From the NCBI GenBank assembly GCA_029935455.1, contig JAOZKI010000008.1, positions 1-54,463 on the forward strand: a stretch of DNA of 54,463 bases, written 5' to 3'. Every line of letters starts with the position of its first letter. Position 1 is the first letter of the stretch. Of this stretch, positions 1 to 54,463 are shown piece by piece. A model generated the notes under the pieces. The model had not been told where the DNA came from. It made no database searches and saw only the letters and a list, made by a program, of their open reading frames with translations. This DNA comes from Lysobacterales bacterium (GTDB lineage: Bacteria > Pseudomonadota > Gammaproteobacteria > Xanthomonadales > SZUA-36). Position numbers and translations under genes: made by a program.

Positions 1-1599
1 CACCGGCAACCAGCAATCCGCTCGCTCATCCAGTTGCGCATCGGCTTGCGGACAGCAGTAGCGCGCGTAATACCAGCTCGACTCCATAAAGGTATCGAAG
101 GTATCGGTCTCCCGTTCCGCGGGCCCGCCACACTCCGGGCAGGTGGTTTGGCGCCATTCCGGATCGGCCTTGATGGGCGACTGCACGCCCATAAAACTCA
201 CATCCTCGGGCAACACCACCGGCAACTGATCTTCCGGCACCGGCACAGCGCCGCAGTGCTCGCAGTAAATGACCGGAATCGGGCAGCCCCAGTAACGCTG
301 ACGGCTCACACCCCAATCACGCAATCGGTAATTGACCGTGCGTCGACCAATGCCCTTCTGCTCCAGCCAATCCATGGCCCTGGCCTTGGCTTCGTCCACC
401 TCCAGCCCATCCAGCCAGGCACTGTTCATGGCCACGCCAGCACCGGTCCAGGCCTCACCCTCAAAATCTTCCGGTGGGGTCACCGTGCGCACGATGGGCA
501 AGCCATAGGCCTGGGCAAAGTCCCAATCACGCTGGTCCTGCCCCGGCACCGCCATGATGGCACCAGTGCCATAGCCCATGAGAACGTAATCGGCCAAATA
601 AAGAGGCACTGCCTCATCATTGAAGGGGTTTTTGACGTAGGCGCCGGTAAACACGCCCCGCTTGTCCAGCTGCCCCTCATCGGCGAGCCGGTCCACCTCG
701 GATGCGCTGCCAACGCGGGCGACAAAATCGCTCACCGCAGCACGCTGCTCGTCCGTAGTAATGGCGTCCACCAGGGGGTGCTCTGGTGCCAGCACCGCAT
801 AGGTCACACCAAAGGCCGTGTCCGGTCGCGTGGTGTACACCTCTATTGCCAGCCCATCCGCATGCAGTTGACCGCCCTGATCACAGACCGGCAGTGCAAA
901 TTGCGCACCTTCGGAACGTCCAATCCAGTTGCGCTGCATGGTCTTGACCGCTTCGGGCCAGCCCTCCAGCTCATCCAGACCCTGCAACAGTTCTTCCGCG
1001 TAATCGGTAATTTTCAAGAACCACTGGGGAATGGATTTGCGCTCCACCAGTGCGCCAGAGCGCCAACCGCGCCCATCAACCACCTGTTCATTGGCCAGCA
1101 CGGTCTGATCGATCGGATCCCAGTTGACCTCCGAGTCCTTGCGATAGGCCAGACCTTTTTTCATCAGGCGCGTGAACATGAGCTGTTCCCAGCGGTAATA
1201 GTCGGGCTTGCAGGTGGTGACCTCTCGGTCCCAATCGTAGGCAAAACCCAGCCGATCCAGCTGACCACGCATGTGCTCAATGTTGGCGTAAGTCCAGCTG
1301 GCCGGCGCCGTATTGTTTTTGATCGCCGCGTTTTCAGCTGGTAAGCCGAAGGCATCCCAACCCATGGGTTGCAACACATTGCGACCGCACATGCGATGGT
1401 AACGACTCACCAGATCGCCAATGGTGTAGTTGCGAACATGGCCCATGTGCAGAGCCCCGGATGGATAGGGCAACATGGAAAGGCAGTAAAATTTCTCCCG
1501 CTCGGGATCTTCGCTGACGGCGAAGGCGCGCTGGTCTTGCCAGCGGGCCTGCATGCGGGCCTCGATCGCTGCAGGCTTATAGCTATTATCGTTACTCAT
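1..1599 (-). CDS. leuS: Leucine--tRNA ligase, N-terminal 533 codons (3' part outside window)
   Basis: Cytosolic class I aminoacyl-tRNA synthetase that charges tRNA-Leu. The protein starts [20 protein letters not shown] and carries the HIGH-type ATP-binding motif as [11 protein letters not shown] near residue 45. It continues through [20 protein letters not shown], a CP1 editing region with [10 protein letters not shown], and a zinc-type segment (CPECGG). The reading frame is open to base 1, so the KMSKS motif and anticodon-binding domain lie outside the window. The ATG at 1599 is the first start matching the family. The 278 bp up to the HerA-like gene must hold both divergent promoters. Family assignment is secure. 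Confidence 0.97.
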
Positions 1600-1877
1600 G
1601 AACTCTGGCTCTTTGTACATAAAAAGACAGGCGCAGGCCTGCCCGAAACCGCAAGCTTAACGCGCTCTGTGAGGCCGGCACAATGACCGCGAGGCGCACC
1701 GAGGGCGCGTTTTCAGCGGGCTGCAAGGCGCGTCCCGAGCCGCAGGTATAGCAAAGCGCCCGTGGCCCGCGTCGGTCGATGCCAAAAGGCCACGGGAAAG
1801 CGCATGAAACCCGGGAGCACTGGCCCTGGGCCGTGAAGCTGATTATGCTCTTCGCTCCAGCGGTGAGGAATCCCATC

Positions 1878-3341
1878 ATGAGTGACAGCCCCCCCATTTT
1901 GATCGGCAAAGGTCAGGAGCAGCGCTTTCTTCTACCGGCGCTGGGCAACCGCCATGGCCTGGTTGCCGGTGCCACTGGCACGGGCAAGACCGTGACCCTA
2001 CAGGTGCTGGCAGAAGGCTTTGCGCGCATGGGTACGCCAGTCTTCCTGGCGGACGTCAAAGGGGACCTTTCCGGACTGGCCGTACCGATCACACCACATC
2101 CAAAGGTGGATGAGCGCATCGAAAAGATCGGCATTGAGGATTATCAAGCACGAGGCTGGCCGACCATCTTCTGGGATGTGGAGGGCAAGCTGGGGCACCC
2201 GGTGCGCACCACGATTACGGAAATGGGACCACTGCTGCTGGCCGGTCTGCTGGAACTCAATGACACGCAGGAAGGCGTCCTCAACATCGCCTTCCGCGTT
2301 GCCGATGACCAGGGGCTGCTGCTGCTGGACCTTGAAGATCTGCAACAGATGCTTCGTTTCATCGGTGAGCAGCGTCAGGAGCTGGCGCTGGAGTACGGCA
2401 ACATCAGCCCCGCTTCGGTAGCCGCCATCCAGCGACGTCTGCTGGTGCTGGAGGAACAGGGCGCGGGCGACTTCTTTGGCGAACCCGCGTTACAGCTGGA
2501 AGACCTGATGCGCCGCGCAGACGATGGCGCAGGGCATATCAATGTGCTGGCTGCAGATCGCCTGATTCGCAAGCCGCGGCTGTACGCAACGATTCTGCTT
2601 TGGCTGCTGTCCGAACTGTTTGAAGAATTGCCCGAGGTGGGTGACCCGGAGCGGCCCGAGCTGGTGTTTTTCTTCGACGAAGCGCATCTGCTATTCGACA
2701 AGGCCCCACCTGCGCTGCTGGAGAGTGTTGAGCAAATCGTGCGCCTGATACGCTCCAAGGGTGTGGGGGTTTATTTCATCACCCAGAACCCCGCCGATGT
2801 ACCGGAAGATGTACTCGGGCAGCTGGGTAACCGGGTGCAACATGCCTTACGTGCCTACACTCCCAAAGACCGCAAAGCGGTACGCACCGCGGCGCAAACC
2901 TTTCGCCCCAACCCAGCGCTGGATACGGAACAAATCATCACGGAAATGGGTGTCGGCGAGGCACTCGTCTCGACGCTGGATACGGAGGGCGTGCCGACGC
3001 AGGTTGATGCCTGTCTGATATGCCCGCCCAGCTCACGCATCGGTCCACTCAGCGAATCAGAGCGCAGCGCAGCGCGCGCGGCCAGCCCTTTGGCGGGCCG
3101 CTATGAAGAGCGTATCGACCGGGAGTCCGCCGCCGAGGTCCTGCTGGCACGCGCCAAGAAAGCCGCCGCTGCCGCAGAGAAAGCGCGCGCGAAAGGCTCA
3201 GATAAGAAAAAAACTCGCCCATCACGTCGCGGCGACAGCCCGACCGAAGCCGCCGTAAAGAGTTTTGCGCGCAGCTTCGGCACCCTCTTGGGCAAGGAAA
3301 TCATGCGCGGCGTTATGGGCGTTCTGAAGCGCGGCAGCTGA
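1878..3341 (+). CDS. HerA-like ATPase, DUF853 (YjgR) family
   Basis: A 487-residue P-loop ATPase of the FtsK/HerA superfamily, DUF853 (YjgR) type; the cellular substrate of this family is not firmly known. Walker A is GATGTGKT at residues 31-38. Walker B is the hydrophobic run LVFFF followed by DEAH at about 267-270. The last ~70 residues are Ala/Lys/Arg-rich (AKKAAAAAEKARAKG) and may bind nucleic acid or be disordered. The frame opens further upstream at 1779, but the ATG at 1878 has GAGGAA 7 nt before it and begins the conserved MSDSPPILIGKG, so it is preferred. It converges on pgi with 27 bp between the stops. Confidence 0.9.
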   Translation: MSDSPPILIGKGQEQRFLLPALGNRHGLVAGATGTGKTVTLQVLAEGFARMGTPVFLADVKGDLSGLAVPITPHPKVDERIEKIGIEDYQARGWPTIFWDVEGKLGHPVRTTITEMGPLLLAGLLELNDTQEGVLNIAFRVADDQGLLLLDLEDLQQMLRFIGEQRQELALEYGNISPASVAAIQRRLLVLEEQGAGDFFGEPALQLEDLMRRADDGAGHINVLAADRLIRKPRLYATILLWLLSELFEELPEVGDPERPELVFFFDEAHLLFDKAPPALLESVEQIVRLIRSKGVGVYFITQNPADVPEDVLGQLGNRVQHALRAYTPKDRKAVRTAAQTFRPNPALDTEQIITEMGVGEALVSTLDTEGVPTQVDACLICPPSSRIGPLSESERSAARAASPLAGRYEERIDRESAAEVLLARAKKAAAAAEKARAKGSDKKKTRPSRRGDSPTEAAVKSFARSFGTLLGKEIMRGVMGVLKRGS

Positions 3342-3368
3342 CCGCGCCCGGGCATAGGGCGCCCTGCG

Positions 3369-4988
3369 CTAGCGGCGCAGACGGTGAATATGCGTCAGCA
3401 ATTCATCCAGCCCCTGGCCGGCACCATCACCTGAAGCCAGTGCTGCTTGAATGTTTGGGGCCAGTGTCTTGCCCAGCTCCACCCCCCACTGGTCAAAGGC
3501 GTTGATGCCCCAGAGCACACTCTCACAAAAAACCTTGTGCTCATAAAACGCCAGCAGGCGCCCGAGGTGCTCCGGATCCAACTGGTTCAGCATCAGCAGT
3601 TCAGAGGGACGGTCGCCGGCAAACACGCGTTGCGCCAGTAAGGCTTCCGGCACTGTCCCCAGCGCATCACGGGTGGCGGCCTCATCGCGCCCGCTCGCCA
3701 ATGCCGTCATCTGCGCCAGCATATTGGCCAACAGTTCGTCGTGTGCTTCCTGATCACTGTGATCCGGACGCGCGACCGCAACGAAATTCTGGGGCACCAC
3801 ATCGCTGCCCTGATGCAGGGCCTGAAATACCGAATGCTGGGCCTCAGTGCCCGTCTCACCGAACACCACCGGCGCGGTTTGCAAGGTTGAAGCCGTCCCG
3901 TCAGCACATACTGATTTGCCGTTGGATTCCATAATGAGCTGCTGCAGATAAGCAGGCAGCAAACGCAGCCGCTGGTCATAGGGCATGCAGCCCCAGGCAG
4001 CATAGCCACAAATATTACGGTGCCAAACACTGATCAAGGCAGCCAGCACCGGCAAATTTTCACTCAAGGGTGCCTGCTGAAAATGGCGGTCCATGGCCGC
4101 CGCACCGTCAAGCAGGCGGCGGAAGCGCTCAGATCCCATGCGCGCCGCTGCCGCCAGACTGACCGGCGACCACAGGGAATAGCGCCCGCCCACCCAGTCG
4201 GAGAAGTACAGCAACCTTTCGGCAGCAATTCCGAAGGAAGCGGCCCGTTCAATTTGCGAGGTGACCGCAAACAACCGCTGCTGCGCAGCTTCCTCACCAC
4301 GCGCGGAGGTCAGCCAGCTACGCAACCGTCGACCGTGCAGTAGCGTATCGCCAGTGGTAAAACTTTTGGATACCAGCACCACCGCCGTGGTAGCCGGATT
4401 CAAGGATGCAAGGAGGCGTTCGCGCGGTAGCGCATCCACGGACCCAAGAAAGTGCACGCGCAGCGATGCCGTCTCGGACGCCAGCGCCTCGCAGATGAGC
4501 TTCGGGCCCAACAAAGACCCGCCGATACCCACATGCACAAGATCGGTCACCGGCTCCTGCGCCGCAGGCGGCAGCCGGCCGGCATGCAGGCTGTCAGCGA
4601 ACTGGAACAGACGCGCCATGGCCGCGCGCACACGCGCAGCCTCGCTGCCGCCAACGGCTTCAAGCACTTCGGGGCAACGCAGCGCCATATGCAGAGCTGG
4701 GCGATGCTCCGTGAGATTTACCGGTGCACCGGCAAACAATGCATCGCGCTGCGCCATAATCCCCGAGCCCTGGGCCACCTGCAGTAACAGCTCCAAGGTA
4801 GGCTGATCCAAACGCACCCGCGTAAAGTCGTAGAGCAGGCCCTCAAAAGTTCGTGCGAAGTGCTGGAAGCGGTCAGGCTCCATCAGCAGGTCGGCAAGAC
4901 GAATGGCAGACAGCTTGTTGTTGCATTTGTGCAACATTTCCTGCGTTTCGGGATTGATGAGAGCGTTCATGTGGCTTTTTTGACTCAT
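3369..4988 (-). CDS. pgi: Glucose-6-phosphate isomerase
   Basis: Interconverts glucose-6-phosphate and fructose-6-phosphate in glycolysis and gluconeogenesis (cytosol). It is 539 residues, close to the usual ~550. The expected catalytic residues are visible: Glu354 in MESNGKSV, His392 in ALHQGSD and Lys507 in WGVELGKTLA. The phosphate-binding SKSFTT is present. A second Met at codon 7 (MNALINPETQ) is an alternative start. In Pseudomonas pgi follows folK-panB-panC-panD; here the pan genes are missing and a 316 bp spacer separates pgi from folK. A plausible sigma-70 promoter lies just upstream. Confidence 0.96.
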   Translation of the reverse strand: MSQKSHMNALINPETQEMLHKCNNKLSAIRLADLLMEPDRFQHFARTFEGLLYDFTRVRLDQPTLELLLQVAQGSGIMAQRDALFAGAPVNLTEHRPALHMALRCPEVLEAVGGSEAARVRAAMARLFQFADSLHAGRLPPAAQEPVTDLVHVGIGGSLLGPKLICEALASETASLRVHFLGSVDALPRERLLASLNPATTAVVLVSKSFTTGDTLLHGRRLRSWLTSARGEEAAQQRLFAVTSQIERAASFGIAAERLLYFSDWVGGRYSLWSPVSLAAAARMGSERFRRLLDGAAAMDRHFQQAPLSENLPVLAALISVWHRNICGYAAWGCMPYDQRLRLLPAYLQQLIMESNGKSVCADGTASTLQTAPVVFGETGTEAQHSVFQALHQGSDVVPQNFVAVARPDHSDQEAHDELLANMLAQMTALASGRDEAATRDALGTVPEALLAQRVFAGDRPSELLMLNQLDPEHLGRLLAFYEHKVFCESVLWGINAFDQWGVELGKTLAPNIQAALASGDGAGQGLDELLTHIHRLRR

Positions 4989-5012
4989 GGCGACGGTAGC
5001 AATCTCCGCCTC

Positions 5013-5040
5013 ATTCTAACGGGGTCCAAGCCAATCGCAA
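5013..5040 (-). promoter_or_regulatory. Candidate sigma-70 promoter of pgi
   Basis: On the minus strand TTGCGA (5040-5035) and TAGAAT (5018-5013) are separated by 16 bp. They place a transcription start about 15-20 nt before the pgi ATG. Each hexamer has one or two mismatches to consensus. The rest of the 4989-5304 spacer is AT-rich and holds only this promoter and the folK terminator; I see no gene in it. Confidence 0.45.
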
Positions 5041-5145
5041 AGCGCCGGAGCGCCCGCTCCACCCGCCTGAAGAAGTTGCGTGATTTTTACTTAAGTAATT
5101 GTTTTTTATGATTTTAGCTTACTTTTTTGCACAAAATTCGGAGGC

Positions 5146-5178
5146 AAAAAAATACCCCTTCCCGGTTAGGGGAAGGGG
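5146..5178 (-). terminator. Rho-independent terminator of pcnB-folK
   Basis: Read on the minus strand, a perfect 9-bp stem (CCCCTTCCC / GGGAAGGGG, bases 5178-5155) with a 6-nt loop is followed after TA by seven T residues (5152-5146). It lies about 125 bp beyond the folK stop and ends that transcript before pgi. Confidence 0.8.
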
Positions 5179-5304
5179 CAGCATTTTGGAGTGATGTATC
5201 CGTCTTTCGCGCCCTGCGATGACGATGAATCGATGGGGACTCATCGCACTGGTTGTAATAATACCACGCTATGGCGAAAAAGCAACTGTTATGACCACAG
5301 AAAC

Positions 5305-5841
5305 TTACACCTGCTCATACCATGGCTCCTGATTCCGAACGGGCACCGGCTCATCCTGGTCCGGACACTGCGCCAACAGACTGGCCACCGACCCATAACC
5401 CGGTATTTGCAGATCCGGAGCAAGCTCTGCCAGCGGCACCAGCACAAAGCGCCGCTGGGCCATGCGCGGATGGGGCAGAGTCAGGTCGGAATCGGCGTAC
5501 TGCGCGTTGCCGAAGCACAGGATATCAAGGTCTATGACGCGTGGACCCCAGCGCCGTTTCTTATCACGCAATCGCCCCAGTTGCCGCTCTATGGACTGTA
5601 ATTGTTGCAGCAAAGCATGCGCTGCCCCGTGCCAACGGAGCAGTACCACAGCGTTGAGAAAGTCCGGCTGCTCAACATCTCCCCAGGGCCGGGTTTTATA
5701 CAGGGAGGAAACAGCCTGCAACTGGCAGACATCGAGGGTCGCCAGGTTTTCCACCGCCCGGGCCATTAGCGCTTGACTGGGGCCAAGATTGCTTCCCAGC
5801 GAGACAGCAGCCAGTTCGCCCGGCTCCGCTGTGGCGCTCAA
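5305..5841 (-). CDS. folK: 2-amino-4-hydroxy-6-hydroxymethyldihydropteridine diphosphokinase
   Basis: HPPK transfers pyrophosphate from ATP to 6-hydroxymethyl-dihydropterin in folate synthesis. It has 178 residues; family members are usually 155-180. The N-terminus carries LGSNLG, followed by SSLYKTRPWGDVEQPDFLNA, then RWGPRVIDLDIL with the paired Asp residues that bind Mg-ATP, then LPHPRMAQRRFVLVPL. All of these are hallmark HPPK segments. Its ATG overlaps the pcnB stop by 4 nt (ATGA), so the two are translationally coupled, as in many Gammaproteobacteria. A strong terminator follows where panB would usually begin. Confidence 0.96.
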   Translation of the reverse strand: MSATAEPGELAAVSLGSNLGPSQALMARAVENLATLDVCQLQAVSSLYKTRPWGDVEQPDFLNAVVLLRWHGAAHALLQQLQSIERQLGRLRDKKRRWGPRVIDLDILCFGNAQYADSDLTLPHPRMAQRRFVLVPLAELAPDLQIPGYGSVASLLAQCPDQDEPVPVRNQEPWYEQV

Positions 5842-7136
5842 GTATCCGTGTCCGGATCTACCCCCTCCGGGCGCTTCCGTCCACGACCCCGGCCGCCGCG
5901 GCGGCGACGGCGGCGCTTGGTCGGCGCAGCCCTCTCAACAAGTTCCGGGCGCTCCTGCTGCGCCTGGGTCCAGAAATCTGCCAATTCCTGTAGCTCAGGC
6001 TCATCCAAGGCCCGAATCAAGAGAAAGTCATAGGCGGCTCGAAAGCGGGGTTGGGACATGACCGCCAGGGCACGTGCGCCGCGCGTGCGCTTGAGCCGTA
6101 GTTGATTGAGCCAAATTTGCCGCGTCACCGCGCTGAAGCGGCGCGGAATGGCGGTGCGCTGAAGCTGCTCGTGCAGCAGTGCATCGGCAGCTTCTTCCAT
6201 GGCCTGATAGGCCGGCATACCTGCCGCCTCCAAGGGTGCGATGCGCTCCAGCAGGGGTTCCCAGAGCACTGCCGCAATAAGAAAAGCTGGCGTAACGGAT
6301 TTGCCCTCTGCGATGCGACGATCGGTACTCTCGGTGGCCCGCTGCACCACAGGGTGCAAACGGGCAACTCCCACATCGTCGCCCGCAGGCAGCACGGGAA
6401 ACAGGTAGCGCATAAGCCCGAATTGCTGCAAGGCATCGACCGTGCGACCCGCATGACCCGTGAGAAACAGCTTGCAGACTTCCTCAAACAGTCGTGCCGG
6501 TGGGATTTGCTCCAGACGCGGCGCGACGGCCGCCATGGGCGCCGCCGTGGCGGGCTCCAGAGTCACGCCTAGCTTGGCCACAAACCTCGCGGCACGTAGC
6601 AGGCGTACCGGATCTTCGCGATAACGAATTTCCGGATCACCAATCAGACGCAGACTGCGTTGCTGCAGATCGCGAAACCCACCCACATAATCCCGAATCT
6701 CGCCGTTCACGGGATCCATAAACAGGGCGTTGATGGTGAAGTCACGGCGCACCGCGTCTTCTTCCACCGAACCCCAGACATTGTCCCGCAGGATGCGGCC
6801 ATCATCGTCCTGATGCCCGGGAGCCTGTCCGCCCTGGCCACGAAAGGTGGCGACCTCCAGCAGCGCACCTCGCATGCGCACATGGGCAAGACGGAAACGA
6901 CGACCAATCAGACGACAGCGCGGAAACACGGCTTTCACCTCTTCCGGCGTGGCGTCCGTGGCCACATCAAAGTCCTTGGGACGCTCACCGAGGAGGAGAT
7001 CACGCACGCTACCGCCCACGATGTAGGCTTCATACCCAGCTTGCTGCAGGCTCTCAACCACCTCGGTGGCTGAAGCGCAGAGCTGCCGGGTATCAATGCC
7101 GTGCTCGTCACGAGTTATGAGGTCGGGTTTAGAAAT
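5838..7136 (-). CDS. pcnB: Poly(A) polymerase I, probable AUU start
   Basis: Adds 3' poly(A) tails to RNA and so promotes decay. The nucleotidyltransferase domain has GGSVRDLLLG and KDFDVATDAT, with catalytic Asp55 and Asp57 in this numbering. The C-terminus is a very basic tail (TKRRRRRRGGRGRGRKR). The first conventional start is GTG at 7061, but conserved family sequence continues upstream: ITRDEHGIDTRQLCASATEV aligns with the E. coli segment [20 protein letters not shown]. Between that and the in-frame TGA at 7142-7140 there is no ATG, GTG or TTG. ATT at 7136-7134 has AGGA exactly 7 nt upstream. E. coli pcnB is known to start at AUU, so I choose this, giving 432 residues. The 3' end overlaps folK by 4 nt. 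Confidence 0.9.
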   Translation of the reverse strand: MSKPDLITRDEHGIDTRQLCASATEVVESLQQAGYEAYIVGGSVRDLLLGERPKDFDVATDATPEEVKAVFPRCRLIGRRFRLAHVRMRGALLEVATFRGQGGQAPGHQDDDGRILRDNVWGSVEEDAVRRDFTINALFMDPVNGEIRDYVGGFRDLQQRSLRLIGDPEIRYREDPVRLLRAARFVAKLGVTLEPATAAPMAAVAPRLEQIPPARLFEEVCKLFLTGHAGRTVDALQQFGLMRYLFPVLPAGDDVGVARLHPVVQRATESTDRRIAEGKSVTPAFLIAAVLWEPLLERIAPLEAAGMPAYQAMEEAADALLHEQLQRTAIPRRFSAVTRQIWLNQLRLKRTRGARALAVMSQPRFRAAYDFLLIRALDEPELQELADFWTQAQQERPELVERAAPTKRRRRRRGGRGRGRKRPEGVDPDTDT

Positions 7137-7235
7137 GGCTCAATCCTGCTGCTGGGGCGTCGCTAGGGACGCAGCCGAAACCCGCATTCAAAGCGGGCAG
7201 CATTGTGAGTCTAGCACGCACGAGGGCGATCACAG
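7137..7235 (-). promoter_or_regulatory. fdxA-pcnB spacer with two small hairpins and the pcnB ribosome-binding site
   Basis: The 99 nt between fdxA and pcnB contain an inverted repeat GCGGG/CCCGC (7181-7197) followed by TTT on the minus strand. A second short one, GCGTC/GACGC (7157-7172), lies just before the AGGA ribosome-binding site (7147-7144). The first could be a weak terminator or attenuator. The second could limit ribosome access to the AUU start. Neither is proven. Confidence 0.35.
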
Positions 7236-7559
7236 CTAGCGTTCCAGCAGCGGCAGCTTGTCCGGCTTGCCATCCCACTCGGCAGCATCGGACGGCGGAT
7301 CACGCATTTCGGTGACCACGGGCCAGATAGCCGCGAGTTCTGCATTGAGCTGGATAAACTGCTCCTGTCCCTCGGGCAGGTCATCCTCCGGATAGATTGC
7401 CTCAGCCGGGCACTCCGGCTCGCACAAGGTACAGTCAATACACTCATCCGGATCGATGACCATAAAGTTTGGGCCCAGGTGAAAACAATCCACCGGGCAC
7501 ACCTCCACACAGTCCGTGTAGCGGCACTTGATGCAGTTCTCCGTGACTACGAAGGTCAT
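7236..7559 (-). CDS. fdxA: Seven-iron ferredoxin, FdxA type
   Basis: A 107-residue electron-transfer protein of the Azotobacter ferredoxin I family. Cysteines at 9, 17, 21 and 25 and at 40, 43, 46 and 50 match the pattern for one [3Fe-4S] and one [4Fe-4S] cluster; Cys12 is additional. The C-terminal extension ([19 protein letters not shown]) is typical of this long subfamily. The start overlaps the bamC stop by 4 nt (ATGA), so it is the last gene of a dapA-bamC-fdxA unit. The physiological redox partner cannot be read from the context. Confidence 0.95.
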
Positions 7560-8170
7560 CCCAGACGCTCCATAAAAATGCCCAGCACATGTTCCGCAGC
7601 ACCGGTAGGCGCGGGCGAACCAGAATCAAGGAACAGGAATACCCGGCTGTTGTCACCGTCAGCAACCACCTGCGTCCGATAGAACCCGGAGTAATCGGGG
7701 CCGGAACCGCGGTTCCAGAACGCCAGCTTCTGCCAGAAACTGCGCTCATCCGGCCGCAGATGCACGTACTCAAAACGATGATCCCCGTTCGCCGCATCGT
7801 CCAGCGCACGCATGCCGCTGCGATTGATGGCGAAGCCCAGGCGTCGGGATACACTGTCAGAACTGTCGAGCACGGAGAGATAGACCCCTTCAGCGGACCA
7901 GGCCATAAATGCATTGGCGTCGCCGCGTCCACCGGTAGAAACGGCCCGGGGGGGACCCGGATTCAGCTCACTGGCAGAGGGCATACGCATCTGCGGCGCA
8001 TTAATCAGCAACGGCGCGCGATACTGGATGCCGTCAAGTCCTTCCGGCACCCGCAGGGGCTCCACTTCCTCACTCAACATGTACTCTGGAGGGCGGTCCT
8101 GGTACCAGCTGCAGGCCGGCAGAAGGGCTGCGAGCAAGAAGCCCGCGCAGCAATTTCGAAGTTTCAACAT
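7556..8170 (-). CDS. bamC: BamC-like outer-membrane assembly lipoprotein
   Basis: Probable lipoprotein accessory subunit of the BAM complex that inserts outer-membrane beta-barrels. It has 204 residues. The signal sequence [20 protein letters not shown] ends at lipobox Cys20 and is followed by an unstructured Pro/Glu-rich segment ([20 protein letters not shown]) like the BamC lasso that contacts BamD. The rest fits a helix-grip domain, but E. coli BamC is about 344 residues, so this protein appears to have only one such domain. The frame is open upstream to 8299, but ATG 8170 begins the signal peptide and lies 1 nt after the dapA stop. The dapA-bamC linkage supports the call. Confidence 0.85.
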
Positions 8171-8171
8171 A

Positions 8172-9068
8172 TCAGAAAGAGGGTTCCATGCCCGCCATGA
8201 GGCCGAGTTGTTCCAGACAGGCCCTGAGACCCGGCTGATGCTGTTGATCCAGGGGCAGCAGCGGCAGACGTATGTGCGAACCTGCCAGCCCCATCTCATA
8301 AGCGCCCCATTTTACAGGAATCGGATTGGTTTCGATGCCCAAATGTGCGTAGAGCGGTTGCAAGCGGCCCTGCAGTGCCAGCGCCTGCTGTTTTTGTCCC
8401 TGGCGCGCGAACGCACACAGACGGGCCAGATGTGCCGGCGCAAGATTGGCAGCAACAGAGACCACGCCAGCCGCACCCGCAAGCATCACTTCTGCACAGC
8501 TGTCGTCATCACCACTCAACACCTGAAGCCGACCGTCACAATGGGTCAGCAATTCGCGTGCGCGTGCCGCACCCGGCACTGCTTCCTTGATCGCCACCAC
8601 CGAGTCCAGCCTGGCCAGGCGGCCTACCGTTGCCGGTTGCAGATCCACAGCCGTGCGCGATGGCACGTTGTACAGCACGATAGGCAGCTCGACCGACCGC
8701 GCAATCATACGATAGTGCGCTTCCAGACCCGCCGCAGTTGGTCGGTTATAGCTGGGGGTGACCACCAGCGCGCCGTCCGCACCCAGCGCATGCGCCAGCC
8801 GCGTACGCGTGACCGTGGCATCGGTAGCGGGGGATCCGGTGCCGGCCAGAATCTGCATCCTGCCCGCCACATGGCCGACGGCACATTCCAGCAGGGCCTG
8901 AAACTCCGCTGCGGTGAGTGTGGCTGACTCACCCGTCGTACCGGCAACCACTACGCCACTGGAACCGCCTTCGCGAACATAATCTAGCAACCGAACAAAA
9001 GCCTGAAGATCAATCTTTCCAGACTCATCAAGCGGCGTAATCAGCGCGACAATACTGCCTTCGAACAT
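8172..9068 (-). CDS. dapA: 4-hydroxy-tetrahydrodipicolinate synthase
   Basis: Condenses pyruvate with aspartate semialdehyde in the lysine/diaminopimelate pathway. The 298 residues keep E. coli numbering of the active site: Thr44 and Thr45 in AGTTGESATL, Tyr133 in VLYNVPSRT and the Schiff-base Lys161 in VVAIKEAV. It is the first gene of the dapA-bamC-fdxA unit, with 1 nt between its stop and the bamC ATG. It is divergent from bcp across 154 bp. Confidence 0.97.
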   Translation of the reverse strand: MFEGSIVALITPLDESGKIDLQAFVRLLDYVREGGSSGVVVAGTTGESATLTAAEFQALLECAVGHVAGRMQILAGTGSPATDATVTRTRLAHALGADGALVVTPSYNRPTAAGLEAHYRMIARSVELPIVLYNVPSRTAVDLQPATVGRLARLDSVVAIKEAVPGAARARELLTHCDGRLQVLSGDDDSCAEVMLAGAAGVVSVAANLAPAHLARLCAFARQGQKQQALALQGRLQPLYAHLGIETNPIPVKWGAYEMGLAGSHIRLPLLPLDQQHQPGLRACLEQLGLMAGMEPSF

Positions 9069-9222
9069 GAAAATCGGGACCCCGAATATGCTGGCGCAAT
9101 AGTACTTGCGCCCTATTGAGGGGGCAAGTATGCTGCCTGCAAAGGACGTCTATCCTGAGCGCCTCCCGGGCCGCCAGAACGTCACCGGGGAGCGCGCAGA
9201 TCACACCGCCGAAGGAGTCCCT

Positions 9223-9681
9223 ATGGTCAAGATTGGTGAGCCCGTTCCTGCATTCAAGCTGCCCGCCACGGGCGACCAAGAGCTCGGTCTAAATAGCTTC
9301 GCCGGCCAGCAGCTGGTGCTCTACTTCTACCCCAAAGACAACACGCCGGGATGCACCCGCGAAGGTCAGGATTTTCGTGATCATTTCGCGGCATTTCAGG
9401 CCGCCAATACCGCCATCGTTGGCGTCTCGAAGGACAGCGTGCGCAAGCACGAAAACTTCTGCGCCAAACACGAATTCCCTTTTGACCTGATCGCGGATGA
9501 AGACGAAGTGCTGTGCAAAATCTTCGACGTCATCAAGGAGAAAAACATGTACGGGCGCAAGTACATGGGCATCGAGCGCTCAACCTTTTTGATCGACGCC
9601 ACGGGCGTACTGCGCGCCGAATGGCGCAAAGTACGGGTACCCGGACACGTGGAAGCGGTACTGGAGGCAGCCCAGGCTTAG
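9223..9681 (+). CDS. bcp: Thioredoxin-dependent peroxiredoxin, Bcp/PrxQ
   Basis: Reduces hydrogen and organic peroxides. It has 152 residues in a single AhpC/TSA domain. The peroxidatic Cys44 lies in KDNTPGCTREGQDFRDHF. The resolving Cys five residues later, found in E. coli Bcp, is absent. Cys80 (HENFCAKHEFPF) sits 36 residues after Cys44, the spacing of the Cys48-Cys84 pair known for Xanthomonas BCP, so an alpha-3 type resolving Cys is likely. The frame is open from 9106, but ATG 9223 has GAAGGAG 5 nt upstream and starts the conserved domain. Confidence 0.95.
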   Translation: MVKIGEPVPAFKLPATGDQELGLNSFAGQQLVLYFYPKDNTPGCTREGQDFRDHFAAFQAANTAIVGVSKDSVRKHENFCAKHEFPFDLIADEDEVLCKIFDVIKEKNMYGRKYMGIERSTFLIDATGVLRAEWRKVRVPGHVEAVLEAAQA

Positions 9682-9745
9682 CTTTGCGAACCAAAGACAC
9701 CCAGCATCCGTTGATAATCAGCCACCAAGGAAGCCAAAGAAACTG

Positions 9746-11137
9746 ATGGGAAACAACAAGCGTCTGTACGTACTTGATACCAATGTGCTCATGCACGATC
9801 CGACCGCCCTGTATCGCTTTGAAGAGCACGACGTCTTTCTTCCCATGATGGTGCTCGAAGAGTTGGACGCAGCCAAGAAAGGGCTGTCAGAAGTTTCCCG
9901 CAACGTACGCCAGGTAAGCCGCTTTATCGGCGAAATGATGGCCGATCAGGGTGACACGCTGGATGACGGCTTGTCCTTGCAAGTTCCGGACGGCCTCGAT
10001 CTTGCCACCGGCCACGGACGCCTCTACTTCCAGACCAGCATGCCGCAGACGCATTCCAGTCTGCTGCGTGATGGATCCTTTGCCGATAATGAAATCCTCA
10101 GCACGGTGATGGCCCTGCGCGAGGACATGCAGGATCGCGAAGTGATATTGGTCTCAAAGGACATCAACCTGCGCATCAAGGCAGCGATACTGGGCGCCCG
10201 CGCCGAAGATTACTTCAACGACCGCGCACTGGATGATCTCACGCTGCTTTACAAAGGCATGCGACGGGAGGATGAATCCTTCTGGGAGCGCTACACGGAA
10301 CTGGAGTCCTGGACAGAAAACGGCGCCACCCTGTATCGAATTGCACGTGTTGAAGGTGATGACTGGTTCCCCAACCAGTGCATTGCTATCGGCCAGGGCG
10401 AATGCGTGGAAGGCATCGTGCGCGAAGTCAGCGATCACGAGGTGGTCCTGCAGCTAATCAATGATTACCAGGGCGGCAGCCGCAATGTTTGGGGCATACA
10501 AGCGCGCAACCGGGAACAGAACTTTGCCCTCAACCTGCTCATGGACCCGGACATTGATTTTGTGACCCTGCTCGGCACCGCCGGCACCGGCAAAACTCTG
10601 CTGACACTGGCTGCGGGACTGGCACAAACGCTGGATGAAAAGCGTTACAGCGAGATCATCGTCACCCGTGCGACCGTTTCCATCGGTGAAGACATTGGTT
10701 TCCTACCGGGCACGGAGGAAGAAAAAATGACACCCTGGATGGGCGCCCTGACCGACAACCTGGAAGTTCTCACGCAACCCCAGGAAGGGGGCGAATGGGG
10801 TCGCGCTGCCACCAATGACCTGCTCGCCAGCCGGGTCAAAGTCCGCTCCCTGAACTTTATGCGTGGACGCACCTTCCTCAACCGCTACGTGATCATTGAC
10901 GAAGCGCAAAACATCACCCCAAAGCAGATGAAGGCCCTGCTGACCCGTGCTGGACCCGGCACGAAAATGATTTGTTTGGGGAACGTGGGCCAGATCGACA
11001 CCCCCTATCTGACAGAGACCACGTCAGGGCTGACTTTTGCCGTTGACCGTTTCAAGGGTTGGCGCCATGGCGCCCACATCACGCTGCGCACGGGTGAGCG
11101 CTCACGACTGGCAGACTATGCGTCCGAGGTACTTTGA
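9746..11137 (+). CDS. PIN-PhoH fusion ATPase (PhoH2-like family)
   Basis: A 463-residue protein combining an N-terminal PIN ribonuclease domain (about 1-150; acidic residues Asp11 in LYVLDTNVLMHD, Glu38/39, Asp139 in VSKDINLR) with a C-terminal PhoH-type P-loop ATPase (Walker A GTAGTGKT at 277-284; Walker B YVIIDEAQN; LGNVGQID). Characterised PIN-PhoH proteins (PhoH2) act as RNA helicase/ribonucleases. Despite the name, nothing in the upstream sequence resembles a Pho box. An AAGGAAG ribosome-binding site lies upstream. Its 3' end overlaps the convergent permease gene by 22 bp. Confidence 0.93.
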   Translation: MGNNKRLYVLDTNVLMHDPTALYRFEEHDVFLPMMVLEELDAAKKGLSEVSRNVRQVSRFIGEMMADQGDTLDDGLSLQVPDGLDLATGHGRLYFQTSMPQTHSSLLRDGSFADNEILSTVMALREDMQDREVILVSKDINLRIKAAILGARAEDYFNDRALDDLTLLYKGMRREDESFWERYTELESWTENGATLYRIARVEGDDWFPNQCIAIGQGECVEGIVREVSDHEVVLQLINDYQGGSRNVWGIQARNREQNFALNLLMDPDIDFVTLLGTAGTGKTLLTLAAGLAQTLDEKRYSEIIVTRATVSIGEDIGFLPGTEEEKMTPWMGALTDNLEVLTQPQEGGEWGRAATNDLLASRVKVRSLNFMRGRTFLNRYVIIDEAQNITPKQMKALLTRAGPGTKMICLGNVGQIDTPYLTETTSGLTFAVDRFKGWRHGAHITLRTGERSRLADYASEVL

Positions 11138-12213
11138 ACCTCTAGCTCTTCTTCCACGAGCACGTTCTCGGAAGGTCGCGGCCAGGCTTTAAGCACGGCC
11201 TGGACCACGGTCGCCAACGGGATGGCAAAAAACACCCCCCAAAAACCCCAGATGCCACCGAACACGAGAATGGCGACGATAATCGCAATGGGGTGCAGGT
11301 TGACCGCCTCGGAGAAGATCAGCGGCACCAGGACGTTGCCGTCGAGAACCTGAATCACCGTGTAGGCGATCAGGACGCTGCCAAATTCCCAACCCCAACC
11401 AAACTGGAAGTAGGCCACCAGGGCAACGGGCACGGTAGCAGCGAAGGCACCCACGTAGGGAATCAGCACGGAAAAGCCGACCACGGTCGCCAGCAAGGCC
11501 GCATATTGCAGCCCCAACACCATAAACGTGATGTAGCTCACCGCACCCACAATCAGAATTTCCAAAACCTTGCCGCGTACGTAGTTGGCAATCTGCCGTT
11601 CAACATCACGCCAAATAGCACTGACCAGATGGCGCTCACGGGGCAGATAGCCCACGAACCAGGTAATGATCCGATCCTTATCCATGAGCCAGAAATAGAC
11701 CAGCACCGGAATGAGCACCAGCAAAATCAGCAGGCTGGCGAGCGTGGCGACTGAGGCCAGCGACCAACCCAGCACCTGCTGCCCCACGGAGGCAAGCTGG
11801 GCGCTGATATTGGCAACCAGCAGACTGATCTGCTCTTGAGAGACCAGCTGCGGATACTGCCGGGGTAACTCAACCAGCAGCGCCTGGCCCTGCGTAACAT
11901 AACCAGGCAAAGCGCCAACCAGCTGCGTCAGCTGACGCGTGATAATCGGAATGACACCGAACAAAAGGAAAAACAACCCGGCCAGAAACAGGACGAAGAC
12001 CAGCAGCACAGCCCAGGTGCGACTGAGACCGAGACGCTGCACGAACTGCACGCCAGCCTCCAGCAGGTAGGCCACCACGATGCTGGCCAGCACCGGCCAC
12101 AGCATGCGACCAAAACCAAATACAATCAGCGACCCGACCAACAGGCTCATGGCCAGAATGACGATCTGCGGATCGGCCAGCGTGCGCCTAAACCAGGCTT
12201 TCAGCAGGTCCAC
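11116..12213 (-). CDS. AI-2E transporter family (PerM-like) permease
   Basis: A 365-residue integral inner-membrane protein of the UPF0118/AI-2E exporter family. It has two N-terminal membrane segments (IVILAMSLLVGSLIVFGFG and the following VLASIVVAYLLEAGVQFV), the amphipathic periplasmic region, then a cluster of segments with the conserved YVGAFAATVPVALVAY and LVPLIFSEAVNLHPIAIIVA blocks. Substrates of PerM-type members are not established. In E. coli perM neighbours bepA, which also lies nearby here (16.2 kb). The gene ends inside the phoH-like 3' end. Confidence 0.9.
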   Translation of the reverse strand: MDLLKAWFRRTLADPQIVILAMSLLVGSLIVFGFGRMLWPVLASIVVAYLLEAGVQFVQRLGLSRTWAVLLVFVLFLAGLFFLLFGVIPIITRQLTQLVGALPGYVTQGQALLVELPRQYPQLVSQEQISLLVANISAQLASVGQQVLGWSLASVATLASLLILLVLIPVLVYFWLMDKDRIITWFVGYLPRERHLVSAIWRDVERQIANYVRGKVLEILIVGAVSYITFMVLGLQYAALLATVVGFSVLIPYVGAFAATVPVALVAYFQFGWGWEFGSVLIAYTVIQVLDGNVLVPLIFSEAVNLHPIAIIVAILVFGGIWGFWGVFFAIPLATVVQAVLKAWPRPSENVLVEEELEVQSTSDA

Positions 12214-12276
12214 GGTTACGGAAGTCCGTTACGTAAGGTTGTTGGAGAAGACCCGAAACTGGCGCGAAGGACCAGC

Positions 12277-13467
12277 TCAGAAGTCCCAGGTCCAGAAGGC
12301 TTCAACCTCAAGATCCTGCCCGAGATTTTCGGTTGCCACACCGAGCACGTTGCCTCCGAAGATATAGTCTGCGGGCGCGTAGGCAGCATTCAGGTTGAAA
12401 CGTCCACTGGCACCGGTTTTACGGCTGAACCCAAGCAGCATGGCGTGATCTGCCAGCTCGTCGTTCAACGCGCGCTGCAGCGTTCGCGAGGTAGGATCAG
12501 GTGTTGAACGGGAGCTAAGTTCGGCCCGCCATTGCATGTCCTTGCCATTGCTCCAGGTATAGCCCAGCTTCAGCACGGTGAGATCGTCCCAGGCAAAGTT
12601 GGGGCTGGTGGAGTCACCGAGCAGGGACAGGAACCTGGCCGGCAACATGCGGCTGGGAAAAGCGCTGACGTCACTGTACATCACCCGTTCCAGCGAAACA
12701 TTCAGACTGGAACGCTCGGTGGCCTGGAACGCCACGCCGAGCGATGCACGCGCTGGAATATCAAAGTCGGCGGGGCTGGAGTAGACCCCGCGATAGTGAG
12801 CGAACTCCTCCATATCAATGCGCGATTGAAAGCCAGCTCCGACACGCACGCGACCGGCCAGCGGGCTGCTGACATTTAAACGCACACCCGTGCCGTAGGC
12901 GCTCTCCTGGTAGGGCTGGAAACCGCGGCTGGTTTCGAACAGCTCGGTGGGGTTGCCGACGGACATCATGCCCAACTGGGAACTGCCATAGCTCTGATAA
13001 GCCATGATCGCCTCAACACCGAGCATGCCGGAATTTCCGAGCTCCTGAAAGACACCGGAGGTTAGCAGTTGACGCTCGAAACCCAATCCGGGATTGCGCA
13101 TGTTGCCGGCGTCGTTCAAACGTTGCTGGACACCAAAACTCTGCAGGTCGAATTCGTAGCGCGTCCAGCTTCGGCTGCTCGGCTCCAGACCCTCGGCGAA
13201 AGCTGGTAGCAAGGAAACCAGTTCGGGCTGGAGCCAGGAAATCTTTAACGGCGGCAGCTCGGCCTCCACCAGGTAATCCGGTGTGAGCTCACGGGCGAGA
13301 TACTCTTGCCAGGGCCCGAGACCAAAGCCAAAACTGTGGAACGGTGTTAGTCCTGCGCTGGCGCTCACGTAGCTGGTCAGGAAGCTGGCTGGCAGCTGGG
13401 CAGCAGCCAGCGTCGGGACCATGCCCGCCACTATTAGTGCTGCTGAAAATCGCCGCCTTACTGTCAT
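12277..13467 (-). CDS. Putative FadL-like outer-membrane beta-barrel protein
   Basis: A 396-residue exported protein. The signal peptide MTVRRRFSAALIVAGMVPTLAAAQ is followed by alternating-hydrophobicity strands and a C-terminal aromatic residue (AFWTWDF), the BAM recognition signature. Segments such as VLKLGYTWSNGKDMQWRAEL and FSRKTGASGRFNLNAAYAPA resemble the distal strands of FadL/TodX channels, so hydrophobic-compound uptake is possible but not shown. The frame is open to 13536; the signal-peptide ATG at 13467 is preferred. It is transcribed alone; the 224 bp before it hold nothing I can name. Confidence 0.6.
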   Translation of the reverse strand: MTVRRRFSAALIVAGMVPTLAAAQLPASFLTSYVSASAGLTPFHSFGFGLGPWQEYLARELTPDYLVEAELPPLKISWLQPELVSLLPAFAEGLEPSSRSWTRYEFDLQSFGVQQRLNDAGNMRNPGLGFERQLLTSGVFQELGNSGMLGVEAIMAYQSYGSSQLGMMSVGNPTELFETSRGFQPYQESAYGTGVRLNVSSPLAGRVRVGAGFQSRIDMEEFAHYRGVYSSPADFDIPARASLGVAFQATERSSLNVSLERVMYSDVSAFPSRMLPARFLSLLGDSTSPNFAWDDLTVLKLGYTWSNGKDMQWRAELSSRSTPDPTSRTLQRALNDELADHAMLLGFSRKTGASGRFNLNAAYAPADYIFGGNVLGVATENLGQDLEVEAFWTWDF

Positions 13468-13691
13468 GAACTGCTTTCTCTGATCGCCGCACAGCGTCCC
13501 AGCGCAAAATATGGCAGGAAAACCACAAAAGGTCAACGGAAAAAGGCCCGCGCCGACGCGCCGGAACGGCTGCCAACAGGCCAGTATTTCAAGGGTCTGT
13601 GGCGTCTCTCCTGTAATCTGGTGGAACGGATAAAACCCCCGATTCCCCCACGCAAAAACGTTGCGCCGACGCCACAGCCAGGCGCCAAAAC

Positions 13692-14702
13692 TTACTGCCC
13701 GACGCGCTCGGCGATCGCAGCGCCCATGCTCGCCGTCGTTCCGGAACCACCCACATCTGGCGTGGTGCGATCGCGCGCCGCCAACGTTTCCCGGATAGCG
13801 CGACGCAGGTGCGCCGCCCGATCTTCCATACCCAGATGGGATAGCATCTGCGCGGCTGCCAACATCAGCGCCACCGGGTTGGCAATGCCCTGGCCGGCAA
13901 TATCCGGAGCCGAGCCGTGCACGGCCTCGAACATGGCCGCACCCTGGCCGATGTTGGCGCCGGGCGCGAGACCCAGGCCACCCACCAGTCCGGCACAGAG
14001 ATCGGAAATGATGTCACCGAACAAATTGGTGGTAACAATCACATCGAACTCCCAGGGATTCATGACCAGCTTCATGCAGGTGGCATCAACGATCATCTCA
14101 CTGCTCTCGATGTCCGGATAGTCGGCTGCCACCTCGCGCGCCACGTCAAGAAACATGCCGGACACCATCTTCAGGATATTGGCCTTGTGCACGATGGTGA
14201 CCTTTTTGCGGCCCTCGCGCTGCGCCAGCTCAAAGGCATAGCGCGTGATGCGCTCGCAGCCGGCCCGCGTGACCACCATCTTGGATTCTGCCGACTGCCC
14301 GTCCTCGCTGATGCACGCGTCAGCCGCCAGGTAGGCACCCTGCGTGTTCTCGCGCACGGTAATGATATCGATGTTCTCGTAATGCGACTTGGTACCAGGC
14401 AGGGAAACCACCGGGCGCACGTTGGCATACAGGTCGAACTCTTTGCGCAGCGACACGTTTATGGATCGAAAGCCGCGACCCACGGGCGTGGTCAGCGGGC
14501 CCTTCAGACAGATGCGATTGCGCGCGATGGATTCCAGAGTTGCATCGGGGGTCAGGGAGCCGCTGCGCTCGAGAGCGGCCAGACCCGCATCGGCCTGCTC
14601 GTAGCTCAGGTCCACATCAAGTGCGTCCAGTACCCGCAGCGTTGCGTCCATGATTTCCGGTCCGATTCCGTCGCCGGGAATCACCGTAATGGGAGTTGCC
14701 AT
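13692..14702 (-). CDS. icd: Isocitrate dehydrogenase, probably NAD-dependent
   Basis: Oxidative decarboxylation of isocitrate to 2-oxoglutarate in the citric-acid cycle. It has 336 residues, the short form of the family. Isocitrate recognition residues are present: Ser80, Asn82 and Arg86 in FRSINVSLRKEFDLY, the pattern S-x-N-x3-R that separates this enzyme from isopropylmalate dehydrogenase. The catalytic region has ENTQGAYLA and VHKANILK. The cofactor site reads HGSAPDIAG with Asp267-Ile268, where NADP enzymes have Lys-Tyr (E. coli 344-345), indicating NAD. It has its own -10 box and an AGGAGA ribosome-binding site upstream. Homoisocitrate dehydrogenase is a less likely alternative. Confidence 0.88.
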   Translation of the reverse strand: MATPITVIPGDGIGPEIMDATLRVLDALDVDLSYEQADAGLAALERSGSLTPDATLESIARNRICLKGPLTTPVGRGFRSINVSLRKEFDLYANVRPVVSLPGTKSHYENIDIITVRENTQGAYLAADACISEDGQSAESKMVVTRAGCERITRYAFELAQREGRKKVTIVHKANILKMVSGMFLDVAREVAADYPDIESSEMIVDATCMKLVMNPWEFDVIVTTNLFGDIISDLCAGLVGGLGLAPGANIGQGAAMFEAVHGSAPDIAGQGIANPVALMLAAAQMLSHLGMEDRAAHLRRAIRETLAARDRTTPDVGGSGTTASMGAAIAERVGQ

Positions 14703-14719
14703 TGCCTGTCTCCTAGGGT

Positions 14720-14756
14720 GCCGGCTGCAACCGGCTTAAGAAAGCCCACCATTATA
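14720..14756 (-). promoter_or_regulatory. icd promoter -10 box and leader hairpin
   Basis: On the minus strand a perfect TATAAT (14756-14751) lies about 50 nt before the icd ATG. No good -35 hexamer is seen at 16-18 bp. Between the box and the gene is a short hairpin, GCCGG/CCGGC (14720-14735) with a 6-nt loop. Confidence 0.45.
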
Positions 14757-14815
14757 GCGCACCGGGCTGACCGGGCGGCGGGCTTATTGACGATCGCCGG
14801 GCCTGAGACGGCCGT

Positions 14816-15172
14816 TCAGATACAGCTCACCGGCCGGGGCAGACCCGCATAGCGACAGGCCTGCTTGGCCGGGCCCTCGGGAAACAGGCGGTAGAGCTCG
14901 CGACTGCTCAGGGCCTCCTGTTGCAGACGCGCGCGCGCCAGCTTCAGCAGCGCCCGCATGGGCGGCGCGATTTCGTATTGCTCATAGTGGCTGCGCAACA
15001 GCTCAATAATGGCCCAGTGATCGGCTGCCAGGGTGATGCCGTCCAGAGACGCCCAGTGCCGGGCCACCTCCGGTGTCCAGGTGTGCCAATCCTGCAGATA
15101 ACCCTCTGCATCCAGTGCCAGCTCCGTGCCGTCCGGAAGCTGCAGCAAGGCTGGCGTTCCCGTGTCCGTCAT
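14816..15172 (-). CDS. tusE: TusE/DsrC-family sulfur carrier with both conserved cysteines
   Basis: A 118-residue DsrC/TusE protein that accepts persulfide sulfur from TusBCD and passes it to MnmA for 2-thiouridine formation at tRNA wobble position 34. The C-terminal arm reads GPAKQACRYAGLPRPVSCI, with Cys106 and Cys117 ten residues apart. E. coli TusE has only the last Cys; the two-Cys arm is the DsrC-type redox arm. Its ATG overlaps the tusB stop (ATGA), and the order tusD-tusC-tusB-tusE is one operon. No dsrAB or other sulfur-oxidation genes are in the window, so tRNA thiolation is the safer role. Confidence 0.9.
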   Translation of the reverse strand: MTDTGTPALLQLPDGTELALDAEGYLQDWHTWTPEVARHWASLDGITLAADHWAIIELLRSHYEQYEIAPPMRALLKLARARLQQEALSSRELYRLFPEGPAKQACRYAGLPRPVSCI

Positions 15173-15441
15173 AGCCAGCTCAGCACCTGCTCATGACGAG
15201 CCACCAGCGCCACCCATGCATCATCAGTAAGACTGTGAACGCCCTCCGGCACCGGCAGGCCACGCGCGGCGCAGTCCGCCTGAAGGCAGGCGAGCTGGAT
15301 ATGCTTAGGCCAGCGATGCCCGCCCTGCAGCAACAGCACCCCCTGATCGGCGAGCAGGAGCCAATCGCCCGGCAGCACTTCCGGAAAACAGGCTTCCCGG
15401 GCGGAGGGATGGGTCAACAGATGCAGTCGTGGCGTGCTCAT
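15169..15441 (-). CDS. tusB: Sulfur relay protein TusB/DsrH
   Basis: A 90-residue member of the DsrH/TusB family, one of three related subunits of the TusBCD complex that relays sulfur from TusA to TusE. It begins MSTPRLHLLTHP and includes GDWLLLADQGVLLL, the usual DsrH strand-helix pattern. Its ATG (15441) shares one base with the tusC stop, and its stop overlaps the tusE start by 4 nt. The longer open frame (to 15525) lies inside tusC and is not supported. Confidence 0.85.
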   Translation of the reverse strand: MSTPRLHLLTHPSAREACFPEVLPGDWLLLADQGVLLLQGGHRWPKHIQLACLQADCAARGLPVPEGVHSLTDDAWVALVARHEQVLSWL

Positions 15442-15800
15442 CAACACACCAGCAGGCGCGTGCAGCGCTGTTGGGCCAACTGCCAATCCGCCGGCGGCAG
15501 AGCAGTCGGTTCCAGCCACCAGCATGAGGCCGCCGGCACGGACTGGTCCGCGCGGCGATAAAAGGCCGCTGTCGTCAAATCCGGCAGGCTGGCCCAGGCC
15601 TTTTGACCCGGCGGCAGCATAGCGGCGGTCGGATCACGCTCATGCAGCAGTTGCCAGAGCCCGTCGCCGATAAAAAACAGACTCAGGGGCCGATCCAGAA
15701 CCGCCGCAGCCAGGGCCAGGTCGAGCGCCTCCCGGCCACTGCGCTCGGCCCAGGGCGCGCTGCATACCAGCAGCCCGAGCGTTGTACCGGCGCTGCTCAC
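15441..15800 (-). CDS. tusC: Sulfur relay protein TusC/DsrF
   Basis: A DsrE/F-like subunit of TusBCD, about 119 residues. The N-terminus (SSAGTTLGLLVCSAPWAERSGREALDLALAAA, read in parts) fits the DsrF pattern of a beta-strand, a small loop and a GREALD helix. I choose GTG 15800, which overlaps the tusD stop as GTGA; a second GTG two codons upstream (15806) is equally possible. No clear ribosome-binding site is visible, consistent with translational coupling. Confidence 0.82.
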   Translation of the reverse strand: MSSAGTTLGLLVCSAPWAERSGREALDLALAAAVLDRPLSLFFIGDGLWQLLHERDPTAAMLPPGQKAWASLPDLTTAAFYRRADQSVPAASCWWLEPTALPPADWQLAQQRCTRLLVC

Positions 15801-16150
15801 AAACACACGCAGCGATCGGCTTGCGCCTCACGCGTAAAAAACTCGGCCAAACCGGCTTCGCGCCAGGGCGCGTCGGGTACCGCCGCTGCGGGCAGTCGAC
15901 GCTGCGCCGACGCGGAGCACAGAAGCAGGGGGAAATTGCCCTGCTCCGCCAGCTCCACATAGGCGCGGCTCAGGTCCACCGTGCCGCGGTCCGTCTGGCG
16001 ACCTGACAAGACGTGATAGACACCATCTTCCCGAAAGAAAACCGCCTCCACCTCGTGGCCGGCCGCCACGGTCGCGCGCAGCAGGCGCAGGGCCAGCATG
16101 GAGCGGGATTGACCCCAGGGACTGGCGCTGACCATAAGCATGAGTTTCAC
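15797..16150 (-). CDS. tusD: Sulfurtransferase TusD/DsrE
   Basis: A 117-residue DsrE-family subunit that carries the active Cys of TusBCD. Cys78 (LLLCSASAQRR) falls at the same position as the catalytic Cys78 of E. coli TusD. I choose GTG 16150 (MKLMLMVSASPWGQ), which gives the usual family N-terminus and has AAGGAA about 10 nt upstream; the in-frame ATG at 16141 would remove the first strand. It is the first gene of tusDCBE and is divergent from bepA across only 60 bp. Confidence 0.87.
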   Translation of the reverse strand: MKLMLMVSASPWGQSRSMLALRLLRATVAAGHEVEAVFFREDGVYHVLSGRQTDRGTVDLSRAYVELAEQGNFPLLLCSASAQRRLPAAAVPDAPWREAGLAEFFTREAQADRCVCL

Positions 16151-16210
16151 GTAGACTGGTTTCCTTGGTACGGCGAACCGGCGGCAGATCCGGTTGTCAT
16201 AGAAAGTCTT

Positions 16211-17731
16211 ATGGAATCCCAGCGCATGGTCAAGACAACAGTTCGCCTCATGGTCCGGAGCCTGCTGGCTACAGCGCTGTTGCACAGCGCCGGGCCGGCG
16301 CTTGCACAGGATTCAACGCTGGGCCGGCAAGACCAGCGTATTGCCCTGCCAGACCTGGGCAATTCCGCCCGCCATGTGCTGTCCGAGGGTGAGAAGGAAG
16401 AGTATGCGCGCGCCATGCTGATGCAGATGCGCGCCTATGAAGTCATGGTGGAAGACCCGCTGATCGCCGACTATTTTGCCGACATGGGCTATCAACTGGT
16501 GGCCCACAGCGACCAGCCTGAGCAGCACTTTCATTTTGTCGTGCTGGACGAGAAGCGGGTCAATGCATTCGCAGCACCCGGTGGCATGGTAGCCCTGCAC
16601 AGCGGGCTGATTCTCGCCGCGGAAGACGAACACGAAGTCGCCGGCGTGCTGGCCCATGAAATTGCGCACATCACCCAATTGCATATGTTCCGCGCTCTGG
16701 AAAACACCCAGAACATGACCATTCCCATCGCCCTGGGCATGCTGGCCCTGGTACTGGCTGGTGGCGGCGGCGGCGAGGCCATTAGCGGCGCCCTGGCGGG
16801 CGGAGCCGCGCTGCAACAGCAGGCCTGGATCAACTTTACCCGCGCCAACGAAGCCGAAGCGGATCGCATTGGCATCGTCACGCTGACACAGGCTGGCTAT
16901 GACCCCATGGGCATGGCTGAATTCTTCGAGCGTTTGAACCGGATCAACCGTCCCAGTGGCGAAGCGCCGCCGGAATTCCTCCGTACCCACCCGGTCACCA
17001 CCAGTCGCATCGCCGAAGCCAAGGCCCGCGCGGCCAACATGGAACGACCGGAGACGCGTGACGGACTGAATTTCTATCTGGCCCAGGCCCGGCTCCGGGC
17101 GCTTTATGAAAAGGAAGCCGGGCCCGCCATCTACTGGTTCCGGGACGCACTGGAAGACCCCGCTACGCCGTCTCAGATCGAGGCCCATCAGTATGGTCTG
17201 AGTATCGCGCTCCAGCGCGACCGCCAGTATGCAGAGGCTGAACAGCTGCTGGAACGACTGTTGGCACAGCGCCCCAATCACCTGCCCTTCCTGCTACAGA
17301 AAGCCAGTCTTGATTTGGCAAAGGGCCAGTCCGAGCAGGCGCTGGCGTCGCTGGCAGAGCTTCACCGCGGCTTTCCGGGCAACCACGCGATTGCCACGCA
17401 GTACAGCGAGGCCCTGCTCCTTGGCGACGATCCGGACCAGGCGCGCATCGCAGCCACCATTCTGCGCGAGCAACTTCAGCGACGGGATGACGAGCCGCGT
17501 TTATATCGCCTGCTGGCACGCGCTTCGGCCCTGTCCGGCGATGATTTCAACGCTTCGCTGGCGCTGGCCGAGTACTACTTTCGCAGCGGCGAGGTGACCG
17601 AGGCCCTCCAGCAGCTGGACATGGTGATCGCGCGCGAGGATCTTAGCTATTATCAGCGTTCCAGCACCGACGCGCGACTGGAGGAAATGCGCGTTATTGC
17701 CAGCCAATTCGACCACTCTGAAGCAGACTGA
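16211..17731 (+). CDS. bepA: Periplasmic M48 metalloprotease/chaperone BepA
   Basis: Quality-control protease for outer-membrane assembly (BamA and LptD maturation). A signal peptide (ATALLHSAGPALAQ) is followed by the M48 peptidase domain with HEIAH at 149-153 and the third zinc ligand in NEAEADRIG at about 214-216. A glycine-rich membrane-proximal segment lies between them. The C-terminal ~190 residues are TPR-like repeats (YAEAEQLLERLLAQRPNH, EALLLGDDPDQARIA). It has 506 residues from ATG 16211; ATG 16226 (MVKTTV) is an alternative. BamC in the same window fits an outer-membrane biogenesis theme. Confidence 0.93.
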   Translation: MESQRMVKTTVRLMVRSLLATALLHSAGPALAQDSTLGRQDQRIALPDLGNSARHVLSEGEKEEYARAMLMQMRAYEVMVEDPLIADYFADMGYQLVAHSDQPEQHFHFVVLDEKRVNAFAAPGGMVALHSGLILAAEDEHEVAGVLAHEIAHITQLHMFRALENTQNMTIPIALGMLALVLAGGGGGEAISGALAGGAALQQQAWINFTRANEAEADRIGIVTLTQAGYDPMGMAEFFERLNRINRPSGEAPPEFLRTHPVTTSRIAEAKARAANMERPETRDGLNFYLAQARLRALYEKEAGPAIYWFRDALEDPATPSQIEAHQYGLSIALQRDRQYAEAEQLLERLLAQRPNHLPFLLQKASLDLAKGQSEQALASLAELHRGFPGNHAIATQYSEALLLGDDPDQARIAATILREQLQRRDDEPRLYRLLARASALSGDDFNASLALAEYYFRSGEVTEALQQLDMVIAREDLSYYQRSSTDARLEEMRVIASQFDHSEAD

Positions 17732-17780
17732 TTGATGAAATATCACGACCCAGCGCGTCGTTCAACGTCTCAATCGCGGC

Positions 17781-17798
17781 CTGTCATGATACTGTAAC
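17781..17798 (+). promoter_or_regulatory. Pho box before phoB
   Basis: Two 7-bp direct repeats 11 bp apart: CTGTCAT (17781-17787), spacer GATA, CTGTAAC (17792-17798). Thirteen of fourteen repeat bases fit the PhoB consensus CTGTCAT-N4-CTGTCAY. It lies 51 bp before the phoB ATG and indicates autoregulation. Confidence 0.85.
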
Positions 17799-17848
17799 AG
17801 CCACTCATATACTCTAAAGCGGTAGCAAACCTAGGCAATAGAAGACGC

Positions 17849-18547
17849 ATGAACACGAGCCAAGCGGAAGTGCTGGTTGTGGACGATGAGGCGGCGATCC
17901 GAGAGATGATTCAATTCGCTCTTCGGCGCGCAGGCATGACTGTGACGGGGGCGGGCAACGCACAGTCGGCTCTGGCCTCGATCAGCGACCGCAAACCGGA
18001 CATTATCCTTATGGATTGGATGATGCCCGGTGTTAGCGGTTTGGAACTTACGCGAAGATTGCGGCGCGAGCCGGTGACCGCCGACATCCCCATCATCATG
18101 TTAACGGCGAAGGTCACCGAAGATGATAAGGTGGCGGGGTTGGAAGCTGGCACCGATGATTATTTGGTAAAGCCATTCTCGCCCCGCGAGCTGATCGCAC
18201 GCATAAATGCGGTACTGAGACGCACCAGCCCGGCGGACGATGAAGGTCAGATCGCAGCGGGCGACTTGATCATGGACACCATTTCTAGGCGCGTTATGGC
18301 AGGGGGGCAGGATGTGCATATGGGCCCCACCGAGTATCGGCTTCTCGAGTTTTTCATGAGCAATCAGGGTCGAGCATACAGCCGCACTCAACTGCTCGAT
18401 CATGTCTGGGGCACCAATGCCTACCTTGAAGAGCGAACTGTTGATGTTCACATCCGCCGGCTACGTAAAGCGCTACAGCCCTCGAAGACAGACGGTTACG
18501 TACAGACCGTCCGAGGTCACGGATATCGGTTTCTGGTCGAGGCTTGA
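17849..18547 (+). CDS. phoB: Phosphate regulon response regulator PhoB
   Basis: OmpR/PhoB-family activator of phosphate-starvation genes. It has 232 residues. The receiver domain has VDDE at 11-14, phospho-acceptor Asp56 in ILMDWMMPG, Thr86 and Lys108 (YLVKPFSPREL). The C-terminal winged helix contains GPTEYRLLEFFM, VWGTNAYLEERTVDVHIRRL and the end TVRGHGYRF, all typical of PhoB. A Pho box precedes it. phoR follows after 6 nt, and ppx follows phoR. Confidence 0.96.
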   Translation: MNTSQAEVLVVDDEAAIREMIQFALRRAGMTVTGAGNAQSALASISDRKPDIILMDWMMPGVSGLELTRRLRREPVTADIPIIMLTAKVTEDDKVAGLEAGTDDYLVKPFSPRELIARINAVLRRTSPADDEGQIAAGDLIMDTISRRVMAGGQDVHMGPTEYRLLEFFMSNQGRAYSRTQLLDHVWGTNAYLEERTVDVHIRRLRKALQPSKTDGYVQTVRGHGYRFLVEA

Positions 18548-18553
18548 GCTCAC

Positions 18554-19864
18554 ATGATCGGCCGCTCCTGGAGGCGCCACGGCATACGTCTCTTTGCCGC
18601 TCTGGCACTGCTCATGCTGGCCGGGTGGCTCATGGGACACACAGGGGTTGTCTTGCTAGTAGGCCTGAGCGGCTACCTGATGTGGCAGCTGTTCAACATC
18701 GGCCGGCTTGATCAGTGGCTTTCTGATGAACAGAGGAGCCCACCCGAGAGTCTAGGAATCTGGGCCGACATCTTTGACCAAATTCACACGCTGGAGAAGC
18801 TTAACCAGAGGCAGCTTGAGCAAAACCGGAAAATTATTGGGGAGTTCCGGAGCATGACCGATGCATTACCCGATGCCACGCTGGTACTGGACGAGCAAGA
18901 CGCGATCACCTGGTTCAACGAAGCGGCCAGAAAATTGCTCGCGCTGAAAAACCCAGAGGATCTGGGGCAGCCAGTCACCAACCTACTGCGTGACCCCGAC
19001 CTCGCCGACTGGATCAGTGCGGCAAGCCAGCTTGAGAGCCGCTTTGAAATGTCCAGCCCATTGGACGTGAACGTTCGCCTATCGGTCAGCGCTTTGCGAC
19101 ATCGCGAGGACCAACGGCTATTAATCCTGCGGGACGTTACTGATCTTCACAATCTGGAGCAGGTGCGACGCGACTTTGTTGCCAACGTGTCACACGAACT
19201 GCGCACGCCCCTTACCGTATTGACCGGTTACCTGGAATCGCTCCGCGGCTATGACGATGTGGAACTGGCGCCTGCCATCGAACGGATGCAGGATCAGGCG
19301 ATGCAGATGCAAGCGCTACTTACCGATCTGTTGGAACTTTCGCGTTTACAAGAAAGCACTCAAAGCCCCCTGGACGAACCCATGGACGTGTGCGCCATGC
19401 TGTTACAACTGCGCGAACAGGCCGAAGAAATCAGCCGTGGGCGCCACAGCATTCAAATCGATTGCGAGCGGGGCCTGCAGCTGCTGGGCAACCGCAAGGA
19501 TATCGAGAGCGCATTCCGGAATCTGCTGAGCAATGCGGTTAAATACACCCCGGCACCGGGCAACATCCATATTACCTGGCGACGTGAACCGGACGCGCTG
19601 GTGCTTCGCGTCAGTGATACCGGCATGGGCATACCCAGCCGTTCCATCCCTCGCCTGACGGAGCGCTTTTATCGGGTCGGATCTGACCGGGCGCGCCAAC
19701 GTGGAGGCACAGGCCTGGGGCTGGCTATCGTCAAGCATGCGCTGAACAGCCACGGCGCCCGACTGGAGGTGGAATCGACGCTCGGTGAAGGCAGCACCTT
19801 CAGCTGTATTTTTCCGCTGACGCGGGAGGTATCAATAAAGCCTGAACGCAGCGATACCCGCTAA
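18554..19864 (+). CDS. phoR: Phosphate regulon sensor kinase PhoR
   Basis: Histidine kinase that phosphorylates PhoB when Pst/PhoU signal low phosphate. It has 436 residues: a basic N-terminus, a membrane hairpin (about 12-28 and 31-46), a cytoplasmic PAS domain (about 98-200, ALPDATLVLDEQDAITWFN), the HisKA box with His214 in NVSHELRTPLTVLTGYLES and an HATPase domain (N box NLLSNAVKYTP, G1 DTGMGIP, G2 GTGLGLAIVKHAL). As in E. coli PhoR there is no large periplasmic domain, which fits sensing through PhoU/Pst. Confidence 0.95.
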   Translation: MIGRSWRRHGIRLFAALALLMLAGWLMGHTGVVLLVGLSGYLMWQLFNIGRLDQWLSDEQRSPPESLGIWADIFDQIHTLEKLNQRQLEQNRKIIGEFRSMTDALPDATLVLDEQDAITWFNEAARKLLALKNPEDLGQPVTNLLRDPDLADWISAASQLESRFEMSSPLDVNVRLSVSALRHREDQRLLILRDVTDLHNLEQVRRDFVANVSHELRTPLTVLTGYLESLRGYDDVELAPAIERMQDQAMQMQALLTDLLELSRLQESTQSPLDEPMDVCAMLLQLREQAEEISRGRHSIQIDCERGLQLLGNRKDIESAFRNLLSNAVKYTPAPGNIHITWRREPDALVLRVSDTGMGIPSRSIPRLTERFYRVGSDRARQRGGTGLGLAIVKHALNSHGARLEVESTLGEGSTFSCIFPLTREVSIKPERSDTR

Positions 19865-19919
19865 CGCCGACTCAGGAATCCGCAAGCTTGCACAAGCCCT
19901 AGTTGCCTAAAATGGTGCC

Positions 19920-21476
19920 ATGAAAAACGACCACGCCACAGAATCAGAAGCCACCTATGCCGCCGTGGACCTGGGCAGCAATAGTTTTCACCTGGTGGTG
20001 GCCCGACGCGAACACGGTGAACTGCGCTTTATCGACCGCATTCGCGAAATGGTCCGACTGGCTGGGGGGCTGGATGCGTCTGGCCGGCTCGATCCGGAGG
20101 TGCAAAGTCGCGCTCTCGAGTGCCTGGCGCGCTTTGGTCAACGCCTGCGGGGTATCCCGAACATCAACATACGGGCCGTAGGCACTCAGAGCCTCCGCCG
20201 CATGCGCAACTCGAACGCCTTCCTGATGATTGCGGAAACTGCGCTGGGGTGCCCGGTCGACATCATCGGCGGCCGTGAGGAGGCTCGCCTGGTCTATCTT
20301 GGCGTCTCCCAGGGCGTCGCTGGCCATGACGAACAGCGCCTCGTCATTGACATCGGCGGCGGCTCAACCGAATTGGTTATCGGCGCCGGGCTGGAATCGC
20401 TAGAAATGGAAAGCCTGCAAGTCGGTTGCGTTTCCAGCACCCAATGGTATTTCGACGATGGCCGAATCAGCCCAGAACGATTCATGCGCGCCCAGCAGGC
20501 GGCCATGGCCGAGATGCAGGAACTGCAGGCGCGTTATCGCCGACGCGGCTGGCAAACAGCAATCGGCTCCTCCGGCACGATTCGGGCGGCCGCGCGCATC
20601 TGCGTTGAGCGGGGCTATGCGGAAGAGCAGCTGACGAGAGCCGCTTTGGACCGTTTGATCGATGACGCGCTGCAATTCGAGAGCATCGACACCCTAAAAC
20701 TATCCGGGCTCTCCAAGCGCCGTCATGCGGTATTTATCGGTGGTCTGGCGGTCTTAAAAGCGTGCTTCGAGGCGCTGGCCATTGAACAGCTGCAGATTTC
20801 ACCTTACGCCTTACGCGAGGGTGTACTGCATGACTTACTGGGTCGTCAGGAACATCGGGATCCCCGGGCCAAGACCGTACGCGCCTTCATGGCGCGCTAC
20901 GGGGTCAGCACGGCCCAGGCCGCGCGCGTACGCACGCTGGCCACCCGCGTTCTGGCCCAGTTGACACCGCCCGGACCGCGCCGGGACATGCTGTCCGAAC
21001 TGCTGGCCTGGGCTGCTGATTTGCATGAAACGGGGCTCGGCATCTCGCACAGCCATTACCAGCGTCATTCAGGCTACCTGATACGGGAGTCGGATATGGC
21101 AGGCTTCTCCCAGCAGGAGCAACTTTTTCTGGCCAATCTCGTTCGCTATCATCGCCGCGAATTGCCCGAGAATTTTGCCGAAGAACTACCGCCGCGACTG
21201 CATGAGCCACTCCGGCTTTGCCTCTTCGCTCTACGCCTGGCCTGCATCTTGTGCCGAACTCGCGATGATCGCGCCTTGCCTGAGATTTTCCTGCAACGGG
21301 AGGAGCAGGCTGTACAACTCAGGCTGGACGCAAGCTGGGTCATGAGCCACCCGCTAACCGTTACCGACCTTGAACAGGAACAGAGACAACTGCGCGCTGC
21401 AGGCTTGCATCTTGATCTGGCGCTGGAAATGGCGGGACCCACGGTTGCGCCAGAACGGCAATTGGCCCATGACTGA
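19920..21476 (+). CDS. ppx: Exopolyphosphatase (Ppx/GppA family)
   Basis: Removes terminal phosphate from polyphosphate. It has 518 residues, full length. The ASKHA fold is seen in VDLGSNSFHLVV (phosphate 1 loop), VGTQSLRRMRN, DIIGGREEARLVYLGV and VIDIGGGSTELVI. The C-terminal HD-like region contains HETGLGISHSHYQRHSGYLI. It could be GppA, but its length and its position after phoBR favour Ppx. ppk is not in the window. A 55 bp gap after phoR without a visible terminator suggests phoB-phoR-ppx cotranscription. The 3' end overlaps epmA by 8 nt. Confidence 0.92.
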   Translation: MKNDHATESEATYAAVDLGSNSFHLVVARREHGELRFIDRIREMVRLAGGLDASGRLDPEVQSRALECLARFGQRLRGIPNINIRAVGTQSLRRMRNSNAFLMIAETALGCPVDIIGGREEARLVYLGVSQGVAGHDEQRLVIDIGGGSTELVIGAGLESLEMESLQVGCVSSTQWYFDDGRISPERFMRAQQAAMAEMQELQARYRRRGWQTAIGSSGTIRAAARICVERGYAEEQLTRAALDRLIDDALQFESIDTLKLSGLSKRRHAVFIGGLAVLKACFEALAIEQLQISPYALREGVLHDLLGRQEHRDPRAKTVRAFMARYGVSTAQAARVRTLATRVLAQLTPPGPRRDMLSELLAWAADLHETGLGISHSHYQRHSGYLIRESDMAGFSQQEQLFLANLVRYHRRELPENFAEELPPRLHEPLRLCLFALRLACILCRTRDDRALPEIFLQREEQAVQLRLDASWVMSHPLTVTDLEQEQRQLRAAGLHLDLALEMAGPTVAPERQLAHD

Positions 21477-22422
21477 CTTTCTTCCCAGCGCCAGCGTACA
21501 GCGCCTCCGACAGCGGGCCCAACTGCTTGCCGGCGTGCGCGATTTCTTTGCGCAACGCGACGTGCTGGAAGTGGAAACACCGATCCTGTCCCGCTTTGGC
21601 AACTCGGACCCCGGTATGGAGCAGCTCCAGGCCTGCGATGGCCGCTACCTGCGTACATCACCGGAATACGCCATGAAGCGCCTGCTGGCGGCGGGCATCG
21701 GTGACTGCTATGAACTGGGGCGGGTCTTTCGAGCCGGTGAATCGGGGCGCCATCACAATCCCGAATTTTCCCTGCTCGAGTGGTATCGCAGTGGCTGGGG
21801 CTACGCGCAGCTCATGGATGAGGTGGCGGCGCTGATTTGCACCCTTGGGGAAATGTTTGGCCAGCGCTATTGCGTTCACCATGTGTGCTGGCAGGCGTTG
21901 ATCCAGCAACACAGTGGGCTGGACCCGCTAAGCGCTTCCCTTGAGCAGATGGCCGCGTGCATTGAGGAGAGCGGCCTCGTGGTACCGGCTATTGAGGCAC
22001 TGGATCGGGATGGCTGGCTGGATCTATTGATCAGTAGCTGCGTGCAGCCGGCCCTGCCCAAAGGACAGCTCACACTGGTATCACTCTACCCGGCTTCCCA
22101 AGCGGCCCTGGCGCGAATACACGCGCCGGACCCGCGCTTTGCAGAGCGCTTCGAAGCCTTTCTCGGCCCACTGGAACTCGCCAATGGCTATGGTGAGCTG
22201 ACCGACGCCGGCGAACAAAGGTCCCGCTTTGAAACGGAGAACGCAAAACGCCGCGCCGCGGGCCGCGCGGTGGTGCCGCTGGACGAAGCCCTGCTGGCGG
22301 CACTGGAGGCAGGCATGCCGGCCTGCTCTGGCGTGGCACTGGGTATGGACCGCCTGCTCATGGCGCTGACTGATGAACCGGCCCTGGACGCTGTGCTGGC
22401 CTTTCCACAGGCCCGGGCCTGA
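21469..22422 (+). CDS. epmA: Elongation factor P--(R)-beta-lysine ligase
   Basis: Attaches (R)-beta-lysine to the conserved Lys of EF-P. It is a 317-residue paralogue of class II lysyl-tRNA synthetase that lacks the anticodon domain. Motif 1 lies at DVLEVETPILSRFGNSDP, motif 2 at YELGRVFRAGE with HHNPEFSLLEWYRSG, and motif 3 at GVALGMDRLLMAL. The ATG at 21469 starts inside the ppx stop region (8-nt overlap), giving the conserved N-terminus; the open frame from 21370 lies inside ppx. It converges on the DUF481 gene with 12 bp between. Confidence 0.95.
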   Translation: MTDFLPSASVQRLRQRAQLLAGVRDFFAQRDVLEVETPILSRFGNSDPGMEQLQACDGRYLRTSPEYAMKRLLAAGIGDCYELGRVFRAGESGRHHNPEFSLLEWYRSGWGYAQLMDEVAALICTLGEMFGQRYCVHHVCWQALIQQHSGLDPLSASLEQMAACIEESGLVVPAIEALDRDGWLDLLISSCVQPALPKGQLTLVSLYPASQAALARIHAPDPRFAERFEAFLGPLELANGYGELTDAGEQRSRFETENAKRRAAGRAVVPLDEALLAALEAGMPACSGVALGMDRLLMALTDEPALDAVLAFPQARA

Positions 22423-22434
22423 TCCCGCCTGTCT

Positions 22435-23460
22435 TTAAAAACTCCACCCCACCGAGGTGGTGAGACCCCAGTCCGTTTGTTCCGCCGTCACGTCGATCGG
22501 GTCGCTGTCATAGGCAAGATAAAACTCCATGGACCAGAACAGATCCTCAATCAACTCAAGCTTGAAAGTAGAGCGGAGGTCCGAACGGATACGACCGCTT
22601 TCCGTGAGACTGGGGTAGACCGACAGCGTCGTATCAACTGAGCGCTCCGGCGAGGCAAACATAAAGTGTCGGTAGCGCGCGGTGGCCTGCATCTCAACAC
22701 TGCTGTTACGCTCCCCGTCCACCGGACGTTCCTCGGTAGCGATGGCGCCGAGCGCCACCCGGAACCAGGTCTGATTGGTTTTACGCAGATAGGTGCCATA
22801 GGTCGCACCGCCAAAGATACGCAGTTGCAGACCGAGTGCATCATTACTATCGAGACCCATGTTCCAGCTTCGGAAGCGGCGACCCTCCAGCAGCACCTCA
22901 TTGGCCAGCCTAAGTTCCTGACGGTTCTGGTCCGCCACATTGCTCTGGCGCGTGACATCGGATCGCATGGTGCCTTCGACAATTCTTCTTTCCGTGCGGT
23001 AGAGAAGATCAGCTGACATGGTGAAATTCGCGATATCCGTGGCCTTGGAGTAGTCCAGGCCCACGCCCACATCCAGATCAATTTTGTCCCAGAAACTGGC
23101 CTTCACCGGCCAGCCGGACACCACATCATCGGGATCCAGAGTGATCGGGCCAGTGACTGTCAGCACCTCAATACGGTCCTGCCCCTCAGGCTTCTGCAGC
23201 TTGCCCAGCCAACGCTGACCTTCCACGGTTTCAAAAGCCTGGGTTTTGTCGCTAATGACCTGGGCAATAAAGCGCCACTCGATATTCACCGTGCCCATGG
23301 TGTCGGTGGAGTACTGCAGAAGACCCGCCTCAAGCTTTTTGATTTCGCCCGTAAGCCGGTCACCATTGGTAAGGATGACAATGTCGGTCTTTGCTGCCTC
23401 TACGGACTGATGGGCCAGCAGGAAAAACGGCAGGAGAAAAAGCAGCAAGCGCATGGACAT
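22435..23460 (-). CDS. DUF481 (YdiY-like) outer-membrane protein
   Basis: A 341-residue exported protein of unknown function. The signal peptide is MSMRLLLFLLPFFLLAHQSVEA. A small N-terminal domain (DIVILTNGDRLTGEIKKLE, an SH3-like segment often found before DUF481) is followed by a beta-barrel-like DUF481 region (about 130-341) of alternating strands with an LNxD/D-rich pattern. The chain ends with an aromatic residue (TSVGWSF), so it is probably an outer-membrane barrel. Only 101 bp separate it from the TonB-receptor relic, which lies on the same strand. Confidence 0.75.
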   Translation of the reverse strand: MSMRLLLFLLPFFLLAHQSVEAAKTDIVILTNGDRLTGEIKKLEAGLLQYSTDTMGTVNIEWRFIAQVISDKTQAFETVEGQRWLGKLQKPEGQDRIEVLTVTGPITLDPDDVVSGWPVKASFWDKIDLDVGVGLDYSKATDIANFTMSADLLYRTERRIVEGTMRSDVTRQSNVADQNRQELRLANEVLLEGRRFRSWNMGLDSNDALGLQLRIFGGATYGTYLRKTNQTWFRVALGAIATEERPVDGERNSSVEMQATARYRHFMFASPERSVDTTLSVYPSLTESGRIRSDLRSTFKLELIEDLFWSMEFYLAYDSDPIDVTAEQTDWGLTTSVGWSF

Positions 23461-23561
23461 GTCATACCTCGACCCAGAACAAAAACCACGACGTGATTTT
23501 TCATTCTAGCGCGACCATGTCCGCGCTTCAGCAACCGAAGGTGTGGACAAAGTCGCCCCCG

Positions 23562-23870
23562 CTAGCGGAAGACATACTCCAGCCCCAAGGAGCGTTCCCA
23601 ACCCACTGGCTGCGTCACTCGTGGTGCTTCGTTACCTTGCGTCAATCGGATCTGAGGATTAAGCAGGTTTTTGAGCTTACCCTTCAATTTCCAGTTACCT
23701 AACACCTGGCTGTAAACAAAGTCGAGCGACGGCCGAGGTTGCTCGTAAATATCTGGCGCGCCCTGCACACGGACCTCCACGATACGTTCTCCAAAAACGT
23801 TGTAAAGCAACGCCGCGTTGATCTCTCGATCAGGATCCTCATACCCGATTTGAAAATTCCACACGTGCAA
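23562..23870 (-). pseudogene. 3' relic of a TonB-dependent outer-membrane receptor
   Basis: About 100 codons encode only the last beta-strands of a TonB-dependent receptor: NFQIGYEDPDREINAALLYN, VFGERIVEVRVQGAPDIYEQ, PSLDFVYSQVLGNWKLKGKL, then KNLLNPQ and the terminal SLGLEYVFR. These are the standard C-terminal blocks of large (usually 800-1000 residue) receptors. Upstream of base ~23870 the frame enters unrelated Arg-rich sequence. There is no plug domain, TonB box or signal peptide, and the only start codon is a TTG inside the domain. The gene is dead; its 5' part was lost at the junction with the plus-strand relic next to it. Confidence 0.8.
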
Positions 23871-24196
23871 CCTTCGCCGCTGCCGGTAGCCCGGATGCGC
23901 TGTCCGGGACGCTGACCATCTAAAACAGCATCGTAAACTGTGCTTCCAACCTTGATGAAGAGAACGGCGACGCCTGGAGTGTGGCCGCTTGGTTCAACGC
24001 AGCAGGCTCTAATCAGAAACGGGATTCAGCTCTGGAAAACGTCCTGTTCCCGCCGGCCAATGCAGACTACCTGCAGGGTGCCGAGCTAGATCGCGTACGT
24101 TTTGGAGCGTTTTCCCAGAACCTTGGCCACAGCGGCGCTAGCGGTGAAGGCCATGTCTGGACCGCGGGTTGGACACTGCAAAACTTCAATCGCTAA
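23871..24196 (+). pseudogene. 3' relic of a surface/exported protein gene
   Basis: On the plus strand the frame reads SPDALSGTLTI, a TAA at 23921, then NSIVNCASNLDEENGDAWSV, AAWFNAAGSNQ and the end FGAFSQN...WTAGWTLQNFNR. The closing pattern GAF...WTxGWT recurs at the C-terminus of some large exported surface proteins; this is recalled from family knowledge and not checked here. No 5' part, signal peptide or start is present, and the in-frame TAA shows decay. A good terminator still follows at 24217. It abuts the receptor relic back to back. Confidence 0.55.
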
Positions 24197-24216
24197 AACA
24201 ATGGCAGGGAAACTTC

Positions 24217-24242
24217 AGGCGCGCTTCGGCGCGCCTTTTTTT
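24217..24242 (+). terminator. Rho-independent terminator kept after the dead surface-protein gene
   Basis: A perfect 8-bp stem AGGCGCGC/GCGCGCCT (24217-24224 / 24229-24236) with a TTCG tetraloop and a run of seven T (24236-24242). It points along the plus strand and so belongs to the relic gene. The PiT gene ends 3 bp beyond it on the other strand. Confidence 0.85.
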
Positions 24243-24244
24243 GG

Positions 24245-25501
24245 CTAAGGCGTACCGAAAATCGACTTGAGGATAAAAAAGAACAGAATAGCCAGCAAAC
24301 CTCCGGCAGGCAGCGTCACCACCCAGGAAAGGAAAATACTGCCAACGACAGGTAGGTTGATAGCACCGACACCCCGAGCAAAACCAACGCCCAAGACGGC
24401 GCCGACCAGCGTGTGGGTCGTTGAGATCGGAATACCCGTTCCAGACGCTAGCACCACCGTGGTCGCAGCCGCCAGCTCCGCCGCAAAGCCCCGGGAGGGG
24501 GTCAGCTCGGTAATCTTGCGGCCCACCGTGCGGATCACTTTAAAGCCATAGGTTGCGAGGCCGAACACAATTCCAAAAGCACCCAAAAGCAGAACCCAGC
24601 TGGGCAGTGCGGACTTTTGCGTGACCGCACCCGAGGTGACCGTGCTGACTACGGCCGCCACCGGGCCCACTGCATTGGCCACATCATTCGATCCGTGCGC
24701 AAATGCCATACCGCAAGCGGTGAAGATCATCAGTACACCAAAGATTTTTTCGACATTGGTGAAGCGCAAATCCAAGTCCGCTGAAGGATCGATTTTCAGC
24801 CGCCGGATTAGCATGATGCCAATACCCATGGTCACCAGGCCCACCGCCGCCGCGATGGCGTAGGATTCCAGCATGGATAATTCAAGGCCGACGTGCTTCA
24901 GGCCCTTGAACAAGGTGACCAGCGCCATGATGAAGCCCACCATAAAGATATAGATCGGCACATAGCGGCGAGCATTCCGGATCGGATCATCGGTGCCCAG
25001 AATCAGTTTCTGGACGCTCATGAAAATGCCAAAAGCGATGCAACCGCTGAGTACGGGTGAAATGACCCAGGACGCCGCAATCTGACCGACCTTGTCCCAT
25101 TTAACCGCCTCCATTCCAATACCGACGGCCGCAAACCCTACGATGGCACCGACAATCGAGTGTGTCGTTGAAACGGGCCAACCACGTCGAGAGGCAATCG
25201 CAAGCCAAATCCCCGCCGCCAGCAGGGCTGACAGCATGCCAAACACCAGCGTGTCTGGTGTGTCGATGATGGCGCTGGTGTCGATAATGCCCTTGCGGAT
25301 GGTCGAGGTTACCTGACCACCCGCCAGAAAAGCGCCGGCAAACTCAAACACAGCAGCAACCAGTATCGCCTGTTTTATGGTCAGAGCGCGGGCACCAACC
25401 GAGGTCGCCATGGCGTTGGCAACGTCATTGGCACCTATCCCCCAGGCCATAAACAAACCGAAGGCAGCCGCCATGACTAGGTACCAGGTCATGTAATCCA
25501 T
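24245..25501 (-). CDS. PiT-family inorganic phosphate transporter
   Basis: Low-affinity phosphate:cation symporter of the inner membrane. It has 418 residues and about ten membrane segments in two inverted repeats. Each repeat carries the PiT signature: FMAWGIGANDVANAMATSVG near residue 17 and GMAFAHGSNDVANAVGPVAA near residue 260, with a further STTHSIVGAIVGF / STTHTLVGAVLGV pair. No DUF47 (PhoU-like) partner is adjacent, and no Pho box is seen upstream, so it is probably constitutive. It is oriented opposite to the pst operon. Confidence 0.95.
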   Translation of the reverse strand: MDYMTWYLVMAAAFGLFMAWGIGANDVANAMATSVGARALTIKQAILVAAVFEFAGAFLAGGQVTSTIRKGIIDTSAIIDTPDTLVFGMLSALLAAGIWLAIASRRGWPVSTTHSIVGAIVGFAAVGIGMEAVKWDKVGQIAASWVISPVLSGCIAFGIFMSVQKLILGTDDPIRNARRYVPIYIFMVGFIMALVTLFKGLKHVGLELSMLESYAIAAAVGLVTMGIGIMLIRRLKIDPSADLDLRFTNVEKIFGVLMIFTACGMAFAHGSNDVANAVGPVAAVVSTVTSGAVTQKSALPSWVLLLGAFGIVFGLATYGFKVIRTVGRKITELTPSRGFAAELAAATTVVLASGTGIPISTTHTLVGAVLGVGFARGVGAINLPVVGSIFLSWVVTLPAGGLLAILFFFILKSIFGTP

Positions 25502-25678
25502 CGAAGGTGTCTCCCTATCGTATGAGCATCAATTGCAGTCGGTTTCCGGCCTGCTGTGCGCAATCGGCGATCGCGCCCGTCTTAGCGATCAGCCGGTAAA
25601 GAAAGATGACCTGTACCGGAGGTGATTCTGCTTCTAGTAGAAATAGCGTTTGCTGCAGCCGGGGGGCGCTTCGTCAGC

Positions 25679-26080
25679 CTAACGCTCAAGCACATCAATG
25701 CGTCCCAGCGTTTCCGAGCAGCGGGTGCGTTCCGCTTTGCCGAGGCCCCTTTTAACGAGGCTGTCCAACGCGCCGATCACGGTCTGGGCTTCCTTGACGG
25801 CCGCAGCGCAGACCTTCCCCGGAGCTTTATACCTTCCGCGCATCATCTCTGGCAACAGCAAATTTCGCCCAATGACTAGATGCGCCCCATCACAACGGGC
25901 CGCAAGGACTCGATCCTGTAGCGTGCGCACCGCCAGCACGTCGTGGCGGGCTACCGGCATCAACAGCCGAGTTGGCGGAAGCAAGCGTAAATGCCGTCGT
26001 AACTGGTCGGCAGATGCGCACAGGACACGATGAGTTCTGGTTGCTAATGGCCTCCGGCATCGTCGTCTGCGAGCACACAT
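25679..26080 (-). CDS. Unrecognised ORF, possibly a decayed gene
   Basis: I do not recognise this 133-codon frame. The N-terminal third is Arg/Cys-rich and unconvincing. From about residue 28 it looks protein-like (LRRHLRLLPPTRLLMPVARH, DVLAVRTLQDRVLAARCDGA, a helix near VCAAAVKEAQTVIGALDSLV) and has GC-biased third positions. An in-frame TGA lies just upstream (26095-26093), and plausible coding continues in other frames on the same strand, so a frameshifted remnant is possible. The whole 25502-26343 stretch between PiT and pstC otherwise shows only an inverted repeat GCCCGC/GCGGGC (26106-26134) and the Pho box. Confidence 0.3.
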   Translation of the reverse strand: MCARRRRCRRPLATRTHRVLCASADQLRRHLRLLPPTRLLMPVARHDVLAVRTLQDRVLAARCDGAHLVIGRNLLLPEMMRGRYKAPGKVCAAAVKEAQTVIGALDSLVKRGLGKAERTRCSETLGRIDVLER

Positions 26081-26258
26081 TCGGGTAGGCCATCAGCGCT
26101 GGCGCGCCCGCAAGGGCTCCTTTCTGAGGCGGGCTTCAAGGAAGAACGGGTGAAGTGGCGAAAATATCGTTAAAATACCCGTTCGACATCGATAAATCCC
26201 CTGTTGGAACCACCCTGCATCCCTTGGGTTAGCAGGTTGGTCACCACGGCTGACACGG

Positions 26259-26287
26259 CTGTAATAATCTTGTCATATTTCACACAT
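26259..26287 (+). promoter_or_regulatory. Tandem Pho box before pstC
   Basis: Half-sites every 11 bp: CTGTAAT (26259-26265), TTGTCAT (26270-26276) and a weaker CACACAT (26281-26287). The first pair is a good PhoB site. A -10 region about 10 bp downstream (near CATAAC, 26285-26290) would put the transcript start at about 26297-26300. Confidence 0.8.
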
Positions 26288-26343
26288 AACATGCTGCCAT
26301 GAGAGCTCATAGCAACGCCGACGGTATCGCTGACCGTCGCGAC

Positions 26344-28548
26344 ATGGACGATTTCCACAAGCGCCGTCAACTAAAGGACGCCCTGGCCCGATGGCTGATT
26401 GCTGTCGGCGGGGTGGCTGTGATTGGCGCTGTCGTTTTGATTTTGTTCTACCTCCTGTGGGTCGTCTTTCCCCTGTTCCTACCCTCCTCATCAGAGTCAG
26501 AGACGCTAGGACAGCGGAGCGCCTGGACTGATGAGCCGCCCCTGTATTTGAGCGTGGAGGAACAACTTGAAGTCGGCACACGCGTAACGGCCGACGGCAC
26601 CATCGAGTTTTTCCAGACCGAGGATTTAGCGCCGCTTGCACAGGAGCGCTTTGCACCCCTGGCGGAGACGAGACTAAGCGCTGCGGCAGAATCAGATACC
26701 CAGCCGGCGCAACTCGCGCTACTGGCGGAGAGTGGTGAGATATTCCTGCTGGAGAGACGCTTCTCAACTAATTACGATGACGGCATTGAAAATCGTCGCA
26801 TCGAGCCAGGCCTGGATTTTCCCTATGGCACCCAATGGCGACCGTTGACGGACGGCTCGCCTGTTGTCGATTTCACGTTCAGCAGTGGTGACAACTCGCT
26901 GGTGGTTGCTGCCGTAAGCAGGAATCAGCTGTTTGTCAGCTATGGCAGCATGGAGCAAAACTTCCTCACCGGTGAGCGTACGCTGGATAGCCGCAACCTG
27001 ACGGCCGAATTGGGCTTCACGGCAACCAGCATCGCAATAAGCGGTAATCACCGTTGGGCTTACCTGGGCGATGATCAGGGGCGGATTCACCGTTATGACC
27101 TGCCGTCGATGAACCCAAGCCAGACATTAAAGGTTTCTGACGCAGCCATTACTGAACTGCGCATGCTACTAGGCAGCATTTCCGTACTCGCCGGCGACGC
27201 TGACGGCGGTATCAATCAGTTGTTTCCGGTGCGTGATGACGACAATGCCTACCAGTTGACCCCGATTCGCTCTTTTCCCGCGCAGAAAGGCGCGATTGAG
27301 CGGATACAGACCGAATACCGACGCAAAGGTTTTATCGCTATCGATAGCACCGGCATGCTGGGCGTTTATCACTCTACCGCCGGTCAGCGGGTCATGCTGG
27401 AACCCGTTGATGCGATCTCACCAGAGGCTTTCGCGCTATCACCACGGGCCAATGGCCTACTTACCATCGGGGCTAATGGTGCAGCCGAGCTTCTGCGGCT
27501 CGACAACAAGCATCCGGAGATCTCATTCTCATCCTTGTGGGGCAAGGTTTGGTACGAGAACTATGCGGAGCCGGCCCATATCTGGCAGTCCTCATCAGCC
27601 AGTAACGATTTCGAGCCTAAGTTCAGCCTTACCCCGCTGGCTTTCGGAACGCTCAAGGCGGCCCTGTATGCCATGCTATTTGCGGTCCCCTTCGCGCTGG
27701 CCGGTGCGGCCTTCACTGCTTATTTCATGGCACCGGGCCTACGCCAGGTAGTCAAGCCGACCATTGAGATTATGGCGGCACTGCCGACCGTTATTTTGGG
27801 CTTTCTCGCCGGTCTCTGGTTTGCGCCGTTTCTGGAAGAAAACTTGGCCGGGGTATTTGCCATCTTCCTGGTCGTCCCTGTCGGGCTGCTGATCTTCTCC
27901 TGGTTCGGGTCACAGAACCCGTTCCTGCGTCGTCTGGCGCCAGAGGGCTGGGAGCCCGCGCTACTAATCCCGGTCATGATCGTTTTGGTGTGGGCGGCCC
28001 TGGCGCTTGCAGGCCCCATCCAGGACCTGTTCTTTGCGGGCAACATGCGCCTCTGGTTCAGCCAGGAACTGGGTATCAGTTACGACCAGCGCAACGCGCT
28101 GGTGGTCGGGGTTGCCATGGGCTTTGCCGTCATCCCGACCATCTTCTCCATTGCAGAAGATGCTGTCTTTGGCGTGCCCAAAAGTCTGTCTGACGGATCC
28201 CTTGCGCTGGGCGCCACACGCTGGCAAACCATGATTCGCGTGATTCTCCCTACCGCCAGCCCGGGCATTTTCTCCGGTTTGATGATTGGGCTGGGCCGCG
28301 CAGTGGGCGAAACCATGATCGTGCTCATGGCCACCGGCAATACGCCTATCATGGACTGGAACCTGTTCGAAGGCATGCGCACGCTGGCTGCCAACATCGC
28401 GGTCGAAATGCCGGAATCGGAAGTGAACTCGTCCCACTACCGCATTCTCTTCCTGGCCGCATTGACCCTGTTCGTCTTTACCTTTGTCGTCAATACCGGT
28501 GCGGAAGTCATCCGTCAGCGGTTACGCGAGAAATACAGTTCCCTGTGA
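26344..28548 (+). CDS. pstC: Phosphate ABC transporter permease PstC, large form
   Basis: Inner-membrane permease of the high-affinity Pst importer. It has 734 residues, more than twice E. coli PstC (319). A first membrane segment (about 16-44) is followed by a ~380-residue periplasmic insertion with beta-propeller-like repeats (YLGDDQGRIHRYDLPS, LTIGANGAAELLRLDNK), then the permease core from about residue 436. The core carries the EAA-type loop [21 protein letters not shown]. The frame opens at ATG 26299, but the Pho box implies transcription begins at about that base, so MDDFHKRRQ at 26344 is preferred. pstA follows after 10 nt. Confidence 0.9.
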   Translation: MDDFHKRRQLKDALARWLIAVGGVAVIGAVVLILFYLLWVVFPLFLPSSSESETLGQRSAWTDEPPLYLSVEEQLEVGTRVTADGTIEFFQTEDLAPLAQERFAPLAETRLSAAAESDTQPAQLALLAESGEIFLLERRFSTNYDDGIENRRIEPGLDFPYGTQWRPLTDGSPVVDFTFSSGDNSLVVAAVSRNQLFVSYGSMEQNFLTGERTLDSRNLTAELGFTATSIAISGNHRWAYLGDDQGRIHRYDLPSMNPSQTLKVSDAAITELRMLLGSISVLAGDADGGINQLFPVRDDDNAYQLTPIRSFPAQKGAIERIQTEYRRKGFIAIDSTGMLGVYHSTAGQRVMLEPVDAISPEAFALSPRANGLLTIGANGAAELLRLDNKHPEISFSSLWGKVWYENYAEPAHIWQSSSASNDFEPKFSLTPLAFGTLKAALYAMLFAVPFALAGAAFTAYFMAPGLRQVVKPTIEIMAALPTVILGFLAGLWFAPFLEENLAGVFAIFLVVPVGLLIFSWFGSQNPFLRRLAPEGWEPALLIPVMIVLVWAALALAGPIQDLFFAGNMRLWFSQELGISYDQRNALVVGVAMGFAVIPTIFSIAEDAVFGVPKSLSDGSLALGATRWQTMIRVILPTASPGIFSGLMIGLGRAVGETMIVLMATGNTPIMDWNLFEGMRTLAANIAVEMPESEVNSSHYRILFLAALTLFVFTFVVNTGAEVIRQRLREKYSSL

Positions 28549-28558
28549 GGCACCGGAC

Positions 28559-30217
28559 ATGAAGAACTTCAAGAAATGGGTAGCCACCGGTGCGCCATGG
28601 ATCTGGCTTAACGCCGCTGCGGTCACCGCTTGTCTGCTGCTTGTGGTTGGACTGCTCAGCCTGATCGCTTGGCGGGGCCTCGGGCACTTCTGGCCGGCCA
28701 GCATCCAGGAGTGGATCGTACAAACCGAAACCGGCGAACAGGTCACCCTGGCTGGCCAGCTGCGTGAAACGGAGACCATTCCTGCCGAGCGACTCCGTGA
28801 AGCAGGTGTCGATCTGCCGCCAGAGCTGGTGGAGGTGGACCGCACTCTGCTCAAGGTGGGTAACCGCGATGTAACCGGCCAGGACTTCCGCTGGGTGCTG
28901 GAACCCTTTGTACTTGAACGCAGCGAACCGCGATCACTCTTCCTGCTTGAACGCGATGAGTGGGGCGCCTTTATTGGCCGTCTGGTTGGTATCAAAGAGG
29001 ACGGAACCGCTGTCCGTGCCGACGATATCAACAGCGAGTTTGAGCAGCGCCTCGCACGCGCGGAGTCCCTGCGCGCAGAAATCCATGATCTAGAGCGCGG
29101 AGAGATCGGGAAAATCAATTACCGGCTGGAGCGACTGCGGCTGGCACAGCGCAAACTGGAGCTAAAGGGAGATAACGATCCGAAAGCCCGCGCCGAGATT
29201 GCACGCGAGCGTGAGGGCCTGGAAGCAGAATACAGGGCACTCGAAGAACGGCTGATTGATTTTGACCGACAGATCGGCCGCGACAGCGTCGTGATGCGCA
29301 CAGCTAATGGCGAGGAACGCGACCTGCCTTTGGCCACTATCCTGCACGCCTATCAGCCAAATGCCATGGGCCTCGGCAGCAAGATGGTTCACTACCTGGG
29401 CAAGGTATGGGAGTTTCTCAGCGAGGAACCGCGCGAGGCGAACACAGAGGGCGGTATCTTTCCCGCCATTTTTGGCACCATTCTTATGGTGCTGCTGATG
29501 AGCGTAGTGGTCACGCCGTTTGGGGTCATTGCAGCCGTTTATTTGAAAGAATATGCGACGCAGGGTTTGCTGACCCGATCCATTCGCGTCGCCGTTAATA
29601 ATCTGGCCGGTGTACCGTCTATTGTCTACGGAGTGTTCGGCCTGGGCTTCTTTGTTTATACCATTGGCAGCAGTCTCGACGAACTTTTCTTTGAGTCGGC
29701 ACTGCCCGCCCCCACCTTTGGCACTGGCGGCTTGTTCTGGGCCTCTTTGACGCTCGCTCTCATGACCCTTCCCGTTGTGATTGTCTCAACGGAGGAAGGG
29801 CTGGCGAGAATCCCGCGGGCCATCCGTGAAGGCAGCCTGGCACTCGGGGCCACCAAATGGGAAACGCTATGGCGCACCATCTTACCCATGGCCAGCCCGG
29901 CGATCATGACCGGCATGATTCTGGCGATCGCACGTGCCGCTGGTGAGGTAGCACCGCTGATGCTGGTGGGCGTGGTGAAACTCGCGCCTTCCTTACCGCT
30001 GGATGGCAATGCGCCATTCCTGCATCTGGAACGCAAATTCATGCACCTTGGGTTTCATATCTACGATGTGGGCTTTCAGAGCCCTAACGTGGAAGCGGCC
30101 CGCCCCCTGGTTTATGCCACCGCACTACTGCTGGTGATCGTGACGATTCTGTTGAACATTGTTGCTATTACTGTAAGAAACCGCTTGCGTGAAAAATACC
30201 GTGGATTAGAAACATGA
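28559..30217 (+). CDS. pstA: Phosphate ABC transporter permease PstA, large form
   Basis: Second Pst permease subunit. It has 552 residues against about 296 in E. coli. TM1 (about 15-40) is followed by a ~250-residue periplasmic insertion containing a charged coiled coil at about 161-237 ([40 protein letters not shown]). The permease core begins near residue 298 ([20 protein letters not shown]) and has the EAA loop [20 protein letters not shown]. The ATG at 28559 has GAGG 8-9 nt upstream. Its stop overlaps the pstB ATG by 4 nt. Confidence 0.92.
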
Positions 30218-31044
30218 CCAACGACGCAACTGAAATGAACCTCGCACCTGATCACAGCCACCCGGCCATCCCAGAGGATCTGGACCTGGGTCCGGTGGAA
30301 ATCACCGTGGATAAGCTGAACCTCTGGTATGGGGAAGCTCAGGCATTGAAAGATATCGACATGCAGATAGCAGACCGGAAGGTAACGGCCTTTATTGGCC
30401 CCTCCGGCTGCGGTAAATCAACGCTGCTACGGTGCTTCAATCGCATGAATGACCTCATCGACAGCTGTCGTGTGGATGGCAGCATCCGGCTCAACGGCAA
30501 GGACATTAACGCGAATACCGTTGATGTGGCCGAGCTGCGCCGGGAGGTGGGCATGGTATTTCAGAAGCCCAACCCCTTCCCCAAGTCTATCTACGAAAAC
30601 GTGGCTTATGGCTTGCGCATCCAGGGCGTGAACAAACGCCGCGAACTGGACGAAACCGTGGAGTGGGCACTGAAAGGCGCGGCTCTCTGGGATGAGGTGA
30701 AAGATCGGTTGCATACACCGGCTTTCGGTCTGTCCGGCGGCCAACAGCAGCGCCTGGTGATCGCGCGAGCCATCGCCGTTCAACCCGAGGTGATCTTGCT
30801 GGACGAGCCATGCTCGGCACTGGATCCGATCTCTACGCTCAAGGTGGAAGAACTGATCAATGAGCTGAAGAAGGATTACACCATCATTATCGTGACCCAT
30901 AACATGCAGCAAGCTGCGCGGGTTTCAGACTTCACCGCATTTATGTACCTTGGTGAATTGATCGAGTTTGGCGAAACCGACCAGGTCTTCACCCGGCCGC
31001 GTATCAAACAAACGGAAGACTACATCACCGGCCGCTACGGCTAA
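30214..31044 (+). CDS. pstB: Phosphate ABC transporter ATP-binding protein PstB
   Basis: ATPase that drives phosphate import. It has 276 residues; the first ~28 are an extra acidic leader. Walker A is GPSGCGKST at 62-70, the signature LSGGQQQRL begins at 173, and Walker B is [12 protein letters not shown] near 194. The switch His lies in [14 protein letters not shown], and the PstB-specific [16 protein letters not shown] is present. It is coupled to pstA (ATGA), and phoU follows after 26 bp. Confidence 0.97.
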
Positions 31045-31070
31045 GCCAGCAGCGCCGGGGGAGCAAAGCC

Positions 31071-31787
31071 ATGGACAAGCTACATCTCAGTGAACACATC
31101 TCGCAGCAGTTCAACGAAGAACTGGAAGAAGTCCGCAGCAAGGTGCTGCAAATGGGCGGGGTGGTCGAGGAACAATTGAACAAAGCGGTTAAGGCGTTAA
31201 TTACCGGTTCGGAAGACCTGGCCGCCGAGGTGGTGCAGAACGACGCCAGGGTAAATGCGCTGGAAGTTGAGATCGATGACGACTGCACGCGAATCGTGGC
31301 TCGCCGCCAGCCAGCTGCCAGTGATCTGCGCCTGGTCATGGCGGTGATCCGCACCATCAACGACCTCGAACGTATTGGTGATGAAGTGAAGCGCGTGGCG
31401 AAGACGGTCGGCGACGAACTCAGAGGCACGTTGGAGGAAGACGTTCGCCAGGAACTGGAGCATATGGGCGAACAGGTCAGCCGCATGCTGACCAGCGTTC
31501 TCGATGCCTTCGCACGCACGGATCCGGACGCTGCGCTGGCCGTATCCAAAGCGGATCGCAAGGTGGACGTGAAGTACAAAGCCATCACGCGACAGCTCAT
31601 CAGCTATATGATGCAAGATCACAGCTCGATCCCCGTCATTCTCAACGTTTTGTGGGCTGCGCGTGCCCTGGAGCGCATTGGCGATCGCTGTCAAAACATC
31701 GCTGAATACGTCATTTACCTGGTGATCGGAAAAAATGTCCGCTACGCCAGCATCGACGAAATCATGGCAGAACTAGAAGCCGACTAA
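31071..31787 (+). CDS. phoU: Phosphate signalling protein PhoU
   Basis: Cytoplasmic negative regulator that couples Pst activity to PhoR. It has 238 residues and two PhoU repeats. Metal-binding motifs fit E/DxxxD: VEIDDDCTRIVARRQP and RTINDLERIGDEVKRVAK in repeat 1, ERIGDRCQNIAEYVIYLV in repeat 2. It is the last gene of the pstC-pstA-pstB-phoU unit. A GGGGGAG sequence before the ATG is the probable ribosome-binding site. Confidence 0.96.
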   Translation: MDKLHLSEHISQQFNEELEEVRSKVLQMGGVVEEQLNKAVKALITGSEDLAAEVVQNDARVNALEVEIDDDCTRIVARRQPAASDLRLVMAVIRTINDLERIGDEVKRVAKTVGDELRGTLEEDVRQELEHMGEQVSRMLTSVLDAFARTDPDAALAVSKADRKVDVKYKAITRQLISYMMQDHSSIPVILNVLWAARALERIGDRCQNIAEYVIYLVIGKNVRYASIDEIMAELEAD

Positions 31788-31838
31788 CGGTCGCACGCGG
31801 CGCAGCCAGCTGAGCGAGTGACAGAGATATTGCTGTCG

Positions 31839-31856
31839 CTGTCATACTTCTGTCAC
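31839..31856 (+). promoter_or_regulatory. Pho box before pstS
   Basis: CTGTCAT (31839-31845), spacer ACTT, CTGTCAC (31850-31856): all fourteen repeat bases match the PhoB consensus. It lies about 59 bp before the pstS start and gives pstS its own phosphate-regulated promoter, separate from that of pstC. Confidence 0.9.
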
Positions 31857-31914
31857 ACACGCTGCTTACGCTGTATAGCTTCTGAACACAGTAACCTAAG
31901 CTAGGGAGTTTCCC

Positions 31915-32889
31915 GTGATGATCCGTAACTACTGCAAAGCAGCACTCGTCTCTGCTGCCGCACTACTTGCCGCACCTGCGCTGGCTCAATCAGACGTCGA
32001 TGAAGGCCTCTCAACCTATGAAAAAACCGCTGGCGTATCTGGCAACCTGTCTAGCGTAGGCTCCGACACGTTGGCGAACCTGATGACCCTGTGGGCTGAA
32101 GAGTTCAAGCGCATTTATCCCAATGTGAATGTGCAGATTCAGGCCGCCGGTTCCTCAACGGCGCCACCTGCCCTCACCGAAGGCACATCAAATGCTGGCC
32201 CCATGAGCCGCATGATGAAAGACAAGGAACTCGAAGCATTCGAAGCGAAATACGGCTACAAACCAACGCCGATCGCCGTCGCCATTGATGCACTGGCGGT
32301 ATTTGTGCACAAGGACAACCCCATTGAGGGCCTGACCATCGATCAGGTAGATGCCGTGTTTTCATCAACGCGCACCTGCGGTGGCACAGAAGATATCACC
32401 CAATGGGGCCAGCTCGGCCTGAAAGGTGCCTGGGACAAGCGGGATATGCAGCTCTATGGCCGCAATTCGGTATCCGGAACCTACGGTTACTTCAAGGACA
32501 ACGCGCTCTGCAAAGGTGATTTCAAAAATACCGTAAACGAGCAGCCAGGATCAGCCTCTGTGGTGCAGTCAGTCAGTTCTTCACTGAACGGCATCGGTTA
32601 TTCGGGCATCGGCTACACCACCTCTTCCGTACGCGCCGTCCCCCTGTCACGCAGCGCTGACAAGCCTTTTGTGGCGGCCACCAAGGAAAATGCAGCAACC
32701 GGTGGCTATCCGCTGGCCCGCTTCCTCTATGTTTATGTAAACAAGGAGCCCGGCAAACCTCTGCCGCCGCTTACTCGGGAGTTTTTCAAGCTCGTTCTGG
32801 CCCGACAGGGTCAGGAAGTCGTCGTGAAAGACGGATATGTCCCGCTGCCCGCCGTTGTGGCTGAGCGAGAACTGGCCAAGCTGCAGTAA
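31915..32889 (+). CDS. pstS: Periplasmic phosphate-binding protein PstS
   Basis: High-affinity phosphate receptor of the Pst transporter. It has 324 residues. The signal peptide is [19 protein letters not shown]. Phosphate-binding loops are [32 protein letters not shown] and [17 protein letters not shown] 31915 or ATG 31918 may be the start; AGGGAG at 31903-31908 serves either. Two Cys (TRTCGG and ALCKGD) could form a disulfide. It lies after phoU, not before pstC, with its own perfect Pho box and its own terminator, which would allow more PstS than permease. Confidence 0.95.
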
Positions 32890-32911
32890 CAGCAGACCTC
32901 AAGACCAGGAA

Positions 32912-32936
32912 AAACCCCGCCAGCGGCGGGGTTTTT
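32912..32936 (+). terminator. Rho-independent terminator of pstS
   Basis: Stem AAACCCCGCC / GGCGGGGTTT (32912-32921 / 32925-32934) with an AGC loop, running into six T. It isolates pstS from the porin gene. Confidence 0.9.
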
Positions 32937-33000
32937 TATTGCCAAGGGCGCCTAAAGGCCACGCACCCCAGGCACTTTGAAAGATCACAAATAGCCTAGA

Positions 33001-33029
33001 ACGTCATATTTATGTAACAAAACGTTCAT
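33001..33029 (+). promoter_or_regulatory. Tandem Pho box before the porin gene
   Basis: Three half-sites in 11-bp phase: ACGTCAT (33001-33007), ATGTAAC (33012-33018) and CGTTCAT (33023-33029). Each has two or more mismatches to CTGTCAY, but the phasing and the position 45-73 bp before the porin ATG support PhoB control. Confidence 0.65.
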
Positions 33030-33073
33030 AAACTTTACTGACTCAATCGACAGAACAACCAAGGTATTGCGCC

Positions 33074-34330
33074 ATGAATCTGAAACGCACCCAAAAAAGC
33101 ATTCTTGCTCTCGCCGTGGGGCTGGCGGTTGCCAGTAGCCCGGCTCATGCCCAGTCTGTAGAAGACGAAATCAGCATGCTGCGTGAGCAATTGCAGGCCC
33201 TGACCAGCCGGCTGGACCAGTTGGAGTCATCCAATGCCACGCTGCAGAAGGAAAACCAGGCCCTGCAAGCGGCCCATGTGGAGCAGACCGAGGCCGCAGT
33301 CGCGGAGGCCAAGGAAGCCGTCAGCAGCGTTTCCTGGGCGGAATCACTGCGCTGGAAAGGCGACTTCCGCTACCGCTTTGAGAATATCGCGCAGGAAGGA
33401 AAGGACGATCGCAACCGCAGCCGTATCCGCGCCCGCGCCGCGCTGGTGGCAGACGTTTATGACGATCTGGAAGTCGGCATCGGCCTTGCCTCTGGCAGTG
33501 ACGACCCCGTGTCTTCCAACCAGACGCTTGGTGGGGGTGGCACCACCAAGGACCTGAACCTGGACCTGGCCTACTTCAAATGGAGCGGTCTGGAAAACAC
33601 GCATATTATCGGCGGTAAGTTCAAGAACGAACTGGCGCCAGTGGGCAAGAACTCCATGCTCTGGGACTCGGACTGGCGCCCGGAAGGCACCAGCGTGGTC
33701 TGGGATAACGGCAGCTTCTTTGCTAACGGTATCGGCACCTGGCTGGAAAGCGACTCCCGCCGCGGTGACAGCTTTGCCTGGATCGCCGAAGCGGGCTTCC
33801 GCATGAACCTCGGTGAGAACGGCAAATTCCGTGCTGGTCTGGGCGCGCACTCTTTTGATACGAAGGGCCGCACGTCCTACTTTGACGACGGTGATTTCTT
33901 CGGTAACAGCTCAGTGGGTTCCGTTTATCGCTACAACTACGAAGGCATTCAGGCCTTTGCGGAGTTCGGCTGGAAGATGTTCGATCTGCCCGCACTGGCC
34001 TATGCCGATTACGTGCAAAACCAGGATGCGGACGAATTTGACACCGGCTACATCGTGGGCTTCAAACTCGGCAGCGCCAAGGCCAAAGGCACCTGGGATC
34101 TGGGCCTGGCCTATGAAGATCTGGAAGCCGATGCCGCTCTGGGTCTCTTGACCGATTCAGACTTCGGCGGCGGTGGTACCGATGCCCGCGGCTGGATCAT
34201 CAAGGGCAGCTATGCACTGCGTAAAAATGTCGCTGGCAAGTTCACCTACTTCATCAACGACATCGACGGCGACCTGGGCACCGAGCGCGATTACGAGCGC
34301 CTGATGCTGGATCTGAGCTTCAAGTTCTGA
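33074..34330 (+). CDS. Phosphate-regulated putative porin with N-terminal coiled coil
   Basis: A 418-residue outer-membrane protein. The signal peptide is TQKSILALAVGLAVASSPAHA. A periplasmic coiled coil of about 60 residues (ISMLREQLQALTSRLDQLES, then NATLQKENQALQAAH) is probably used for trimerisation or peptidoglycan spacing. The barrel runs from WKGDFRYRFENIAQEGKDDR to a C-terminal Phe (LMLDLSFKF). It resembles the putative-porin family rather than classical OprP, so I do not name it. The Pho box and the preceding pstS indicate phosphate-starvation induction; phosphate or polyphosphate passage is inferred only. Confidence 0.8.
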   Translation: MNLKRTQKSILALAVGLAVASSPAHAQSVEDEISMLREQLQALTSRLDQLESSNATLQKENQALQAAHVEQTEAAVAEAKEAVSSVSWAESLRWKGDFRYRFENIAQEGKDDRNRSRIRARAALVADVYDDLEVGIGLASGSDDPVSSNQTLGGGGTTKDLNLDLAYFKWSGLENTHIIGGKFKNELAPVGKNSMLWDSDWRPEGTSVVWDNGSFFANGIGTWLESDSRRGDSFAWIAEAGFRMNLGENGKFRAGLGAHSFDTKGRTSYFDDGDFFGNSSVGSVYRYNYEGIQAFAEFGWKMFDLPALAYADYVQNQDADEFDTGYIVGFKLGSAKAKGTWDLGLAYEDLEADAALGLLTDSDFGGGGTDARGWIIKGSYALRKNVAGKFTYFINDIDGDLGTERDYERLMLDLSFKF

Positions 34331-34350
34331 GTCACGGGCACCGGACGGAA

Positions 34351-34376
34351 AAAGCCGCCTGCGGGCGGCTTTTTTT
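34351..34376 (+). terminator. Rho-independent terminator of the porin gene
   Basis: Stem AAAGCCGCC / GGCGGCTTT (34351-34359 / 34364-34372) with a TGCG loop, followed by further T residues to 34376. Confidence 0.9.
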
Positions 34377-34439
34377 GTGCCCCACCTCCGAGCGCTTGCC
34401 TGTGCTACGCTCGCTACATCTTCCCGGCCCCGCGATGCC

Positions 34440-35390
34440 ATGACCTCTTCCCCCGCCCCCGTGCAGATCCGCCTGGACCATGACCGCGACCACCGTCTGC
34501 TGCGTGCGCTGGCAGAAGCACCCCAGGGGCTGCCCATAGATACCATCCCACGCTCCCGGGGCCCCGGCCTCTCCGATCGCTGCCTGATCGTCGCGCTCAG
34601 CGCGGAACGCGTGGTCGGCGCCATCACCATGGACCCGGGCACGGGTGTGATGGTGGGGCCCCAGGTGGCCAGGCATTTCCCCCAGCAAAGGGTCGGTGAG
34701 CAACTGATTGTTGCCGCGGAGCGTGTGGCTGCCCGCTATGGGCGCTTCGAGCTTGAGGCTGAGCCGCGAGGCGCCTGTGCAAAGCTGCTCCAGTCGCTGG
34801 GCTACCAACCGCAAGGAGATCGTCTGCGGCGCCGCTTTCCACGCCGTCGAACGCGCTTCGGACGCAGCATTGCAGCGTTGAATGAACAGCTCGGCTTGCC
34901 GCATGACTACGGTGTGCGACATCGCTTGCCGCTGCAGCCGGAACCCAGGGCACTGGTGGCCGCGGGCCCGGACAAGTTCGCGCGTCCCCAGCAAATGACC
35001 GCCCCGGCCCTTCGGGCGTGGGAACGTATGCGCGCTGCGGCAGCGCTCGACGGTGTCGAACTGCAGTTGGTGTCAGCCTTTCGCTCCGTGCGCTATCAGG
35101 CGGAACTGATTCAACGCAAGCTGGATGATGGCCAGGCGATAGATCAGATTCTTGCCGTATCCGCCGCACCTGGCTACAGCGAACATCACAGTGGGGCGGC
35201 GCTGGACCTCACGACGCCGGGATCGGCGGTGCTGGAGGAGGAATTCGCCAGCACGGCTGCCTATGCATGGCTCAAACAGCATGCATCCAGCCATGGGTTT
35301 CTGGAGTCCTATCCGGAGAACAACCGTCACCGCATCAGCTATGAGCCCTGGCACTGGTGCCACCGTTCCGGGCAACAGCGACACATTTAG
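34440..35390 (+). CDS. GNAT-like domain fused to an M15B D-Ala-D-Ala carboxypeptidase
   Basis: A 316-residue two-domain protein. Residues about 8-135 look like a GNAT acyltransferase (LIVALSAERVVGAITMDPGT, then QQRVGEQLIVAAERVAARYG and LLQSLGYQPQGD). Residues about 165-310 are a VanY/M15B peptidase: SAFRSVRYQAELIQRKLDDG, zinc ligands His249 and Asp256 in YSEHHSGAALDL, Glu302 and His305 in EPWHW. M15B enzymes trim peptidoglycan stem peptides, but no signal peptide is visible, so it may act in the cytosol on recycled peptides or be exported another way. The open frame starts at 34377; ATG 34440 is the natural domain start. Confidence 0.82.
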   Translation: MTSSPAPVQIRLDHDRDHRLLRALAEAPQGLPIDTIPRSRGPGLSDRCLIVALSAERVVGAITMDPGTGVMVGPQVARHFPQQRVGEQLIVAAERVAARYGRFELEAEPRGACAKLLQSLGYQPQGDRLRRRFPRRRTRFGRSIAALNEQLGLPHDYGVRHRLPLQPEPRALVAAGPDKFARPQQMTAPALRAWERMRAAAALDGVELQLVSAFRSVRYQAELIQRKLDDGQAIDQILAVSAAPGYSEHHSGAALDLTTPGSAVLEEEFASTAAYAWLKQHASSHGFLESYPENNRHRISYEPWHWCHRSGQQRHI

Positions 35391-35401
35391 CCCGGTCAAA
35401 G

Positions 35402-36028
35402 TCAGGCATTATCTGCCGCACGCCAGAAGTACCAGGCCGCGGCTGAACGATAAGGCGCTAGTTTGTCCGTGCGCTCAAGCACCTGCGCCGGGGTCGGTTT
35501 CTGCGCCAGTGCGTAAACCTGTTGCACCCCTTTTTGCACGCCCAGATCCGTGGCCGGCATGATATCCGGTCGACCCAGGGTAAACAGCAGGTACATCTGC
35601 ACGGTCCAGGGGCCCACCCCGCGCACGGCACTCAGGCGCTGGATCAGCGTTTCATCATCCAGTCGCGACAGCTGACGGGCGCCAGGCAGCTCGCGGTCAT
35701 GTACCCGCTGGGCCAAATCGAGCAAGGCCAGCGTTTTGGCCCGGGACAGGCCGGTCTGCCGTAAAGCCTCGCTACCGAGCGCCAGCGTCTGACGCGCGTC
35801 AGGCTGTCGGTCGGTAAACAGGGCTTCAAAACGGCCATGAATCGTGCCGGCCGCGGCCCCGGACAGCTGCTGATAGGCAATGGCGCGCGCCAGCGCCCGA
35901 AACACATCCTGGTCACCGCGGACCCACAGGCGCTCGTTGCCAAAACCGTCGATAAAACGCGCCAGCCGGGGGCAGGCCGCGCACAGATGGGCTGTGGCCG
36001 TGCGCCAGTTATAGCGCAGGCGACTCAA
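35402..36028 (-). CDS. DNA-3-methyladenine glycosylase, AlkA/HhH-GPD type
   Basis: Base-excision repair glycosylase, about 208 residues, without the N-terminal domain of E. coli AlkA. The helix-hairpin-helix is LSAVRGVGPWTVQMYLLF and the catalytic Asp is in MPATDLGVQKG; ALARAIAYQQLSGAAA is the usual helix. I prefer TTG 36028, which overlaps the DUF423 stop as TTGA; ATG 36067 would add 13 Arg-rich residues inside the upstream gene. It is the last gene of the Gld-type ABC operon. It converges on the M15 gene, with 11 bp between the stops. Confidence 0.85.
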   Translation of the reverse strand: MSRLRYNWRTATAHLCAACPRLARFIDGFGNERLWVRGDQDVFRALARAIAYQQLSGAAAGTIHGRFEALFTDRQPDARQTLALGSEALRQTGLSRAKTLALLDLAQRVHDRELPGARQLSRLDDETLIQRLSAVRGVGPWTVQMYLLFTLGRPDIMPATDLGVQKGVQQVYALAQKPTPAQVLERTDKLAPYRSAAAWYFWRAADNA

Positions 36029-36396
36029 CCGCGTGCGCTGGCACGCCAGCCGGCCACGGCCAGCCATAACCAGCTGCCAATCAGCAGCATGCCACCGATC
36101 GGCGCGATGGGCCCGGGCCGGGCCTGACCCACCAGGCCAGCGGCATAGATGCTGCCGCTGAAAGCCAGCACGCCAGCCAGCATGGCCCAGGCTGGCGCAC
36201 GCCAGCCGGAACGGTCCTGCAGCGCCAGCAACAACAGCACCGGCACATGGACGAGATGTATCAGGCTGGCTGACTGCCAGGAACGATAGCGCAAGGGGTC
36301 ATCCGCCAGGCCAGGCAGGTGCGCACCGACAGCCGCCAGAATAACGCCCGCGGCGCCCAGCAGGGCCACCAGAACCAGAAGCAGGGATGACCGCAT
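36025..36396 (-). CDS. DUF423 (YgdD-like) small membrane protein
   Basis: A 123-residue inner-membrane protein of unknown function with four predicted membrane helices. Conserved DUF423 features are AAVGAHLPG near the first helix, FSGSIYAAGL and the APIGGMLLIGSWLWL block. Its ATG shares a base with the DUF4340 stop (TGATG) and its stop overlaps the glycosylase start, so it is embedded in the operon. Confidence 0.85.
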   Translation of the reverse strand: MRSSLLLVLVALLGAAGVILAAVGAHLPGLADDPLRYRSWQSASLIHLVHVPVLLLLALQDRSGWRAPAWAMLAGVLAFSGSIYAAGLVGQARPGPIAPIGGMLLIGSWLWLAVAGWRASARG

Positions 36397-37433
36397 CAGG
36401 CCTCCCCATCCTCAGGGAGCACAATATCGCTCAAGCGCCGCAGCATTACCTCGGCCTTGTCATCGGGAATGCGATAAACCCAGCCTTGCACACGCTGATT
36501 AATGCTCTCCGCCGCTTGCTCCAGCACATCCCGCTGCTGGTCCTCGGTTGCCATAAAGGGCGTTGAGGCGCTCAGGCGTAACCAGTAGGCGTCCTCCGCG
36601 GCCAGTAATTCGGCACTGACTGTCAGGCCATCAAAACGCACGGCCCGCAGCTGACTCAGCAACTCACCCTCGAAATTTGCCGCCGGAACGACGGCGTCAA
36701 AGTCGAGCACGGCCAGGGCGCTGGCGAGCCCATTGACGGACCAACTGGAGCGTGGCGCTTGGCCCGCCGGCAGCTCCTGCAGCGTAAAGTCGGTCTCGTC
36801 CGCCGACAGCTTGCTCACGGTCAGCGTGTCACCGTCAACGTGCTGTAACTGCAACTCTGCCAGTTGCGCTGCGGGCAGGTCCACCACGCGCCGGTCAACC
36901 CAGCCGAGCCTCTCCTTGGGTAGCGCCGCATCAAAATCAGACAGCAGGCTTTGCGCCTGATCTGGGCGTCGCAGATAGCGGCCATCGCGGCGCTGCGCCT
37001 CGTCCCCCACCAGCACTGACCACTGCTCCGCGTCACCCGCATACAAGCTGAGCAGCTGGCCAGTGGCTCCGGGTGTGTCCAGATCCTGCACGCCAAGGCG
37101 CCCGAAATAAGCCGGGTTTGTGGTCTTTTCCTCGATCACCTGCGCCTGGGCGAGAGCGGCCAGCACCGGCCGCAATCGTGTCATGGCAACGGGATAACCG
37201 GACAGGCCCTGAACCCGCCAGAAACGTTCATCACGGCGCAACTCGACGGGATCAGCGACGCCCGCCTGCTGCACTGTCACCCGATCCACCGCATTGATCT
37301 GCTCTTGCAAGCCCGGCAGCACCGCAGCCCCCGTCAGGGATTGCACGGGCGGTGTTGATGGCAGCAGCCATACAATGGCCAACAGCGATAGCAACAGGCT
37401 CAGAGCAACGCCCCACAGCAAACGGGGGCTCAT
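36396..37433 (-). CDS. DUF4340 protein of the Gld-type ABC operon
   Basis: A 345-residue protein with one N-terminal membrane anchor (LLWGVALSLLLSLLAIVWLL) and a long periplasmic part rich in beta structure: VTVQQAGVADPVELRRDERF, VLVGDEAQRRDGRYLRRPDQ. DUF4340 proteins commonly follow GldG-like genes and are presumed to be part of the transporter assembly; the function is unknown. Start and stop overlap its neighbours by 4 and 1 nt. Confidence 0.8.
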   Translation of the reverse strand: MSPRLLWGVALSLLLSLLAIVWLLPSTPPVQSLTGAAVLPGLQEQINAVDRVTVQQAGVADPVELRRDERFWRVQGLSGYPVAMTRLRPVLAALAQAQVIEEKTTNPAYFGRLGVQDLDTPGATGQLLSLYAGDAEQWSVLVGDEAQRRDGRYLRRPDQAQSLLSDFDAALPKERLGWVDRRVVDLPAAQLAELQLQHVDGDTLTVSKLSADETDFTLQELPAGQAPRSSWSVNGLASALAVLDFDAVVPAANFEGELLSQLRAVRFDGLTVSAELLAAEDAYWLRLSASTPFMATEDQQRDVLEQAAESINQRVQGWVYRIPDDKAEVMLRRLSDIVLPEDGEA

Positions 37434-39298
37434 GATCGTGCCGCCTCGCGGCGACGCCGCCGCAGACCACCGAGCACCAGTGCGACGAGAATCACCAGCG
37501 CAGGCATCAGCACCACATTCAGCAGGGTTAAGCGCTGGCCGAGCGCATCAATGTCTTTATCCAGCGCATGCTGCACGGCACGCAGATCCTGGCGCAGCCC
37601 GGTGCGCTGATCCACATAGCGCTGAATTTCCTCCGCTTGCGCGTCGTTCAGGACCCCGAGACTGCCATCGGGGCGCGCTGCCTGCATATCAGCCAGCTTG
37701 CGTTCCGTATCGGCCAACTCCTGATTCAAACGCTCCTCCGTGGCCCGGTACTCTCCTTCCGCGGCGAGACGCAGGGTCTCCACCCGCTCGAAAGGCCGTG
37801 CCGCGCTGGCCCGGGTACGGATGGCAATCAAATCGTCACTGCCAAGCAGGTTGTCGACCGCGTTTATTACCAGCGATCCATTGTCGGCGAAAGCGTTGGT
37901 GACGGTCTGCCCGAAAAAGTTCTGGCGGCTAACCCAGAGTCGATCGGTCAGCATGTCCGTATCCGCAAACAGCATCACATTGATGCCGTCCGCAATGGCC
38001 TCGGAACGGTATTGATCGTCACCGTAGCTGCGGCCATCAGCGAAAGCAGAGTCGGCCGGCCCGGCAATCCGCGCCACCACCGCATAGCGATCACCGGTCG
38101 CCTGAAAGCCGGCCTGCAGGTCATCGGGGTTGGCCAGGAATCGGAGCCGGCTCGCCTCCAGCGGGGCGGCATTTTCACTGCTGCTCAGTAGCGGCGTAAA
38201 AGTGGTGCGGGCATCGGCCAGAGGTTCAAACCAGCCAGCCGAGGAGACATTAACGGCCTCCAGGTCGGCGCTGACGATGTCGTCCTGATTCATACCCTCG
38301 CGGCCCATGGCCAGAATGGCCAAATGGCGCACCGGGCGGGCACTGGCGGTAGAGTTCACTTCCAGCGCGTAGCGCTGATCACCGATAAAGCGCAGCGGGT
38401 CATAGGCCACACCCCAGGCCTCCAGCAGCGGCGCCAGCGACGAACTGGAGCCGGCATTCAGGCGCGCCATGGGATCACTCGGATCGTCACCGAGATCAGC
38501 TTCGGCGAAAGGATCCAGAAATACGACCAGACGCCCACCGGCCAGCACAAACTGGTCAATGCGGTACTGCATGGCCTCACTTAATGCTTTCGGATGCACC
38601 AGCATCAGCAAATCCAGATCAGCAGGAAACTGGTCCGCCTCGTCGCTGACCGTCACCACGTCAAACAACTGTTGCAGCTGCTCGTAAACCACCCAGGGCG
38701 CACGCGGCTGCTGGGTGCTCATGTCAAAGCCGGGTTCCATATTCAGGCTGCTCAGCACCCCCACGGTCAAGGGCTCGGGGTGCGACAGGCCGGCGATCAG
38801 TTTGGCCAGGTCATATTCGACAAAAGCCTGCTTGGAAGGATTCAGAAAGGAAATAATCTGTACACCGTCAATGCTGTTGGTACCGGCGATGCCGAAATAC
38901 AGGGACTCGATGCCCGTGCCAACAGGTACGGCCTGCAGCCCAAAGGCGGCCGCCTCGTCTTCCTGCGGGGAGAACGGCACCGGGTCGATCCGCCGGACCG
39001 TCAGCTTGCCACCGCTGCGCGCGGCCATATCGTCAAGCATTTCCTGCACCCAGCGGGCATAGCTGCGAACCTGCGGCAGTTCCCGGCTGGCCGCCTCGGA
39101 GAAGAACAAATAAAGCGTCACCGGCTCCTGCATATGGGCCAGCACGCTGCGGGTTCCCTCGCTAAGCGTGTACTGCTGATTCTCCGTCAAATCCAGACGC
39201 AGACCCTTGAAGGCGAGACCGGACAGGATCACCAGACTCAGAAACAGCGCCGCCAGCAGCAGCAGCGTGGTTCCGGCGGTCAGCTTTTGTCGTTTCAT
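37430..39298 (-). CDS. GldG-like ABC-type auxiliary membrane protein
   Basis: A 622-residue protein. An N-terminal membrane helix (LLLLAALFLSLVILSGLAFK) leads into a large periplasmic GldG/DUF4350-like domain (TEGTRSVLAHMQEPVTLYLF, GGRLVVFLDPFAEADLGDD). Near the C-terminus a helical hairpin (AEGEYRATEERLNQELADTE, RTGLRQDLRAVQHALDKDID) precedes a last membrane helix and a basic tail. The GldAFG system supports gliding in Bacteroidetes, but homologues in Proteobacteria exist without gliding and their substrate is unknown. 4-nt overlaps lie on both sides. Confidence 0.85.
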   Translation of the reverse strand: MKRQKLTAGTTLLLLAALFLSLVILSGLAFKGLRLDLTENQQYTLSEGTRSVLAHMQEPVTLYLFFSEAASRELPQVRSYARWVQEMLDDMAARSGGKLTVRRIDPVPFSPQEDEAAAFGLQAVPVGTGIESLYFGIAGTNSIDGVQIISFLNPSKQAFVEYDLAKLIAGLSHPEPLTVGVLSSLNMEPGFDMSTQQPRAPWVVYEQLQQLFDVVTVSDEADQFPADLDLLMLVHPKALSEAMQYRIDQFVLAGGRLVVFLDPFAEADLGDDPSDPMARLNAGSSSSLAPLLEAWGVAYDPLRFIGDQRYALEVNSTASARPVRHLAILAMGREGMNQDDIVSADLEAVNVSSAGWFEPLADARTTFTPLLSSSENAAPLEASRLRFLANPDDLQAGFQATGDRYAVVARIAGPADSAFADGRSYGDDQYRSEAIADGINVMLFADTDMLTDRLWVSRQNFFGQTVTNAFADNGSLVINAVDNLLGSDDLIAIRTRASAARPFERVETLRLAAEGEYRATEERLNQELADTERKLADMQAARPDGSLGVLNDAQAEEIQRYVDQRTGLRQDLRAVQHALDKDIDALGQRLTLLNVVLMPALVILVALVLGGLRRRRREAARS

Positions 39299-40032
39299 GC
39301 CTCACCCTTCTTCATATTGAGCACCACCACATTGGCCGCCAGCCAGAAACCAATCACCAGCAGGAAATACACCAGGTCGCGCAGATCGAGAACGCCGCGG
39401 GAAATATCGGCAAAGTGGGCCAGGAAGCTCAGCCCGGCAATGGCGTCTATCAGCAGCTGTGGCGCCCAGGCACTGAAAAGATCGAGCACCATGGGCAGGC
39501 CGGATAGCAGAAACAGAAAGCAGACCACGACGCTGAGAATAAAAGCCACCACCTGATTGCGGGTAAGCGCTGACAGACAGGAGCCGATGGCCAGCATGCC
39601 GCCCGCCATCAGCCAGCTGCCCAGATAGGCGGCCAGGATGGCGCCATTGTCCGGGTCGCCCAGATAGTTCACCGTCAGCCAGATGGGAAAGGTCAACAGC
39701 AGGCACAGACCGAGGAACAACCAGGCAGCCAGATATTTACCCAGCACCGCCTGAGTCACGGTCAGGGGCAGCGTCAGGAGCAATTCGATGGTTCCAGAGC
39801 GACGTTCCTCTGCCCACAGGCGCATGGAAATGGCCGGTACCAGAAACAGATAAAGCCAGGGATGGAAGCGGAAAAAGGGTTCTAAATCGGCGATGCCCCG
39901 GGTGTAGAAACCGCCCAGGTAAAAAGTGAACACAGCGGTCATGACCAGGAAGATGACGATAAAGACCCATGCAACCGGGGTAGCGAAATAGCCGGTCAGC
40001 TCGCGTTGCAAGACGGTTCTTAGCGCGCTCAT
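39295..40032 (-). CDS. GldF-like ABC-2 permease
   Basis: A 245-residue inner-membrane permease with six helices, including VAWVFIVIFLVMTAVFTFYL and VVAFILSVVVCFLFLLSGLP. The conserved cytoplasmic ERRSGTIELLLTLPLT motif between helices 2 and 3 is typical of NosY/GldF ABC-2 permeases. It is coupled to the ATPase gene (4-nt overlap) and to the GldG-like gene. Confidence 0.9.
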   Translation of the reverse strand: MSALRTVLQRELTGYFATPVAWVFIVIFLVMTAVFTFYLGGFYTRGIADLEPFFRFHPWLYLFLVPAISMRLWAEERRSGTIELLLTLPLTVTQAVLGKYLAAWLFLGLCLLLTFPIWLTVNYLGDPDNGAILAAYLGSWLMAGGMLAIGSCLSALTRNQVVAFILSVVVCFLFLLSGLPMVLDLFSAWAPQLLIDAIAGLSFLAHFADISRGVLDLRDLVYFLLVIGFWLAANVVVLNMKKGEA

Positions 40033-40949
40033 GCGGCCTCCTCCCCGGCGGTAATGCGGCGAAAGACCTCGTCAAAGCGACCCGCTTCCAGCTTCAGCTC
40101 CTGCACCGCCCAGCCATGCTTGCCGATGGCGTCGCTGACCGCCTCGAAAAGCCCTTCGGCGGCCGGAAAGACCGTCAACAGGCCGTCACTGATTTCCGCG
40201 CGGGCAACCTGTGGCAGTTCGCTGAGCTGGCTGGCGGCCGCTTCTGCACCCTCGAGCCGCAGCGTCACCGCATTGTGATAGCGCGACCGGGCAATCAGAC
40301 CCTGCGGTGTATCGTCTGCCAGCAGGCGGCCCCGGGCGATAATCATGGCGCGGTTACAGACCGCCTCCACTTCCTCAAGAATGTGCGTGGAGATCACGAT
40401 TATCTTGTCAGCCGCCATGGCCTGGATCAGGCGCCGAACTTCATGCTTTTGATTCGGGTCCAGGCCGTCGGTTGGCTCGTCCAGAATCAGCACCGCTGGA
40501 TCATGCAAAATGGCCTGAGCAAGGCCGACACGTCGCTTAAAACCTTTGGACAGGGTTTCGATCGGCTGCTGCAGTACGCTGCCGAGCTGTAGCCGTTCAA
40601 TGGCCGCCGCGCAGGCCTGGCGGGCCGCGCTGCCGCGCAATTCACGCGCCTGGGCCACAAACGCCAGGAAACCCTGTACGGTCATTTCGCCGTAGCTGGG
40701 TGCGCCTTCGGGCAGATAACCTATGCGCCGCCGCGCCGCGAGCGCATCGCGCTGCATATCATGACCAAGAATCCGGGCGCTACCGGCGCTGGGACTCAGA
40801 AAACCGGTCAGCATCTTCATGGTGGTGGACTTGCCGGCACCATTTGGGCCCAGAAATCCCAACACCTGGCCCGCGTCGACCTGAAAACTCAGGTCGTCGA
40901 CCGCCGTGAATGCCCCGTAGTGTTTACTGAGGGATATGGCTTCTATCAT
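40029..40949 (-). CDS. GldA-like ABC transporter ATPase
   Basis: A 306-residue ATPase and first gene of the six-gene operon. Walker A is GPNGAGKST at 34-42, the signature region is LSKGFKRRVGLAQA and Walker B is VLILDEPTDGLDP. A ~90-residue C-terminal domain (TLRLEGAEAAASQLSELPQV) is typical of the drug/GldA/NatA class. The signature has LSKGF where most ABC proteins have LSGGQ, which is normal in this subfamily. The ATG is 40949; the divergent leader of the PspB-like gene lies upstream. Confidence 0.92.
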   Translation of the reverse strand: MIEAISLSKHYGAFTAVDDLSFQVDAGQVLGFLGPNGAGKSTTMKMLTGFLSPSAGSARILGHDMQRDALAARRRIGYLPEGAPSYGEMTVQGFLAFVAQARELRGSAARQACAAAIERLQLGSVLQQPIETLSKGFKRRVGLAQAILHDPAVLILDEPTDGLDPNQKHEVRRLIQAMAADKIIVISTHILEEVEAVCNRAMIIARGRLLADDTPQGLIARSRYHNAVTLRLEGAEAAASQLSELPQVARAEISDGLLTVFPAAEGLFEAVSDAIGKHGWAVQELKLEAGRFDEVFRRITAGEEAA

Positions 40950-40984
40950 GAATTATCCTGCATCGCGCTGTCTGTGGCACCAAC

Positions 40985-40999
40985 TGGCTCAGACTTTGC
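40985..40999 (+). promoter_or_regulatory. Possible sigma-54 promoter before the PspB-like gene
   Basis: TGGCTCA-GACT-TTGC keeps the GG and GC pairs exactly 10 bp apart and matches the -24/-12 consensus TGGCACG-N4-TTGC at 9 of 11 positions. It would give a leader of about 155 nt containing a hairpin (TCCCAG 41076-41081 with CTGGGA 41100-41105, plus AAG/CTT inside). E. coli psp genes are sigma-54 dependent, but no PspF is in the window. Confidence 0.35.
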
Positions 41000-41168
41000 G
41001 CGTTATTGTCTTATGCTCACAGCCGATTGCAAGCTGTGTTGCGTCGCAATGCAGACCGTCCGAAGGCGCAGAGGTTCCCAGGGAAGCCGGGCATGACTTC
41101 TGGGACTGTTGGCAGCAACGCCCGCAGCCTAAGCTGTAGCTCAGTTAAAAACCCAAGGAGGGTAAGCC

Positions 41169-41408
41169 ATGGGATTCTGGAGCGCTATTGCTTTTATGGT
41201 TGTCGCCGGGTGCGTGCTTGAAGCCTATCGCGCCAAGGTAAAAGCCGGGTCAGCGAACGCTGAAAACGACCGACTGGCCGAGCTGGAAGCGAAAATGGAA
41301 CAGCTGGACAGAGACCTGCGCGAGCGCGTCGAAACGCTGGAGCGCATTGTCACGGATCGGAAAAGCCACCTGAAACGCGAGTTTGACTACCTGGACAAGG
41401 CGTCCTGA
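41169..41408 (+). CDS. PspB-like small membrane protein
   Basis: A 79-residue protein with an N-terminal membrane segment (FWSAIAFMVVAGCVLEAY) and a charged coiled coil (RLAELEAKMEQLDRDLRERV followed by ETLERIVTDRK). The segment RLAEL...LRERVETLERIVTD resembles the C-terminal half of phage-shock protein B (RMRERIQTLE-type), but overall similarity is limited by size, so the name is tentative. It has a strong ribosome-binding site, AAGGAGG, 7 nt before the ATG. It converges on a NarL-type regulator gene. Confidence 0.65.
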   Translation: MGFWSAIAFMVVAGCVLEAYRAKVKAGSANAENDRLAELEAKMEQLDRDLRERVETLERIVTDRKSHLKREFDYLDKAS

Positions 41409-41438
41409 GCCAGCCGCTGTCCTAAGATCAGTCGCTAG

Positions 41439-41464
41439 CGCTTCCCGGTACCCGCCGGGAAGCG
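41439..41464. terminator. Strong hairpin between convergent genes
   Basis: A perfect 10-bp inverted repeat CGCTTCCCGG/CCGGGAAGCG (41439-41448 / 41455-41464) with a 6-nt loop lies between the stops of the PspB-like gene and the response regulator. It has no T run on either strand, so it may stabilise 3' ends or act as a weak bidirectional terminator. Confidence 0.5.
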
Positions 41465-41483
41465 GAACTCTTGCCTCTCAGCG

Positions 41484-42125
41484 CTAGACAAAGCCCAGCT
41501 CGAAGGCTTTCAGTACCGCCCGGGTACGGTCACGCACACCCAGCTTGGAAAGAATATTGGACACGTGGTTTTTTACGGTCCCTTCGGCCACACACAGGGA
41601 ACTGGCGATTTCCTTGTTGCTGTAACCACCGGCCATGAGACGCAGGATTTCCGTTTCCCGATCGGTCAATGGGTCCGGGCGATCCAGCGCCGAAAAGTCC
41701 GTTTCCAGGTTTTCCAGGCCTTTTAAAAGTCGTTCCGTGACCGCCGGTTTAACGATGGAGCCACCCTCCGCAACGGTTTTGATCGCGCTGACCAGTTCGT
41801 CCAGGGCGACGTCTTTGAGCAGATAGCCTTTGGCACCGTTGCGAATTCCGGCCAGCACCAGTTCCTCATCATCAAAAGTGGTCAGGATAATGGTGGGCGG
41901 CAACGTGCCAGCCTCGTTTAGCTGGCGCAGCACTTCAACGCCGTTCATGCCGGGCATGCGCATATCCAGCAACACCACGTCCGGCTCATGCTCAGGTACT
42001 TTAGCGACGGCTTCACTGCCATCGGACGCCTCCGCAATCACCTCAATATCCTCTGCCAGTTCCAGCAGGCTGCGTACGCCTTTGCGCACCAGGTTCTGGT
42101 CATCGACCAGCATGACCTTAATCAT
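41484..42125 (-). CDS. NarL/FixJ-family response regulator
   Basis: A 213-residue regulator. The receiver has VDDQ at 7-10, phospho-acceptor Asp54 (VLLDMRMPG), Thr and Lys (GYLLKDVALDEL) at the usual places. The C-terminal LuxR helix-turn-helix is LTDRETEILRLMAGGYSNKE plus VKNHVSNILSKLGV. Its ATG shares a base with the kinase stop (TAATG), so the pair is coupled. The target genes are unknown; the closest regulators by architecture are DesR/LiaR type. Confidence 0.93.
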   Translation of the reverse strand: MIKVMLVDDQNLVRKGVRSLLELAEDIEVIAEASDGSEAVAKVPEHEPDVVLLDMRMPGMNGVEVLRQLNEAGTLPPTIILTTFDDEELVLAGIRNGAKGYLLKDVALDELVSAIKTVAEGGSIVKPAVTERLLKGLENLETDFSALDRPDPLTDRETEILRLMAGGYSNKEIASSLCVAEGTVKNHVSNILSKLGVRDRTRAVLKAFELGFV

Positions 42126-43288
42126 TAAGCTCCCTCCAGGGGCATCCACAGATGCAATGTAAAGCCGGCGTTCCGGCCTGACTCAATTTCTAGTTTACCG
42201 CCGAGGGCGAGCAGGCGCTCCGACATGCCTTTGAGGCCGTTACCCGAATGCAGTTCAGGTACGCCACGACCATCGTCACGGGCACTCATGGCCAAACCAT
42301 CGCGGGCCGTCGCCAGGCGAATCCAGAGATTTCTGGCCTGGGCATGACGCACGCTGTTGGTAATGATTTCCTGCGCACTACGCAGCAGCACCTGTGCCCG
42401 CTCGGGCTGAACCTTCAGCTCCGAAGACGGTAGATCCAGATGGATTTGCGGCGTTGGCACACCCTCAACCAGCGTCCGCAATGCACTGCTGAGATCCACC
42501 AGGTCATCCTGGCGCATATCCGACACGACCTCCCGCACATCAGACAGCAACAGCTTGGCCAGTGAATGTGCCTGCTGCACATGATCCAGCGCTTTACCCT
42601 CCACCAGATGCGTGACCACCTCCAGATTCAGCGTGAGTGCCGTGAGATGATGTCCGACCAGATCGTGCAATTCCCGGGCTATGCGAACCCGCTCGGCAAT
42701 GCGGGTATTTTGCGCCAGCAGGGCCTGAGTCGCCCGCAACTCATGATTCAGCTTACGTAATTCATCGCGGCTTTCCTGCTCGCGCAGGGCGGCCAGGGAG
42801 CCAATAAAAACGAACAGGGAAATACCCAGAAACAAACCGGCTTCTACCGCGGCCTGGGTCCCATCAGAGCCCTCGATGGTCAGAAATACCAGTCCCAGCA
42901 ACAAGTTCTGAGCCAGCAACATGACCGTAGCCATGGCAGCTGGCAGCATCCAGGGCAGCAAGCCCGAGACAATCAGTAAAAGAATACCCGCGATGGTGGT
43001 ATTCGACACCAGGCTGGTACCGAGCGCACAACCCGTCAGCACCAACAGATAAAGCAGCCTGGGAATGCGTGAGGTTCGGCTGGGCAGATAGTGCAGATAG
43101 TGCCAGTACATGAACCCAAATAGCAGCTGCAGTCCCCACCAGGAAAAGTAGGCTGAGCGAGGCAGCGGTTCTGGACCGAAGAGCCCGGGTATGAGCAGCG
43201 GCAGCCCGGCGCACAGCCATGCCATTAAGCCCGCATAGCGCAGCAGTTCAATCGGCCGATGATGGCTGGGCAAGAAATCCAGGGGCAC
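42125..43288 (-). CDS. DesK/LiaS-type sensor histidine kinase
   Basis: A 387-residue membrane kinase and partner of the NarL-type regulator. Five or six N-terminal helices (about 15-165) have almost no periplasmic loops, an intramembrane-sensing layout. A coiled linker (REQESRDELRKLNHELRATQ) leads to the HisKA_3 box with His208 in ARELHDLVGHHLTAL, then an HATPase domain (SAQEIITNSVRHAQARN, DDGRGVPELHSGNGLKGM). Kinases of this type sense membrane state, and the nearby PspB-like gene fits that theme. That is inference. Confidence 0.92.
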   Translation of the reverse strand: MPLDFLPSHHRPIELLRYAGLMAWLCAGLPLLIPGLFGPEPLPRSAYFSWWGLQLLFGFMYWHYLHYLPSRTSRIPRLLYLLVLTGCALGTSLVSNTTIAGILLLIVSGLLPWMLPAAMATVMLLAQNLLLGLVFLTIEGSDGTQAAVEAGLFLGISLFVFIGSLAALREQESRDELRKLNHELRATQALLAQNTRIAERVRIARELHDLVGHHLTALTLNLEVVTHLVEGKALDHVQQAHSLAKLLLSDVREVVSDMRQDDLVDLSSALRTLVEGVPTPQIHLDLPSSELKVQPERAQVLLRSAQEIITNSVRHAQARNLWIRLATARDGLAMSARDDGRGVPELHSGNGLKGMSERLLALGGKLEIESGRNAGFTLHLWMPLEGA

Positions 43289-43368
43289 GCTATATTCCTA
43301 ACACTTGCAAGACAAGGGCATGATAGCCCAGTCTGGCTTGCCGAACCCCTGTCAAAAGGCCCCCATGG

Positions 43369-43881
43369 ATGACGACCAGCGCGCTTACCGAAGATGTGCT
43401 TCGCCTGGAAGACAACCTGCGACTCAAGCTTGAGCCGCTGTTGGCCCGGTTCCGTTTGCGCATGGAACTGATGGCCGATGACAGCCCCATTCCCGGCAGC
43501 TTCTGGGGTGATGAGGAAGCCGGCCTTGAGGGTGACCGCTTATTCGTACGTCGCGATACACCACTCCACTCGGCACTGCACGAGGCCTGTCATTTTATTT
43601 GCATGGATTCAGCACGGCGTGCTGGCCTGCACACGGATGCGGGCAGTGACGATCTGGAGGAGTGTGCCGTGTGCTATCTTCAAATCCTGCTGGGTGAACA
43701 ACTACCCGGCGTAAGCCGGCTACGCTTATTTCAGGATATGGATCGCTGGGGCTATTCCTTTCGCCTCGGTTCTACCGCCGCATGGTTCAGGAGTGACGCC
43801 GATGATGCACGGGAGTGGCTCCTGACACGCGGCCTTATCGATGCGAACACGCAATTAACATGGAATCTCAATCAGCTTTGA
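43369..43881 (+). CDS. Conserved HEACH-motif protein, possible zinc hydrolase
   Basis: A 170-residue protein that I recognise only as a conserved gammaproteobacterial hypothetical. It has an HExxH motif, HEACH (71-75), then FICMDSARRAG and a downstream acidic/Cys segment DLEECAVCYLQILLGEQLPG (about 95-114) that could supply a third metal ligand. No signal peptide is present. The HExxH suggests a gluzincin-like metallopeptidase fold, untested. An ATG four bases upstream is out of frame. The GNAT gene begins inside its last 22 bp. Confidence 0.75.
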   Translation: MTTSALTEDVLRLEDNLRLKLEPLLARFRLRMELMADDSPIPGSFWGDEEAGLEGDRLFVRRDTPLHSALHEACHFICMDSARRAGLHTDAGSDDLEECAVCYLQILLGEQLPGVSRLRLFQDMDRWGYSFRLGSTAAWFRSDADDAREWLLTRGLIDANTQLTWNLNQL

Positions 43882-44444
43882 AGGCCCGCGTCACAGCGCA
43901 GACCATCAACTCGCGGCGTCTGCTGCTGCGGCCGCTGCTGGCCGAGGATGCGGCGGCACTTTTTGCCATCTATGGCGACGAGGAAAGCACCCGTTTCTGG
44001 CCTGGCCTGCCGCTGGCGGATCGCGCGGAAGCACAAGCCATGGTTCGTGCCGATCTGCGCCTGCAAGCCGCAGAAGAAGCCGCCTATTGGAGCCTGGTAC
44101 TGGTTTCCTCAGGGCGTATGATCGGGCGCATCAGTCTGTTCCATATCGACGGGACCCAACGGCGCGCCGAACTGGGTTTCGCCATGCATGGGAAGTTCCG
44201 GCGCAAAGGCTATATGCGAGAAGCGCTGCAGGCCCTGCTGGAGACCTGCTTTACGGACTTTAAATTGCAACGAATGGAAGCGGATGTGGACCCGGAGAAT
44301 CACGCCAGCCTGACCCTGCTAAGGGGACTGGGTTTTCGTGAGGAAGGTCGACCGAGCGGCCGCTGGCAGAAAGCGGGTCAACGCCGGGACAGCCTGTTCC
44401 TGGGGCTGCTCAAATCGGAGTGGCAACGCCTAAAAGCGCTCTAG
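43860..44444 (+). CDS. GNAT acetyltransferase, RimJ/RimL type
   Basis: A 194-residue N-acetyltransferase. SRRLLLRPLLAEDAAALFAI is the standard RimJ/L N-terminus, RAELGFAMHGKFRRKGYMRE contains the acetyl-CoA loop (G-x-x-R/K-x-K-G-Y) and NHASLTLLRGLGFREEGR closes the fold. The substrate is unknown. Start ATG 43860 overlaps the HEACH gene by 22 bp, suggesting coupling. Its 3' end overlaps the convergent FHA gene by 4 bp. Confidence 0.9.
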   Translation: MESQSALKARVTAQTINSRRLLLRPLLAEDAAALFAIYGDEESTRFWPGLPLADRAEAQAMVRADLRLQAAEEAAYWSLVLVSSGRMIGRISLFHIDGTQRRAELGFAMHGKFRRKGYMREALQALLETCFTDFKLQRMEADVDPENHASLTLLRGLGFREEGRPSGRWQKAGQRRDSLFLGLLKSEWQRLKAL

Positions 44445-44869
44445 CTGCCCAACCACTGCTGCAGCCAGCCCTGTTGCCAGGCCGTGAGTGCGCCGCCAGC
44501 CAACAGTGCTGCCGCCAGCCACCAGGGCCAGACCGGCGTCTTACCACGCGTGGCAGCCTCCGTGAGCACCCGCTCCGGGCGCAGGCCAGGCGCCTGCAAA
44601 AGAAAGCGCTGGGCACCAATGCGAAGTTCATCTCCACCAGCCAAAGACTGTTCCTTTACCGTATCGCCATTGACCGCCACCGCGCCCGCCTCGGTGACCA
44701 GAATCACGGCGCCATTGCCCTGCACTTGCAATGTCGCCCGCGCACCCTGGGCCGCCTCACCCAGCGTGATATCGCAGCCTTCGCCAGCGCCGATCACCAG
44801 ACCGTCAGCAAGGGGAAAAGACTGGTTCATCAGCGCGCCGGACGTGCCTTTTAATCGATAAACACTCAT
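44441..44869 (-). CDS. FHA-domain protein with C-terminal membrane anchor
   Basis: A 142-residue protein. Residues about 1-92 form a forkhead-associated-like beta sandwich (GLVIGAGEGCDITLGEAAQG, AVAVNGDTVKEQSLAGGDEL, RIGAQRFLLQ). A linker and a single membrane helix (WPWWLAAALLAGGALTAW) follow. FHA domains bind phosphothreonine, but the usual GR...S/H core is degenerate here (GAGEGCD, with GARATL where SRxHA is expected), so binding may be lost. No Ser/Thr kinase is nearby. The ispF stop lies 7 bp downstream of the start side, in the same orientation. Confidence 0.7.
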   Translation of the reverse strand: MSVYRLKGTSGALMNQSFPLADGLVIGAGEGCDITLGEAAQGARATLQVQGNGAVILVTEAGAVAVNGDTVKEQSLAGGDELRIGAQRFLLQAPGLRPERVLTEAATRGKTPVWPWWLAAALLAGGALTAWQQGWLQQWLGS

Positions 44870-44876
44870 GAGGATC

Positions 44877-45356
44877 CTAATCCCTATACAGCAGTACTAC
44901 GGCTTGCGCAGCGATGCCTTCACCGCGACCACAAAACCCCAGACGCTCGGTGGTAGTGGCCTTAACGGACACGGCCGCAGGCTCCAGGCCCAAATCCGCG
45001 GCCATGCAAGCTCGCATGGCTTCAATATGTGGGGCCAGCTTGGGGGCCTCACAAATCACCGTCAGATCAACATTGCCCGGACGGTAGTTCTGCTCCCTGA
45101 CCCGTTGGAGCACCGCCCGTAGCAGCTCGCGGCTGTCCGCATCGGCCCAGGCCGGGTCGCTGGGCGGAAAGTGGTGGCCGATATCACCCAGAGCCAGAGC
45201 GCCCAGCAAGGCATCACTGAGCGCGTGAAGCACCACATCGCCATCGGAGTGGGCCAGCAGCCCCTGCTCATGGGGAATGCGAACGCCGCCCAGCAGCACA
45301 TGATCACCGGCCCCAAAGGCATGCACATCAAAGCCCTGACCGATACGTATGTTCAC
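44877..45356 (-). CDS. ispF: 2-C-methyl-D-erythritol 2,4-cyclodiphosphate synthase
   Basis: Fifth step of the MEP isoprenoid pathway. It has 159 residues, full length. Metal ligands are Asp and His in [10 protein letters not shown] and His in [20 protein letters not shown]; further blocks are [12 protein letters not shown] and the C-terminal [19 protein letters not shown]. The start overlaps the ispD stop by 4 nt, as in many Gammaproteobacteria. Confidence 0.97.
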
Positions 45357-46060
45357 ATCCGCTCCTCGCGTAGCAGCATCTCGGCCAGCAGCAGGTCTTC
45401 GGGCCAGGTCACCTTAATATTGCGCGGCGAACCCCGCACCAGCAGGGGCTCATAGCCCTTGGCCTCCATGGCGCCGGCCTCGTCGGTGGGCGCATCACCG
45501 CGCGCCAAGGCTTCCTGCAGGGCCATCTCCAGCAGAGCCGCCGGGAAAAACTGGGGCGTTTGCGCTGCCCAGAGGCCGCTGCGCGATCGAGTTTGTGCAA
45601 TCACTGGCGACCTAGCCTCACGGGCCTGCTTCAGCGTATCAGCGACCGGCAAGGCCAGGATGGCGCCATGATCGCTCTGCGTACGGGCGGCCAGCAGCCG
45701 CTCCAGGGACGCCTGATCCAGGCACGGCCGCGCCGCGTCGTGCACCAGTACCCAGTCAGCACCAGAGGCCCGCGCCGCAGCGAGTCCATGGAGCACCGAG
45801 CGCGCACGCGTGTCGCCACCGGTGACCCGCTGTACCTGATCGGCAACCGCCAGTTGCTCAAAATGTGGGTCCTGGGGAGCCAGCGCTACCGTGATCGCAT
45901 CCACCTGAGGGTGGTGCATAAAACAGTCCAGGGTCCAGGCCAGCATGGGCCGTCCCAGGAGCGGCTGATACTGCTTCGGCAGCTGATCCGGGCCCATGCG
46001 CTCACCGCGCCCGGCGGCCGGGATCACTACATGTATAGAGGCCTCGGTCATGGCTGCCAA
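45353..46060 (-). CDS. ispD: 2-C-methyl-D-erythritol 4-phosphate cytidylyltransferase
   Basis: Third step of the MEP pathway. It has 235 residues. The CTP-binding loop is [20 protein letters not shown]; other conserved blocks are [34 protein letters not shown] and [13 protein letters not shown]. The first Met (46060) is followed by a second at codon 4 ([11 protein letters not shown]), either of which may be used. It is coupled to ispF; ftsB lies 6 bp upstream. Confidence 0.96.
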
Positions 46061-46066
46061 CGCGCC

Positions 46067-46366
46067 TCAGGGCGCACCGCCCTCATCTGCCTCCGGTGCC
46101 GGTACCACCTGGTAGAACTCTTCACCTTCCCGAATCAAACCCAGCTCATTGCGCGCGCGCTCCTCGACGGCCTCCAGGCGATTCTGAAGATCTTCAACCT
46201 CGGCACGCAGTTCATCATTACGTGTCTTGAGCAACGCGTTCTCCGCTTCCTGCGCTTCCACCCGGTCACTGAGTACGGCGATATCACTGAAGCCACCGGC
46301 ACCAAACCACAGCTTGTACTGCAGGGCCAGCAGGGCCAGTACCAGGAGGATGGTCAGCACGCGCAT
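46067..46366 (-). CDS. ftsB: Cell division protein FtsB
   Basis: A 99-residue bitopic divisome protein that forms a complex with FtsL and FtsQ. A short cytoplasmic end is followed by one membrane helix (VLTILLVLALLALQYKLWFG), then a coiled coil (LSDRVEAQEAENALLKTRND, LQNRLEAVEERARNELGLIR) and the FtsB ending GEEFYQVV. It sits between eno and ispD, as in E. coli and Pseudomonas. Confidence 0.95.
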   Translation of the reverse strand: MRVLTILLVLALLALQYKLWFGAGGFSDIAVLSDRVEAQEAENALLKTRNDELRAEVEDLQNRLEAVEERARNELGLIREGEEFYQVVPAPEADEGGAP

Positions 46367-46370
46367 CAGT

Positions 46371-52274
<5,904 letters not shown>

Positions 52275-52307
52275 GCCCATAGAAGAAACAATTAGGCCAG
52301 GACAACC

Positions 52308-54463
52308 ATGAGCGACCTGACGCAAAGCTTTACTGATCACGAACAAATCCCGCTGAAAGATTACGCCGAGCGGGCCTACCTGGACTACTCCATGTATGTG
52401 GTGCTGGATCGGGCCCTGCCGCATATCGGTGATGGACTGAAGCCGGTGCAGCGCCGCATCGTGTACGCCATGAGTGAGCTGGGCCTGTCGGCGGCTTCCA
52501 AGCACAAGAAATCCGCCCGTACCGTGGGCGATGTGCTGGGCAAGTTCCATCCTCACGGTGACTCGGCCTGCTATGAAGCCATGGTGCTCATGGCCCAGCC
52601 CTTCTCCTATCGGTATCCGCTCATTGACGGCCAGGGCAACTTCGGTTCCCCGGACGATCCGAAATCCTTTGCCGCCATGCGCTACACGGAGTCGCGCCTG
52701 GCACCCTATGCCAAGCTGCTGCTGCGGGAATTGGGCATGGGCACGGTGGCGTTTCAGCCCAACTTTGATGGCACGCTGAAAGAGCCGGTATTACTGCCCT
52801 CACGGGTACCCAATGTGCTGCTGAATGGCAGCACCGGTATCGCCGTTGGCATGGCCACGGACATTCCGCCGCATAATTTGCGCGAAGTGGTCAGCGCGGC
52901 CATCCGCCTGCTGGATGAGCCCAAAGCCACCGTGCCGGAACTTTGTGAACATGTGCAGGGACCGGACTTTCCCACCGAGGCCGAGATCATCACGCCCCGC
53001 GAAGACCTGCTGAAAATCTATGAGACCGGTCACGGCTCGGTCAAAATGCGTGCGATCTGGGAAAAGGAAGACGGCGAAATCGTTATCACCGCCCTGCCCC
53101 ATCAGGTCTCACCGGCCAAGATCCTGGAGCAGATCGCCGCCCAGATGCGCAGTAAAAAATTGCCCATGGTGGAAGACCTGCGCGATGAATCGGATCACGA
53201 GAATCCGACGCGGCTGGTGATCGTTCCCCGTTCCAACCGGGTCGATACGGACCAGGTCATGAACCATCTGTTTGCCACCACTGACCTGGAGCGCAACTAC
53301 CGCGTCAACCTCAATATCATCGGCATCAACGGCAAACCCCAGGTGCTGGACCTGCGCAGCCTGCTAAAGCAGTGGCTGAAGTTCCGCACGGACACGGTCA
53401 CGCGCCGGCTGGAATTCCGTCTCGATCAGGTGGTGGACCGGCTGCACATTCTTGAAGGTCTGATGATCGCCTATCTGAATATTGACGAGGTGATCCAGAT
53501 CATTCGCAGCGAAGACGAGCCCAAGCCCGTGTTGATGGAACGCTTCGGCATTACCGCCACCCAGGCGGAAGCCATTCTGGAGCTGAAGCTGCGTAATCTG
53601 GCCAAGCTGGAAGAAATGAAGATTCGCGGCGAGCAGGACAAGCTCGACGCCGAGCGCGAGGAACTGGAAAAGATTCTGGGCTCCAAGGCGCGCATGAAAA
53701 CGTTGATCAAAAAGGAACTGACGGAAGACGCCGAGCAGTATGGTGATGCGCGGCGCTCCCGACTGGTAGAGCGCGATGCGGCTCAGGCGCTGAAGGAAGA
53801 GGACCTGCTGACTTCCGAGCCCTGCACCGTGGTGCTGTCCAAGGCGGGCTGGGTACGATCGGCCAAAGGCCATGAGATTGATGCCAGCACCCTGAACTAC
53901 AAGGCCGGTGACGAATACGGCCACGCGGCGCGCGGGCGCAGCAATCAGCAGGCCATATTTCTCGATTCCGTGGGCCGTGCCTATGCACTGCCAGCCCACA
54001 CGCTGCCCTCGGCACGCAGTCTCGGCGAGCCCCTGACCAGCCGCTTCAATCTGGCGGAAGGGGCGCGCTTTCTCTATGCGCTGGCCGGCGCGGGCGAGCA
54101 GCGTATCGTGCTGGCCTCAAGCTTCGGCTACGGTTTTGTCACGCAGCTGGAGAACCTGCACAGCCGCATGAAGGCCGGCAAGGCCATGCTCACCGTGCGC
54201 GATGGCGCCGAACCGGTCATGCCCGCCTATGTATCGGAACAGGCCGACACGGTGGTCTGCGCGACCAGCGAAGGTCATCTGCTGGCCTTCCCGCTGGCGG
54301 AGCTGCCGGAACTGGCCAAGGGCAAAGGCAACAAGCTGATTCAGATACCACCGGCGCGGCTCAAAGCCGGTGAAGAGCGTATGGTGGGTATGGTCGTTCT
54401 GGGCCCCGGCGAGGAACTGCTGGTCTGGGCCGGTCAGCGCTATTTGCGCATGGGTCAGAAAGA
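52308..54463 (+). CDS. parC: DNA topoisomerase IV subunit A, N-terminal 718 codons (3' end outside window)
   Basis: DNA cleavage/religation subunit of topoisomerase IV. The frame is open to the window edge. The quinolone-determining region reads [17 protein letters not shown] with wild-type-like Ser86 and Glu90 (E. coli Ser80/Glu84). The catalytic Tyr is Tyr126 in [10 protein letters not shown]. Tower and coiled-coil regions follow ([20 protein letters not shown]), then the C-terminal beta-pinwheel from about residue 500. Starting at ATG 52308 with 33 bp after parE fits the parE-parC order of non-enteric Gammaproteobacteria. Confidence 0.97.

Follow-up and report, generated by a model that had tools for sequence, protein, structure and literature searches.

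What leaves the 3′ ends of two genes standing back to back, each without its beginning? This question is raised by a site in a 54,463-base contig, the whole of which was analysed and is called the window here. The contig belongs to a draft genome (G000, 2.63 Mb in 130 contigs) of a bacterium that is distantly allied to Xanthomonas. An initial annotation had read the site as a divergent pair of genes, encoding a receptor and a surface protein, from which one deletion had removed both 5′ halves and the shared promoter. With a probability of roughly 0.86, the junction is the scar left when an entire TonB transport locus was lost. This gene set probably encoded a nutrient importer that was induced when phosphate ran short.

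Two gene ends and their flanks

The two remnants are 3′ ends whose transcription points away from one another, with the intervening sequence missing (Table 1). The left one aligns with residues 954–1059 of the 1059-residue TonB-dependent receptor of the relative G004 (63% identity, E 4e-31; E 5.9e-41 in a separate homology search), and its DNA aligns with the sister genome G003 as far as position 23866. A Pfam search of this piece returned no match, with neither a Plug domain nor a complete barrel present, and TIGR01782 reached 19.6 bits, under its cut-off of 310. Judged by its sequence, the piece is a fragment of a member of the TonB-dependent receptor family and not itself a member. The right-hand remnant aligns with residues 492–602 of the 606-residue surface protein of G004 (E 3e-12), with the homologue of a further genome, G007 (E 1.6e-17), and with five intact homologues at 37–43%.

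Both gene assignments of the initial annotation hold, but its boundary (receptor at 23562–23870, surface protein from about 23871) lies four bases off: the receptor ends at 23866 and the surface-protein DNA begins at 23867. The TTG “start” at 23868–23870 lies within the DNA that aligns to the surface protein, outside the receptor DNA. Compared with the full-length homologues in relatives, each remnant lacks its 5′ part, as had been proposed, and both sides match internal points of full-length genes. Ends without homology to full-length proteins had been named as a sign against the proposal; full-length homologues were matched at both ends. The TAA that had been pointed out is indeed in frame within the surface-protein remnant, and 90 stop-free codons follow it (chance about 3%). 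The plus-strand terminator that had been called intact is present as a terminator-like hairpin with a T tail. Alone, however, it is weak evidence, since that kilobase holds three such sites and its shuffled versions average 1.6.

Table 1. Features at and around the junction (positions in the window).
Feature	Position	Strand	Remarks
DUF481 gene, intact, left flank	22435–23460	-	PF04338 E 3e-14; adjoins the receptor side of the locus in relatives
TonB-dependent receptor, 3′ remnant	23562–23866	-	last ~101 codons, residues ~957–1059 of ~1059; stop codon 23562–23564
Junction	23866/23867	.	G003 continues into receptor codons, the window does not
Partner surface protein, 3′ remnant	23867–24196	+	last ~109 codons, residues ~492–606 of 606; stop codon 24194–24196
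In-frame TAA within surface-protein remnant	23921–23923	+	
Terminator-like hairpin with T tail	24217–24244	+	3′ of the surface-protein remnant, before the convergent PiT gene
PiT phosphate transporter gene, intact, right flank	24245–25501	-	PF01384 E 1e-120; 80–82% to G004/G001
DUF47 (PhoU_div) pseudogene beside PiT	25518–26190	-	upper end placed by eye; PF01865 E 1e-8, profile 55–150 of 214

The order of EpmA, DUF481, receptor and surface protein in the window is as in G004. The PiT-PstC-PstB-PhoU block (24245–31784), by comparison, has the opposite orientation relative to EpmA-DUF481 from that in G004 (L076) and G001 (L023). Because this block is reversed, PiT and not PhoU adjoins the scar. 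The DUF47 pseudogene is present as fragments in different frames when compared with the 237–239-residue ORFs of G004 and G001, with a stop at 25679–25681; its N-terminal piece is visible in G003 (L079:15-239), where there is a stop as well. On the other flank, G004 encodes an LTXXQ protein and a regulator/kinase pair resembling CpxAR beside the receptor (L021:8287-10963). Neither G000 nor G003 has these genes (window 22435–23561); in both, DUF481 directly adjoins the receptor.

The intact locus and its promoter region

The layout from which the scar may be derived was found in five relatives (loci L085, L086, L090, L091 and L095). Here the surface-protein gene is divergent from an operon in the order DUF3450-ExbB-ExbB-ExbD-TonB-TPR-receptor. 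The two genes whose ends survive in the window are thus truly divergent, but they are not the neighbours that the initial annotation had taken them for: between them lie the promoter region and six genes (DUF3450, two of ExbB type, ExbD, TonB and TPR). The distance between the points equivalent to 23866 and 23867 is 9,572 bp in L085, 9,680 bp in L086, 9,474 bp in L090, 9,459 bp in L091 and 9,631 bp in L095. From this spacing, the scar stands for 9.46–9.68 kb including the six genes, and the idea that only two 5′ halves and a promoter were lost has to be given up. The promoter region is missing as had been stated, although it was common to the surface-protein gene and the whole receptor-ending operon. 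A sixth locus, L088, is divergent too, its surface-protein gene being truncated by the contig end. A domain search of the G004 locus recovered DUF3450, two MotA_ExbB, ExbD, TonB_C and TPR domains and a receptor with CarboxypepD_reg, Plug and barrel.

A wider survey kept 80 loci out of 107 relatives. Receptor and surface-protein gene occur in one locus in 64 of the 80, which come from several phyla. The pair runs in the same direction in 57 loci (surface-protein gene downstream of the receptor in 42, upstream in 15) and is divergent in seven, one of which is the scar of G007 described below. The fetched locus holds no surface-protein gene in the remaining 16, several of them on short contigs. 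When G002 (L081) is compared with its congener G004 (L021), the energiser genes share 84–98%, but the receptor only 49% and the surface protein only 35%. G018 (L077), from another genus, shares 61% with G004 in the receptor and 41% in the surface protein. The pair therefore seems to have been replaced as a unit, the energisers of G002 being close to those of G004 while the pair is closer in G018.

The stretches between the surface-protein and DUF3450 genes of six loci were scanned for PhoB boxes, using a consensus with 14 scored positions and 500 mononucleotide shuffles per stretch. With this consensus, the best site matches at 14/14 positions in L086 and 13/14 in L085 (0/500 shuffles in both), at 12/14 in L090 and L095 (0/500 and 1/500), and at 11/14 in L088 and L091 (6/500 and 15/500). 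In the window, the piece from DUF481 to the hairpin scores 9/14 at best. Given these sites in the relatives, and with Pst, PhoU and PhoB encoded nearby, the lost locus was probably under phosphate control, exerted by PhoB via the common promoter region.

In the ancestor, accordingly, the surface-protein gene and the seven-gene operon would have pointed in opposite directions, flanked by EpmA-DUF481 on one side and by the phosphate genes on the other, and would have shared a promoter region probably under PhoB control. A deletion, in a single step or in nested steps, would then have had its endpoints inside the two outermost genes, removing ~9.5–9.7 kb and leaving the 3′ ends back to back. Such a loss may have been neutral or favoured once the system had fallen out of use. 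That the endpoints fall within the outer genes could be due to selection against deletions reaching DUF481 or PiT.

Age of the joint and competing histories

The sister genome G003, also a MAG, is colinear with the window over 10.2 kb (97.4% identity), and the homology stops exactly at 23866. Past this point, G003 runs into receptor codons, with a 196-codon open end at the contig start. Since G003 reads through into the receptor, the receptor end seen in the window is recent and younger than the split between the two genomes. The G003 contig ends 288 bp beyond the junction point, and its next piece begins at window 25958. No surface protein, locus ExbB or DUF3450 was found in the G003 assembly, and a DNA search with window 23860–26500 returned only the contig from 25958, hence no PiT. 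Because all of these are missing from its assembly, G003 is not evidence of the intact state, and it may also have lost the system.

Over the length of the receptor remnant, G000 and G003 differ by five synonymous codon changes and one nonsynonymous one (junction codon excluded), whereas 74% nonsynonymous changes are expected under neutrality (P 0.0055). This balance shows that constraint acted on the stretch during most of the period after the split. Together with a receptor piece that is open throughout, the constraint might suggest that both short ORFs were retained as functional small genes, which is nevertheless scarcely credible. The receptor piece has neither plug domain nor 5′ end and its only start was made by the junction, while the surface-protein piece is broken by the TAA. 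The single nonsynonymous change puts Arg in the window where the nine remaining rows of alignment A1 all have glycine. The initial annotation had named relatives with the same short ORFs as a sign against a deletion; no other genome was found to carry them. The constraint points rather to a very recent loss, a retained function being less likely.

The junction rests on one draft assembly, which leads to the question of whether the two stretches were joined during assembly while the locus is intact in the organism. The draft is of the metagenome type with its 130 contigs, and the sister assembly breaks near the same point. Searches of the own genome with the receptor and the surface protein, however, match only the remnants, and no orthologue of the locus DUF3450, the long ExbB or the kinase was found, the best matches being distant paralogues. 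This absence covers these five proteins, in an assembly rated 100% complete and 1.6% contaminated. The 1.1-kb region around the junction has a single match in the assembly, so no repeat that could mislead an assembler was seen, and the TAA inside the surface-protein piece also speaks against an intact gene. A chimera is therefore improbable, and we infer a true deletion. It was also considered whether the genome had lost its last TonB system. This was ruled out, as G000 retains 18 Plug-domain matches and ExbB-type matches elsewhere.

The number of deletions is less clear. The single event of the initial annotation is the simplest history, but nested deletions fit the joint equally well, and it is quite possible, if somewhat short of an even chance, that the locus was eroded stepwise by several of them. 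G001, G004 and G005 have kinase, regulator and LTXXQ genes beside the receptor or the surface-protein gene. Neither G000 nor G003 has them any longer next to DUF481, so one loss or more must have occurred before these two genomes split. On the other side, an intermediate state was not seen in the lineage, and the preference for a single event is one of simplicity.

Stepwise erosion would also agree with the second joint, in G007 (a MAG from Lake Baikal, 65% complete), which retains longer pieces of both genes than the window. Here the surface protein from residue ~380 on and the receptor from residue ~816 on stand back to back. The tails are separated by ~80–100 bp (L022:3527-3625) that match neither gene. 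This spacer contains an ATG and the Shine-Dalgarno-like motif AAGGAGG, which makes it look as though the start of the surface-protein gene itself had been kept. Neither the locus ExbB nor DUF3450 was found in the G007 assembly. Since breakpoints, flanking genes and genus all differ from those of the window, an independent loss is likelier than a shared one, and a shared loss that was later enlarged is likewise less likely. Within the family, the receptor was found at E ≤ 1e-20 in 12 of 39 genomes (nine over the full 392-aa query and three in part, namely G000, G003 and G007), so its absence is the commoner state.

The surface protein and comparison with known systems

The surface protein of G004 gave no Pfam match above the cut-off and no NCBIfam match, the G018 protein gave no Pfam match, and the best match in a PDB sequence search had an E-value of 0.75. 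The AlphaFold model of the G004 protein (mean pLDDT 84.6) has an N-terminal beta-rich domain followed by a right-handed beta-helix at residues 172–591. In VIA-align, this model was matched to beta-helix polysaccharide lyases, epimerases and tailspikes, with Z 18.8–23.9 among the 50 matches listed. Foldseek alone returned nothing at E ≤ 0.001, with lipocalin-like nitrophorins among its top rows. The protein is thus modelled as a right-handed beta-helix, and a fold in common with other proteins does not reveal a function.

This association of a receptor with a beta-helix partner would resemble that of ElpS (cc0170) with the TonB-dependent receptor Cc0171 in Caulobacter crescentus. ElpS is reported to be a secreted or surface protein of about 50 kDa with a lipobox, encoded beside Cc0171 and made on phosphate starvation, and the pair to co-occur in many genomes (PMC2996285). 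Compared by context only, several surface-protein homologues are of like size (434–479 aa), and three have a VGC/cysteine motif near the N-terminus. In contrast, the surface protein of the lineage studied here has ~600 residues with an additional domain at the N-terminus, and no lipobox was seen on visual inspection. Its neighbours are Pst, PhoU and ExbBD rather than type II secretion genes, and the pair of the window is dead. Type II secretion neighbours were also sought around the pair in L096, L109 and L133, where the ten ORFs inspected yielded no secretion genes. It is tempting, but doubtful, to go further and regard surface protein and receptor as an obligate uptake couple of phosphate starvation. 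The surface protein would then capture or process a phosphorus-bearing polymer for the receptor, both would be acquired, exchanged and lost together, and the scars of the window and of G007 would be natural double knock-outs.

The site allows one step of reductive evolution to be dated and sized in an uncultured gammaproteobacterial lineage, which dropped a probably phosphate-controlled TonB importer and kept its PiT and Pst transporters. The better lead is the widespread pair itself. Of a TonB-ExbB-ExbD outer-membrane transport locus of the kind that includes DUF3450 and a long ExbB-type protein, no more than the final tenth of the receptor survives in the window, and no energiser. In shrinking genomes, deletion-derived pseudogene remnants appear as truncated, interrupted 3′ ends between intact flanking genes. 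The window is alike in all of these points, including a second pseudogene (DUF47) nearby. It differs in being unusually clear, with the 3′ ends of two opposite transcription units joined and a similar joint in another genome. The case is one of ordinary reductive gene loss that is unusually readable.
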